Positions 1 to 49,150 of a stretch of 49,150 nt of DNA are shown here, one piece after another; position 1 is the stretch's first letter, and each line of letters starts with the position of its first letter. The stretch spans positions 1 to 49,150 of the forward strand of contig QIJL01000403.1 of NCBI GenBank assembly GCA_003232435.1, written 5' to 3'. Both the position numbers and the translations under genes were made by a program. The DNA is from Flavobacteriales bacterium. GTDB taxonomy: Bacteria > Bacteroidota > Bacteroidia > Flavobacteriales > Flavobacteriaceae. Under the pieces are notes generated by a model. The model saw nothing but the letters and a program-made list of their open reading frames with translations. It searched no databases and had not been told where the DNA came from.

Positions 1-866
1 AGTTCTTTTATTTCAGCTTTTGTTGTTTTAGGGCGAACGTGAATTTCAAGATCGAACCAGTTTGGATGCTTTTCTTTTACGGCGACTGTGTTGGAGCGTG
101 TGTTGTTGAAGTAGGTTGATGAGACGTAGTCTCTCGACTTTTGAACAGAGTAAGTTTCCTCTTTAATTCTCTTAATGAGTTCTTTTTGGTCTTTAAGTGG
201 GGCTCGCATGACTGCATGTAGATGTCCCTCCGTTACGGTGTCGGAGCTTGTGAAGTAAACTTCAATTGCCTCTTTACTTAGGCGCTCAAGTAGCCGCAGG
301 GTCTTGACGATGGATGTCCGGGTGATTCCAAGTTCCGCAGACATTTTTGTTTGGTTTTTGAAAATCTTTTTTTCGAGGAGGGCTTTAAATGACAGTGCTT
401 TTTCAATGGGGTTTAAACTATCTCGATTTATGTTTTCAACAACAGAAATCTTATAGGCTTGTGCTGCCGTAACATCCTTTATGATGGATTCGATTGTCTT
501 ATGCTTAAGTGATTGACAGGCTCTCCACCTGCGCTCTCCAGCGATAATTTCGTAAAGATCGGGTTCAACTCTTCGGATTACAATGGGTTCGATTAAGCCG
601 ACCTTGGGGTCTGAGATAGATTGAACCAGTGCTGCAAAGGTAGTCGGGTTGAAAATTCTTCGGGGTTGGTCAGGGTTTGGACGAATCAGGTTAATTGGAA
701 CAGCAACCACAGATTCTGTGGATCTTGGCACATCTTCCGGTTTGGTTTGTTTTTTTAAGTTGAGTTCCCAGGGGCGGTGGGAAGAAGTTTTTTTATCAAG
801 TTTGTTCCATCCGGCATCGTTGGCTGGTTTCGTTTTTATTTTTTGAGGATCTTTTTTATTGGGCAT
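1..866 (-). CDS. parB: ParB partition protein (partial, C-terminus beyond window)
   Basis: Centromere-binding protein of a ParAB segregation system. I translated it by hand because it runs off the window: 288 codons remain open from the ATG at 864-866 to base 1. Visible in order are a Lys-rich N-terminus, the ParB N-terminal motif RPNPDQPRRIF, the CTP-binding GERR box (EIIAGERRWRA) and a helix-turn-helix around KMSAELGITRTSIVKTLRLL. It overlaps the end of parA by 11 bases, so the two are translationally linked. The likely binding sites are the palindromes at 2027-2070 and 2165-2202. The C-terminal dimerisation domain is missing only because the window ends. Confidence 0.9.
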   Translation of the reverse strand, partial: MPNKKDPQKIKTKPANDAGWNKLDKKTSSHRPWELNLKKQTKPEDVPRSTESVVAVPINLIRPNPDQPRRIFNPTTFAALVQSISDPKVGLIEPIVIRRVEPDLYEIIAGERRWRACQSLKHKTIESIIKDVTAAQAYKISVVENINRDSLNPIEKALSFKALLEKKIFKNQTKMSAELGITRTSIVKTLRLLERLSKEAIEVYFTSSDTVTEGHLHAVMRAPLKDQKELIKRIKEETYSVQKSRDYVSSTYFNNTRSNTVAVKEKHPNWFDLEIHVRPKTTKAEIKE

Positions 867-1884
867 TGTTCAGCACCTCAAAATTAGTGTTTATAATCTC
901 TTGTGTAAAAGCGTGGATGTCATTTGCTCCGTTACTTTTTGGGGCAAATGTAAACACAGGCGACATGTTTTTGGCTGACTCTGCAAGGTGAGTGCTTCGA
1001 CTAATGACTGTCTTTAATAGTTGTCCTTTGTAGTTACCATCTTGAAGTCGTCCAAGCGATTGTTGGCAAATGTTGTTTCGGATGTCAAAGTTATTAGCGA
1101 CTAATTTAATCAATGGGGCAGTAATTGGAATTTGCTTGAAATAGTCTTGTAAGGTCTCGATGGTTTCCTGTAGGAGTGAGAGGGAATGGTGAGATAAGAA
1201 GTCTGTTAGTATCGGAGCAATGATCACGTCAGATGCAAATATCCCGTTGACATTTAGGAGGTCGATAGAAGGCGGCGCGTCCAAAATAATGAAATCGTAG
1301 TTGTGCTTGATGGGTTTAATTAGATTGCTCAGGCGGTTAAATTTTCTTTCAACGCTGGTCTCTGATGCAATCACGAGTGAGACTGCTGTGACATCAAGCG
1401 AAGATGGGATCAAGTCAAGAGTTGGGGAGAGGGGTATAATCGTTTCTTTCATGGATGCTGCTTCATCGTCTTCCCCATAGAAAACATTCCAAAGTGTGTT
1501 TAAGTTTTCTTCGTCGGCGTTAGGAATGCCGAAACACGTTGTGAGATGTGATTGGCCATCAAGGTCAATGGCCAATACTCGATAACCGATACGCGAGAGA
1601 GCCCCGGCAAGGTTAAAACTAAGTGTGGTTTTTCCAACACCCCCTTTGACCAACCAAAAAAATATTGATAGGGGGGTGCGTTTTGAAAGTGGTCGAAATC
1701 GTTCCCTGGCTTCAAGAATATGAGAAATGTTATAGCGACGTCTCGTAGATTTACCCCAGGGGAGGCGATCAGGAGCTAAACCTTCTTTTTCCCATTTGAT
1801 GACTAAGCTTTGTGAGACCCCAAGGATATCTGAAAATTCTTGACGGTTCATGGTGTAATTTTGTGTTAATTCAATAGGATTCAT
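856..1884 (-). CDS. parA: ParA-family partition ATPase with N-terminal helix-turn-helix
   Basis: A 342-residue Walker-type ATPase that positions plasmid copies with ParB. Residues about 12-65 form a MerR-like DNA-binding segment (ILGVSQSLVIKWEKEG, then RRRYN). The deviant Walker A motif KGGVGKTT lies at 80-87, followed by AIDLDGQSHLTTCFGI and IILDAPPS, both standard ParA blocks. An N-terminal HTH is the type Ia arrangement, in which ParA also represses its own promoter; the inverted repeat at 1900-1935 is the obvious target. Start choice is soft: neither ATG 1884 nor ATG 1851 has a good ribosome site. Confidence 0.93.
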   Translation of the reverse strand: MNPIELTQNYTMNRQEFSDILGVSQSLVIKWEKEGLAPDRLPWGKSTRRRYNISHILEARERFRPLSKRTPLSIFFWLVKGGVGKTTLSFNLAGALSRIGYRVLAIDLDGQSHLTTCFGIPNADEENLNTLWNVFYGEDDEAASMKETIIPLSPTLDLIPSSLDVTAVSLVIASETSVERKFNRLSNLIKPIKHNYDFIILDAPPSIDLLNVNGIFASDVIIAPILTDFLSHHSLSLLQETIETLQDYFKQIPITAPLIKLVANNFDIRNNICQQSLGRLQDGNYKGQLLKTVISRSTHLAESAKNMSPVFTFAPKSNGANDIHAFTQEIINTNFEVLNNAQ

Positions 1885-1899
1885 AGTGTGCGGCCAAGT

Positions 1900-1935
1900 G
1901 TAAGTAAAATGCCTACAAAGAAGATAATTACTTAC
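1900..1935. promoter_or_regulatory. Inverted repeat GTAAGTAA-N20-TTACTTAC, candidate ParA operator
   Basis: Perfect 8-base arms at 1900-1907 and 1928-1935 lie between the putative parAB -10 box and the parA start codon. The position and dyad symmetry suggest a binding site for the N-terminal HTH of ParA. This is inference from placement; no binding motif is known to me for this protein. Confidence 0.4.
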
Positions 1936-1961
1936 ATACCAAGAGAAATAGAATAAGTCAA
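1933..1961 (-). promoter_or_regulatory. Putative sigma-70 promoter of parAB
   Basis: On the minus strand a TTGACT -35 (1956-1961) is separated by 17 bases from a TATGTA -10 (1933-1938). Transcription would begin near 1926, about 40 bases before the parA start at 1884. The -10 overlaps one arm of the inverted repeat at 1900-1935, which fits autorepression. Confidence 0.5.
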
Positions 1962-2026
1962 TAAAAAACTAATGTATCAAAGGAAATAAGGTTATGGAGG
2001 TTAACGACTGTATAGGCAGAAAAGAG

Positions 2027-2070
2027 ATTTCAGGGGGGGGTGTGGGATGTCCCACACCCCCCCCTGAAAT
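2027..2070. repeat. 44-base perfect palindrome with parS-like core (site 1)
   Basis: Two 21-base arms are perfectly complementary around a two-base centre. The inner 16-mer, TGTGGGATGTCCCACA (2041-2056), has the length and outer TGT...ACA layout of known chromosomal-type parS sites. It lies upstream of parAB and shares a 24-base stretch with site 2, differing in one central base. A stretch of eight G and eight C lies in the arms. It could also form an RNA hairpin at the end of the transfer operon. Confidence 0.55.
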
Positions 2071-2164
2071 TAGACATATGGGTATTGTCCCTAGTCTTGA
2101 AAGTAGGTATTTAAAACATTGATACAACCTCAGATGAGAGGAGAGTAGTAATGAAAAATTCCTA

Positions 2165-2202
2165 AACTTAAGGGGTGTGGGACGTCCCACACCCCTTAAG
2201 TT
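2165..2202. repeat. 38-base perfect palindrome with parS-like core (site 2)
   Basis: The whole 38 bases are self-complementary. The core 16-mer TGTGGGACGTCCCACA (2176-2191) is a perfect palindrome and matches the TGT....ACGT....ACA skeleton of the Bacillus-type parS. The outer arms differ from those of site 1, yet each remains complementary to its partner. The rest of the gap 1962-2332 outside the two palindromes shows no supported gene. Confidence 0.55.
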
Positions 2203-2332
2203 ATCATTTAAGAAAAGGCATATCTCATTTTAAATGTCTACCTTAACAGTGCGTGAGTTGTCTTTACATCTCAGTATTTATGGTGGTTTTCCTTGTTAGA
2301 AAGTTTCATGGTTTAGGTGATAACGTCGCGAC

Positions 2333-2569
2333 CTATCGTCTCATATATTTCCCATGTATTCGATCAGCTACTAAGACTATTTCTGCTTCTGGAACGAGTA
2401 AAATGTTCATCCCTGCAAATGTATGGCCTATACAGCAACCACCTTCATCCATATTCTCTGGATGAGCACAGTCTTGAATGATCCCGTTATCTACCCATAC
2501 TTGTAGCTTGTAGTCATACCCATTCCAAACTCGTTTGTTTTTAATCTCGTCGCAGATTTTTCTTGTCAA
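2333..2569 (-). CDS. Small unknown protein, 78 residues
   Basis: Not recognised. It begins one base after the stop of the 73-residue gene at 2571-2792, so it is probably the last gene of the transfer operon. The product is mixed polar and hydrophobic, without a signal peptide or membrane span, and has two adjacent cysteines (EGGCCIGHTF) in its middle. An antisense frame (2253-2465) is also open but lacks operon context. Confidence 0.5.
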   Translation of the reverse strand: MTRKICDEIKNKRVWNGYDYKLQVWVDNGIIQDCAHPENMDEGGCCIGHTFAGMNILLVPEAEIVLVADRIHGKYMRR

Positions 2570-2570
2570 T

Positions 2571-2792
2571 TTAAGACTCTATGAGGGCGGGATCTTCAGA
2601 AAACGAGATCCTGACCGTTTTGTCGATATGTTGTACAACACATTGGCTCATATATTTCCCAATAGATTCATTTTTCTGATCTGCGGCAAGGGTAATTTTT
2701 GCTTGTTGTGTCGTAGAAAATTGTTTGAGAGAAATTGCATCATCAGGTTTTGGTTTTTTATCATTTTTATCTCTTTGTTTTTGTTCTGGCAT
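2571..2792 (-). CDS. Small hydrophilic unknown protein, 73 residues
   Basis: Not recognised. A good ribosome site (AGGAGAC) precedes the ATG at 2792, and the gene starts 12 bases after the stop of the SPFH gene, so it continues that operon. The N-terminus is strongly charged (KQRDKNDKKPKPDD). The rest looks like a small soluble alpha/beta protein. No signal peptide or membrane segment is visible. Confidence 0.6.
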   Translation of the reverse strand: MPEQKQRDKNDKKPKPDDAISLKQFSTTQQAKITLAADQKNESIGKYMSQCVVQHIDKTVRISFSEDPALIES

Positions 2793-2804
2793 TTTAGTCT
2801 CCTT

Positions 2805-3788
2805 TTAGGATTTTTGAGGGAAGATTCGTGTTTTGGTTGCTTTGTTATCCTGAAACAATTCTTTAATACTCCCAATAGATCCGAGCAGCGCAGTAGCTTC
2901 ATAGGGCACATAGATCACTTTATTGTTTTGCCCAGATACCATTTCCTTGAAGGTTTCAATGTAACGCATAGCAATGAGATATTGAGTTGGATCCCCTTTC
3001 GAGCTTTCAACAGCTTCAGTGATGACATTAATAGCAGCAGCTTCGGCTTCTGACCTTAGTCTCAAGGCTTCTGCTTCTCCAGTTGCTATTTTGACAGCAC
3101 TTGTTTGAATTCCTTCAGCTTTGTAGATGGATGCTTTTTTTTCTCCCTCTGCTTCTAATTCCGTTGCTCGTTTTGTTCGTTCGGCCCGCATCTCTTTTTC
3201 CATTGCATTTTTGATATCTGCGGGGGGGTTAACATTTTGCAGTTCTACACGGGTGACTTTTACACCCCATGAGTTTGTTGCTTCATCAAGAGTGATTTGG
3301 AGGTTTGAGTTAATTTCATCTCGTGAGCTTAATGTTTGATCTAGAGTCTTTTCTCCGATAAAACTACGCAGTGTCGTTTGCGTAAGTTTTTCAAGGGCAT
3401 CAGGAAGGTTTTTAATTTCGTAAAAAGCATCTTTCGTATTGAAGATTTTAAAGTATAAAATTGCATTGATTTTCATGACTACATTATCTTGAGTGATAAC
3501 GTTCTGTTCTGGAAAATCATACACAGTCTCTCGCATATCAATGCGAGCGATGGTTTTTGTTTCAATGACTTTATTTCCATTTAGGTCAGTTCTTATGTAT
3601 TTCCATTCAACTTCTCGAACCGCTTCCATAATGGGCCAAATAAAATTAATCCCTTTATGAAGGACACGGTTAAATGCTCCCATTCTCTCCACTACCATTT
3701 CTTCGGCTTCTTGCACAATGACAAAGCCTTTTAAGGCGAAGACGGCAACAAATAAGAGCAAAAAAACCCAGATAAGAATAGATGCCAT
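2805..3788 (-). CDS. SPFH/band-7 membrane protein (QmcA/stomatin-like)
   Basis: 327 residues from the ATG at 3788, preceded by AAAGGA. An in-frame extension to 3890 runs back into nfeD and is rejected. An N-terminal membrane helix (residues 2-25) is followed by the band-7 domain (FVIVQEAEEMVVERMGAF...) and a long helical coiled-coil segment rich in E, A, K and R (about 190-270). This is the QmcA/stomatin family, which forms oligomeric rings or membrane microdomains. It follows nfeD with a one-base gap, the usual NfeD-SPFH pair. Its position at the end of a type IV secretion operon is unusual. A chaperone or quality-control role for the mating apparatus is inference. Confidence 0.9.
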   Translation of the reverse strand: MASILIWVFLLLFVAVFALKGFVIVQEAEEMVVERMGAFNRVLHKGINFIWPIMEAVREVEWKYIRTDLNGNKVIETKTIARIDMRETVYDFPEQNVITQDNVVMKINAILYFKIFNTKDAFYEIKNLPDALEKLTQTTLRSFIGEKTLDQTLSSRDEINSNLQITLDEATNSWGVKVTRVELQNVNPPADIKNAMEKEMRAERTKRATELEAEGEKKASIYKAEGIQTSAVKIATGEAEALRLRSEAEAAAINVITEAVESSKGDPTQYLIAMRYIETFKEMVSGQNNKVIYVPYEATALLGSIGSIKELFQDNKATKTRIFPQKS

Positions 3789-3789
3789 T

Positions 3790-4242
3790 TTATAAATCCT
3801 TTCTTTTGACGGTAAGTGTTGCACCGGAGATCGCGACAATTTCAACAAGTGTATCGGCTTCGATAATTGTGTTGTCGGACGAAATCCCAATCCAATAACT
3901 TCCTCCAGTAGAAACCCTTCCTAGTTTCATCTTTGGGTCAATCATCTCCATTACCATGGCAGTTTTACCAATCAACGCTGCAGCATTGGTTTGGTTTTCA
4001 GGTTTTGATGGATAGAGGAACTTCAGGGCAAGAGGTCGAATTGTAATGAAAAAGAGTCCAGAACCTGAAAATAGGATTAACCCCTGAATGCCAGGACCCA
4101 GACCAAAGTATGATGCGAGTGCAGAAATTAGGCAGGAGATTCCGACCCCTGCGAGGACAAATCCTGGAATCAAGGTCTCTAAGGTAAGCAGAGATATCCC
4201 AGCAATGAACCAGATTTGCCAAATTTGTAGTGCGTCGATCAC
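3790..4242 (-). CDS. NfeD-like membrane protein
   Basis: 150 residues, GTG start at 4242 with an AAGGA-type ribosome site upstream. Hydrophobic segments at about 10-30, 32-48 and 52-70 are followed by a soluble beta-rich C-terminal domain (LIGKTAMVMEMIDP ... VEIVAISGATLTVKRKDL), the OB-fold of short NfeD proteins. NfeD partners physically with SPFH proteins, and here the partner gene follows after one base. It lacks the N-terminal ClpP-like protease of long NfeD forms. Confidence 0.85.
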   Translation of the reverse strand: MIDALQIWQIWFIAGISLLTLETLIPGFVLAGVGISCLISALASYFGLGPGIQGLILFSGSGLFFITIRPLALKFLYPSKPENQTNAAALIGKTAMVMEMIDPKMKLGRVSTGGSYWIGISSDNTIIEADTLVEIVAISGATLTVKRKDL

Positions 4243-4258
4243 GTTAGCCTTGATTCCT

Positions 4259-4789
4259 TTAGTTAAAAATCATTTCGATTATTTTTGTGTCGCAGACCCG
4301 CTGTAAAGTAGAGTCAAATATGCATGCTTTCCCAACAGCCGTGATGGGCCCGCTAGGAATTGAAACCTTCTTACCGATCTGAGTGCTGGGTTGGTTGCAG
4401 GTAAGAGAGGAAAAACCTCCACTGGGTGTTTCATAAGTGCAAGAGGCTTGACCTGTCGTATTGCAGGTATGGTTTGGCAGTCCGCAATTGAGTCCAAACA
4501 CTTTAGTGAGATTCGAAGTTGTTTTGGGGTTATTTGTTAGGTGAAGCTCAAAGGTATAGATCGAACTGGGTGAACTGAATCCTGTTGTCCAATCTAGGGT
4601 CATGGATTCACCGTCAGATAAATTTGGAGGGAGTATTTCAAATTCATCTAAGACAATAAAATCAGAGGATGAAATATTTGGATTAGAGGGGCTGCTTCCT
4701 CCACTATTCCCACTGCTTCCGCATCCAGAAAGTGTTAGTCCAATGAAAAACACGGTAGCAAAAAGTGAAAGTTGTTTTGAAGGGTTCAT
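4259..4789 (-). CDS. Secreted lipoprotein of unknown function
   Basis: From ATG 4789 (GAGGAAC ribosome site overlapping the end of the previous gene) the product has 176 residues. It has a lipoprotein signal with lipobox LSGC near residue 20, then a Gly/Ser/Asn-rich linker. The mature part has four or more cysteines in short Cys-x(n)-Cys groups (LNCGLPNHTCNTTGQASCTYET), suggesting disulfide bonds. A longer start at 4807 is possible but lacks a ribosome site. It lies between the transglycosylase and nfeD in the transfer operon. Function unknown; a surface or exclusion role is possible but not shown. Confidence 0.75.
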   Translation of the reverse strand: MNPSKQLSLFATVFFIGLTLSGCGSSGNSGGSSPSNPNISSSDFIVLDEFEILPPNLSDGESMTLDWTTGFSSPSSIYTFELHLTNNPKTTSNLTKVFGLNCGLPNHTCNTTGQASCTYETPSGGFSSLTCNQPSTQIGKKVSIPSGPITAVGKACIFDSTLQRVCDTKIIEMIFN

Positions 4790-4793
4790 AATT

Positions 4794-5396
4794 TTAGTTC
4801 CTCTCATATTTGAGTTGGTTTAAGATGGAAATTACTTTTTTTGCGTAGATTATTTGTTTATTTTCGCTAACAGCGTTGTAACAGCCGATGCCTTTCCAGT
4901 TCAGTCCATGTTGACGAATACATTGCGCCAATATCCATGCGCCAACCTTGACGTTTTGGCATGGGTCTCCTAATGATTGCCAGACATCTGATCCCAGTTT
5001 TCTTGCCCATGATGTGTGAATCTGCATCAGGCCAAAATCGTAGTCGGTATTGGATCTAAAGTTAATCGCAAGAGGGTTAAAATCTGATTCGACTTTGGCA
5101 ATTGTCCAGAGTAGCTGAGGTGGAACATTGTAAATTTGTCCAGCTTCCTTGAAACAGAAGGCTTTTGATCGAGCTGGAAGGCATAAAATTCCAATGAGAA
5201 GGATAACGATCACTGCAAGCCTGTGCTTCCTTGGCTTGACATTAACGTTTGTGCGGAGTAGGTTTGATTTGACGTTAATATTTAAGTGAGGGCTTGTCAT
5301 GGTTGGTCTGGGTTTAACGGTTTTATTGAGTGTTTTTATCGTCATATTTCTCAAAAAATTTTCTCCGGTGGGCTTTGTTGGTTTAAGTTCTGTCAT
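4794..5396 (-). CDS. Lytic transglycosylase (VirB1/SLT-like)
   Basis: 200 residues. An N-terminal anchor or signal helix (LAVIVILLIGILCLPA, about 61-76) precedes a soluble-lytic-transglycosylase domain: CFKEAGQIYNVPPQLLWTIA, the catalytic Glu in AKVESDFNPLA, GLMQIHTSW and CYNAVSEN. Such enzymes cut peptidoglycan strands so the secretion channel can cross the wall. It is read just after traG. The start is uncertain: ATG 5396 has no clear ribosome site, and ATG 5300 would give a shorter protein with the same domain. Confidence 0.9.
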   Translation of the reverse strand: MTELKPTKPTGENFLRNMTIKTLNKTVKPRPTMTSPHLNINVKSNLLRTNVNVKPRKHRLAVIVILLIGILCLPARSKAFCFKEAGQIYNVPPQLLWTIAKVESDFNPLAINFRSNTDYDFGLMQIHTSWARKLGSDVWQSLGDPCQNVKVGAWILAQCIRQHGLNWKGIGCYNAVSENKQIIYAKKVISILNQLKYERN

Positions 5397-5498
5397 GAGT
5401 GAATCCGTCTTAGATGACCAAAGACCAACGTATGATCCCTTAGATATGAATAACCCGATAAACCATGGTATTTCTCCAGGCGATGTAGGCTATGAAGA

Positions 5499-8400
5499 TT
5501 AGTGATCGTTAGATGGGTCTTTTTTTTTCGATAACGTGTTCATAGCTTCAGTATTTTCTCTAAAAATTCCTTTAAATTTATCTGCCCCAAATTCATCGCT
5601 GTTGCTCGTTCTTGCTTTGTTGTAGATGTCCTGGGAGAATTTGGAAATGTCGTTTGTAATGAGAGTGGCCATTTCTTCCTGGTTTAATCCAAGGTCTTGT
5701 CCCCTATTGTAGGAAGATCTGATCTGTTGATCGTATTTTGCGGTAAGGAGATCAATGGACTCGTTTTCTCGATGCGACCTCCCCACTGAGGTTCTTGCGG
5801 TTACTCCAGGGATAGGTACATAACCTCCACCTTCATGACTTGTGTGTCCTACATCGCTCCCTTGTAGACTTAGAAACGGTTGCATATCTGTTGAAAGCGC
5901 TCTCGCGGTTGTTGCGACATTGGCATCAAAGGCCTTGGGGTTGAATGTGCTCATTCCAGGGTCGGAGATAAAAGCGGCGAGCCTAGAGTCGTTGTTGAGC
6001 GCCATTTGAGCGCTTGATCCAACTTGGATGCCGTGGTCAACGACTTGTTTTGAGACATCCTCGTTAATATAGCTACTTCCAACCGTTTCTTGGCGATGTG
6101 CCTTAAATATTGCTTCCATTCCGCTTCGGGAGCTTGCAAAGTTCGTTTCTGTTGCAGAGCCTCCAGAATTAACGGATATATTCGTGAGGTTTTCGTTTGT
6201 ATCACTTGAGCTTGAGGTGACTTCGGCGGATTTTCCGGTTGCAGCGGTTGTTCTTAATGCATTTGCAACATGACTTGGCCCATTTTCAGAATTGATTTGT
6301 TCGGCCAGTGCTTCAAGACCTTTTGGCCCAAGCGTTTCTTTTCTAAAGATGCCTTTTCCGACCTCCCCACGGGAGATATCCAGTCCGAGATGTGTGAGGT
6401 TGCCAGACGAATCTTTGACCAGACCTGTTTTGGATCCTCCAGAATTTGATCCGGTAGTATCAAATTCAAATACGTCAGTGTCAGAGTTGAAGCTGGATTT
6501 TCCGGGTGAACCTGAAAACCCCTTGTTCAATGAACCTTCAAATTGAACCTTTTGATTGTCGGTCGAGGTTCCAGTGACCAGAACCTGATCTCCAGTCATT
6601 TTTACTTCGCCGCTTTGTAGGTGAAACGATCCTTGTGGTGTCTCTACAGTAAATCCGTTCCTTGATGTCGGAATTGTGGCATTCGCAAAATCTTCACTGT
6701 TTACCGTTGCGGTATCAGTAGCATGGAACGTCCCCTTGCCTGTATTGGGATTAATATCATATTTTGCGATCATTCCTGGCTTCATGAATTTAGCGGCATT
6801 TCCATGGCCGTTTGCAGTAGCAATTTCTTTTAAATCCTCAATATTGTCATTTGTGACCGGTCCAGCAAATGACATTTGAGAAACTTGGCCTGTTTTTGAA
6901 TCGAATGATTTTCCTGTGAGGTGCATTCCTCGAACGACACCCTGATGTCCCTGATTTTGTGCGAAATCGGCCATCTCTGGCGTAATGAGGTTTCCGGTAG
7001 CGTTAAAGCCTGCGGTCTTACTTGGGGTATCGAGGCCAAGCACTTGTTTCCCGAATTCGCTCTCTCCTTTGACACGTCCGTATCGAGAACTTCGTTCTAA
7101 GTGTTCCGCTTGTTGTCCTGCGGTATTCAAGTTTCCCCCAGCGGTCTCATCCGCAAAATCTTTTCTTCCTCTTGCAGTACCTACTGAAAACTCGGATTCG
7201 GTTTTACCGGTAGCAAAACCAACTTTTTGATCACCCAGGCCTAGACCACTCCCAATGGATTTAGCCCCCGTATTAGTTCTAGCAGTAGTTCGTTGATTGA
7301 AATCAAATTTATGGGCGTTTGACATAACAGGCGGTGCTTGTTCCATCGCATTTATCTTATTGGCAGCGCCTTCAGGTTTTGTAACCTCTCCAGCTTTTTC
7401 TCCCATCTGTTTTGCCGTTCCCGTTTGCAGTGAAGCAAGCTGGGCAAGAGCATGACCACTAACTTTTGTGAAATGAATTGTTAAGACCGTGGCCAACAGG
7501 AGGCCTGACCACCGAATTGCGCCAAAAGCGGCCAGAGTTTTAAGTGCTCCGGTGCCAAAAGATGATATTGCAGTAATACCTAATTGGTATTGCCTGATTT
7601 CTTCAAGCGCTGTATAGGCATAGTCAAGCGCGAACTGATGGGCAATCGCATCAGTCACCCCCCAAGCGGTGAGCCAAAAGAAAAAAGCGACCATGATGCC
7701 GAGCGCTCTAAAAAATATCGGAGTTGGAATAAAAATGACGATTATGGGAACAATCCCGATGGCGATTGCAGTCGTTACTCCCTTAATAATAGGGATCCAT
7801 GCGTTGGCGATAATGCCCGATGACATCATTGCTGTGCCCGTATCCCGAGATCCAAGGATCTGAACTGCTGTGTCTGGGCTGGATGCGAGAACGACATTGT
7901 TTATTTCGTTCGCCACCAGTTTTTGTCGATAGATTTGTTCTATGGGAAAGGGTGACCCTATAAACCAGGAAACCGTCTCTTCAAATGCGTTTTTGCAAGC
8001 AGTCAATTCCGTTGAGATACTTGGGTCAAACCCACTTTCTGCGCACCTGGAACGAATCGTCGAAGAATATTGTGATGGATTCGTAAGGGCTGATTGAATC
8101 CTGGTGTTGGCTTGAGTACAGCTTTGTGTCGCACCTTCCGGGGTTGCATTGTTGTAAAATACAGTAAAAATAGAAGGATTCGTTGCTTGGTCAAAAAGAG
8201 GCAGAAAATCATCCGTATTTGAAAATTGATTTATCGTGAGTGTTGTGCTTGGGCGATTGAGTTCAAAAAAGATGCAATCACTGATATAGTTTTTGACACT
8301 TAGGTGGAGATATTGATCTCCGAGTGTCACCCCTTTTTTGTGTAGGTTCAAGAGCATATCAAACCCAACACCACCAGCTTGGGCTTGATACCCGATAGGA

Positions 8401-8849
8401 TCCCCTGAGGTTGAAACAATGTTGATGAGACCTCTTTCGATTAGATTAAGAATTCCGGAAATAAGAATGATCCCGTTTGGTACACCTGAAACGGGTTTAT
8501 ATTGGTTTTTTACTTCATCGTATATATGGAGTGTGCCTGTGGGGAGAATCAACGAAAAATAAAAAATTAAACCCGCGAAAAAGGGGATAACCCACGAGAA
8601 AGAAGAGAATGGCCCTTGTCGTTCGGAGAAATATGGCGATATGCCTCCAAAAAGAATTCCGAGCACGATGATGGCAAAGAAGAGTCTATGATAAGCATTA
8701 TCGCTGAAGATAAGGGCAATTTTTTCGAAGGCGGTGACAATTGGGCCAAAGCCGTTGTAAGTGTAATATTCCATATCCAAAGCAAAGCTTGGCGAGACAT
8801 AAAAGAGGGAAAAAGATATTGTTAGAAACAAGAGTGCAGAGAACCTCAT
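5499..8849 (-). CDS. traG: TraG mating-pair stabilisation/pilus assembly protein
   Basis: 1116 residues, somewhat longer than F TraG. A signal-like N-terminus is followed by a TraG_N membrane domain (hydrophobic segments near 54-72, 88-108, 120-140, 360-410 and 440-470). From about residue 490 to the end is a long soluble region rich in Gly, Ser, Thr and Asn. In F the N-terminal part helps pilus assembly and the periplasmic C-terminal part acts with TraN in mating-pair stabilisation. It directly follows traH (3-base gap), the conserved H-G order. Confidence 0.93.
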   Translation of the reverse strand: MRFSALLFLTISFSLFYVSPSFALDMEYYTYNGFGPIVTAFEKIALIFSDNAYHRLFFAIIVLGILFGGISPYFSERQGPFSSFSWVIPFFAGLIFYFSLILPTGTLHIYDEVKNQYKPVSGVPNGIILISGILNLIERGLINIVSTSGDPIGYQAQAGGVGFDMLLNLHKKGVTLGDQYLHLSVKNYISDCIFFELNRPSTTLTINQFSNTDDFLPLFDQATNPSIFTVFYNNATPEGATQSCTQANTRIQSALTNPSQYSSTIRSRCAESGFDPSISTELTACKNAFEETVSWFIGSPFPIEQIYRQKLVANEINNVVLASSPDTAVQILGSRDTGTAMMSSGIIANAWIPIIKGVTTAIAIGIVPIIVIFIPTPIFFRALGIMVAFFFWLTAWGVTDAIAHQFALDYAYTALEEIRQYQLGITAISSFGTGALKTLAAFGAIRWSGLLLATVLTIHFTKVSGHALAQLASLQTGTAKQMGEKAGEVTKPEGAANKINAMEQAPPVMSNAHKFDFNQRTTARTNTGAKSIGSGLGLGDQKVGFATGKTESEFSVGTARGRKDFADETAGGNLNTAGQQAEHLERSSRYGRVKGESEFGKQVLGLDTPSKTAGFNATGNLITPEMADFAQNQGHQGVVRGMHLTGKSFDSKTGQVSQMSFAGPVTNDNIEDLKEIATANGHGNAAKFMKPGMIAKYDINPNTGKGTFHATDTATVNSEDFANATIPTSRNGFTVETPQGSFHLQSGEVKMTGDQVLVTGTSTDNQKVQFEGSLNKGFSGSPGKSSFNSDTDVFEFDTTGSNSGGSKTGLVKDSSGNLTHLGLDISRGEVGKGIFRKETLGPKGLEALAEQINSENGPSHVANALRTTAATGKSAEVTSSSSDTNENLTNISVNSGGSATETNFASSRSGMEAIFKAHRQETVGSSYINEDVSKQVVDHGIQVGSSAQMALNNDSRLAAFISDPGMSTFNPKAFDANVATTARALSTDMQPFLSLQGSDVGHTSHEGGGYVPIPGVTARTSVGRSHRENESIDLLTAKYDQQIRSSYNRGQDLGLNQEEMATLITNDISKFSQDIYNKARTSNSDEFGADKFKGIFRENTEAMNTLSKKKDPSNDH

Positions 8850-8852
8850 GTA

Positions 8853-10280
8853 CTAGTTTCCCCCTACGGCCATATTGACAAGAGATGGTGCAAATGATTT
8901 GGAGAGGGAGGCCCTTGCGGTTTGTGTAAATTCTTCGTAGCGTTTTGCAATGTTCTGAAGGCCGTTGATTTCTGTCGCCTTACCAAAATAGGACTTCTTA
9001 AGGCCATCAAGGGATCGATGGATGCCTTTCGAGAGTTCTTCGCTCTTTTTTATGGCTGAATTAAAGAGTGTGACTTGGCAACGGGTGCCTGTCGCGACCG
9101 TCTTTTTGGAAACGATGTCACTTGCGGTACTCAGGCTGGTTGTAACCGCATGGTACATATCAGACATCATGCTGAATGCGTAAGCGCGCGCTGTTAAATC
9201 GGCTAAAGTAGAAATGGTGTTCGTCGTCTGGCCCGTGACAATGGAGAATTTGAGTGTTGAGTAAATTGGGAGGGGGATCGAATTAATAAAAGTGTTTTCC
9301 TCAAGACTTAAGGGGCTTTTTGCTTCCATTTTGTCTGAGATCGTTTGAAGTTGTGTACTTGCCCATAGAATGAGGTTTGCGTTGCTATCGGTAGTGCGTG
9401 TGCAGTTTCCTCCGTTTGATGGTCTGACATAGATTTCACCCGTGAAAAAATTATCGATACTATCAGGTTTATTTTCCTTACAGCGTTCAATCATATGGGA
9501 GGATATTTGTGTTGTCCCATTTGGCGAGGTGTCGTGAGTGATTCCAATATCTCCGACAAACCCACGGGCTAAATCAACATAACTGGTGGGATAGCCCCTC
9601 TTATTGGCGATAGCTTCCAAGACCGTTGTGCCTGGGGTTCCGAAAACATCTTTAAGGTCGGCGGGGCAGGAGTCAATTTGGGCAGAATCGTTGACCGTTG
9701 GTTGGCCTCCTCCGGCATTCCATGTGTCTTTCAAATCTTCGCGGAGGTCGTTAAGACCCGTTTGGAGTGAAAATTCGCTTTCGGCATCAGCTCGAATTTT
9801 TGCATTTTCTCCGCCAGCGCCCGAGTAAAGTTTTGCGACCATGAGTTTAGAGGCCTTGCAATCATCAAATTGGAGATTGTTTAAGGAGTCTGTAATGGCC
9901 GCTAGACTTTTGACCACTTTTGCACAGGGTTCGCAGAGCACATTAAGGGCCAGATCAAAAGCAACGGCGGGTGCGTTAGTAATCATGGTTTCAAACTTTT
10001 CTACCAAACGATCCACATTCAGAAAAGAGATTCCACCAGCAAACATATCGATGCCGCCGCAACCCGATTTTATTCGAGGGAGTTGTGCAGAGACGAGATA
10101 GTCGTTTCCGGTGTTCCAGCGGGCAGAAAAACTTCCCCCGCTTAAATAATTCCTTTTCTGTCCTTCAAATGAACCCGCATTGGTTACTGTCTTTTGTTGC
10201 AGCCAGTCATCTACCCAATCTGCTTCTACCGAATGAACCATCAACAAAAGAAATAAAATACTCCAAGTTAATATTTTCAC
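8853..10280 (-). CDS. traH: TraH pilus assembly protein
   Basis: 475 residues with a cleavable signal peptide (WSILFLLLMVHSVEA). It starts with the TraH family blocks WVDDWLQQKTVTNAG and GGSFSARWNTGN...LVSAQLPRIKSGCGGIDMF. A Cys pair follows in LNVLCEPCAKVVKSL, and more cysteines are spaced through the chain. TraH acts in the periplasm in pilus extension with TraF, TraU, TraW and TrbI. Its start overlaps the end of traF by four bases. Confidence 0.95.
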   Translation of the reverse strand: MKILTWSILFLLLMVHSVEADWVDDWLQQKTVTNAGSFEGQKRNYLSGGSFSARWNTGNDYLVSAQLPRIKSGCGGIDMFAGGISFLNVDRLVEKFETMITNAPAVAFDLALNVLCEPCAKVVKSLAAITDSLNNLQFDDCKASKLMVAKLYSGAGGENAKIRADAESEFSLQTGLNDLREDLKDTWNAGGGQPTVNDSAQIDSCPADLKDVFGTPGTTVLEAIANKRGYPTSYVDLARGFVGDIGITHDTSPNGTTQISSHMIERCKENKPDSIDNFFTGEIYVRPSNGGNCTRTTDSNANLILWASTQLQTISDKMEAKSPLSLEENTFINSIPLPIYSTLKFSIVTGQTTNTISTLADLTARAYAFSMMSDMYHAVTTSLSTASDIVSKKTVATGTRCQVTLFNSAIKKSEELSKGIHRSLDGLKKSYFGKATEINGLQNIAKRYEEFTQTARASLSKSFAPSLVNMAVGGN

Positions 10281-11146
10281 TTTGGAACTCCATTGTCATG
10301 GGCCAGCCGATGGCTTGTTTGAAAGGGGGCAGTGGCATCGAATCCGCCCCCGCGTTGAAATTCATACATTGAGTAGGATGTTGAGTCCGTCTCTTTGTTT
10401 AAAAGACGCATCCCCCGGTAAAGCCTTTTTTCAAGCTCTTTGACGGAAATAACTCCTGCAGATATGGGCATAGTTTCTTTTGATACTTTTGAGACTAGAA
10501 TAAGGTAAGGGACGGCGTGAACACCCATTTCTTTAGCGAGTTTTGGGTGTTTGAGAATATTTATTTTTTTGACTGGCCAGGGGTGTCGGCTTTGGAAAAG
10601 TTTGAGAATATTATTTTGTTCATCGCAGAAATGGCAAGTGGGTGAGAAAAAATAAACTAAAGCAAATTTATCTATAGATTGATCGATTTTGAGTTTAACT
10701 TCGGCCATTTGTTGTCGAATCTTTGCGTTTCGACCGGGGATAACCGTGGGGAAATCTTTTTCTAGCGATAAGCGTGGGTATTTTTGAACGGTCATGATGC
10801 TCACATTGGTATAGGCACGCGCTTTCCTTCTGGCAATATCTTGAATGACCAAGTAGTCACGGACATCATCTTGTTTTAGTGTCATTACGGCCTTTTTGTG
10901 AATATTTTTTAGAAGAGCCTGGAAATCATCCGGATGCATATCCCATAACTTTTGCATGGGATAGTCCGATAAATTTGGGATTACCCTTTTTTCTTCTGGA
11001 TCTTTTTCAGGGGGTTTTACTTCATACCAGTGCCACCCGATTTTCGGGCTGGGTGAAACAGGCTTTTGAGCCATTGCTTCTGCTGCGAATAAACCATAAA
11101 CAATAACCAATAAACTAAATAAAGGGATAAGCAATGGCTTCGACAT
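10277..11146 (-). CDS. traF: TraF pilus assembly protein, thioredoxin-like with CxxC
   Basis: 289 residues: signal peptide (LLIPLFSLLVIVYGLFAAEAMA), a TraF N-terminal region, and a thioredoxin fold with an intact redox motif CHFC at 171-174 (FFSPTCHFCDEQ) and a cis-Pro block (GVHAVPYLILVS). F TraF itself lacks the CxxC and leaves this to TrbB; here both features are in one protein, so it can probably form or shuffle disulfides in TraN, TraU and TraH. Four-base overlap with traH. Confidence 0.93.
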   Translation of the reverse strand: MSKPLLIPLFSLLVIVYGLFAAEAMAQKPVSPSPKIGWHWYEVKPPEKDPEEKRVIPNLSDYPMQKLWDMHPDDFQALLKNIHKKAVMTLKQDDVRDYLVIQDIARRKARAYTNVSIMTVQKYPRLSLEKDFPTVIPGRNAKIRQQMAEVKLKIDQSIDKFALVYFFSPTCHFCDEQNNILKLFQSRHPWPVKKINILKHPKLAKEMGVHAVPYLILVSKVSKETMPISAGVISVKELEKRLYRGMRLLNKETDSTSYSMYEFQRGGGFDATAPFQTSHRLAHDNGVPK

Positions 11147-11585
11147 TTTTCACCTCCATAAATCCGTAATATCGTGAGTCGTAACTATCGACATGATGGG
11201 AATAGAGAAATATTTTCCCATCGGGGATAACACCTTCATAAACAAAATGATCTAGTTCTTTTCCATCAAGGGTGTATTCTTTTGCGACTCCGAGGTATAT
11301 TCCGTTGCAAAAGTAGTAGAGGTCACGAACAGTCAGTTGATCGCCTTCTGCACAGGCGATTTTTTTAATCACTTTTTTGGCATTCTTAGTGAGGTCGGTA
11401 TGTAAGGTGAAAAGCACAAAACGACCCCTTTTGATGATGTCGTTTGTTGGGTATCGATCAAGAAGATAAATTCGGCTTCTAAGGGAAGGTGTGATTGTGA
11501 TACTAATGCGTTCGGGGATAGGCCGTGTAACCAACAGAAGCGTTATCATAAAAAGTCCAAAGCTAATAGGTGAGGGATTTTTCAT
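11115..11585 (-). CDS. TraF/TrhF-type S26 signal peptidase
   Basis: 156 residues with an N-terminal membrane helix. The S26 blocks are visible: a serine motif ITPSLRSRIYLL (candidate nucleophile Ser34), a lysine motif VIKKIACAEGDQL (candidate general base Lys74) and the C-terminal box DSYDSRYYGFM. This is the conjugative-transfer peptidase family found in MPF-F systems of the SXT/R27 type (TrhF) and in RP4 TraF. A likely substrate is the prepilin or another secreted transfer protein. It overlaps both neighbours, so it is part of the operon. Confidence 0.85.
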   Translation of the reverse strand: MKNPSPISFGLFMITLLLVTRPIPERISITITPSLRSRIYLLDRYPTNDIIKRGRFVLFTLHTDLTKNAKKVIKKIACAEGDQLTVRDLYYFCNGIYLGVAKEYTLDGKELDHFVYEGVIPDGKIFLYSHHVDSYDSRYYGFMEVKNVEAIAYPFI

Positions 11586-11919
11586 CGGTGACCACGACCT
11601 CTTTGATAAGGATTGTTGTGTTTTTTGGTATGGATTTAATTTTTTCTGATAATGTTCTTATATTTATTTTCATGGTTTCTTGGTCGATTGCCCCTGAAAA
11701 TGATAGTTGTTGTTGCGTTTTGATGAATCCTTTCAAGTCAACCGTGACGATTTTCAATGCGAAATGGGTGTCATAGACATAGAAGGAGAGTCCCGCGATC
11801 AGGATTGAGACAAAGGACGACACTAAGATGGTTTTTAGCCAAGCAAAAGTAGGCGGTCTTTGTTTTTCGGCTTGTGTTTGTTCAGGTGTTGGTTTTGACC
11901 TTACTTGATCTTCATCCAT
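11563..11919 (-). CDS. trbI: TrbI-like pilus retraction/assembly protein
   Basis: 118 residues. A short cytoplasmic tail is followed by one membrane helix (about 29-50) and a periplasmic domain with the family block IVTVDLKGFI. In F, TrbI is an inner-membrane protein that affects pilus retraction. It overlaps trbC upstream by 19 bases and the peptidase gene downstream by 23 bases, as expected in a tight operon. The family is short and divergent, so identity leans partly on position. Confidence 0.75.
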   Translation of the reverse strand: MDEDQVRSKPTPEQTQAEKQRPPTFAWLKTILVSSFVSILIAGLSFYVYDTHFALKIVTVDLKGFIKTQQQLSFSGAIDQETMKINIRTLSEKIKSIPKNTTILIKEVVVTDEKSLTY

Positions 11920-12956
11920 GGCTTACCTCTGTTATTCGTGAAAACTTGAGTGAGTTTTTGAAGTGATGGTTTCTTTGTGTGTCGGTAAAGTTCCTCGATG
12001 AGGTATCTCAGAGAAGCATCTCCATAAAGTATGTAATGAAGAGGCGCTTCACCTAAACCTTCGCTACTATCCGGGTCTTGGTTTTGATAGGCAGGGACAT
12101 AGACCAAAGCGGGAACACGTTTTATATCGTATTTTTTATAGAGCAGAGGATCGATATACATGTTCAGGGGGCGTGCCGCGCATTTTTCTTCTTTTAAACG
12201 GCAACCTGGATTTAAGACCATGATATTTGAGATAAATTCGAGAGTTGGCCCGGCTTTTTTCATGCCGTCAATAAACCCCCGCATGACCATAGAGATATTC
12301 GGATCCCCAAATTGTTCTAGATTTGCAGCATAGGTCCGCAGAGTTTGAAGTGGGATGGAAGAAGAAACAAAAAGGTAGATTCTTTCTGTTGAGGCCAAGG
12401 TTTTTTGAGGCCCTGGCTTGTCAGGATCACCTTGTTTGAGATCTTCTGTGGGTAAATTGAAGACTTCTTTTTTTATCCTATTTGATTCTTCAGTCAGTTT
12501 TTTTTGATAATCTTCTGAACGGACAAAATGATTTAGGTTTTTTGCAATTTTTTTCATTTCTGGTGATTTCATAAACGGTTTTTTATTGGTTTTTTGAATA
12601 TATTCACTGTTTTGAAGAAGGTTGTGTACATCGTTGAGGTTGATGCCTTGGATAGATTGTTCTTGCCATAGTTTTTTTCCGACAAAAATTTTGACAGTTT
12701 TTATCGAAGCATTCAGGGTTACTTTAGTTCGACTGAGCATTTGCACACATTGTTTTGTGGCTTTGCGGAGGATGATTTTGTCATTTCTAATTTCTTCAAC
12801 AACATGACAGGGTGATGGGACCTTGATGAAGACCTCATGTGTGGAGATAGGTTTTGAGGTTTTAGCTTCGGGTTCGGGTAGGATCAAGAGTAATATAAAT
12901 GCAACGATCCAAAAGAGAAGGATGAATTGTATCTTTCTGTTTTTTATTAACTTCAT
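11901..12956 (-). CDS. trbC: TrbC-type pilin assembly protein
   Basis: 351 residues. An N-terminal membrane helix (9-26) precedes a charged, mostly helical region and the TrbC_Ftype domain: IYLFVSSSIPLQTLRTYA, then VMRGFIDGMK, MYIDPLLYKKYDIKRVPALVYV. The domain is thioredoxin-like without a CxxC. F TrbC is a periplasmic protein needed for pilin assembly and interacts with TraW. The N-terminal 170 residues are extra compared with F TrbC. Confidence 0.85.
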   Translation of the reverse strand: MKLIKNRKIQFILLFWIVAFILLLILPEPEAKTSKPISTHEVFIKVPSPCHVVEEIRNDKIILRKATKQCVQMLSRTKVTLNASIKTVKIFVGKKLWQEQSIQGINLNDVHNLLQNSEYIQKTNKKPFMKSPEMKKIAKNLNHFVRSEDYQKKLTEESNRIKKEVFNLPTEDLKQGDPDKPGPQKTLASTERIYLFVSSSIPLQTLRTYAANLEQFGDPNISMVMRGFIDGMKKAGPTLEFISNIMVLNPGCRLKEEKCAARPLNMYIDPLLYKKYDIKRVPALVYVPAYQNQDPDSSEGLGEAPLHYILYGDASLRYLIEELYRHTKKPSLQKLTQVFTNNRGKPWMKIK

Positions 12957-12971
12957 CTATTATCCTTTTGT

Positions 12972-13994
12972 TTAAAGAACACAGCACGCTCTCTTTCTGA
13001 AAATCATCCATAAAAAATTATCGCTTGAATTTGGACCGGGAGAGAAGGGTAGGTTTTTGAGCTGCCCCCAAACCATGCTAGACCGACCGATGGGGTGGCA
13101 GGTAAAATCTCGAATCGGTTTTGCGATATGAATTCTGTAGTTATGTTTCACCCAGATGGGAGTAGGGATACAGCCGCAAAGATATATTCCGACATCGCAG
13201 ACAAGGAGTTGACGCGATAATTTGAAAATCATTCGCGCTGCAATAGCGGCATTTGCTTGAACATAAACGTCATCGTTTACGTGGCCGGTTAGCGGATAAG
13301 CAGACCCCCAGGAACCCATACACCAGTAGAGTGCGCTGAGCGATAGTCCAATATTTGCGGAAACACTGTCTGCGATACAAGCCAATTGTGCAATGGGGTT
13401 TGCAAAAAGCAGCGCTTCAGGATTGATCACAAAGGCCAGCATGTCATCGTTCCAAAGTGGATCAACCTCCGTTATATAGAGCAAGTCAAATCCACTGGCT
13501 TCGAGACAAATAATATCGATAAGTAATTCCATCACAGCCCAAGCCGGAAAGATAAAATAATGGGCTTGGGCGAATGTGGAGGTATCGACGTTCGAACCGC
13601 TGGATTGCTCAGAATGTGTTCCGCTCAAAAATCCAGGGTTTGGATTGACCAGTGGGATTCCTAAGCTTGGAAAGTAAAAAGGGTCTTTGACGGTTTCCAC
13701 AAAGCGTGCGGGCTCCCAAAAAGCAATGGGAATCCCAACGCGGGGGGGGAGAGGGGGTGGCAAAGGGCATACACAAATCGGGGTAACAGCCATATCGGGT
13801 GCATCCATAACCATTCCTGGTACAACCGTGACGCCACCAATCCTTATGGGGAATACACAATTCCAACAAATATCAGTGACCGGATTGAGGGGGACTCCGT
13901 AGCCAAGGGAATGCGCTTTGTTTGGACTGAGCATAAGAGAAGAAAATAGGACGAGCGTAAAAATAATGGATTTAAGGGTTCTACTATAATGCAA
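12972..13994 (-). CDS. traU: TraU conjugal transfer protein
   Basis: 340 residues with a signal peptide. Conserved TraU blocks are clear: DICWNCVFPIRIGGV, CVCPLPPPLPPRVGIPIAFW, EPARFVETVKDPFYFPSLG and QLACIADSV. Many paired cysteines point to a disulfide-rich periplasmic protein. F TraU is needed for efficient DNA transfer rather than pilus formation. It starts 10 bases inside the end of traW, the usual W-U order. Confidence 0.95.
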   Translation of the reverse strand: MHYSRTLKSIIFTLVLFSSLMLSPNKAHSLGYGVPLNPVTDICWNCVFPIRIGGVTVVPGMVMDAPDMAVTPICVCPLPPPLPPRVGIPIAFWEPARFVETVKDPFYFPSLGIPLVNPNPGFLSGTHSEQSSGSNVDTSTFAQAHYFIFPAWAVMELLIDIICLEASGFDLLYITEVDPLWNDDMLAFVINPEALLFANPIAQLACIADSVSANIGLSLSALYWCMGSWGSAYPLTGHVNDDVYVQANAAIAARMIFKLSRQLLVCDVGIYLCGCIPTPIWVKHNYRIHIAKPIRDFTCHPIGRSSMVWGQLKNLPFSPGPNSSDNFLWMIFRKRACCVL

Positions 13995-14679
13995 TTTCTT
14001 GGACCTCCATGAGGGATTTTTTTTGCATCACAACGGAAGGCACTGTTTTAAGCTTGAATCGATCTATAATTTTCTGATTTGCATAGAAGACAGGACGTTT
14101 GAGGTTTTCAGAGAGTTCAAAGTAAGGTCCTTCAGTCAGTAGCAAAGTGACCTTGGTATCTCCTGCGTATTTAGAAGCTTTAAACCATTCGACTTGTTCA
14201 GTATCGTTGCCGTTTAAGACAATAATGATTGTTGGAACAAAAACATGGTCAAGGGGGTTGAAGGCATATCCGCGAGGATAAAGGATGCCTCCATTTCCGT
14301 CAGGGATGTCAGTATTGAGGATGTAGCTCATATTGACCGTAAAGGTATTTGTTGTTTCAGAACGAGGAAGAGTCTTAAGGTTTGGCGGTCGGTAGGATTT
14401 GACCGTTTTTTCGTATTTTTCTTTGTTAAAAAATTGTTCCCAATCAACCTCTTTGGTGCGTTTTTCAATCTCACCAAGTGCATCGGGTTCAAGGATGGGA
14501 TAGGTCGTCCCGAAGGTCCCCAAATTTTTAGCAAGAAGTATTGTCGGGAGGCTGAGTAATGGTAGAAGAACCAAAAACAGCAAGTGTTTATTAAATACTG
14601 GGATATCTGAAATCTTCATTAGATCTATTGCCTTATTGGATGTTGTTGTAAAAATCATTGATTTTTGTTCCCATATCAT
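13984..14679 (-). CDS. traW: TraW conjugal transfer protein
   Basis: Periplasmic pilus assembly protein. Family blocks: LGTFGTTYPILEPDAL near the mature N-terminus, PRGYAFNPLDHV in the middle and KRPVFYANQKIIDRFKLKTVPSVV near the end. The full open frame gives 231 residues. A start at ATG 14619 (211 residues) gives a cleaner signal peptide and a 13-base gap after traN, and is probably the real one. Next gene is traU, overlapping. Confidence 0.9.
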   Translation of the reverse strand: MIWEQKSMIFTTTSNKAIDLMKISDIPVFNKHLLFLVLLPLLSLPTILLAKNLGTFGTTYPILEPDALGEIEKRTKEVDWEQFFNKEKYEKTVKSYRPPNLKTLPRSETTNTFTVNMSYILNTDIPDGNGGILYPRGYAFNPLDHVFVPTIIIVLNGNDTEQVEWFKASKYAGDTKVTLLLTEGPYFELSENLKRPVFYANQKIIDRFKLKTVPSVVMQKKSLMEVQEIAL

Positions 14680-17131
14680 TTTTTATCTGGGTTTGTGTCT
14701 TTGTTGTGATATCACCGAAGAACTCTGAGAGGTCAATCAGACTAAAATCAATCATCTGAAAATCTTCTGGTGAGAAACCGGTACAGTTTGGTTCTGCTGT
14801 GCTTCCCCAAGCGCCGCTCGGATCAAATGTTTTCAATTGAGGCCGTCCCTGTTCGTGGATGATTCGGCCTAGTTTTCCACCAAAAGAACAATAGACATTT
14901 TCTTCTTGGACACATCCAAAGAGAGGAACATTTCTGATGCATTGGGTCCCGATAGAGTGTGTTTGCCCGTTATCTCTAGCATCGTTTAATGCGCGTTCGT
15001 TTGATTTGCAATTTTTTAAAAAATCCAAGAGTGAAGATGAGCCATTAGAGCAGCAATTAAACCAACCTGTGTTCGAACCCGCGGGACGGCAGCTCGCAGC
15101 TTTTCCGTCAAAAATCCGGATCTGACCTATACACTGACCCGAACTTGGGTCGGTGGTGCCATCACAGATCATTCCTTCCCCTGCAGACTTAAGGACTTCC
15201 ATCATGGCGGCGGCTTCGGCAAAATCGTTTTGGCATTGGCAATCTCGGACTAAAGTTTCACCTGAGACTAATGGACAAGTGGGTGTTCCTGATACAAGGG
15301 GGCAGGTTTTGTAGAAGACATCGGTCGTATTTGTAGTTGTCCTAAATTGAGAGGTGTTTCCAGTGAGTGATGCTTGAGTATCTATGGCTGGTTTGCTGGT
15401 CTTACAGGACATTTCGCAGGGGCCAATGGATGGTGTGGATGGAAAATCGAAATCGTTGTTTTCCGAAACCCAAGTCCCTCCGTCTTTTCGGAGATCTTCA
15501 TAATAGAAGTTTGTCGGATCATGAACGATATTATCGGTAACGGTTTCTAATCGCGTTTGCGCATCACTGAAATCATAGGTTGTTCCTGTTGCACAACGGT
15601 AGGTTCGGGATTTTTCCCACCAGGTTCTACATTCGACATAAGATCCAAGGCTTCCGTTAAAAGTCTGGCAAGATGATAACGGACTGAGATTGCTTGGGTT
15701 GTAATTTGCGTATGTGATGACGTTGTCAATTGTTTCATCTTTTATTTGGCAATTAGGGTCTATATCGAGACCAGTACAAGAGTCGTTTACCGTTTCTGAA
15801 ATGTTGTCTTGTAGGTAGTTGAATTGGTAGTTCATCGTGTAAGAAGGGTTTAGACGCCCTGCACCATGACAGGTCATCACATTGACTTGTGTTCCTGCAG
15901 TATTGACACAAGTGGTTCCAGAGGCCGGGCAAGCACTTGTTGCATTTAAGCAATACTGGAAGGAAGTCGGCGGGCTGGGTAGATTAACAATTTCCAAGGT
16001 ATGCCAGTCGTCAATACCCCCTGCTGTTCCACCTCGTTCGCAATTCCAATGTGGAGTGGTGTTTGGTGCAGTATCTAAATATTGTAGGTGATAGGTAACA
16101 GGGTCGAATTGATAGGCCCGGATAAATACGAAATGGTCGGAGCAAAGCGAACCTGTCATGGTGTTGTTGATCGTATTAGAAATGCTTGTAACTGTAATGA
16201 TCCTATCTACGGTACAGGTGGGGTAGGAGGAAACAGCGGTACTGGATGCTGAAGAGCCTGTCATGAGGTTGTAATAACTGTCTGGATCTGCGCTTTGAAC
16301 AGAGACTTCAGTCGTGGTGTCTGTTGCCATTGCGCCTGCATTTCCGAAATATTGTTCAGGATTATTTGTTCCGCTGGAAGAGGAGACCGCTGAGCAGTTC
16401 GCAGTGTTTTGGCCATAATATTCGACGGAAGATCCTGAGTTTGTCACATTAGATATGGCGAATTTAGGGTCAATGGCTTGAATAGATGCGGCAGCGCCTC
16501 CCCCTAAATCGTCGAGTATTTTCGGAAAAATTGTTGTGGAAGGGCTTCCGCAACTGGCATTCACACAGTAACAGCCACCTAGGTCTGTCATCAGTGCTGG
16601 TGCGAGTGTTACATTGATTGAAGAATTGCTCTGCCAGCGGTAATAATTACAGCTTGTCCATGTGCCTGGATCGCATGAGATAGCGCCGTTGGCGCAAACC
16701 CCGGAAATTTGGAACAGGGGCGTGTATGTGTAATCAATTACCCCGTCTAAATCAGTATCAATCTCGATTAAGGGAGGATTTAAGTCATCGGTGATTGCGA
16801 TTGGATTTGTCGTTACGCTTAAAAAGGACCGGGTAGATGGGCATGAGAGTTGGGCATTAAAGGAGGTTGAATCATCCAGGGACCTCATTTGTGTATTGTT
16901 ATTTATGAGGGGGTTTGTACTTCTATTTTGAATGTCATTAGTTGAACCCATGCGTTCTAAAACCCAGTTCCCAAGATTACTCCCTGTGTCTTTAGCCGTA
17001 TGACTCGTAGCTAAGAGCAGTGTCGGCCAGCTTATTGGGGAAAAACACAGCAATACGGATGCAAATCGGATAATTTTCTCTACACCCTTAACTGCGATAT
17101 CGTCTGACCATTTCGGCCAGTGCATCTTCAT
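14633..17131 (-). CDS. traN: TraN, Cys-rich outer-membrane mating-pair protein
   Basis: From ATG 17131 (ribosome site AAGGGA about seven bases upstream) it is 832 residues, longer than F TraN. The open frame reaches 17242 but lies inside traC. A signal-like hydrophobic segment (RFASVLLCFSPISWPTLLLA) is followed by a very cysteine-rich mature chain with several dozen Cys, and C-terminal blocks such as WFNCCSNGSS, RNVPLFGCVQEE, YCSFGGKLGRIIHEQGR typical of TraN. TraN recognises the recipient surface and stabilises mating pairs. Its place directly after traC and before traW differs from F. Confidence 0.92.
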   Translation of the reverse strand: MKMHWPKWSDDIAVKGVEKIIRFASVLLCFSPISWPTLLLATSHTAKDTGSNLGNWVLERMGSTNDIQNRSTNPLINNNTQMRSLDDSTSFNAQLSCPSTRSFLSVTTNPIAITDDLNPPLIEIDTDLDGVIDYTYTPLFQISGVCANGAISCDPGTWTSCNYYRWQSNSSINVTLAPALMTDLGGCYCVNASCGSPSTTIFPKILDDLGGGAAASIQAIDPKFAISNVTNSGSSVEYYGQNTANCSAVSSSSGTNNPEQYFGNAGAMATDTTTEVSVQSADPDSYYNLMTGSSASSTAVSSYPTCTVDRIITVTSISNTINNTMTGSLCSDHFVFIRAYQFDPVTYHLQYLDTAPNTTPHWNCERGGTAGGIDDWHTLEIVNLPSPPTSFQYCLNATSACPASGTTCVNTAGTQVNVMTCHGAGRLNPSYTMNYQFNYLQDNISETVNDSCTGLDIDPNCQIKDETIDNVITYANYNPSNLSPLSSCQTFNGSLGSYVECRTWWEKSRTYRCATGTTYDFSDAQTRLETVTDNIVHDPTNFYYEDLRKDGGTWVSENNDFDFPSTPSIGPCEMSCKTSKPAIDTQASLTGNTSQFRTTTNTTDVFYKTCPLVSGTPTCPLVSGETLVRDCQCQNDFAEAAAMMEVLKSAGEGMICDGTTDPSSGQCIGQIRIFDGKAASCRPAGSNTGWFNCCSNGSSSLLDFLKNCKSNERALNDARDNGQTHSIGTQCIRNVPLFGCVQEENVYCSFGGKLGRIIHEQGRPQLKTFDPSGAWGSTAEPNCTGFSPEDFQMIDFSLIDLSEFFGDITTKTQTQIKNDMGTKINDFYNNIQ

Positions 17132-19583
17132 AAGGCAATCCCTGTGTGACAAGTGATTCAATTTCTGAGACTTCTTTTTTTTCAGATGTGTAGACATAAT
17201 AGGAATAGGGATCGACCACGAGGCGAACAATCCCTGTGCCAAAGGGTGTCTCCATGAATATTTCGGAATAATAAGGTTTTTTGCTTTTTGTACTTTTTAG
17301 CAATTCAAGTAAAAATGGATCAAAATCTATCAACTTTTCTTCTTGAGATTTCTCAAAGTCGATAGATTCCAGGAAATATTTAAAGGCGGAATTAGAATTG
17401 ATTACATCCCCAATTGCGCCCCACTTTTTCAAGTCAAGAGCAGATTGTGTGATGATCCCAAAACTACCTCCATATTTTCGAGCCCGCCTGTAACCCCCCT
17501 CTATAACCCCTTCTAAAGCCATCAATTCTCCGCCTTCCCCTAAGAATTGTGCAGCTTCATCAAAGGTGATGATTCTTTGTCGATCCTTTCTGGAGAGATA
17601 GAGATCTTGTGTTACGGCGTTGACGACTTGAAGCGTGATTACCTTGAAAAGTTCTGGTTGAGATTTGAGGTTTTCAAGTTCGAGCACAACAAATTCATCT
17701 TTAGCAATATCTAAGGTCGATGGGCCATTTACCCATCGACCGTAATTCCCTTGAGTTGTAAATTCAAACAGGTTGAATGCCATTTCATGAGCGAGACCTT
17801 TTAGACCAGTAAGATCCATTGTTTTATTGTTTGCTTTGTCAGGAAATGTTTGGAAATAGTCATAGACCAGATCGATATGGTTTTCATTTTCGGGTTGAGC
17901 TTCGTAGGCCCATGTTGCTGCCCCCTTAATTAGGGTCCTGATGGTTTCTGCTTTTTCAGGAGGGACGGAGTTGGTGGCGGAGTAGATCATTTGTAGAATG
18001 ATTGCGGTAATGATAGAAATATCTTCTGAAAAATCTCGTACATTACTGAAAGGATTGAGACAGACATTTGATTGTTGATCAAAATCGAGATATTTCCCAT
18101 TGAACATTCGGGCAAGTTTTTTAAAACTGCCTCCAATATCAATAATTCGGATGATTGCACCACTTGCGTAGTAGTTGTACAGGAGGTAATTCATGAAAAA
18201 AGATTTGCCGGATCCTGATCCTGCGGTGACAAAGAAATTAGAATTATTGACGTGTTCATCAAACATATCGATCCCACAAATCTGACCTTTTCGCCCTGCA
18301 AACGCAATGACTGGGGATCCACCTCCGGCAAAATCAGCTTGTACGGGGAGAATGGAGGAAATCGCATCGGTTGGAGCGGTAAAATCCCGTTCTAACAGAT
18401 CAATATTTTTGTCTTGGTCGTATAGGCCAAAGGGGAGGCTACTAAATAGTAGAATTGGTAGAATCCCTCGGTCTTCCTGCATAACGAATTCTTTTGCTTG
18501 CCATATCCGTTTTATTCGGGCTACAGCATCAATTAGAATTTCTTCATTCTTGTGCCAAACCCAAAGAATGGGGATAATTTTAAAAAATTGTGTCCCCTTT
18601 TCGAGTTTGTCTGCTGCCCAAAGAAATTCATCCTGTTTGCGCGCAAGCGAGGGAGCAAAACTTCCAGAACCCCTTTGAACCAAAATAAGGTTGCATTTTT
18701 TATGCAAGGTCGCTTTTTGGTTTTCAAATAAGATGTTTAGGGTATAGAGAAATGGGGTTTTAATTTGATCGCCATCTGAACGTCCACCTTGATATCCTCC
18801 AAAGAGTTCATTGGTCATCATTGGGTCGACCTGTTTTGGAAAAGATTTTGGTGTGACACATCTGAAGTAAGTATCCCCCATCTTCAATTGATTCGTTTGA
18901 TTCGATATGGGGGTTTCTGCAGAGATAATTTGTTTTCGTATAGGAATGTCATCAGTGTAGTGCAAATGGTCATGGCTTTTTTGTTGATTGAAAAACCACC
19001 ACATCCAGTCAACCAGCCATTCAACAGCAAGTGGTCTTGGTTCAAGAGAAGCACCATATAATGCTTCTTCAACGCTTTTTCTTGTGTCTTCTCGATCGGT
19101 TGCTGAGAATCCTTTTGCAGAGATGGGAAATTTTATACTTACAAATAGTCGAAAGTTTCGGACGGGTATATTTGAAAGATTCTTTAAGCCGTTTGTTCCA
19201 TCTTTGAGGAAGTTGCAAAATTCTTGAGTGGTCTTTTTTACGATGGGAAGATCCCGATTTTTTAAGTTATAAAAGGCATCAAGAAAAGGATCGATGTTGT
19301 CATCAGCGTACAATATAAACTGGAGGATGGTTCCTTCTGGAAACTCATATTGTATCAAGCCGTTGAGAGTTGCTTGCGTTTGCTCACCCGAGAAAGCCAA
19401 TGGACTGCATTCCCAAATATAGCCATGTGTATTGTCTGTATTGGTGTAAAGCTTGGTTTCCGGGTTGTATGCTAGCCAGGGTAAATAATCAGACAACTTA
19501 CTACGCTCAGTCATATTTTTTAAGTCGGCTGTGGTCATACCGCCGTTTGATCCGAAGATGTTCAGAAAATCGAATAAGGCCAT
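17088..19583 (-). CDS. traC: TraC, VirB4-family secretion ATPase
   Basis: 831 residues. An N-terminal TraC/VirB4 region is followed by a RecA-like ATPase domain with Walker A GSGSGKS at 455-461 (FFVTAGSGSGKSFFMNYLL) and Walker B RQRIITFDEAAQFL. The late block RARKYGGSFGIITQ is the usual VirB4 motif after Walker B. It is the inner-membrane-associated ATPase that powers pilus assembly. A ribosome site AAAGGAT precedes the ATG at 19583. Confidence 0.96.
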   Translation of the reverse strand: MALFDFLNIFGSNGGMTTADLKNMTERSKLSDYLPWLAYNPETKLYTNTDNTHGYIWECSPLAFSGEQTQATLNGLIQYEFPEGTILQFILYADDNIDPFLDAFYNLKNRDLPIVKKTTQEFCNFLKDGTNGLKNLSNIPVRNFRLFVSIKFPISAKGFSATDREDTRKSVEEALYGASLEPRPLAVEWLVDWMWWFFNQQKSHDHLHYTDDIPIRKQIISAETPISNQTNQLKMGDTYFRCVTPKSFPKQVDPMMTNELFGGYQGGRSDGDQIKTPFLYTLNILFENQKATLHKKCNLILVQRGSGSFAPSLARKQDEFLWAADKLEKGTQFFKIIPILWVWHKNEEILIDAVARIKRIWQAKEFVMQEDRGILPILLFSSLPFGLYDQDKNIDLLERDFTAPTDAISSILPVQADFAGGGSPVIAFAGRKGQICGIDMFDEHVNNSNFFVTAGSGSGKSFFMNYLLYNYYASGAIIRIIDIGGSFKKLARMFNGKYLDFDQQSNVCLNPFSNVRDFSEDISIITAIILQMIYSATNSVPPEKAETIRTLIKGAATWAYEAQPENENHIDLVYDYFQTFPDKANNKTMDLTGLKGLAHEMAFNLFEFTTQGNYGRWVNGPSTLDIAKDEFVVLELENLKSQPELFKVITLQVVNAVTQDLYLSRKDRQRIITFDEAAQFLGEGGELMALEGVIEGGYRRARKYGGSFGIITQSALDLKKWGAIGDVINSNSAFKYFLESIDFEKSQEEKLIDFDPFLLELLKSTKSKKPYYSEIFMETPFGTGIVRLVVDPYSYYVYTSEKKEVSEIESLVTQGLPYEDALAEMVRRYRS

Positions 19584-19587
19584 TAAT

Positions 19588-19689
19588 TTATCCTTTTAAG
19601 GTCCCCGGCAAAAGCCAGCCGCGTGTTTTTTGAAAGTGAATTGAGGAGGCCCCCATGTTTTCGCTTTCCTCTTTTTTGCGGGATTTCAT
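19588..19689 (-). CDS. Possible 33-residue peptide between traV and traC
   Basis: ATG at 19687-19689 comes one base after the traV stop, and the TAA at 19588-19590 ends four bases before the traC start. The frame fills the gap exactly and carries the traC ribosome site in its last codons. The peptide is basic and polar at first (MKSRKKEESENMG) with no membrane span. It may act as a translational coupler rather than a functional protein, or be chance. F has small genes (traR and others) in this interval, but I see no similarity. Confidence 0.35.
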   Translation of the reverse strand: MKSRKKEESENMGASSIHFQKTRGWLLPGTLKG

Positions 19690-19690
19690 A

Positions 19691-20191
19691 TTAGTTACCT
19701 GGAAATACTTCTTGAGAATGGCTCCCAAAATTACGCTCTGTTAATTGGTTATTCAGCACCCATTTGGGTTGATCAACAATGATATAGACATAACGAGGCA
19801 TGTAGAGTTCCGTGTCTTTCCCTTCATAGGGAAGGATAAGGACTCGAATGACTTGTGGAGGCTGGATCATCGGAGGTTTGGGTTCTTTTAAAATTCCGGT
19901 CATCTTTTTTATGAGGGCATTGAAATAAGTGACTTCAAAAACCTCAGTCTCATCAGGGGTGTTGAGTAGGTCAGAAATCACCTTCTCGGTCTCTGTTGAT
20001 TGGCCCGCTGCTTTCTGTGGTTTATTTTCGTCTAAGTCTTTAGGGCCGTTAATGGATTCTTCGTAGGCCCCTGTTGTTGAAATACATTTTCCGCCAAAGG
20101 TTTCAGGACAAGAAAATTCAGCTTCATATGGGGTGAGATGTTGACAAGCGGAAAGAAATAAAAACATCCCAATTGTAATTACATTTCGCAT
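19691..20191 (-). CDS. traV: TraV outer-membrane lipoprotein
   Basis: From ATG 20191 (ribosome site GAAGGAG) 166 residues. Lipoprotein signal with lipobox LSAC (Cys at residue 16), then the TraV block FSCPETFGGKCISTTGAY with two cysteines. The C-terminal part (VIRVLILPYEGKD, YVYIIVDQPKW) also matches the family. TraV forms the outer-membrane core complex with TraK and TraB (VirB7-like role). It overlaps the end of traB by 13 bases. An upstream in-frame ATG at 20209 is less likely. Confidence 0.92.
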   Translation of the reverse strand: MRNVITIGMFLFLSACQHLTPYEAEFSCPETFGGKCISTTGAYEESINGPKDLDENKPQKAAGQSTETEKVISDLLNTPDETEVFEVTYFNALIKKMTGILKEPKPPMIQPPQVIRVLILPYEGKDTELYMPRYVYIIVDQPKWVLNNQLTERNFGSHSQEVFPGN

Positions 20192-21345
20192 AGTTCTTCT
20201 CCTTCGCAAGTCTCTTTTATTTCTAGGTGAACGCCTTCAGAGATAATGACGGTAACGGTCTGCCCCGGAAGCATTTCAATCACTGGTGTTGCCTGTCTCG
20301 CAAGTTCCAGGTAAAGCTTTTGAATTTCTTTACTTCCGCTTGCCAAGGCACCCCCTAAAGCAGCTCTTTCAATTTTGTCTGTATCGATAATCTGAGTAGT
20401 TCCCAGTGGACTGGTACTGCTAGTCCTTGCTGAGGTTGAGAGGGCATTGCCAGCACCGCCAAATAATCCAGCGATGGCGGCAAAAGCGATAGACTCACCC
20501 ATTTTATGAACGACTCTTCCTTTAACGCCGTTTTTACTGGAACTACCGGCAACCCAGCCTTTGATCGGTTGATCAATGACGGAATGACCGGTTTTTGAGA
20601 GACAGGAGAGTGTGACTAACCTCAACATAACGGCTTCTTTTGAGAGTTTTCCGAAACCATGTGCAATGATAAAACACCCTTTTAAATTTGCCTTGATTCG
20701 GTTTGGCAGAATGGCAAGATTTTTAATTCGAAGCAGTACGGGTTCAGGTTCTCCGTTTGCCGATGCAACTGTCTCAGCATCAAGGCCGGTCAATAATGTT
20801 GCCTCCATAAAAGAAGGGGGTAAATAGATGCTGTTTTTTCCTTTTTTTTTATCTTCATCCAAAGGGCGGGTGAATTCATCCAGGAAGGGGTTGGAAGCAA
20901 CGGTGATTGCACCAAAGCTTTCTTCTGTAAAATTGATGGATTTGTTCTCAGAGGCTTTTAAGGACAGTGGTTTAGGTGGTGGTGGCAGTGGCAGGGATAA
21001 TTTATGATCTGGGGGAATTGGGACATCTAAGGTATTATTATTTTTGAGATCTAAATTAATCTGTTTGCCTTTGATGGCTTCAACTTCTTGTAGGAGTTTC
21101 TTGATTACTTCGTTTTGGTCTCTTACTGATTTTTGAGCTTCAGAAACCATGCTTTTTTGCAAGACGCCTGGATCAAGTATGATTTCTTCTCTTTGGTTGT
21201 TTTGATCAGAAACCAGAGATGACTTATCTTTCATGTTGTAAGCGATCGTAACTCCGCTTATAAAAAGGACAAGGCAAGAGACCAGAACAAATCTTCGTTT
21301 CTTAGCAGGGTTTAAGTTTTTCCAAATATCATTGAGATTAGCCAT
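20179..21345 (-). CDS. traB: TraB, VirB10-like core protein
   Basis: 388 residues: a cytoplasmic N-terminus, one membrane helix (about 18-35), a coiled-coil stretch (70-97), a Pro-rich linker (IPPDHKLSLPLPPPPKPLSL) and a C-terminal VirB10-type beta barrel (ILPNRIKANLKGCFII, GHSVIDQPIKGWVAGSSSKN, a Gly/Ala antenna helix AAIAGLFGGAGNAL). TraB spans both membranes and links TraC energy to the outer core. It ends with a Cys pair (KETCEGEELCEM). Overlaps traK by eight bases. Confidence 0.94.
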   Translation of the reverse strand: MANLNDIWKNLNPAKKRRFVLVSCLVLFISGVTIAYNMKDKSSLVSDQNNQREEIILDPGVLQKSMVSEAQKSVRDQNEVIKKLLQEVEAIKGKQINLDLKNNNTLDVPIPPDHKLSLPLPPPPKPLSLKASENKSINFTEESFGAITVASNPFLDEFTRPLDEDKKKGKNSIYLPPSFMEATLLTGLDAETVASANGEPEPVLLRIKNLAILPNRIKANLKGCFIIAHGFGKLSKEAVMLRLVTLSCLSKTGHSVIDQPIKGWVAGSSSKNGVKGRVVHKMGESIAFAAIAGLFGGAGNALSTSARTSSTSPLGTTQIIDTDKIERAALGGALASGSKEIQKLYLELARQATPVIEMLPGQTVTVIISEGVHLEIKETCEGEELCEM

Positions 21346-22114
21346 TGGATTGGCCTCCCTGACGCTCGATAATAATCATGCGAGCAGAATGGCCGGGTTT
21401 AAGCGATAAAATATCGATGCTTAGGCCCATCGGTCGACGCGTCAATTCGCTGCGTAAAAAATCGGATTCTTTTAACGGGATAGTGCGAGAGATATTTTTT
21501 GATTTCAGGAGATATTCTTTAATAATGAGACCTTCTCCATCAATTTTAATTGTTCGGCGATGTGTGATTTGAATGTCCTGGAAGATCGAGATCGGATTGT
21601 TGACCATGCTTACGGTAAAGCTATCAGGAATTTTATCTGTATAGACCGCTTTGATGATTTTGAGCACTTTTTCTTCGAGAGGCAGTCCGTTCAGAAAAGT
21701 GCGGTTTTTTTTGATTGTTTTTCGGGTATTACTGGCAAGCCGAATCGTTTTGGATGGTATTAATTTTGGAGTGACTATAATGTGGTAGATATTGTCATCA
21801 CAATTTATAAAGAGTTCACTGGGAATGAAGGCATGCTGAAAGTCTGTTGGGCTTTTTTTGATAATTTTAAATTTCAGGAATGCATCTTTTTTTGTGTATT
21901 GGATCATGAGACCTTTTTCTTTAGAAAAGACGATATCAGTTATGGGTGTGGGACAAATGATCCGATTTGCATCCGTATTGCTGACCTCTATACTGGTTGC
22001 GATTTCAGGGAGAACCTGAATGATTCTTTGGCCGGGAGATTGAATTTCGGCAGAAAACCCCGGGCTTTGCAAAACAAAGAATGATAAAAGTGTCGAAATG
22101 ATTAGATATTTCAT
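21338..22114 (-). CDS. traK: TraK, VirB9-like core protein
   Basis: 258 residues with a signal peptide (LIISTLLSFFVLQSPGFSA). The N-terminal domain carries the TraK signature (TSIEVSNTDANRIICPTPITDI), and the C-terminal beta-rich domain ends with FLRSELTRRPMGLSIDIL and HSARMIIIERQ. TraK is a periplasmic secretin-like component bound by TraV and TraB. Overlaps traE by four bases. Confidence 0.92.
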   Translation of the reverse strand: MKYLIISTLLSFFVLQSPGFSAEIQSPGQRIIQVLPEIATSIEVSNTDANRIICPTPITDIVFSKEKGLMIQYTKKDAFLKFKIIKKSPTDFQHAFIPSELFINCDDNIYHIIVTPKLIPSKTIRLASNTRKTIKKNRTFLNGLPLEEKVLKIIKAVYTDKIPDSFTVSMVNNPISIFQDIQITHRRTIKIDGEGLIIKEYLLKSKNISRTIPLKESDFLRSELTRRPMGLSIDILSLKPGHSARMIIIERQGGQSNG

Positions 22115-22686
22115 TCGGGGATGCCTCTCTTTTGGTCTTTAAATTGTTGAATCGGTTGAGTCAAAAAAAACTTCCCGGCAACGAGTTCGAAATTAATAAT
22201 GTAGATTCTTTTTTCACTCCCAATAGAGGATTTTGAGGTAAATTGCCTGTTTGTTCCATGAATTTCGATTTTGCCGGGGGATGAAATTATCTTTGAAATA
22301 AAGAAGCTGTTTGAGACCATCGATATTTCGATTCGATCAGCAAGGTCGTAAAGTTGTATCTTGGCTTCATCATAAGAATCTTCTGTAAAGAGTGTCAGTA
22401 CGACATCAAATTGGCGTCTTGCATTGGAAGGAGTAAAGTTGCCTATAAGTTGGATGATATATCGACTATAAGCATCCAAGGTACTCTCGGAGGCTTGGTC
22501 TCCACGGATTTCAAATGGGGTCAGTAAGGGGAGTGGGATCAGTATTGTTGTATGCGAATCAAAGGATTTTTGAATTTCGAAAGTATTCCAGGCAACCAAA
22601 ATCCCAATGATGACAACAATAAATTTTAGGAGTCTGTTTTCACCCCACATCGCGGATGTGGTGTTTAAATACCCTTTTGTGTTCAT
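22111..22686 (-). CDS. traE: TraE, VirB5/8-like inner-membrane protein
   Basis: 191 residues. One N-terminal membrane helix (about 20-36) is followed by a periplasmic domain (DAYSRYIIQLIGNFTPSNAR, GTNRQFTSKSSIGSEKRIYI, INFELVAGKFFL) that fits the TraE family, the F counterpart of VirB8. It lies between traL and traK in the conserved L-E-K-B-V order. Confidence 0.92.
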   Translation of the reverse strand: MNTKGYLNTTSAMWGENRLLKFIVVIIGILVAWNTFEIQKSFDSHTTILIPLPLLTPFEIRGDQASESTLDAYSRYIIQLIGNFTPSNARRQFDVVLTLFTEDSYDEAKIQLYDLADRIEISMVSNSFFISKIISSPGKIEIHGTNRQFTSKSSIGSEKRIYIINFELVAGKFFLTQPIQQFKDQKRGIPE

Positions 22687-22695
22687 GGTTTTATC

Positions 22696-22965
22696 CTATT
22701 CTTGAAAGTTTTTCTCAAAATAGATTGGGTAACCTTTAAATTTGGCGAAACCGATAATGTAAAAAATGTGTTTAATAAACCCTCTCGGGTGGGAGCTTTT
22801 TATAGATTTTATGTAACAAGGCCCGATAACGATGAAGGGCAGAAACCAGATGCTGAAAATATTGGTGAGAAGATAAAATGCCACCCCGATCAGCAGTTCA
22901 TCCGCTTCAAACCATATGATTTGAAAAGGTCTGGATAAATATAATGGGAAGCGGAATTTTTGCAT
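22696..22965 (-). CDS. traL: TraL, VirB3-like membrane protein
   Basis: 89 residues with two adjacent hydrophobic segments (about 22-50). Family features: an N-terminal FPLYLSRPFQIIWFEADEL and a C-terminal KGYPIYFEKNF near the end. A ribosome site AGGAG is placed nine bases before the ATG. It follows the pilin gene and a strong hairpin at 22981-23016, and precedes traE by nine bases. Confidence 0.92.
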   Translation of the reverse strand: MQKFRFPLYLSRPFQIIWFEADELLIGVAFYLLTNIFSIWFLPFIVIGPCYIKSIKSSHPRGFIKHIFYIIGFAKFKGYPIYFEKNFQE

Positions 22966-22980
22966 TACCGACGACTCCTT

Positions 22981-23016
22981 TCTGCTCCCTAAGCCCGTGG
23001 AGGCTCAGGGAGCAGA
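22981..23016 (-). other. Hairpin between pilin gene and traL
   Basis: A perfect 10-base stem (22981-22990 with 23007-23016) continues after one mismatch into four more pairs around a six-base loop. It starts 24 bases after the pilin stop and ends just before the traL ribosome site. No T-run follows on the minus strand, so it is more likely an mRNA-stabilising or processing hairpin than a terminator. Confidence 0.55.
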
Positions 23017-23039
23017 CGAACTGGGTTATAGGGTTGTAG

Positions 23040-23378
23040 TTAAATGATCATGCCAAAACTGGCTACAACCGCGTCGGCTTGTAGGAGGATTGCTGCCGAA
23101 ACAAACGCGGCGATTGCTGGCAAGATCTCACTTTGAATAGCCCATTTACAGCCAAAGCCAACTGCAAAAATTCCAATGGCAAATCCGATTGGACCTTTAA
23201 GGATCTTATTCACAGTGATGTCATATGCGTCGTAGCCGAAATCTCCGGCTGTTGGGACAGCGATAGCCCAGGCGATTGAGGCCATGGCCAAAACAACCAT
23301 CGTTGTCGTTACAGGCATCGATAGATTTGTCCTGGCAAAAAATCTTAAGATATCGGAACGTTTCAAAAAGCCCTGCAT
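23040..23378 (-). CDS. traA: TraA-like F-type pilin precursor
   Basis: From ATG 23378 (ribosome site AAAGGAG) 112 residues. A long basic leader is followed by a hydrophobic signal (MVVLAMASIAWAIA, about 27-40); cleavage after it would leave about 70 residues, the size of mature F pilin. The mature part has two hydrophobic helices (GPIGFAIGIFAVGFG and LPAIAAFVSAAILLQADAVVASF) joined by a short basic loop, the pilin layout. An upstream start at 23426 lacks a ribosome site. Identity rests on size, topology and position before traL. Confidence 0.85.
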   Translation of the reverse strand: MQGFLKRSDILRFFARTNLSMPVTTTMVVLAMASIAWAIAVPTAGDFGYDAYDITVNKILKGPIGFAIGIFAVGFGCKWAIQSEILPAIAAFVSAAILLQADAVVASFGMII

Positions 23379-23422
23379 AAATTCTCCTTTCTGGGATTGA
23401 GGTTCAATGATAGGGGCCAATC

Positions 23423-24181
23423 TCAAGAGGGATCATCGAGAAGAAAAGCGATCTGCTTAAAATTAGCGCCGTTTACAAATTGGTTATTAATCCAGAGCGC
23501 GGGGGTTCCCCGGACATTTAATTGCTTTCCAATTTGTTCGTGTTGATTGAGGAGAGAAATGACGGCCTCCTCGTCGCACGGCTCTGGTAGGTTTTTGTCT
23601 AACTTGCCAGAGAGCGCATCTTTATATGCCTGTTGTCTATCTTGAGCGCAGAGAATATGTTGTGACTTTTTCCTCGCTTCTGGGTGAATTTCTATGATCG
23701 GAAAAAGAAAGACGTAACGCGTCAGGTCATTTCTCTTTTCAAAGTATTCATGCGTTTTTCGGCAAAAAGGACAATCAGGGTCAACGACTTCAATAATGAT
23801 GTTGGGTCCATTCCCAATTTTAATGGCTTTGTCGAGCGGAAGGTCTTTGATCTTTGTTGAGGCGAGTTCGTTTTTTCTTTTCTCTGTAAGATTGACTTTA
23901 TTGAAAGTCCAGAGCTCTCCAAAAAAGGTTATTTTTGTTCTGGGGTGATAGTAAACGACAGCATCTTTGATAGTAAGTTCATACACATCAGGAATATTTG
24001 TTTTTGCAATCCTATCGATTTCCATATTTGGAAAGTGAGACCGAATAAGCTTTGCGGCCTCAAGGGGTTCTTCATGGGCTCTAGCGATGGAAGAAAAGGA
24101 AATAAGAAAAAGGCTTACGAGAAAGAAGATGATGCAATGAAAAAGATATTTAATATTAGATCTTTTAATTATTGAATTCAT
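23423..24181 (-). CDS. dsbC: DsbC-like thiol:disulfide interchange protein
   Basis: 252 residues: signal or anchor helix (14-35), a DsbC N-terminal dimerisation-type region, then a thioredoxin fold with active site CPFC at 137-140 (EVVDPDCPFCRKTHEYF) and cis-Pro loop VRGTPALWIN. A second Cys pair (ILCAQDRQ ... PEPCDEE) is typical of DsbC/G. DsbC homologues are regular members of SXT-type transfer operons, where they help fold the Cys-rich transfer proteins. It lies just upstream of the pilin gene. Confidence 0.92.
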   Translation of the reverse strand: MNSIIKRSNIKYLFHCIIFFLVSLFLISFSSIARAHEEPLEAAKLIRSHFPNMEIDRIAKTNIPDVYELTIKDAVVYYHPRTKITFFGELWTFNKVNLTEKRKNELASTKIKDLPLDKAIKIGNGPNIIIEVVDPDCPFCRKTHEYFEKRNDLTRYVFLFPIIEIHPEARKKSQHILCAQDRQQAYKDALSGKLDKNLPEPCDEEAVISLLNQHEQIGKQLNVRGTPALWINNQFVNGANFKQIAFLLDDPS

Positions 24182-24192
24182 ACTGACCCTCC

Positions 24193-24837
24193 TTATTCGA
24201 CAACAATCTCAACTCTTTGGTTGAGAGATCGTTTATTTGAAATCGGACAACAACTTCCCTTTCCTGACACACGTGTCGCCTGGAAACCTTTTGTTTGGAA
24301 AAATCGTTCTACGGCAAGCGCCCGTTGGATGGAGAGATTGGCATTGTATGTATCTGAGCCAATATCACTGGTATACCCAGATAGAGTGACGCTCTTTTTA
24401 TTCTTGGTCGTATTGATCATTTTTAAGATCTCACCGAGTCGTTCGATACTATCGGGTGTGAGAATGTCGGAATCGAAAGTAAAATGGATTGTATGTTTCT
24501 GAGGTCTGATTGGTTCTTCAGGTTGTGGTGTTGTTTGTTTTTTTATTTTTGTTTCTATTAAAGGTTCGTTCAGTTGAGCCAGTATTTCTGGGGCAATTAC
24601 TTTCGAGCCGGATTCTCTAATAACGAGGGGGAAGGTAGGCTTGATAATTAAAGAACCCGGCTCTGGGCAAGTCCCACAAATGATAAAGGTATCCACCTCT
24701 AAATATGAGACTTCATTCTCGGAGGGGTAACGAATGTTTTCCGTGTAGATTCCTCCTGCGATAGCTTGACTTTCTGAATGTATGGCCAAGTTTAACATCC
24801 CGAATATAAGTAAAAAACCCCAGATTTTAAATCTCAA
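24193..24837 (-). CDS. OmpA-family peptidoglycan-binding protein
   Basis: 214 residues from a TTG start at 24837 with AGGGGA upstream. Signal peptide (WGFLLIFGMLNLAIHSESQA), then a beta-rich or unstructured region with a Cys pair (FIICGTCPEPG). The C-terminal OmpA-like domain (about 115-214) has HFTFDSDILTPDSIERL and the peptidoglycan-binding end NKRSLNQRVEIVV. First gene of the leftward transfer operon. It may tether the apparatus to the wall. No porin-type barrel is present. Confidence 0.88.
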   Translation of the reverse strand: MRFKIWGFLLIFGMLNLAIHSESQAIAGGIYTENIRYPSENEVSYLEVDTFIICGTCPEPGSLIIKPTFPLVIRESGSKVIAPEILAQLNEPLIETKIKKQTTPQPEEPIRPQKHTIHFTFDSDILTPDSIERLGEILKMINTTKNKKSVTLSGYTSDIGSDTYNANLSIQRALAVERFFQTKGFQATRVSGKGSCCPISNKRSLNQRVEIVVE

Positions 24838-24873
24838 TTAAATCCCCTGTGCATCTTATTTTTGTACCAATTA

Positions 24874-24901
24874 AGATTATGCTAGCACGGATAATTCACA
24901 A
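24874..24901 (-). promoter_or_regulatory. Putative promoter of the leftward transfer operon
   Basis: On the minus strand TTGTGA (24896-24901) is followed after 16 bases by TAATCT (24874-24879), with a TG just inside the spacer. It lies 37 bases before the TTG start of the OmpA gene in a divergent gap of 166 bases. The match is moderate. The same gap (24838-25003) must hold the rightward traD promoter, which I cannot place. Confidence 0.3.
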
Positions 24902-25003
24902 AAACTCATGCGAATTTCTTTGAAAAAGTAAAGAAAAACGTAAGAGTTTCAGTGAATAAAGTGGGTTATCCTAAAACAAAGTTTTGTCCATCGGAGATGT
25001 CTT

Positions 25004-25978
25004 TTGCAGAATAAATTTCAGATTGGGAAAGGAATATTTGGTAGGACATTAAAGGAGAGAGATCGGCATAAACATTTGTTGATTACCCCGCGTTCAAAGG
25101 AAGATACACAACGATTTTGGTTGAAAATTCTACAGATGGAGTTTTCGCAACCATGTTCTACAATCATTGTAACAAGGGATATAAATCTTGTTACGGAGGT
25201 TGAAAGGTTACTCCCAAAAACTAAACAAGTGCATTATATAGATCCAGATTGCCAGCACACCTTGTCACTAAATCCGCTATTTCATTCAACTTCATCGACC
25301 TCAAAATGGCTTACCGAATTTTTTGTATGGGATAAAGAGAAGTCAGTAAAAAATATTTTTCGGATCTTAACTCAGATTGCAATTACCGATACGCATTCAG
25401 AAAAGTCACTTGCATATGTTTTTAGATTAGCGGGACTGGGAAGACTTCAACTAATAGAATATTTACAGTTTCAGGGGCTTCCTCTTTTTATTTCTGCACG
25501 GCAGCAGTTTAAGAAATTACCGATAGATGAGCAGGAACGAGCCCTGCAAGAGATTTATGGCTGTTTGGCTCTCTTACAAACTGACTATGCTCAACGGGTA
25601 TTATCTGAGCAAAAATTTTATGCTCCGATACTTTTTCATGAGCCCTCTGTTGTGATTGTATATGTCTCACCTGGGAGTAAAGCTAAGAGTTTACTTCTAA
25701 GGCTACTGGTTCATTCTATTGTTCATCAAGTTATTGATGCATCTCCTAAGAATGACAGTGGTTCGATTTATCTACATCTTGATGGAATGGACCTAGTGCC
25801 ATCCGATTATTTTTTAGAACTTCAGGGATCTCGCGTCGGAACCGTTTGTTTAGCGGATGAATGGCGATCATTTGCAACAAGATCACATTTTCATATCGAC
25901 ATAGAAAATTCAAAAAAAGGAAGTTTGAGTACTTTAAAAACGGTAAAGAATTTTCATCCTGTCATGATCCCTGCATAA
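25004..25978 (+). CDS. Degenerate coupling-protein (TraD) paralogue lacking Walker motifs
   Basis: 324 residues from a TTG start with GGAG eight bases upstream. It aligns in order with the intact coupling protein that follows: HKHLLITPRSKEDT sits where TraD has its P-loop, YIDPDCQHTLSLNPLF matches LFDPFQKDCVGFDPL, and FHEPSVVIVYVSPGSKAKSLLLRLL matches FREPVLLVIASPHSNAKARLG. GSIYLHLDGMD replaces the Walker B block VFFYLDEFYAL, so the catalytic Glu is Gly. The N-terminal membrane helices are absent. Probably a soluble, ATP-independent subunit or adaptor of the coupling protein. That role is inference. Confidence 0.6.
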   Translation: MQNKFQIGKGIFGRTLKERDRHKHLLITPRSKEDTQRFWLKILQMEFSQPCSTIIVTRDINLVTEVERLLPKTKQVHYIDPDCQHTLSLNPLFHSTSSTSKWLTEFFVWDKEKSVKNIFRILTQIAITDTHSEKSLAYVFRLAGLGRLQLIEYLQFQGLPLFISARQQFKKLPIDEQERALQEIYGCLALLQTDYAQRVLSEQKFYAPILFHEPSVVIVYVSPGSKAKSLLLRLLVHSIVHQVIDASPKNDSGSIYLHLDGMDLVPSDYFLELQGSRVGTVCLADEWRSFATRSHFHIDIENSKKGSLSTLKTVKNFHPVMIPA

Positions 25979-25991
25979 AAGGAATATAAGA

Positions 25992-27764
25992 ATGAATTGG
26001 GCGGTTTTATCTAATCAAGGGTTCCTGCTTCTTTGCGGAGGGATATTTTTAATCTTGATCTTGGTCGGCTGGGTGAACAAATCGGGTGGGAGGGGGACGG
26101 GCCGTTATGCTACGACACCTGAGATATTACGACATATGGGTAATTGGGCGAGATTCCCTTTGGCCCCCTTGATGTTTGTTTTTGTTTTGTTGGGGATTGC
26201 TTTGCCTGCTCTTGGGATCATCTATCGTGTTGATCCGCAGATGATTATGAACATTCAGAATCGGTGGCCTAATTATTTGGGTGTGTTGTTGATTGCTTCT
26301 GTCCTTGTTTTTTGGTTTATTTTTGAAGTCTATCTTCTTCCTGCCGACAAAAACCGCTTTCCGCTGGGAGAGAAGTTAGGGGTGTTCTCTATCAACCTTT
26401 CTCTTCCGGAAAAAGCGCGTTTTGAACATATTCGCCTTATGGGTCGTGCTGGGACAGGCAAGACCAGCAGTTTCATGTTTCCACAACTCCTTGAAGATGC
26501 GGCCGGAAATTGCACGTCTATCTTTTTAGATGTCAAATCACCTGAAGCCTATAAAACGATTGCAGGGGCTTGGACGGCGCGAGGGAAAAAAGTGATTTTG
26601 TTTGATCCTTTTCAAAAAGATTGCGTTGGTTTCGATCCATTGGCGTCGGTAGATCAAAGAGGTCTGGGTCAAATTGTAGAAACGGTTTACGGCAAGATTG
26701 ACACCAACGAGAACGCAACCAGCTTATGGTTTGAAGAACAGGAGCGGCGTTTCTTTTCTTTATTGTGTGAGCTGGTGATGGGCTTTAAAGATCCGGGACA
26801 ACGTTCTTTACCAATGGTCTATCAGCTTGCACTAAGAGGGATTCCTGCCATCCAAGAGGTTGTTACGTATTGCCGAAATACAAATTTACAAGAACAATTC
26901 GAACCTTATTTTAAAAATATGAATCGAATTTCTGATGTGATTAGTGGAGTACTGAACCGTTTAGATCTTTTTGCTCAACCTGAGATAGCGGCCGCATTTT
27001 CTCGATCAGATCTCGATATCGATTTATTATTTCGTGAACCAGTATTGCTCGTTATCGCAAGCCCGCATAGTAATGCCAAAGCCCGACTCGGGGCATCCAT
27101 ATTGCTTCGAGCCATCATGCAAAAAGTTTATGCAAGTCCGGTTCGCAAAAAGAAAGACGGGGTATCCGTTTTTTTCTACCTGGATGAGTTTTATGCCTTA
27201 CATCTACCGGATATGGCAGATTTTGCGAATACGGCCCGATCCGCAAGGGTTGGAATTTTGACAGGTTTGCAAACACCAGAGCAACTCCTTCGGTATAAGC
27301 GGCATGAGGTTGCCTCAATATCCATTAATACAAAGGTTGAGGTCTATCTCCAGGGGTGTGATCCCCAAACATGTGAAGTGTTAAGTAAACGTCTTGGTCG
27401 CAGAGTCATTAAAGAGAAACGGCGTTCCCGATCGATTAAACATGGGACAAGTGTCTCAGTATCTTACCTGGAGATTTTACTTGAAACGCCTGATTCCATC
27501 GAAAATTTACCTGAAGATCAGGCATTAATTTTTTGCGCAGGGATGCGGGCCATAAAAATAAAACAAATGCCATTTTATAAAACCCATCGGTATAAGAAGC
27601 AAATCGATTTGCCGGTTACTGCGTATCGACCGAACCTTGATCCTTTATCCCCTCCCCATTTTAAAGACATTGATATCCCTGTCTTTGGTCTGGAAACACA
27701 GGATGAGGATCTCACAGCATCAAAGCATGTGAAAAAAGGAGAAGAGGATATTATGCGATTTTGA
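25992..27764 (+). CDS. traD: TraD, type IV coupling protein (VirD4/TraG family)
   Basis: 590 residues. Two N-terminal membrane regions (10-27 and 55-77, plus 94-115) are followed by the ATPase domain: Walker A GRAGTGKT at 151-158, LDVKSPEAYKTI, LFDPF, and Walker B FFYLDEF with the catalytic Glu at 399. Late block ARVGILTGLQTPEQL is typical of VirD4. It brings the relaxase-DNA complex to the channel and pumps the strand. It follows the degenerate paralogue by 13 bases. Confidence 0.95.
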   Translation: MNWAVLSNQGFLLLCGGIFLILILVGWVNKSGGRGTGRYATTPEILRHMGNWARFPLAPLMFVFVLLGIALPALGIIYRVDPQMIMNIQNRWPNYLGVLLIASVLVFWFIFEVYLLPADKNRFPLGEKLGVFSINLSLPEKARFEHIRLMGRAGTGKTSSFMFPQLLEDAAGNCTSIFLDVKSPEAYKTIAGAWTARGKKVILFDPFQKDCVGFDPLASVDQRGLGQIVETVYGKIDTNENATSLWFEEQERRFFSLLCELVMGFKDPGQRSLPMVYQLALRGIPAIQEVVTYCRNTNLQEQFEPYFKNMNRISDVISGVLNRLDLFAQPEIAAAFSRSDLDIDLLFREPVLLVIASPHSNAKARLGASILLRAIMQKVYASPVRKKKDGVSVFFYLDEFYALHLPDMADFANTARSARVGILTGLQTPEQLLRYKRHEVASISINTKVEVYLQGCDPQTCEVLSKRLGRRVIKEKRRSRSIKHGTSVSVSYLEILLETPDSIENLPEDQALIFCAGMRAIKIKQMPFYKTHRYKKQIDLPVTAYRPNLDPLSPPHFKDIDIPVFGLETQDEDLTASKHVKKGEEDIMRF

Positions 27765-27813
27765 TGTTGTCCCGGAAGTTGGAACATTCCCATACATTAA
27801 AAGAAGGTGACGA

Positions 27814-29529
27814 ATGGGTCAGATTAATTTATTTGAGGAGGTTAAACGCAGGGCTGATTTATTGCACTTAGTGGAGAATTTTGCTGAAGGAAAAATTTCT
27901 GGCAATGGCAATAAACGGCAGTTATCAGTATGTCCTTTTTGTAAGGGGCATGGCTGTTTTTCTATCTCTCTTGAGATACAACTCTTCAATTGTTTCCAGT
28001 GCCCTTCCCCCGGTTCCGGGGGAGATATTTTCACATTTATGCTTAAGTTAAGAGGCTATGACCGTTTTTCTGCCCTTAAAGAGATTGCGGAGCTGATTGG
28101 CTATGCCCTACCTGAAAAAAGTAAACCCTCAAAGCGTGATATCCGCGATGAGATTGCGCTCAAACTCAAGACGGATTGGAATTTGCCGGAGGCAAATGTG
28201 TTTTGGGAGTATCTAACAGTAACTCGGAAACTTTCTCCTGATGTGCTTAGTGCACATGATATTGGGTTCTATCGTGGCCGCCAGGAGATGATGGAATATT
28301 TGAGAAAGAAGGGATTTGGACTTTCCGAAATTAAATCGTCAGGGATTTTAACGCGAAATTTTGGAGAATTTTACAAGATCATATTTTCTTGGCGAGGTCG
28401 TAACGGGAAAGTAGAAGGTTTTGTGGGTGCAGCGACCAAAGGACAACTTGAAAGAATCAATCGGTCTGAAAAAGATCTTTATCCAAAATATAAAAAAAAT
28501 TATGATTTTCAAGTAACAGCCCCATTTAATCACATTTTTGCAAAACGTTGGGTTCCAACAGATCGTGCTTTGATTTTTGTTGAAGGGATTGTGGATTGTC
28601 TTCATCTTTTGTCGATTGGGATTAAAAATGTGATTGCTTTAGGGGGTTCCGCATTTGATGCTGGCTTTATTGGAGCCTTACAGACAACCGATTACGAACG
28701 ATTCATTTTTTTATTTGATGCCGATCCGGCGGGGACAAAGGCAACCCGTAGAACTATGCAGATAATTTGGGAAAATGGTGCGAAATTTAGTTTGTATGTT
28801 GCTCAGATTGTTTATACAGATCCAGATGATGACTCTCGTATGATTAAGGACCCAGACGAGCTAATAAAGAAGCTTGGGCCTGATGTAATGAGATCCGTTG
28901 TTCAAGACCCTGTGCGGGCGGGTTCCTGGTTGGTTGGTGTGTTGTGGGATGAAAATGACATGAAAAACCCCTTGGTGCGGGATCAGGTCTTGGAAGAAAT
29001 TGGGGGGCTTTGGGGTTTTATAGAAGACGTTATTGAAAAAAAGGAAATGTTGATTGTTTTATCGAAAGCATGCGGAGTTCCACAAGACAGCTTGCTTAAA
29101 ACGATTGAAAAGCATGGCAGTGCAAAACTTGTTATTTCGACGAAGATATCTCCTTTAAATGAACAAAATGACCTTTCCTCACGTGATAAAGGACTGATAA
29201 AACAGTTAAAGGAAGATTTGAGTGAGGTTAAAAAAGAAGTCAAACTTTTAAAACAGGAGAAGAAGCTTTTGTTTATGGCTTACGCCAGTTTTGTTACCTA
29301 CATAAAGGTATTGGCTAGGGCAAGACAAGTCTGGCATATATCTCGAATCTCCGATGGTCATGTTTATCTCATAAAACTGATTAAAAAGAAGTCTGAAGGT
29401 GTGCCAAGGAAAATTAAACAGATTGAGCAGATGTTTTCAAAAGTTAAATTGAACAATCCGGATCAGATCCAGAAGGAGCTGACGACCCTCTTAAAGGAGA
29501 ACCAAGAGGAAGATAGGAGGATAACGTGA
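27814..29529 (+). CDS. DnaG-like primase with CPFC zinc finger and Toprim domain
   Basis: 571 residues. The zinc finger has Cys40, Cys43, Cys60 and Cys63 (CPFCKGHG ... FNCFQC). DnaG normally has CPFH, so His is replaced by Cys. Next come GDIFTFMLKLRGYDRFSALK, the RNA-polymerase-like region and the Toprim motif pair FVEGIVD and FLFDADPAG. The C-terminal 150 residues are charged and coiled, unlike the DnaB-binding domain of cellular DnaG. It probably primes second-strand synthesis after transfer. No helicase domain is present in this chain. Confidence 0.92.
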   Translation: MGQINLFEEVKRRADLLHLVENFAEGKISGNGNKRQLSVCPFCKGHGCFSISLEIQLFNCFQCPSPGSGGDIFTFMLKLRGYDRFSALKEIAELIGYALPEKSKPSKRDIRDEIALKLKTDWNLPEANVFWEYLTVTRKLSPDVLSAHDIGFYRGRQEMMEYLRKKGFGLSEIKSSGILTRNFGEFYKIIFSWRGRNGKVEGFVGAATKGQLERINRSEKDLYPKYKKNYDFQVTAPFNHIFAKRWVPTDRALIFVEGIVDCLHLLSIGIKNVIALGGSAFDAGFIGALQTTDYERFIFLFDADPAGTKATRRTMQIIWENGAKFSLYVAQIVYTDPDDDSRMIKDPDELIKKLGPDVMRSVVQDPVRAGSWLVGVLWDENDMKNPLVRDQVLEEIGGLWGFIEDVIEKKEMLIVLSKACGVPQDSLLKTIEKHGSAKLVISTKISPLNEQNDLSSRDKGLIKQLKEDLSEVKKEVKLLKQEKKLLFMAYASFVTYIKVLARARQVWHISRISDGHVYLIKLIKKKSEGVPRKIKQIEQMFSKVKLNNPDQIQKELTTLLKENQEEDRRIT

Positions 29530-29813
29530 CAATAGAAGAAATTATTGATTTCCTGAAACCAGGCGATGTAATGACACATCAACTCTGTGGGGGAGGATTG
29601 ACAGAGCATTTTTTCATTGGGATGGATGGAAATTCTATCTGTGGATTTCCGACGACAGATACAATGCTGATTGAGGGTAGTGCTTTGGAATTCAATGCTA
29701 TTTCTCCCAAGAACATCACTCATATTAATCGAATTTCGGTATCGGTAGATGTTTTGGAGTTTGTTAAAATTCAGCCTCACAGACCGTATGCAAAAATCGG
29801 AGAATCATTTTGA
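29526..29813 (+). CDS. Unknown 95-residue protein
   Basis: GTG start overlapping the primase stop by four bases, and the stop overlaps the next gene's TTG by four bases, so it is an operon member. A compact mixed alpha/beta protein with no membrane helix or signal. Contains LCGGGLTEHFFIGMDGNSICGF in its first half. I do not recognise the family. Confidence 0.75.
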   Translation: MTIEEIIDFLKPGDVMTHQLCGGGLTEHFFIGMDGNSICGFPTTDTMLIEGSALEFNAISPKNITHINRISVSVDVLEFVKIQPHRPYAKIGESF

Positions 29814-30631
29814 GAAAGGGGCTTTATTTAACGGATCGAGATATCGATATGTTTGTGTATCTTGCGTATGGCCCGGCGTTTGAGGATGATCTGAATATAC
29901 GATTCTTCATTTCTGAAGGAAAGAAGGTTTTAAGGAAAGTGTTTCTTCGTCGGCTAAAAAAACTCATTGAATATAAATATATTGAGTGTTATTGGCCGCC
30001 CCGAGCTTTGGTCAGAAATAAGCAGCGGCAAGGGATATGTATCTTAGCTGCTGCGGGCATAAAACAAATAAATTATGAATCCTTAGTGCCACATTCACGG
30101 GTACGCCATGTAAAGTTGGACACGAGAACCATATTTCACGAAGTGATGCTAACGCGCCTGATTCGGAAGATTTATGATGGCGAGCCGAGGCGGTATCAGG
30201 TAACACGTATGGAGGATCATTTTGATCTCGCAAAACTGATCCAAAGAGCACGCATGAAAAGAATTCCTGATTTGAAGTTTACGGTGCAGCTGATCAATGG
30301 ATCTTATTTTAGTTTTATTGTTGAGATAGATGCTGGGACAACGCATATGCCTGAATTTATGCAGAAACTTCAGACGTTCATGACATTACTGCCCGCACTG
30401 ACCCCCAAAGGAGTTAAGGAACCTGTTGGAATGCTCGTTGTCTGTCATACGGCGGCGCGGATGGCTGAACTTCAGAAGGCTGTTATGGAGAGTCATGTCA
30501 TGACGCGTATTAAATTCAATTTTTTATTTAATACGATCTATGGCATTGATAATCATCTGGGGTTGTTCAATCCTTGGTATCGTGCAGATGGTCAAAAGAT
30601 AGAGGTTATTTTTAGAAAAGGCCAAGGGTAA
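29810..30631 (+). CDS. Replic_Relax-like protein (replication/relaxation family)
   Basis: 273 residues, TTG start overlapping the previous stop. The N-terminus (LTDRDIDMFVYLAYGPAFED ... FLRRLKKLIEYKYIEC) looks like the winged helix of Replic_Relax proteins. The central IPDLKFTVQ then FSFIVEIDAGTTHMPEF with a following KLQTFM matches their EID-x-GT and K...Y core, which resembles a nuclease fold. The family occurs on plasmids and conjugative elements as an accessory to replication or mobilisation. Subfamily unknown. No relaxase motif (HUH) is present. Confidence 0.6.
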   Translation: MRKGLYLTDRDIDMFVYLAYGPAFEDDLNIRFFISEGKKVLRKVFLRRLKKLIEYKYIECYWPPRALVRNKQRQGICILAAAGIKQINYESLVPHSRVRHVKLDTRTIFHEVMLTRLIRKIYDGEPRRYQVTRMEDHFDLAKLIQRARMKRIPDLKFTVQLINGSYFSFIVEIDAGTTHMPEFMQKLQTFMTLLPALTPKGVKEPVGMLVVCHTAARMAELQKAVMESHVMTRIKFNFLFNTIYGIDNHLGLFNPWYRADGQKIEVIFRKGQG

Positions 30632-30632
30632 T

Positions 30633-31373
30633 ATGACAACCCGTAGCAAAATAGAATGGACAGAGCAGACCTGGAACCCGACAACAGGATGTACAAAAAT
30701 TTCGCCTGGCTGCAAACATTGTTACGCAGAAACCATGGCGCAAAGACTAAAGGCCATGGGCGTTCGGGGGTATGAAAATGGATTCGGGCTTTCGCTGTTA
30801 CCGGAACGCCTGGGTGAACCCTTAAAACGCCGCAAACCAACGATCTACTTTGTCAACTCGATGAGCGATCTTTTCCACGAAGAAATCCCCTTTAATTTTA
30901 TTGATCAGGTTTTTGAAGTCATCCGGACGACACCTCAGCATACCTACCAGATCCTTACAAAGCGTGCCAAACGGATGAGGAAGTATTTCACCAATAATAA
31001 ACGCATTGTCCCAATCAATGCCTGGTTGGGTGTCTCCGTTGAGGACAGGAAATGCGGTCTGCCACGAATCGATACCTTACGAAGAGTTGACGCAAACATT
31101 AGATTTCTTTCCATTGAGCCGCTACTCAATGATATCGGAAAACTGGATTTAACCGACATCCACTGGGTAATCGTTGGGGGTGAATCCGGGTCTAAGGCAC
31201 GACCAATGAAACCAGAGTGGGTAGAGGCCATTCGGAAACAATGCAGACAGCAAGATGTCGCCTTCTTTTTCAAGCAATGGGGTGGATGGGGTGCTGATGG
31301 AATACGCCGTGCGAAGAAAGAGAATGGCAGAATTCTGGCAGGTCGTACATGGGACGAAATGCCAGTTTGGTAA
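30633..31373 (+). CDS. DUF5131 / phage Gp37-Gp68-type three-Cys protein
   Basis: 246 residues. It begins with the family hallmark KIEWTEQTWNPTTGC and three cysteines at 20, 27 and 30 (C-x6-C-x2-C), then YFVNSMSDLFHE, YQILTKRAKRM, WLGVSVED, SIEPLL and WVIVGGESG near the end. The fold is radical-SAM-like, and the Cys cluster may bind iron-sulfur. Relatives are found in phages and mobile elements, often beside a TcmP partner; none is seen here. Chemistry unknown. ATG is two bases after the previous stop. Confidence 0.9.
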   Translation: MTTRSKIEWTEQTWNPTTGCTKISPGCKHCYAETMAQRLKAMGVRGYENGFGLSLLPERLGEPLKRRKPTIYFVNSMSDLFHEEIPFNFIDQVFEVIRTTPQHTYQILTKRAKRMRKYFTNNKRIVPINAWLGVSVEDRKCGLPRIDTLRRVDANIRFLSIEPLLNDIGKLDLTDIHWVIVGGESGSKARPMKPEWVEAIRKQCRQQDVAFFFKQWGGWGADGIRRAKKENGRILAGRTWDEMPVW

Positions 31374-31417
31374 CAGCCTACAATTAGATTTATTACAATC
31401 ACAAAATAGGCATTCTT

Positions 31418-31438
31418 AGGAGGTCTTTTCGTATGTAA
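31418..31438 (+). promoter_or_regulatory. Strong ribosome site followed by a start-stop (ATG TAA)
   Basis: AGGAGGT at 31418-31424 is spaced eight bases from ATG at 31433, which is directly followed by TAA. It lies in the 128-base gap before the membrane protein gene. Either a minimal start-stop regulatory element or the remains of a lost gene. Confidence 0.3.
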
Positions 31439-31501
31439 ATTTGGTATGAATTTTGCTTTTTTTAGAAATGAACCTTAAAGTGGAAAATTAGGTGTGCAAT
31501 C

Positions 31502-32236
31502 ATGAAAAATATGGAGATTGATCTTGAAGCAGAGCCTCCATCAATAGAGGAGATTTCAGAACTGCGGGGGTTATCTGAGCAGATATTTATGTATGCACAC
31601 CAACGTGCTCAAGGCGTTGCAGATCGCACGCTAGTCATTAGTATCCTCTCCTTGATAATAATTGTTGCCATCGAAATTTTCATGGGGGCCAATTTTGTGA
31701 ATTTCGGAGTAACCTTCGGGATTAGCTGTGTTGTTTTGTTTATTTTATGGACATTGGAGGAAGATATCAAAACAAAGGCGGAGACAATATTCTCCTTTAC
31801 CGCTTGGGGGGTAGTACTTAGCCCCCCCCTTCTGGCGGCCTTCTTCAGCGATATTTTGCCTACAATGGAAAGTATTGGTGGTGTCCCTCTGGATACGATT
31901 GTCAATTATGGTAACTATCAGGGGAGTTTGATATCAATAATTATCTTACGGGTGGTTCTGGAAGGATTTATTGTTGTGATTTTGGGGTATATGGTTTGGT
32001 CGATATGGGTCGATACTCCCCGTGAAACGTCTCAGCATTTTTTAGAAAGCCTCAAGATAATGTCCCCCGCTAAATATTCTGATGAAATCATAAATATCTC
32101 GCGATGGGCAAATACAGATAAAGTTATCCAGAACTATTTAAAAAAGGTGTCTCTTTCGGGGCGTGGAATTATCTACGCTGAATTCGAGGCGGCCCAAAAA
32201 TGGATTGAAGGAACTAAAGATCGAGAAAGTATTTGA
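31502..32236 (+). CDS. Unknown membrane protein with cytoplasmic ends
   Basis: 244 residues: an acidic N-terminus (EIDLEAEPPSIEEISE), hydrophobic segments at about 43-61, 65-84, 97-118 and 143-170, then a soluble 70-residue C-terminus ending in a helical segment (IIYAEFEAAQKWIEG). No catalytic motif. The ribosome site is weak. Transcribed with the following small genes, although gaps are larger than in the transfer operon. Not recognised. Confidence 0.75.
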   Translation: MKNMEIDLEAEPPSIEEISELRGLSEQIFMYAHQRAQGVADRTLVISILSLIIIVAIEIFMGANFVNFGVTFGISCVVLFILWTLEEDIKTKAETIFSFTAWGVVLSPPLLAAFFSDILPTMESIGGVPLDTIVNYGNYQGSLISIIILRVVLEGFIVVILGYMVWSIWVDTPRETSQHFLESLKIMSPAKYSDEIINISRWANTDKVIQNYLKKVSLSGRGIIYAEFEAAQKWIEGTKDRESI

Positions 32237-32307
32237 AACCTGTTAGCTGTAGAAAATAGAATACGCTTTAATAGTAAAATTAACTTTTGAAGATAGGAGC
32301 GAAAAAA

Positions 32308-32661
32308 ATGGCGGTCAAACGTTTGGGAGGAGGGCAGTTACACAAAATCCTTTACAGGGTCTCTTTAGAGCAGAACCTAGACGCCTTCAAGGCCAGTAAA
32401 AAAGCTGCGGCCGCAGATGCCTTTGAACTCGCAAATCTCAAAGAACTCAAATCCGACTATTTGCATGCACTCTCCTTCTATAAGCAAGCCGTCGATCTTG
32501 CACCAGAAAACAGCGCCTACCTTAAAGCTCTTCAAAATTTAGAAAACAAGCTCGAAGCGGATCATCTCTCTAGAAAGTTAGGGGGAGAGGAATCGATACT
32601 TCCTTATATAAATTGTGAACAATCCAAACCACCCGAAAAAAGGGTCGGCTATCAAAGTTGA
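32308..32661 (+). CDS. TPR-like small protein
   Basis: 117 residues from ATG 32308, preceded by AGGAG; an in-frame TTG at 32287 is less likely. One clear tetratricopeptide-like unit lies at about residues 35-68 (LKELKSDYLHALSFYKQAVD, LAPENSAYLKAL). A single TPR suggests protein binding with partners or dimerisation. The remainder is charged and low in complexity. Function unknown. Confidence 0.65.
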   Translation: MAVKRLGGGQLHKILYRVSLEQNLDAFKASKKAAAADAFELANLKELKSDYLHALSFYKQAVDLAPENSAYLKALQNLENKLEADHLSRKLGGEESILPYINCEQSKPPEKRVGYQS

Positions 32662-32714
32662 GCCGATTTGAGCAGCTTAACCAAGCATCGACCCTGGCCG
32701 TAAAGGATACAAAA

Positions 32715-33047
32715 ATGAAAAAAAATGAACCCAAAAATTTTTCAAAAAAAGCGAAAAAAGTAAAAGCTAAATCTTGTGATCTTGCCCCTGGAACGGGCGA
32801 AGCAACGGCATTCCCACTGGATCATATCACTGGGAGCGAGATATTCATAGGCTCGATTTCGGATGGCATCCACTCTGAGCCCCTGCTCAAACCTCTCACT
32901 GAGCGCGAGATGATAGATCTGGCACAGAGGCATGGGCTTTCTATGTGTCCCGATCCGCTTGTTGAACTGCGTGCGGAGTATCTATTGCGGGGTTTGGATG
33001 AAGACCCAACTGCTAACAGCGATAGTGAAAAAAGCATTATAGACTAG
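32715..33047 (+). CDS. Unknown hydrophilic protein
   Basis: 110 residues from ATG 32715 with AAAGGA upstream; the open frame extends to a TTG at 32658 overlapping the previous gene. Lys-rich N-terminal 25 residues (KKNEPKNFSKKAKKVKAKS) are followed by an acidic, partly helical C-terminal half (LTEREMIDLAQRHG). No membrane segment. Not recognised. Confidence 0.55.
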   Translation: MKKNEPKNFSKKAKKVKAKSCDLAPGTGEATAFPLDHITGSEIFIGSISDGIHSEPLLKPLTEREMIDLAQRHGLSMCPDPLVELRAEYLLRGLDEDPTANSDSEKSIID

Positions 33048-33063
33048 CTCATGGACTGGAGAT

Positions 33064-33918
33064 TTGAAAATCATTAGGAAAATACATCTTTTGCTTTCGA
33101 CCCTTGCCCATTTTTCTATCCCATCTTTTTTCTATGTTTGGATTTTCTGGCTTGCCGCAACTTTAGTGCTCCTCTCTAATCCAGAGTTTCAGGGTATCTC
33201 TCTCTATGTAATCTCAATACTAGAGGCACTTACCATTGGTGTTTTAATCTCTTTATCTTTTTCAATTATTTTCACTGGCCTGAAAAATTTTTACCCATCA
33301 GAAAATGATCATGTGTTGATAAAATCTGCCGGAATTGCTCAGAGTGCTCAGAGTGTGTATTTGCCGGGCGATGTTTATCATCAGGTCGCAATTCATGAAG
33401 CGGGTCATCTTCTTTCTCTTGGGCTTTATGAAACCCTTCCCGATACGATTGAAGTGTTTATAAATTCTCACTATTCAAACCCAACGGGAAATGTGTCTTA
33501 CCGCTACAAGAATGCTTATTCGTCTAGTTTTGTGTCCCGTCTGGCCGAGATGAAGTTTTCTCTTGCTGGGATAAGTGCTGAACTTGCCGTTTTAAATAAG
33601 GAAAAGCTTGGGTCTCGGAGTGATTATTCTGGTTGGGAACAAAAAGCAAGAGAGGTCTTAGATGAAGGTTATGGAATAAAACCTTGGTTTATCCATCCTT
33701 CAAATAAAGCCGAGGCGTTGATTAACGCCAAAACACTTAAGGCTATGAGATCGGAGCAAATAGATTATATGATGGAATTCATGAAAGAAAATTCTGAACT
33801 TATTCTTGAAATTGCTGAAGTGCTAAAAACTGAGGGTCGGTGCGCAACAGAAATAGTTTTACCTTTTATCAGCAGGGCAAAGCTGCTTTCTGTTCCTTCA
33901 CTTAAGCACAGAACCTAA
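33064..33918 (+). CDS. Stand-alone M41 (FtsH-like) membrane metallopeptidase
   Basis: 284 residues. Two hydrophobic segments (about 15-38 and 45-72) precede a soluble domain with the zinc motif HEAGH at 111-115 (YHQVAIHEAGHLLSLG). A second block, KFSLAGISAELAVLNKEKLG then SRSDYSGWEQKAREVLDEGYGI, matches the FtsH peptidase region that gives the third zinc ligand (Asp187). The AAA+ ATPase module of FtsH is missing, so it is a small ATP-independent relative. TTG start at 33064 has GGAG too close, so the start is uncertain. Confidence 0.7.
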   Translation: MKIIRKIHLLLSTLAHFSIPSFFYVWIFWLAATLVLLSNPEFQGISLYVISILEALTIGVLISLSFSIIFTGLKNFYPSENDHVLIKSAGIAQSAQSVYLPGDVYHQVAIHEAGHLLSLGLYETLPDTIEVFINSHYSNPTGNVSYRYKNAYSSSFVSRLAEMKFSLAGISAELAVLNKEKLGSRSDYSGWEQKAREVLDEGYGIKPWFIHPSNKAEALINAKTLKAMRSEQIDYMMEFMKENSELILEIAEVLKTEGRCATEIVLPFISRAKLLSVPSLKHRT

Positions 33919-34025
33919 GCCTAACTGAATCGCCCAGGATCAACGATCCTAAAGACTGGTAATCCATGGGCCCTTGCTGCGAGGCACGGCCACCATCGCC
34001 GATAGTAACGATGTTGTCTAGAATT

Positions 34026-34061
34026 TGCAGGGCTTTTTGTATTTTGAAGCAAAGCCCTGCA
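34026..34061. terminator. Hairpin between convergent genes
   Basis: Eleven-base arms (34026-34036 and 34051-34061) surround a 14-base loop between the rightward peptidase gene and the leftward RHH gene. There is no long T-run, so termination is only probable. A second small dyad, AGGATC-AAC-GATCCT, lies at 33936-33950. The rest of 33919-34099 shows nothing. Confidence 0.4.
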
Positions 34062-34099
34062 TTTGAGGAGGTAGATCTACATCCAACTAATTCTACTTC

Positions 34100-34300
34100 T
34101 CAGAGCTTGATATTTAATCGAATTTCTTCTTCATCCAATATTTTAGAAATTGCGTCCAAAATTAGATTTGATTTAGGTCTTCCCGTGATCTTGCGCCAAT
34201 TATCGAGACGTTCAAAATCTCTTCGGGATAGAAGGATAGGATAGCGGATACGAGATGAGCCTTCATTTACCCCATATTGCTGTCTTTTCTTCTTTTTCAT
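34100..34300 (-). CDS. Ribbon-helix-helix-like small protein
   Basis: 66 residues: a basic start (KKKKRQQYG), then a short beta strand (SRIRYPILLSRRDFERLD) and two helices (WRKITGRPKSNLILDAISK, ILDEEEIRL), the layout of RHH DNA-binding proteins such as CopG or MobC-type accessory factors. The ATG overlaps the preceding gene's TGA. Could be an antitoxin-like or autoregulatory protein of its operon. Confidence 0.6.
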   Translation of the reverse strand: MKKKKRQQYGVNEGSSRIRYPILLSRRDFERLDNWRKITGRPKSNLILDAISKILDEEEIRLNIKL

Positions 34301-34656
34301 TCAAACAAGGAGGCTTGTTGTGTGGGTTTCTTTTTTATCCGATTTATAGCTATTTTAAAGGCTTTATCTAGGAGGATCCCTTCCCGATGTATGGCCAGAG
34401 CTTGTCGGACTATTGGGATTTCATTTCGGTCATAAAACCGCTTTGCCCGCACTTTTTTTTGAATGGCAGTTACGGTCAACAATTTTTTCTCAAGGAGATA
34501 ATGTATGGCATTCCTATACGCAACCTTATCTTTTTTTGAGGCAGGGCATGCGGCCATAAAGTTCCGCAGCGATATATATCGTGATGGATCTGGTGGAGAT
34601 TGAACAAAAGTCACATGCTGCATGTTCTCTGTTTTTCGAATACGTTCTCGTTGCAT
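34297..34656 (-). CDS. Small basic protein, possible DNA-binding
   Basis: 119 residues, ATG 34656 with GAGG upstream. The chain is basic and helical; the block YISLRNFMAACPASKKDKV ... LLEKKLLTVTAIQKKVRAKR looks like a helix-turn-helix or excisionase-type fold followed by a helical tail. Its start lies within the 3' end of the preceding gene (46-base overlap), so the three leftward genes form an operon. Not matched to a named family. Confidence 0.55.
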   Translation of the reverse strand: MQRERIRKTENMQHVTFVQSPPDPSRYISLRNFMAACPASKKDKVAYRNAIHYLLEKKLLTVTAIQKKVRAKRFYDRNEIPIVRQALAIHREGILLDKAFKIAINRIKKKPTQQASLFE

Positions 34657-35075
34657 AAGGATTCCTCATAGGCAAGTTTTAGGCAGATACGGAGTTTCCA
34701 GACTGCATCTGCCTCCAGAGGGATGGAGATGCCTAGCGAGCCTCTATACCCATTGATAAAATAATTCCCGTTGTTTGCCAGGATTACTTTTATTGTCTTA
34801 CTGCGACTACGATATCGATGCACCAGGTTCAGCAATTCCCCACCCTGTGTGTGGTTAAAAGCAACGCCTAATTTTCCAAGGTCATCTCTTGAAAGCCTGA
34901 ACACCAGTTTGTTTTCCCAATCGTATTTACTCTTTCCGCTTCGTGGGAGCGTTTTTTCCATGCCGGGAAAAGTCTTGGCCATCTCCAGCCAGACGCTCCA
35001 TTCTTCCTGATAGACTTTCATTCCGATCCGGAGCGCACCGGATCCCCGATACCAGTTTTCTTCAAATTCTTTCAT
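34611..35075 (-). CDS. Whirly/MRP-like ssDNA-binding protein (candidate)
   Basis: 154 residues. An N-terminal YRGSGALRI strand, a central block KYDWENKLVFRLSRDDLGKL (50-69) and a later strand KTIKVILANNGNYFINGY followed by ISIPLEADAVWKLRICLKLA reproduce the order and spacing of Whirly domains, whose signature is YDW-x2-K...F-x-LS-x2-E-x-G. Whirly and MRP proteins bind single-stranded nucleic acid. A role in replication or protection of transferred single strands fits the element but is inference. First gene of the leftward operon; the start ATG is 35075. Confidence 0.5.
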   Translation of the reverse strand: MKEFEENWYRGSGALRIGMKVYQEEWSVWLEMAKTFPGMEKTLPRSGKSKYDWENKLVFRLSRDDLGKLGVAFNHTQGGELLNLVHRYRSRSKTIKVILANNGNYFINGYRGSLGISIPLEADAVWKLRICLKLAYEESLCNENVFEKQRTCSM

Positions 35076-35082
35076 ATCTAAT

Positions 35083-35104
35083 TCTATGCAGAATCTATGC
35101 AGAA
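35083..35104. repeat. Tandem 11-base direct repeat TCTATGCAGAA
   Basis: Two perfect copies abut at 35083-35093 and 35094-35104, just upstream of the start of the leftward Whirly-like gene. Position suggests an operator for the small DNA-binding protein or RHH protein of the same operon. A 12-base A/T palindrome (AATATTAATATT) follows at 35137-35148. Confidence 0.4.
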
Positions 35105-35700
35105 ATCAAACAATAAAAAAAAGGTTCAACACATCAAATATTAATATTGGAGGAACACCACGTCCTAACCTTATTTCAAGTGGATGGATATCGTGGATGA
35201 CAATAAGGTCACTAAGCTGACCCATCTACTAACTGAACATTCAGTTACCGCAAAGAAGCTTCTCCCCCCAAAAAAACCATCCATTCATCTCCCTGCAGCC
35301 CTGCATGCTCGATCCTTTGCCTTCCTCGCGGGGGAAACTCATGAAAAATCATGGGAACTCTGGGATAGGGGCCGGCAAGGGAAGGTATGGGAGGGCTGGG
35401 TCACGGGTATGGCTTTCTCGGAGGGGATAAAATAGGGACTGTTGGGTGGGTTTTGGGCCGGAAAAGATGTATTGCGCTAACTGAATGTTCAGTTAGATTG
35501 TGTAGGGGGGGTTTGAAATATCTGCGTAGACTTCTTTTGTTGTACGCCCTAGCTTATTTCCTATTATCGAATCTTGAGATCAATCAAAAACTGTGCACTC
35601 TTTCAGGTCAAATTTGTCCTCTCTTCGGAGGACTCACTCCCCCATTAAAAAAATTGGAAACCCCTTCGGGACTAGAGGATAAAAGTTAAAGAACAGCGGG
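35105..35700. other. Long gap with two operator-like palindromes
   Basis: No gene is supported. A weak rightward frame at 35184-35435 lacks a ribosome site. The strongest features are two palindromes, CTAACTGAACATTCAGTTAC (35229-35248) and CTAACTGAATGTTCAGTTAG (35477-35496), which are the same sequence in opposite orientation apart from the last base. They look like TetR-family operators, but no TetR gene is near. Confidence 0.5.
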
Positions 35701-38319
35701 CTACTGAACTTTTTTGACGCAACGAAATCCAATATTAAAGTACCGAGTAAATGGTTCAGTCCTATTATGGCTCGTACAGAGCGTAAAAGCCTGTTTGTTG
35801 ATCCAGGAGCCGCCGCGAAGCACTTCTCTGTCTTTACCTTTGTCATCCAAGTGATCGATCCACTCCCATATATTTCCCGCCATCTGAGCACATCCAGAGG
35901 GATTGTCTAACTTAGGATAGCTCTCGACGGAAACAACCTTTTTAAGTCCTGATTCTTCTGTGTTACACTTTTCTGTATCAAAGACATTCCCCCAGGGATA
36001 CCGTCTCCCACTTCTTCCACGTGCCGCCTTCTCCCACTGGATTTCTGTCGGAAGGGACAGGCCATATGCATAGGAATAGGCTTTTGCCCCATACCATGAG
36101 ACATAAATGACGGGATAATTCCCATAGTTCTTCATAACCTTGTATAGATCTTCTTCTTTAACAAGTCTGCATCGTTCATTTTTATAGCTTCCATCAAGAT
36201 CGATCCATTTTCTTAAGGTGTTTTGATCCGGTTTCGTTTGATTGAGAAATTTACAGTAGTCTTCATTAATTACCGGGAATTTATCCATCATGTACGCTTC
36301 CTTTACATCCAGAAGCTCGACAGGCCACTCATCTTTATGTTCATAAGAACCGTAAAGAAATTCTCCTTTGGGAATCAAGATCATATTGCCTTCGGGTTTT
36401 TTTGCTGAGAATGCGTTCTGTCGCTCTTCTTCCCTGAAAATCTCTTCAAGCCACTTTCTCGCCTTTTCATGCGACTTTGCCAGCGTATCTCGTACTTGCA
36501 AGGCATAGGTTCTTACTTGGTCGCTTTCGATTTTAAACAGGATGTCATGCCAGAATGCAATTTCGCTTTCTGGGTCTTCGGATTGAAGTGTGATCAGTTC
36601 GGAGAAGAAAAGACCGAGTTCCTGTTGATCGTAGGTCAGTTGGTGCAGTGTTTGAAAGAGTTTCTCGGCTTCTCCTCCTTCGCGCATGATTACTAATTGT
36701 TTTGCGGCAAAATATTCCTGAAAATTGGCGTGGTGATATTGATGTGTTTTTCCTTCAGATATCCCGGGAATAGCTTTGATGTCGGATTTTGATTCGATGT
36801 CTAGTACATGCTTGACCATACTAATCAAAAGTTCCGCCTGTTCCATTTCACCCAGGTGTTTATAAAAACGTCTGGCATTTTTCTTATGAAAAATTTGTTT
36901 TTCGCCTTTTGTAAGGAGTAGAAGAGAAAGCTCACTTAATTCGTCAAGCAAAACCTCATAAAAATATTCTGGCCGTTTGACTCCCGCTCTTCTATCATTC
37001 TTGAGCTGTTTTTCCATGAGGCGTTCGGTAAATCTTTCGAAAAGTTCTGCTTTCCCTCTGATCTGCGCCACTTGCCCGTCAAGGGCCAGAGACTTCACCA
37101 GCTTGGCTAAAAGCGGAATGGAAACGAGATCTTTTGGTACCTTCCTGAGCAAGGGTTTGATCGGGAAACGCGCCCCGAAATATCTTGAAAGTTGATCCTC
37201 ATCAAATGTTTGGATTGTATAGCCTTGAAGACCATCCACGTGGGTTTCGAGTTCCTTCAAGCGATGGGGTCGGGTGCTGATGATTAAAGACGCGTTGCCG
37301 ATCGCCTTATTTATAAAATTGTGGATGATGGATGTTTGTGAGATATCGATCTGGTCATAGGCATCGATGATGAAGATGATCCGGTTCTTTCTTAAAAGTT
37401 GGCTGATCAGGCCCTTGGTCTTGGCTTCCTTGAGTCCAATTTGTCTCAGCGCGGGTTCCAAGCGGGTTTCGATCTTTTTTTTAAGGTCGGCTAATTCTCC
37501 CGATTGAATGTCGGCGGTGTGGAGGTAGAGTGCGAGTTTTTTTTCGTTAAGAAACTTCATTTCAAGGTGAAGCATGAACAGGGTCTTTCCAACACCAGCG
37601 TTTCCGATAAAAACCATCCGCTTCCCTTGTTGCTTAATTATTTCATCATCAATGGATGTGACAGGTTCTGGCTTGCCTTCCCCGTCATTTCCCAAGCAAT
37701 CAATACGATTTTCGACATAGCAAAATTCCTTTGCATGGTCTTTACCTTCTCCTATTTTTTTGTCGAACTCTTTTTTTAGATCTTTGATCTGATCTTGGCA
37801 GTAGACGTCAATAATGTCTTGAACCTCTTGAGAGGAGATGTAGGTATCGAGACGATTAATGATTCTGCGCTGATCTTCTGGTTGCAAGAAGGGATTATTT
37901 TTGATCTCCAAACGGAGGTAGTCCCAGAAATAACCAAAGATCAATTCAAAGTGATCAGGAGGGAGTAAGGCGTAAACGGTATTCTGAACCTCTCGTTGAT
38001 AGGCCGCATAGAGTTTACCGCTATCAGGGCCTTCAAATTGCGTATCTGTAAAAAACCGCATGTATTCTTCGACAAAGGCCGGGTTTTTGAAAAGGGATTT
38101 TCCAAAGTGTTCTTCTAAGTGTCCCACCTCTATCGGTAATGCCTCGGTCTTAGACAAAAGGGTTTTGTAGGCGCTGTGGATGCCTCGGACGAGGGCTGCA
38201 CGCTTTTGGACGTCATTGAGGACATTTTTTATGAAGGGATCGACAGCTTTTTTCGCTAAATCTAAAAAGATATCCCCTAAAAGATTTTTTGCTAAAGCGA
38301 GTGTGAAGACTTCAAGCAT
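35701..38319 (-). CDS. NACHT/STAND NTPase with C-terminal FGE-sulfatase-like domain
   Basis: 872 residues. Residues 1-220 are helical and of unknown function. A NACHT domain follows with Walker A GNAGVGKT (239-246) and Walker B IIFIIDAYDQID (314-325), then helical regions to about 640. The C-terminus (646-872) is an FGE-sulfatase/C-type-lectin-like domain (ILIPKGEFLYGS ... PTEIQWEKAARG, YPWGN, LRGGSW, GFRCVKK). The paired active-site cysteines of true formylglycine enzymes are not evident, so it is probably a sensor or binding domain. NACHT proteins are used in bacterial immunity; a defence role here is inference. ATG 38319 has AGGAA upstream. Confidence 0.88.
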   Translation of the reverse strand: MLEVFTLALAKNLLGDIFLDLAKKAVDPFIKNVLNDVQKRAALVRGIHSAYKTLLSKTEALPIEVGHLEEHFGKSLFKNPAFVEEYMRFFTDTQFEGPDSGKLYAAYQREVQNTVYALLPPDHFELIFGYFWDYLRLEIKNNPFLQPEDQRRIINRLDTYISSQEVQDIIDVYCQDQIKDLKKEFDKKIGEGKDHAKEFCYVENRIDCLGNDGEGKPEPVTSIDDEIIKQQGKRMVFIGNAGVGKTLFMLHLEMKFLNEKKLALYLHTADIQSGELADLKKKIETRLEPALRQIGLKEAKTKGLISQLLRKNRIIFIIDAYDQIDISQTSIIHNFINKAIGNASLIISTRPHRLKELETHVDGLQGYTIQTFDEDQLSRYFGARFPIKPLLRKVPKDLVSIPLLAKLVKSLALDGQVAQIRGKAELFERFTERLMEKQLKNDRRAGVKRPEYFYEVLLDELSELSLLLLTKGEKQIFHKKNARRFYKHLGEMEQAELLISMVKHVLDIESKSDIKAIPGISEGKTHQYHHANFQEYFAAKQLVIMREGGEAEKLFQTLHQLTYDQQELGLFFSELITLQSEDPESEIAFWHDILFKIESDQVRTYALQVRDTLAKSHEKARKWLEEIFREEERQNAFSAKKPEGNMILIPKGEFLYGSYEHKDEWPVELLDVKEAYMMDKFPVINEDYCKFLNQTKPDQNTLRKWIDLDGSYKNERCRLVKEEDLYKVMKNYGNYPVIYVSWYGAKAYSYAYGLSLPTEIQWEKAARGRSGRRYPWGNVFDTEKCNTEESGLKKVVSVESYPKLDNPSGCAQMAGNIWEWIDHLDDKGKDREVLRGGSWINKQAFTLCTSHNRTEPFTRYFNIGFRCVKKVQ

Positions 38320-38769
38320 TTCTATTCCTGATGATTGGGGGTTGATTGACCTACAAGGTATTTTAGGAAGGGATTATAGCAGAAGGTTTATTCGATATCA
38401 TAAGTGCCGTGATTCGCAACGTATCCGATAATTTTCAGGTGTTGGGTTCTTAAGACTTCGTAGATGGTAGAAATATCGCTCCGTTCCTTCCTGAAAGTGA
38501 GTGTTGTGATTTACTCAATTCTATGCATCCTTTTAGGTGGTAATTGGTGAAAGGCAGGTATTTCCTTTGTGATCTGAATATTAAACGTTGCAATATTATA
38601 CCAAGACGATCATATTCTTGATGGTCCTGAAGGAATGGGACAACCTGGAGATTAGTAGCGAACGGGGCCATACAGTCGATCAAGTGGACGTGCGCTCTTC
38701 ATCTCTGGGTAACCCAGAAAGGGCTAGTAGAATCTGCTATATAATCCCAATAAAACATTAACTACCCTT
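38320..38769. other. Gap between NACHT gene and kinase gene
   Basis: No supported gene (a leftward 77-codon frame at 38450-38683 has no ribosome site). Its right end carries a promoter-like TATAAT and a 15-base palindrome, listed separately. The rest shows no repeats or structured RNA that I can recognise. Confidence 0.6.
38704..38745 (+). promoter_or_regulatory. Palindrome and -10 box upstream of the kinase gene
   Basis: A perfect 15-base dyad TCTGGGTAACCCAGA lies at 38704-38718. A TATAAT -10 follows at 38740-38745, about 70 bases before the kinase ATG. No good -35 is seen at the correct spacing, and the dyad ends at the -35 position, so it could bind an activator or repressor of this operon. 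Confidence 0.4.
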
Positions 38770-38814
38770 GTGCAGGTAAACTTGGGGTGTCGACTTGAGG
38801 TAGGTCATCACACA

Positions 38815-39780
38815 ATGGAAAATCAACCGACATTTTATGCTAAAGGCGATCCGACAGGGAAAACCTACCGAAAACAATTGGAACAAGGCTCGATTGTGAC
38901 CGTCCTCGAAGAAAAGTTTGAGATAGCCAGTCTCCTTGGGGTAGGTGCGGCGGGCGTGACCTACGAGGCACGCGAAGAGGGTGGTTCTGGCCGTCGCGTG
39001 GCCCTCAAGTTCCTTCAGCCGCTTCCACATTTTCTTAACTTAAATGGACAATTGGTCGACGAAAAATTTATTCGGCGGTTCAAATATGAAGCCAGGATTT
39101 CAGAAATTGGACCCCACCCAAACGTTGTCTCCGTCCTTAGATTTTCTCCCGGAAAGCTCTCTGCTGATTCCATGCCGCGATGGGTGATACCTCCCTTAAT
39201 CATCATGGAACTCGCCGGTGAAGGTACTCTGAGGAAGAAGATGTCTCAGACCTTTGATGAGAACGAATGCTTAATTTGGACCAACACGCTCCTTAAAGCC
39301 CTTGCCCATCTACATCGCCATGGAGTCGTGCACAGAGACGTGAAACCAGACAATATCCTGTTTCATGGTGGGGTCTTAAAGCTGGGGGACCACGGCGTTG
39401 CCAGATGGCCATCTGGCATCCTTGCGGATGACTCGTCACCTGGCACGATGACTGGAGCATTTGTCGGGACTCATAGATATGCCCCACCCCAGCTCGGTGT
39501 GTCCGAACCAGGAGAGCGTTTTCAACGAGACTCGTACAGACTGGACATGTTCAGCGCTGGTGCCACTATTGCGGAAATCTGGGGCTTTAAATGGAACCAT
39601 AATTTAGGGGAGCACATAGGCAGCGTCAGCTTTGAAAACTGGGTCAAGAATACCCCTCTACTCATCCAGCGTATTATCAGAAAAACCGTTACGAAATCTT
39701 GGGACCGTTATTATTCTGCTGTATGTGCTGTCGAGGATGTTTGTCATTTTTCAAGCAGCCTATCTGCCAAGGGACAATAA
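38815..39780 (+). CDS. Hanks-type Ser/Thr protein kinase
   Basis: 321 residues from ATG 38815; no membrane helix or sensor domain, so cytosolic. All catalytic motifs are present: glycine loop GVGAAGV (42-48), Lys65 in VALKFL, Glu92, HRDVKPDN (173-180), a DHG in place of DFG (Asp192 kept) and DMFSAGA. The activation segment ends in GTHRYAPPQ, where APE is usual. The stop is five bases before the next gene's ATG, so kinase and nucleotidyltransferase are one operon. Substrate unknown; the partner protein is the first candidate. Confidence 0.9.
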   Translation: MENQPTFYAKGDPTGKTYRKQLEQGSIVTVLEEKFEIASLLGVGAAGVTYEAREEGGSGRRVALKFLQPLPHFLNLNGQLVDEKFIRRFKYEARISEIGPHPNVVSVLRFSPGKLSADSMPRWVIPPLIIMELAGEGTLRKKMSQTFDENECLIWTNTLLKALAHLHRHGVVHRDVKPDNILFHGGVLKLGDHGVARWPSGILADDSSPGTMTGAFVGTHRYAPPQLGVSEPGERFQRDSYRLDMFSAGATIAEIWGFKWNHNLGEHIGSVSFENWVKNTPLLIQRIIRKTVTKSWDRYYSAVCAVEDVCHFSSSLSAKGQ

Positions 39781-39785
39781 AAAAG

Positions 39786-42242
39786 ATGCTTCAGAGTATT
39801 GCCGACCTAGACATCGCCAGTATTCTCGCAGCCTCACCCGATGGGGATAATGTATACCGCCTTGCGAGAGGCAATATTAAGAAAAGTCGCAAGACAAACG
39901 AAGGATTATTACTAATCAAGCCAGGAGGCACATTCAACGAAGCCACGTTGACGGAAATCTTCCGAAGAATCTTCGCGTTCCCATGTGGTGTGCTCGGTAT
40001 CCGAGTTTATGGTGGCCAATATATCGCTTGCAACGACTTGTTTGAAAAACAATACCCAGAGCCCACAAAGCTCGCTACTGGCACTCGGAAACTCGACAAA
40101 CTTGACTACGATCGCGCCCGATCCTTTTATGACGTACCAGAGTTTCGAGTGCGGTTTGGTCACTCATATAGCCCTGAACTTATAGTTGGAGCCACCGCCG
40201 TTGAGAGAAAGTATAACTTGTCCCCGTCTGATGTGTCACAGATGTGGGATTCCGGTAGAAAAAAAGACCTGTTTCATAATCACAGATTCGATGGGCTCAA
40301 TAAGATCGGTTTCCAAAAGAGCGTTTTCCCCATTTCCATCGGTTCGGAGGTTGTGCTCATACTAAACGGCTATGTTCCGGGATATCGCGCTCTGTTCGAG
40401 GATTTTCAAAACCGCGTCGTGGCGGTTTGGCTTACGACTGACCGTCCATGGGCAGATGTACGTGACAGGTTGGTTGGTGGACAGTCTGCTCCCCACGAAT
40501 GCAAGTCTGGCTCTATCCGTAGGGATGCCTACGCCAATATCATACCAATCGAGAACTCCCACGTGGATGGTCAACGTAACGTCGTTCACGCCAGTGCCAA
40601 CCTAGTCGAGGCATCTTTGGAGTTGGTCACGTGGTTCGAAGTCAAGGTTAGCGATACTCTGTTTGGCGACCGTTTTCAGGACCGAGTGAGGGATGTCGAT
40701 ATTCGGACATTGTGGACCGCGCCTGGTCATACGTTCGTCGAGACTCGTGACGACGATCTGCGTGCTACGATTGACGCTTGCATTAAGGAGATCTGGTACA
40801 TTCAGACGGAGAATGAAGGACGCTCGCAAGTATTCAATGATCTACTGAATGCTCTACAGAATTCGACCGGCCTCTCAACTGGGACACTCGCCCGCGATGG
40901 TGTCATCCGGACGTTGGTTTCTGGTGGAGTGGACCTCAACCTTGCTGGCAAACGCCTCTTCAAGAATGCCACTGTGCGAGGCCTGCTTAGCGAAGTAGCG
41001 GCTGTGTACAGCCAGGCGGCCAACGTAATTTTAGATCAGTGGACCCGTGATGAGATAAGCTCAGAGATAGCGGCCGAGGCAGTCCGGATCTGCGCTTCGG
41101 ATGCTTATCTGGTTCTTCGAAACGAGACGTTCTTCCCTCCAGAGTTAATCGACGAAATCGGTGCGACAATGGCTGAGCAGGCGATTAGTAGCGCAATGCG
41201 AATTTACGATAATGCCTGCGCTGAAATTAGGATAAAACTCGGCTTATTCGAGAATGAGGCGGTAATTCACAAGGAAGTGATGGTTGCTACGATGGCGGAG
41301 TCCGAAGCGTGGCGAGAGTTTCTAGCTACAGATAACGCGAGGCCCATCGCGGTCCCCCCAGATTGCGAGACAGTTGGACTGATTCTGGCGGGGGGACGGT
41401 CGACTCGCGTGCGGACAACAGTACCGAAGGCGTTGCTACCTGTCGGTAAAGAACCGATGCTGAATATGGTTCTGAGGGCATTACAGGCATCGACTTGTAC
41501 TAAGATTTTCTGTGCAGTTGGCTGGCGGAACGACCTAATGGCAAAGATTCTTGGTAAGTGGGACTCCTATTTGGATGTGGAACCTTTAGTGTACAGTAAA
41601 ACCCCTGGACTCGGACTGCGAGTCGCCACTTGTCTCCATCAGTTGCGTGAATTCCATGGCAACATCGTGATTGCCTACTGCGACATGCCGGGAATTTCCC
41701 CCGTCGACATAATCCGATTATTGGATCAGGTAAAAACAGAAGATGCCATCGCGGGGATTCTCACCGCTAGGACCGATAGATTATCCGGGCATATCCAGAG
41801 GCTGAAAAGCCGAGTCTCCGGGGTCGTTCAGGGCCGAATGGATCCGAATTTCTACTCCGAGGAGCGGGACTACGGAGTGAATGTGTTCAGGAACTCTTCA
41901 CTACTTCGAGAGACCCTACTTGGTTGCCGGAATGACAACCCGAGACGTGAGTACATTCTTGCCGATGTCTTCTCAGCTCTGCATCGGAGTGGACTGCCAG
42001 TCGCAGACGTCGACGCAAAAAATAGCATTATGTTCGGGGTGGACACACCTCAAGACTTGGTTCTGTTGGGCTCAGGTCTGCACAAGCGGCTAGGTAACTG
42101 CTTCGAGACCCAGAGAATTGGCCCGAGCATTGCCGAGGCATTTTTGTTATCCTACAACCTCCCAATCGGAGCTGACGAGATAGCAAAGGATGTAGCTGAA
42201 GCCCTTACAGGACGTTTTCGTCCAGTCCTTTTCCTGCGATGA
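39786..42242 (+). CDS. NDK-like and GlmU-like nucleotidyltransferase fusion
   Basis: 818 residues from ATG 39786 (AAGGGA ten bases upstream); the longer open frame lies in the kinase gene. Residues 38-285 carry nucleoside diphosphate kinase signatures: GLLLIKPGGTF, GSIRRD and NVVHAS with His268 in the catalytic position, but with an insertion of about 90 residues. Residues 290-525 are helical and unknown. Residues 529-765 are a sugar-nucleotide-type nucleotidyltransferase: LILAGGRSTRVR, PKALLPVGKEPML, YCDMPG with metal-binding Asp633 and GVDTPQDL. Codon third positions are more G/C-rich than in the transfer genes. The combination with a protein kinase is not one I know. Confidence 0.75.
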   Translation: MLQSIADLDIASILAASPDGDNVYRLARGNIKKSRKTNEGLLLIKPGGTFNEATLTEIFRRIFAFPCGVLGIRVYGGQYIACNDLFEKQYPEPTKLATGTRKLDKLDYDRARSFYDVPEFRVRFGHSYSPELIVGATAVERKYNLSPSDVSQMWDSGRKKDLFHNHRFDGLNKIGFQKSVFPISIGSEVVLILNGYVPGYRALFEDFQNRVVAVWLTTDRPWADVRDRLVGGQSAPHECKSGSIRRDAYANIIPIENSHVDGQRNVVHASANLVEASLELVTWFEVKVSDTLFGDRFQDRVRDVDIRTLWTAPGHTFVETRDDDLRATIDACIKEIWYIQTENEGRSQVFNDLLNALQNSTGLSTGTLARDGVIRTLVSGGVDLNLAGKRLFKNATVRGLLSEVAAVYSQAANVILDQWTRDEISSEIAAEAVRICASDAYLVLRNETFFPPELIDEIGATMAEQAISSAMRIYDNACAEIRIKLGLFENEAVIHKEVMVATMAESEAWREFLATDNARPIAVPPDCETVGLILAGGRSTRVRTTVPKALLPVGKEPMLNMVLRALQASTCTKIFCAVGWRNDLMAKILGKWDSYLDVEPLVYSKTPGLGLRVATCLHQLREFHGNIVIAYCDMPGISPVDIIRLLDQVKTEDAIAGILTARTDRLSGHIQRLKSRVSGVVQGRMDPNFYSEERDYGVNVFRNSSLLRETLLGCRNDNPRREYILADVFSALHRSGLPVADVDAKNSIMFGVDTPQDLVLLGSGLHKRLGNCFETQRIGPSIAEAFLLSYNLPIGADEIAKDVAEALTGRFRPVLFLR

Positions 42243-42392
42243 GAGAGTCTCACTTTAAATGCTATTCGTAACATGACGACGTATTCTGTGGTTGGGTAGA
42301 GGGCATAGTGAAATTTCATCAGGATTCCCCAGTAAAATCCAAACCCATTGGATTTTTCGGTAATTCTAAATAAAGCCATGCTGAAAAAAGGC

Positions 42393-42431
42393 AAAAAAAA
42401 AGAGCCCCCCAGCAATGGGAGGCTCTTTTTT
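42393..42431. terminator. Bidirectional intrinsic terminator
   Basis: A nine-base stem (42402-42410 with 42417-42425) has a six-base loop. On the minus strand it is GAGCCTCCC paired with GGGGGGCTC (one G-T pair) and is followed by a run of T; on the plus strand it has one mismatch and a T-run (42426-42431). It serves the rightward kinase operon and the leftward small gene that ends at 42444. The gap 42243-42392 shows nothing else. Confidence 0.8.
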
Positions 42432-42443
42432 GAAGATTTACTG

Positions 42444-42668
42444 CTAATCAAACCATGATTTTAATTGTTGATCCGCGAGCCTAATTGCCGCTGTTATTTC
42501 TTTTTTCCCCTCCTTTATTTCAAGAATTGTTTTGCCTTTGATTTCTAGGATATGAGAGTCGTAGTTACAAACGAACATGAGAACGCTGTTGCTGTATTTT
42601 ACGACGCGTGTTGCCGGTTTATGACAGGAGAGATTGTTACATTCTTTATTCACAGGATTTTTGGTCAT
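42444..42668 (-). CDS. Small Cys-rich unknown protein
   Basis: 74 residues. Four possible zinc ligands (Cys10, Cys15, Cys34, His39 in CNNLSCHKPATR ... FVCNYDSH) suggest a small zinc-binding module, followed by a charged helix rich in Lys and Glu. A ribosome site (GGGGAT) precedes the ATG. It follows the helicase gene in the same direction, with a gap of 82 bases. Not recognised. Confidence 0.6.
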   Translation of the reverse strand: MTKNPVNKECNNLSCHKPATRVVKYSNSVLMFVCNYDSHILEIKGKTILEIKEGKKEITAAIRLADQQLKSWFD

Positions 42669-42750
42669 AGAATCCCCGTCAAATTAAATAAGTTTCTTCA
42701 AATTTCGTTGTTGAATTATTTGGAAATGGATGGAGGGAACATTTCGTGAT

Positions 42751-45700
42751 TTATTGGTTTAGAAAATCAAAATAGCTCGATAACCTCATATTTTCTTCAG
42801 CAACGTCTTGAATTTCCTGCTCTAAGAGTGTTGTTAAGGATGAGACCTTGAGTTCCTGAGTCCCTTCGAGTCGCGTAACATATTGCGGCATGCGCTCTTC
42901 AATGGCTTCCTTGCAAAAGCCTTCCACTGTTGCAGCATTAAAGACGGGTTTAGTGTCAATGAAATGAAAGACTTCTTTGTCAGGAAATAACTCTGGAAAC
43001 GATCGCTGATGAATTTGTGAGAAGAGCAAGGTATTCAACATAAATGCCTTCCCGTTTTGTATGTCCGGGAAACCTGAAATCATCTGGGGGGAAACCACAT
43101 CGAAGATCTTGATGTTTTCTTTTAACCGCCCCAGATGTGCGATCACCGGGGATTCTGGATTAGATTCGAGTAAAGAGTTCTCTTGGGTATTGATCATTTC
43201 AAAATGTTGCGGAAAAAGCGGCCGCAGACGCCCCGCCATTTGTAAACGAACTTCTGCGTTATCCATGCCCTCGCTCATGAAACCGTACTGCACAAAAAAC
43301 AGATTGAATCCTTTTAAAATAGATTTAGTTGTAGCAACCAAGGTCCGACCCATTTGATCGCTTAGTTGATCAAATGCACCTAATATGGTGTAACGGTCAT
43401 TCTTTTTTGTTTCTCCTGTGACTGAAAAGTTGGCTTGGGTTGAAGATGCGAGGCTTTGTTGTGAAAAGCGGTATCGACAAGAAATTAAAAGAGGGACTTG
43501 ATGTTTCCGGGTCAGTTCGGCCATTTTCCCAGCAAAAGCTTCAAAGCTTGCAGATTTGGCGATCACCTCGCGAATTCGTTCGACGTCTCCCTCTTCGATT
43601 TTTAGCGTGATCCCTTGTTTTGCCAATAAGGTATACAGACGGTGCAAGATCCGATCGGCAAAACGCAGAACCAAGGGAAAGTTGACTGATTCAGATGCTT
43701 TAAAAATAATGCCATACTCTGCCAATGTTTGTGCCAAATCAACATTTCTTGAGCCAATATCGTGGAGTACTTCTGATACCCGATCATTTGATATCAGCCT
43801 TTTTGCAAGGGCCTCCAGGGTCGTTAAAGTTTCATCCAGAAAAATGGGATATTTGGAGAGAATTGAAGGTCGAAAATGGTACAAACCATCTTCTTCTTGC
43901 TGAATGCGTTCGATATCCTTTTTAAAAATATCGAGTATCTGTGTGCATGATTTATTTTCACTATCGAAGTTTAGGGCGACCGATAATGTTTCGAGTATCA
44001 GCGCCCGTTTTTTGGAGATTTCTTCTTCAGCTTTTTTGTTGGGTGTGCCGTTTTTGTCATTTGAGTCTAATAAAGTGAGTAATTCAAAATACCTGACGGG
44101 CGCAAAGAACTGTGCCAGCTCCTCTACGAGCCGATGCCCAAGGATTTTCCCTTCTGCCATATTTTCCAATAACGCGATCATTTCTTCTTTTTGATCGGCG
44201 TTAGCGGCCCAATAAGGATGATGTTCTGTTTCATCGACGATTTGGAAACCTTTGTGAACTTTTCGTCGTGTGACTTCTTCCTGTTGAGTAAGCGCAATAC
44301 TGTGTAAATGCGCGTAGGTGCTCAGAAAATCCAATCGAAGCAGGGCACATTCCTTCTCTACTTTTTTTCTGACCGCGTGCCAAGTATGCGAAGATGAATG
44401 AACCTTGCGGATTAAATTGACAAACATGGTGAGGTTTAGAAATTGCCGGATCTTTTCCAGTACTTCAAGGTTCGTTACAGATTCCAGTAGATTGGGTTTT
44501 AATTGTTTGGAATTAATCTGGAAATGTACTTCATCTTCAGCATTGAGTGCTCGGTCATAGGTAAATGAAGCACTCATTTCTTTTAAAAGAGGCAAACAAG
44601 GAATCAATGCATCAAGATCTCGTGATCCGGCATGCACGAGTGGTTTTTCCAACCCAATAAAGGATTGGGCCGATTCTCGCACAGGTTGTACGATCCGGGT
44701 ATAGGAAACCCCCAATTTTTGCATAATATCTACACGATTTGGACAGATCGTCTGTCCGTTCTTTTTTGTCCCAAGCCAGGAGCGAATGGGATAACATCCC
44801 CTCGCATAAATCGCATGATAGTAGAGCGTGAGAATGGCGCCGGCACAATCGGTGTAGATGAGTTCGTACATATGCTTTGATCGACCATTGCCATTTTGAG
44901 AATCAATTGTGTCCCAGTGAATCAAAACGCCGGTTCTAGAATGACTCACATTCAGTAGCTTTAGTAATTGTTCTAAAGTCATTTTGTTTTTACAAATACA
45001 GGAGAGGTTTTGTATCTCCCAACTCATTTTGTGGCTGACCTTTGGGTAGTGGTGGAGAAACGACCCGATATTGATCAGATTTGTATTAATTAAATAAAGG
45101 AAATCACCTGTGTCATTATTGGCCGGAGTTGCTGTAAGTCGATAGTCCAACCAGAGGGCTCTCTTCTTTTTCAAATATCCGATGAGTGTCTCCATTGCTG
45201 ATGAAATCCCGCTTTCTGTGTTTTTTAGGAAAGAGGATTCATCCGAAACCAGCATGAATCGGAATCCCTTTCGGATTAGGATTTCCAAGGGTTGGGTAAT
45301 GGCGTCTTTTGTTTTGAGCCCGAATTCGTGCCGACTCAATACGACACAATCACCTGATTGGATATTGAGGGAGGTGAGATCTTTCAATTTGACATGATAG
45401 AGAGTATTTTTCGGCACGCCCATTTCGATCATAGAATTAACGACATTTTCACAAAGACTGGCTTCTGTAAGAAAGAGTGTTATGAAATCGGCGGGTTTTT
45501 CTCCTTTATTGATTTGTCGTTCTCGGATTAACTCTGCAAACATTTTGATGAAGATGGGGGTCGTGTAGGTTTTTCCAGCCCCCACCTGAGAAAAATTGTT
45601 TAGTTTGAAATAATCTTTCGGATGCCGCTTTTCTGAGAGGAAAACCTTCATGCTTTCATAGGTGTAAAAGAGTGCCTTTTTTTGCATTGATGTCGGAGAA

Positions 45701-46551
45701 CCAGAGAACGGTTCACTCAACCTATTGATGAAGATTTCAAATAAACGGTAGTCATCCCGGAAAGGATCAGCATCTTGTGATTTTAAGAGGGATTTTTCTA
45801 ATGCCTTGGCGCGAATTGAGATGAAGGTTGTAAGTGAGGCCCATGACGCAATAGAGGAGACAAACATATTGTCGCAAAGCGGCATGACTTGGAGGAACTG
45901 ATTTAAAGTGTCACGAAGCTTTCCTCCGAGGTGTGCGATGATAGTTTCATTGCACAAATGGTCTGTGAAGTGTCCAACTTCGATATTGTTCGTGGTGACC
46001 TGATTGCCTATTTCTAAAAACATGTTCCCAAGCATTGTATTGTCTGGCACATTGGTATAGAGATATTTGAAGAACCGATAGTCTTTAAGGAAGCGATTTA
46101 TTTTGGGGGCCTTTTTTGGACTTTCTTCCTTTTCTTTTGGTTTAATTTCTTCATATTTAATGGTTTTTTCCTCACTGTAGAACTTTGTTTCTAGTGCGCG
46201 TAGTTTGGACAACAATATTGTGATGGGCAAAATTTCCTCTTGAAATAGAGAGATAAAGTTTTTTCTAAATGGTTTTGTGTAGGGCAGAAGAAACAAACCC
46301 GTTTCGTGGGATACAGGCTTTATTTCAATGGGTTTCCCGCGATACTGTTTCTTTGGAAAATTGAGCGTAATTTCTTGAAATTCAGGAATTTGAATACCTT
46401 GAATTGGGTTAACGGGCTGAAGAAAAGGGAGGTTCTCGCTGATTCTTTCTTTAATCGCATCGGGGGATTCGTTCAGGCCTTGAATGGTGTTCTGTAAGAA
46501 TTGGAGTTGGTAAATTCTTTCTTTCAATGCTTCTATGATTGTGTTTTTCAT
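42751..46551 (-). CDS. Giant SF2-type helicase with DESS motif
   Basis: 1266 residues from ATG 46551 (GGAG upstream); the frame continues into the hairpin upstream and that part is rejected. After 300 residues of helical N-terminus come motif I QVGAGKT (ending at 328), motif II DESS (437-440) and motif III TATPAN. More than 600 residues separate these from motif VI, QMAGRLRP (1104-1111), preceded by FVQYGFMSEGMDNAE. That insertion is far larger than usual. Motif set is that of SF2 helicases used in restriction, recombination or remodelling; no nuclease or methylase motif is seen. Probable mobile-element or defence helicase. Confidence 0.8.
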   Translation of the reverse strand: MKNTIIEALKERIYQLQFLQNTIQGLNESPDAIKERISENLPFLQPVNPIQGIQIPEFQEITLNFPKKQYRGKPIEIKPVSHETGLFLLPYTKPFRKNFISLFQEEILPITILLSKLRALETKFYSEEKTIKYEEIKPKEKEESPKKAPKINRFLKDYRFFKYLYTNVPDNTMLGNMFLEIGNQVTTNNIEVGHFTDHLCNETIIAHLGGKLRDTLNQFLQVMPLCDNMFVSSIASWASLTTFISIRAKALEKSLLKSQDADPFRDDYRLFEIFINRLSEPFSGSPTSMQKKALFYTYESMKVFLSEKRHPKDYFKLNNFSQVGAGKTYTTPIFIKMFAELIRERQINKGEKPADFITLFLTEASLCENVVNSMIEMGVPKNTLYHVKLKDLTSLNIQSGDCVVLSRHEFGLKTKDAITQPLEILIRKGFRFMLVSDESSFLKNTESGISSAMETLIGYLKKKRALWLDYRLTATPANNDTGDFLYLINTNLINIGSFLHHYPKVSHKMSWEIQNLSCICKNKMTLEQLLKLLNVSHSRTGVLIHWDTIDSQNGNGRSKHMYELIYTDCAGAILTLYYHAIYARGCYPIRSWLGTKKNGQTICPNRVDIMQKLGVSYTRIVQPVRESAQSFIGLEKPLVHAGSRDLDALIPCLPLLKEMSASFTYDRALNAEDEVHFQINSKQLKPNLLESVTNLEVLEKIRQFLNLTMFVNLIRKVHSSSHTWHAVRKKVEKECALLRLDFLSTYAHLHSIALTQQEEVTRRKVHKGFQIVDETEHHPYWAANADQKEEMIALLENMAEGKILGHRLVEELAQFFAPVRYFELLTLLDSNDKNGTPNKKAEEEISKKRALILETLSVALNFDSENKSCTQILDIFKKDIERIQQEEDGLYHFRPSILSKYPIFLDETLTTLEALAKRLISNDRVSEVLHDIGSRNVDLAQTLAEYGIIFKASESVNFPLVLRFADRILHRLYTLLAKQGITLKIEEGDVERIREVIAKSASFEAFAGKMAELTRKHQVPLLISCRYRFSQQSLASSTQANFSVTGETKKNDRYTILGAFDQLSDQMGRTLVATTKSILKGFNLFFVQYGFMSEGMDNAEVRLQMAGRLRPLFPQHFEMINTQENSLLESNPESPVIAHLGRLKENIKIFDVVSPQMISGFPDIQNGKAFMLNTLLFSQIHQRSFPELFPDKEVFHFIDTKPVFNAATVEGFCKEAIEERMPQYVTRLEGTQELKVSSLTTLLEQEIQDVAEENMRLSSYFDFLNQ

Positions 46552-46579
46552 GGGATCTCCATCAAGAGTCTTGAAAAAT

Positions 46580-46618
46580 AAAAGGCCCAACTTTCTATAC
46601 AAGAAAGTTGGGCCTTTT
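46580..46618 (-). terminator. 17-bp perfect hairpin in the helicase leader
   Basis: Arms 46580-46596 and 46602-46618 are perfectly complementary with a five-base loop, and on the minus strand a T-rich run follows (TTTTATTTTT). It ends only 29 bases before the helicase ATG at 46551. It would stop transcripts from the toxin-antitoxin genes and anything that starts upstream, acting as a terminator or attenuator. Confidence 0.8.
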
Positions 46619-46820
46619 AGGACGGTGCAGTCAACTTAAGGGAACTTAGCTATCGTTTTTCCCCAGGATAAAATCACAAGCGCCAGGTTTTTATCAGGGT
46701 TTAAAAGTGGGATAGATATCGGTTCAACTGATAGAATTTTTAGGTTTTCGTTGGTTGTATCGACTTTCTTCGTTTTTAAATTTGTGAAAACTGTAGTTCA
46801 AGAGTTGTTATGGAAAAAAT

Positions 46821-47123
46821 TTAAACCCTTCCCTCAATATTTTCGAGTAATCGCATACCATGAATAACAGCCAGCATGATGATGCTCTGTTTGTCGATTC
46901 GGTAAACAAGGCGGTAGCTGTATACAAATCTCTCTCGTATATTTTCATCATCGAATTCAGGAACAATCCTTCCAATCAAGGGAAATAATTTAACATTTCG
47001 AGATACTTCAAGAATCTTTGAGACGACAGATTGTGCATAAAAGAATGAATCTCTTTCTATATAACTTGCGATTGCCTCAAGATCTTCAAGCGCTTCCGGA
47101 GACCACGTTACAAGGTAGTCCAT
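46821..47123 (-). CDS. ParE/RelE-family toxin
   Basis: 100 residues with the ParE layout: YLVTWSPEALEDLEAIASYI at the start, a middle helix, KLFPLIGRIVPEFDDENIRE and the end strands RFVYSYRLVYRIDKQSIIML. Targets are gyrase in ParE or ribosome-bound mRNA in RelE; the sequence cannot decide. It overlaps the antitoxin gene by 16 bases, the typical antitoxin-first order. It may stabilise the element. Confidence 0.88.
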   Translation of the reverse strand: MDYLVTWSPEALEDLEAIASYIERDSFFYAQSVVSKILEVSRNVKLFPLIGRIVPEFDDENIRERFVYSYRLVYRIDKQSIIMLAVIHGMRLLENIEGRV

Positions 47124-47296
47124 TTTCCGAGCCGTTTTTCTGCATCTTCTTGGGATATCACGCCTTCTATTTTGGCTCTGTCGATCCCTCGTTGAACCTT
47201 TTCAACGACATATAGATGGTACTGAACATCTTCAAGTGTACAGTCATCAGGAAGCTTTTTTAAAAGCGACTGGACTTCGTTTTTTGCTGTTCTCAT
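47108..47296 (-). CDS. Antitoxin of the ParE-type pair
   Basis: 62 residues, acidic and helical (KNEVQSLLKKLPDDCTLEDV, QRGIDRAKIEGVISQEDAEK). Members beside ParE toxins often contain the pattern of a helical region ending in EDAEKRL near the C-terminus. Precedes and overlaps the toxin. No strong DNA-binding domain is visible, so autoregulation may depend on the N-terminus. Confidence 0.8.
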   Translation of the reverse strand: MRTAKNEVQSLLKKLPDDCTLEDVQYHLYVVEKVQRGIDRAKIEGVISQEDAEKRLGKWTTL

Positions 47297-47469
47297 AAGA
47301 AAAGCCTTTCCTTAATTATCTACGATAGATTCTCTCTGAATATGCCATTTTACTCCTTAACTCGTTCAAAGTCACAATAGACACAAAACGTCCCCATCCT
47401 TCTTCTAACAATTCAATGTTGTGATTATCATGGATAGTGAATTTTCTTGTTTTTTGACCGATTGTTTAC

Positions 47470-47646
47470 TTAAGGCGTGAATGAGCGAAATTCCCGAATA
47501 GGCGTTTCTTCTTTGAATGACTCAATTATTTCGACTTGATCTCCTTGTTTTTTCTTCGCCGCAATGAACAAGGGAAGATCACAATCCTCTTCAAGGAAGA
47601 TGGCCTCATTTGAGGGTGAAATATAGCTGCAAGAACTGATTTTATT
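47470..47646 (-). pseudogene. Possible 3' remnant of a gene cut by the insertion sequence
   Basis: A 58-codon leftward frame runs from the insertion-sequence end to a TAA at 47470-47472. It includes SNEAIFLEEDCDLPLFIA and EEDCDLPLFIAAKKKQGD, which reads like a real protein C-terminus with a good balance of residues. No matching N-terminal part can be joined on the far side of the insertion. A second short leftward frame ending in MAYSERIYRR lies at about 47315-47460. Neither is matched to a family. Confidence 0.35.
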
Positions 47647-49057
47647 GCCTCGTCAGAAAAATTCATGGGTGGTTTTCGGCACCGGTAAGGCCCCAAGTGT
47701 ATGATACAAGGCGATTTCAGCCGCATGATAGGTTCTTCTAAAACCATAGGCTTTTCTGGTGGTCAGTTTTGCTTTGGTGTTGAAACCTTCGACAATGCCG
47801 CTGGAAAACTGTTTTTTTGCCCGAAACCAGTTCAGCAACAGAGGCCGATGCCGCCTCAGCATCTTGGCCACCTTCTTCATCGGATCAAGCTTCGAGCGCA
47901 GGGTCTTGGTGCACCATTTGTCCAGAAACTGCCCGGCCCAGTAAGGCGATGTATACAACCAGAAAAGCTGGAACTCTTCTTTCAGAAGGTAACTCCTGAT
48001 CGATCTCAGATTGTACCGCAGCAGATCCGCCAATTTGGTTTCCTGTTTGTCCGTCAGGTTCTCAGGTCGCTTGAGCAAAAGCCAGCGCGTCTTCTTCAGG
48101 ATTGGCTCATAGCCCTTGTCCTTCAACTCCCTCGCCTCCTGGGCGCGAACGTCGTCAATCGCTTTGCTCAGGTGAGCCATAATGTGGAACCGATCCAGGA
48201 TATGGAGTGCAGGCCCCGCCTTCTTCGCAATCACTTTCAAGTACGGCTTCCACATGTCACTACAGACAAACTTCAGTGCCTGACTTCGCTCCTTGCCGAA
48301 CCAGCGGAAGAATCGCAAAAACGTCTTGACGGTGCGCTTCTCGCCAATCCACAGCAGTCGCTTGCAATGTCCATCAATCTGATAAACCAGCGTCAAATAG
48401 CGGTGGCCCCGCTGCCAGGCGATTTCATCAACGCCGATGGCCTCAACCCCCGACAGGTCCTGATGCGCTCGTCCCCAGGCTACGGCCCGCTCGACCGAGC
48501 AGAATACATGATCCCAGCTCGTACGGAATGCCTCGGCAACTTCTTTCCAGCTCAGACGCTTTGCCCAGCCCGCCAGAAACCAGGCATAGGTCTCCGTCAG
48601 GCGGTGCTTCCCCGTCACCCAGGGCATTCGCTCCACCCGAATACCGCAACGCGGGCAATTGACTCGGCGTGGCGCATAAACGAAAAATACCTTGTTGCCC
48701 CATATCGGGATAAACTCGAAACGCCGCTCAGGTAGTTTATCGTAACCAGGCCTTTTATGGCCGCAACCACCGCATACTGGGCGGCTATTTGATCGGGGCT
48801 GTATCTCAACTTCCAATCTCGCTACTGGCGCACCTTCCACCAATCGTACTGCTCCGTACACAAATGATTTGAATTTCTGGACTCGATTGAGGATAGTCTT
48901 GATCTGCATCCTGTTCCTTTTGCTCTGATTGATGGTAAGTTCGCACTTCCATTTTCTCAGAACGGGGGGACAGGATGCTCTACTCTTTAAATCCCACTAA
49001 AATTCCTTCTATCGCAACATATCCACTGTTTTTACCCACTAATTTTCCTGAAGAGCC
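47647..49057 (-). mobile_element. ISL3-family insertion sequence, complete
   Basis: 1411 bases bounded by imperfect inverted repeats: GCCTCGTCAGAAAAATTCAT at the left (47647) and GGCTCTTCAGGAAAATTAGT reading inward from 49057 on the minus strand; 19 of the first 24 positions agree. The start resembles known ISL3 ends (GGCTCTTC...). Flanking eight-base copies are ATTTTATT (47639) and ATTTTTTC (49058), six of eight matching, as expected for an eight-base target duplication that has decayed. The left repeat overlaps the last codons of the transposase. Confidence 0.7.
47653..48909 (-). CDS. ISL3-family transposase
   Basis: 418 residues, full length. Contains an N-terminal zinc-ribbon (CGGCGHKRPGYD and CPRCG), then the catalytic core with GVDEIAWQRGHRYLTLVYQI and VCSDMWKPYLKVI, and the late box GIVEGFNTKAKLTTRKAYGFR, all ISL3 family blocks. 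Base composition is richer in G+C than its neighbours, consistent with recent entry. The 148 bases of IS upstream of the start show no other gene. Confidence 0.95.
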   Translation of the reverse strand: MQIKTILNRVQKFKSFVYGAVRLVEGAPVARLEVEIQPRSNSRPVCGGCGHKRPGYDKLPERRFEFIPIWGNKVFFVYAPRRVNCPRCGIRVERMPWVTGKHRLTETYAWFLAGWAKRLSWKEVAEAFRTSWDHVFCSVERAVAWGRAHQDLSGVEAIGVDEIAWQRGHRYLTLVYQIDGHCKRLLWIGEKRTVKTFLRFFRWFGKERSQALKFVCSDMWKPYLKVIAKKAGPALHILDRFHIMAHLSKAIDDVRAQEARELKDKGYEPILKKTRWLLLKRPENLTDKQETKLADLLRYNLRSIRSYLLKEEFQLFWLYTSPYWAGQFLDKWCTKTLRSKLDPMKKVAKMLRRHRPLLLNWFRAKKQFSSGIVEGFNTKAKLTTRKAYGFRRTYHAAEIALYHTLGALPVPKTTHEFF

Positions 49058-49150
49058 ATTTTTTCTAAGTGTGTTTCTTATATGAAGGATAAACTAAATG
49101 ACCTGGGTCCCACCATAATAAGATAAGAATATTTCGGTCTTTAATCCCCC
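49058..49150. other. Sequence beyond the insertion sequence
   Basis: 93 bases to the window edge. No gene is supported, and the leftward frames stop quickly. GACCTGGGTCCC near 49101 is a short dyad. Nothing else can be said. Confidence 0.5.

Follow-up and report, generated by a model that had tools for sequence, protein, structure and literature searches.

A bacterial protein of the Whirly order is encoded, together with a MerR-type and a ribbon-helix-helix (RHH)-like protein, in a small operon of the window, the 49,150-nucleotide stretch of DNA (contig QIJL01000403.1, assigned to a Flavobacteriales bacterium) that was analysed as a whole. Upstream of the operon lies an element bounded by palindromes, and the Whirly-MerR module and this cis-element together suggest a DNA-maintenance system undescribed in the accessible literature; in the open-access literature, to which most subscription papers do not belong, we found no description of bacterial Whirlies in this context. 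A preliminary description of positions 34100-35104 had placed the coordinates, the repeat and the motif correctly, but it omitted the cis-element at 35230-35495, the exchange of RHH for AbrB in relatives and the clamp-type tail of the MerR-like protein. The features of the locus are:

34100..34300, minus strand: RHH-like protein, 66 aa, conserved in the RHH-type loci and recognised as RHH by sequence pattern
34297..34656, minus strand: MerR-type helix-turn-helix protein, 119 aa (108 aa from Met12), from alignment and MerR_1 matches in homologs
34611..35075, minus strand: Whirly-order protein, 154 aa, from Pfam, profile searches, alignment and Foldseek of a homolog's model
35081..35109, minus strand: predicted sigma-70-like promoter, TTGATT-17-TAGAAT, enclosing the repeat; the sole promoter-like match in 33900-35700
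35083..35104, minus strand: 11-bp tandem repeat, TTCTGCATAGA twice on the coding strand, proposed RHH operator, with a lag-11 repeat in relatives
35230..35247, no strand assigned: palindrome proximal to the operon, an inverted copy of TAACTGAACATTCAGTTA, from the same single-pair search as the distal one
35248..35477, minus strand: strand-asymmetric interior of 230 bp, with C 0.45/G 0.12 and then G 0.35/C 0.17 on the operon strand
35478..35495, no strand assigned: palindrome distal to the operon, TAACTGAACATTCAGTTA on the operon strand, forming one inverted pair in the whole genome assembly

Computation places the 154-aa protein in the Whirly order by sequence homology, as had been proposed from the window alone. 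Its sole Pfam match is PF08536 (Whirly; E 2.8e-4, 21.2 bits against a cut-off of 23), and all seven aligned homologs match Pfam Whirly and no other family (best E 3.9e-5), with the relative G451:C343 reaching 23.7 bits, above the 23-bit cut-off. Plant Whirly chains account for six of the seven matches, individually weak (E 0.09-0.7), in a phmmer search of the PDB with the window protein, whereas a seven-sequence profile places StWhy2 and AtWHY2 first (E 0.0016-0.0036), with Whirlies again providing six of seven matches. Comparison of the bacterial profile with four plant Whirly chains by hhalign gave a probability of 95% over 93 columns (E 3.8e-8 for one comparison). The segment KYDWENKLVFRLSRDDLGKL (residues 50-69) is the conserved core of the protein, reading KYDWE..KLVFRLS in the window, and MAFFT aligns the window's RGSGAL (residues 10-15) on the plant KGKAAL motif, which in higher plants mediates ssDNA binding and the hexamerisation of Whirly tetramers (PMC9070903). 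At this position the bacterial homologs read RGSGAL, RGAAAL, RGSGTL, KGSAAL or KGSSAL, lacking the second lysine; this loss need not bar Whirly status because an StWhy2 chain in the PDB (3r9y/3r9z/3ra0) reads KGAAAL, and algal and Marchantia Whirlies are likewise without the motif (PMC9070903). By homology the protein belongs to the Whirly order, and it is predicted to bind ssDNA.

Structural comparison tentatively favoured the assignment for a homolog and gave no useful matches for the window protein itself. The low-confidence model of a Manganitrophus homolog (pLDDT 41) shows the order bbbba-bbbba, and its first 14 Foldseek matches are PURA, trypanosome MRP1/2 and WHY1, in keeping with the likeness to trypanosome MRP proteins noted earlier; the window protein's own AlphaFold model (two sequences, pLDDT 39) returned only noise. 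The window protein's score under the Pfam cut-off and the lack of useful matches to its own model could be taken to mean that this is an ordinary small DNA-binding operon, in which a protein of different fold carries a Whirly-like segment by chance. However, the exclusive Whirly matches of all seven homologs, the hhalign probability, the motif alignment and the restriction of the homolog model's first 14 matches to PUR, MRP and Whirly proteins make this very improbable.

Measured against the plant set (WHY1-3, StWhy2 and p24; PF08536), the bacterial proteins share the strand order, a KG(S/K)xAL start, the GxxKYDWE..F.LS core, the blocks RK-L-(I/V), FF-I and VP(V/L), the length and the predicted bbbba-bbbba arrangement. 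Unlike the plant proteins they are plasmid-borne and lack a transit peptide, the FFHDP motif and the C-terminal GW; the second lysine of KGKAAL is replaced by Ser, Ala or Asn, identity is only 19-21%, and there is a conserved MerR-type partner and a cis-element. The topology matched by Foldseek in the low-confidence model would place them beside MRP1/MRP2 and PUR in a nucleic-acid-binding superfamily, but MRP and PUR proteins are eukaryotic, act in RNA editing or neuronal roles and gave no profile sequence match. Weak Foldseek matches also point to the half-repeat topology of PC4-like proteins (T5 PC4, BPSL1147, AcrIIA22), which have a nucleic-acid role in mobile elements (PMC8545432); unlike the bacterial Whirly these are single-repeat proteins of about 54-125 aa, and no sequence relation to them was detected.

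Whirly homologs with 41-42% identity to the window protein are encoded on three Candidatus Manganitrophus plasmids, all complete (hereafter W1-W3), and others occur in one Manganitrophaceae MAG and further Nitrospirota genomes. A Whirly gene is present in five of six sampled genomes of the Manganitrophaceae-containing family and the module in 3 of 396 genomes sampled from Nitrospirota; the other genomes sampled from the class and phylum of the window contain none, and neither do the phages and viral contigs searched for the Whirly-order protein. Conservation of the module is evident from these comparisons: the Whirly and MerR-type gene pair is present in every intact locus, and these two are the only genes, among the window genes compared, to occur on all six replicons. 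The neighbourhood survey advocated in the preliminary description recovered the Whirly, MerR and RHH genes with a lag-11 repeat in four further loci (L013, L014, L015 and L099), so the arrangement in the window is more than chance, while AbrB replaces RHH in Manganitrophus. L099 served as a held-out check of the module architecture: found by protein alone after that architecture had been defined, it has the palindrome pair, the strand switch and the core as well as the 11-bp repeat and the full set of three genes. In G451 a second copy of the module (L007/L012), with an in-frame TAG in the Whirly gene and a split MerR frame, lies beside the intact, divergent copy L013, and represents either a decaying paralogue or sequencing errors. 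The Nitrospirota genome G586 (contig C17, L090 1267-1950) encodes a distinct 227-aa bacterial Whirly in an unrelated neighbourhood. Whirlies have been called plant-specific (PMC9070903), and the earlier statement that they are known mainly from plants agrees with that view; nevertheless the window is not the sole bacterial case, as the G586 protein exceeds the Pfam cut-off (42 bits), and this second, distinct Whirly implies that the order is more widely present in Nitrospirota.

The three open reading frames run as first described, on the minus strand at 35075-34611, 34656-34297 and 34300-34100, tightly packed with Whirly first, then the MerR-like and then the RHH gene, the last two overlapping by ATGA. 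The helix-turn-helix and RHH partners named at the outset can be specified further. The MerR-type gene has a conserved Met12 (34623) as an alternative start, and the MerR_1 profile matches three of five homologs (best 1.4e-5) with the window copy below detection. The RHH-like product has no Pfam match and a weak NCBIfam RelB-like match (E 0.011). PHROGs and PADLOC gave no match for any of the three proteins, and a check for a type II toxin-antitoxin system found no toxin profile in the operon (Pfam, PHROGs, NCBIfam, PADLOC). The tail of the MerR-type protein is distinctive: LF ends it in all six lineages and Q..LF in four of the six, against 18 and 0, respectively, of 850 ORFs from the same replicons, and in the window it reads QASLFE, extending one residue beyond LF. 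It resembles beta-clamp-binding tails, whose consensus is QLxLF and which are usually C-terminal (PMC4549789), and may bind the clamp.

The repeat that had been placed before the operon as an operator is an exact tandem copy of TCTATGCAGAA at 35083-35104, between the predicted -35 and -10 boxes, and has the top score (44) among eight tandem arrays in the window. A lag-11 repeat of the CTATGTAGA type lies just before the first start codon in all five RHH-type loci, with runs of 8-12 matches at lag 11 versus at most five at other lags, and is absent as such from the AbrB-type loci. The promoter prediction is not significant alone, shuffled sequence giving a mean of three, but the relatives have -35/-10-like boxes that enclose the repeat at a spacing similar to that in the window. 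On the Manganitrophus plasmids the third gene (RHH) is missing, Whirly is preceded by an AbrB gene and other repeats lie upstream, which indicates that a change of regulator goes with a change of operator, with the Whirly and MerR genes retained. The 11-bp repeat is a putative operator of the RHH protein. Rfam has no match in 33900-35800.

The upstream element spans 250-340 bp; its two 18-bp palindromes form a single inverted pair that flanks a C-rich/G-rich strand switch and an AT-rich core (about 35325-35355 in the window). The pair is unique in the window's 4.1-Mb genome assembly, and a degenerate pattern, which has no matches in controls, finds exactly one inverted pair per genome or plasmid in all seven examined, each time upstream of the Whirly operon. 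The two copies differ by 0-1 bases within an element and by up to seven between elements (the palindrome is TAGCTGGACAGTCAGCTA in G706 and TAACTGAACATTCAGTTA in the window), as would be expected if one protein recognised both sites. Of four replicons tested, W1, W3 and G634 have their strongest local C-to-G switch here, and in W2 it shares first place. Across elements the core (GAGTTTTCGAGATTTTTGAGAGAGTTTT.GCGCG in G634) can be aligned, least well for the window and in Manganitrophus only as its reverse complement; the element is thus inverted there relative to the operon and is not simply an operon leader. Searches of plasmids and phages with the element DNA gave convincing matches to the Manganitrophus copies only.

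Several interpretations of the element were discarded. It is not one long hairpin, as the folding z-score of -4 to -6 stems from the flanking palindromes and the interior alone gives -1.1 to +1.4 against shuffled sequence. Paired G-quadruplex arms are seen in some elements only, G4 potential not being uniform, and do not define it. With one pair per genome the palindromes are neither a dispersed regulon nor a MITE. They are also unlikely to be LexA boxes, because a LexA gene adjoins the element only in G706 and lies near it in W1, and no LexA was recognised next to the element of the window. Nor does replicon-wide GC skew mark the element as the main origin, since the extreme lies elsewhere in W2 and W3; as part of the replicon range, skew at the element is 0.43 in W2, 0.75 in W3 and 0.10 in W1.

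The window had been described as a conjugative element, and an F-type T4SS, a coupling protein (VirD4) and a DnaG-like primase bear this out; together with a Replic_Relax-like protein they are shared with W2, W3 and G634. A 1283-aa protein without a family (42751-46602), 46-47% identical in W2, W3 and G634, is part of this conserved conjugative backbone. OB-fold SSBs (PF00436) are encoded neither on W1-W3 nor on the module's contigs, and copies lie on other contigs of the genomes. W2 encodes RepA/ParAB about 29 kb from the module and W3 a RepA relative; the 80-kb circle W1 has no homolog of W2 RepA, ParA or ParB. W1 (CP114563.1, 80,778 bp) is colinear with about 214-294 kb of W3 (CP114554.1) and may have arisen by excision as a circle or in assembly. 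In Manganitrophus the module neighbours genes for HU, LexA, Pol-Y and an SOS-associated peptidase. In the window the element is preceded by a candidate defence gene, encoding a NACHT NTPase fused to an FGE-sulfatase-like domain (35701-38319; weak Nhi/AbiO matches). A Ser/Thr kinase ORF (38770-39780) is followed by an overlapping one for a large protein that ends in a MobA-like NTP-transferase domain (39699-42242), and a membrane protein with a HEAGH metalloprotease-type motif (33064-33918), absent from related replicons, is convergent with the operon. In tetranucleotide profile the window resembles Nitrospirota contigs more than it does several contigs of its own MAG, which has 6% contamination; the contig may therefore be misbinned or a recent arrival.

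Our best explanation, held tentatively at somewhat below even confidence, is an autoregulated plasmid module that handles ssDNA at its own cis-acting site. We infer its four steps from the anatomy of the locus. The RHH protein, or AbrB, would repress the operon, RHH doing so via the 11-bp repeats between -35 and -10. Dimers of the MerR-type protein would bind the paired palindromes, a role proposed for it because both persist when AbrB replaces RHH. The AT-rich core would then open and Whirly oligomers would coat the exposed G-rich and C-rich strands, and the Q..LF tail may tether the sliding clamp at the element. The net effect would be that DNA synthesis is established or re-initiated on plasmid ssDNA, during replication restart or after conjugative entry, with the module standing in for an SSB encoded by the plasmid. 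Conjugative plasmids frequently encode an SSB early in transfer (PMC11541004), and the loss of Whirlies in plants increases microhomology recombination and impairs repair (PMC6981420). We favour a role in ssDNA handling and establishment, in replication restart or conjugative establishment. A plasmid DNA-initiation system, in which Whirly and a clamp-tethering MerR-type protein act at a dedicated cis-element that serves for initiation or establishment on plasmid ssDNA, is a possibility to which we give about one chance in three. Against the ssDNA-handling explanation stand the position of the skew off the element in W2 and W3, the non-uniform G4 potential, an interior that folds like shuffled sequence, the undetected MerR_1 domain in the window, the serine in place of the second lysine of KGKAAL and the pLDDT of 39-41 of the models.

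The module may serve as an origin, in transfer or in repair. The element might be an oriT or a single-strand promoter or initiation site, with Whirly as the ssDNA-binding protein of a leading region: there is one element per replicon, in the window and in G634 the F-type T4SS, VirD4, primase and Replic_Relax gene common to these replicons are 4-5 kb distant from the module, and RHH proteins commonly act as relaxosome auxiliaries. SSB genes often accompany SOS inhibitors and structured ssDNA promoters in leading regions (PMC11541004), and a Whirly would be analogous to the plasmid SSB and PsiB genes behind Frpo, as an ssDNA-binding-type protein on a conjugative plasmid behind an unusual cis-region. 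It differs in being a Whirly instead of an OB-fold SSB and in not always lying near transfer genes, from which the module is about 70 kb away in W2 and W3, with W1 having none. Moreover, no Frpo-like hairpin is apparent, the interior folds no better than shuffles, in Manganitrophus the element is flipped with respect to the operon, and neither a nic site nor a relaxase was identified. We rate this as unlikely, at perhaps one chance in four.

A replication origin proper, with a MerR-type initiator, Whirly as melting or ssDNA factor and the AT-rich core as unwinding element, would account for the paired predicted binding sites, the sharp strand switch and the clamp-type tail, and W1 is without homologs of W2 RepA, ParA and ParB. 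Yet W1, colinear with part of W3, may itself be an assembly or excision product. The skew and the RepA/ParAB genes about 29 kb away argue that the element is probably not the main oriV of W2, and it is unlikely to be the main origin of W3, whose replicon-wide skew does not point to it and which encodes a RepA relative; skew minima lie elsewhere, and we consider an origin improbable. Still less probable is that Whirly and MerR control plasmid genes (HU, LexA, SOS) from the G-rich upstream region. Plant Whirlies are transcription factors and nucleoid proteins (PMC9070903), and genes for HU, a LuxR-type protein and LexA are neighbours, but these neighbours are not conserved in the window, and a regulon is contradicted by palindromes that occur nowhere else in the genomes.

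The plasmid-borne Nitrospirota branch bears on the origin of the organelle Whirlies and offers a bacterial context for testing whether their role is ancestral or arose in parallel. If the module acts at its cis-element, it would extend the known means by which plasmids manage single strands to an ssDNA-binding protein without an OB fold and a discrete site in the DNA.
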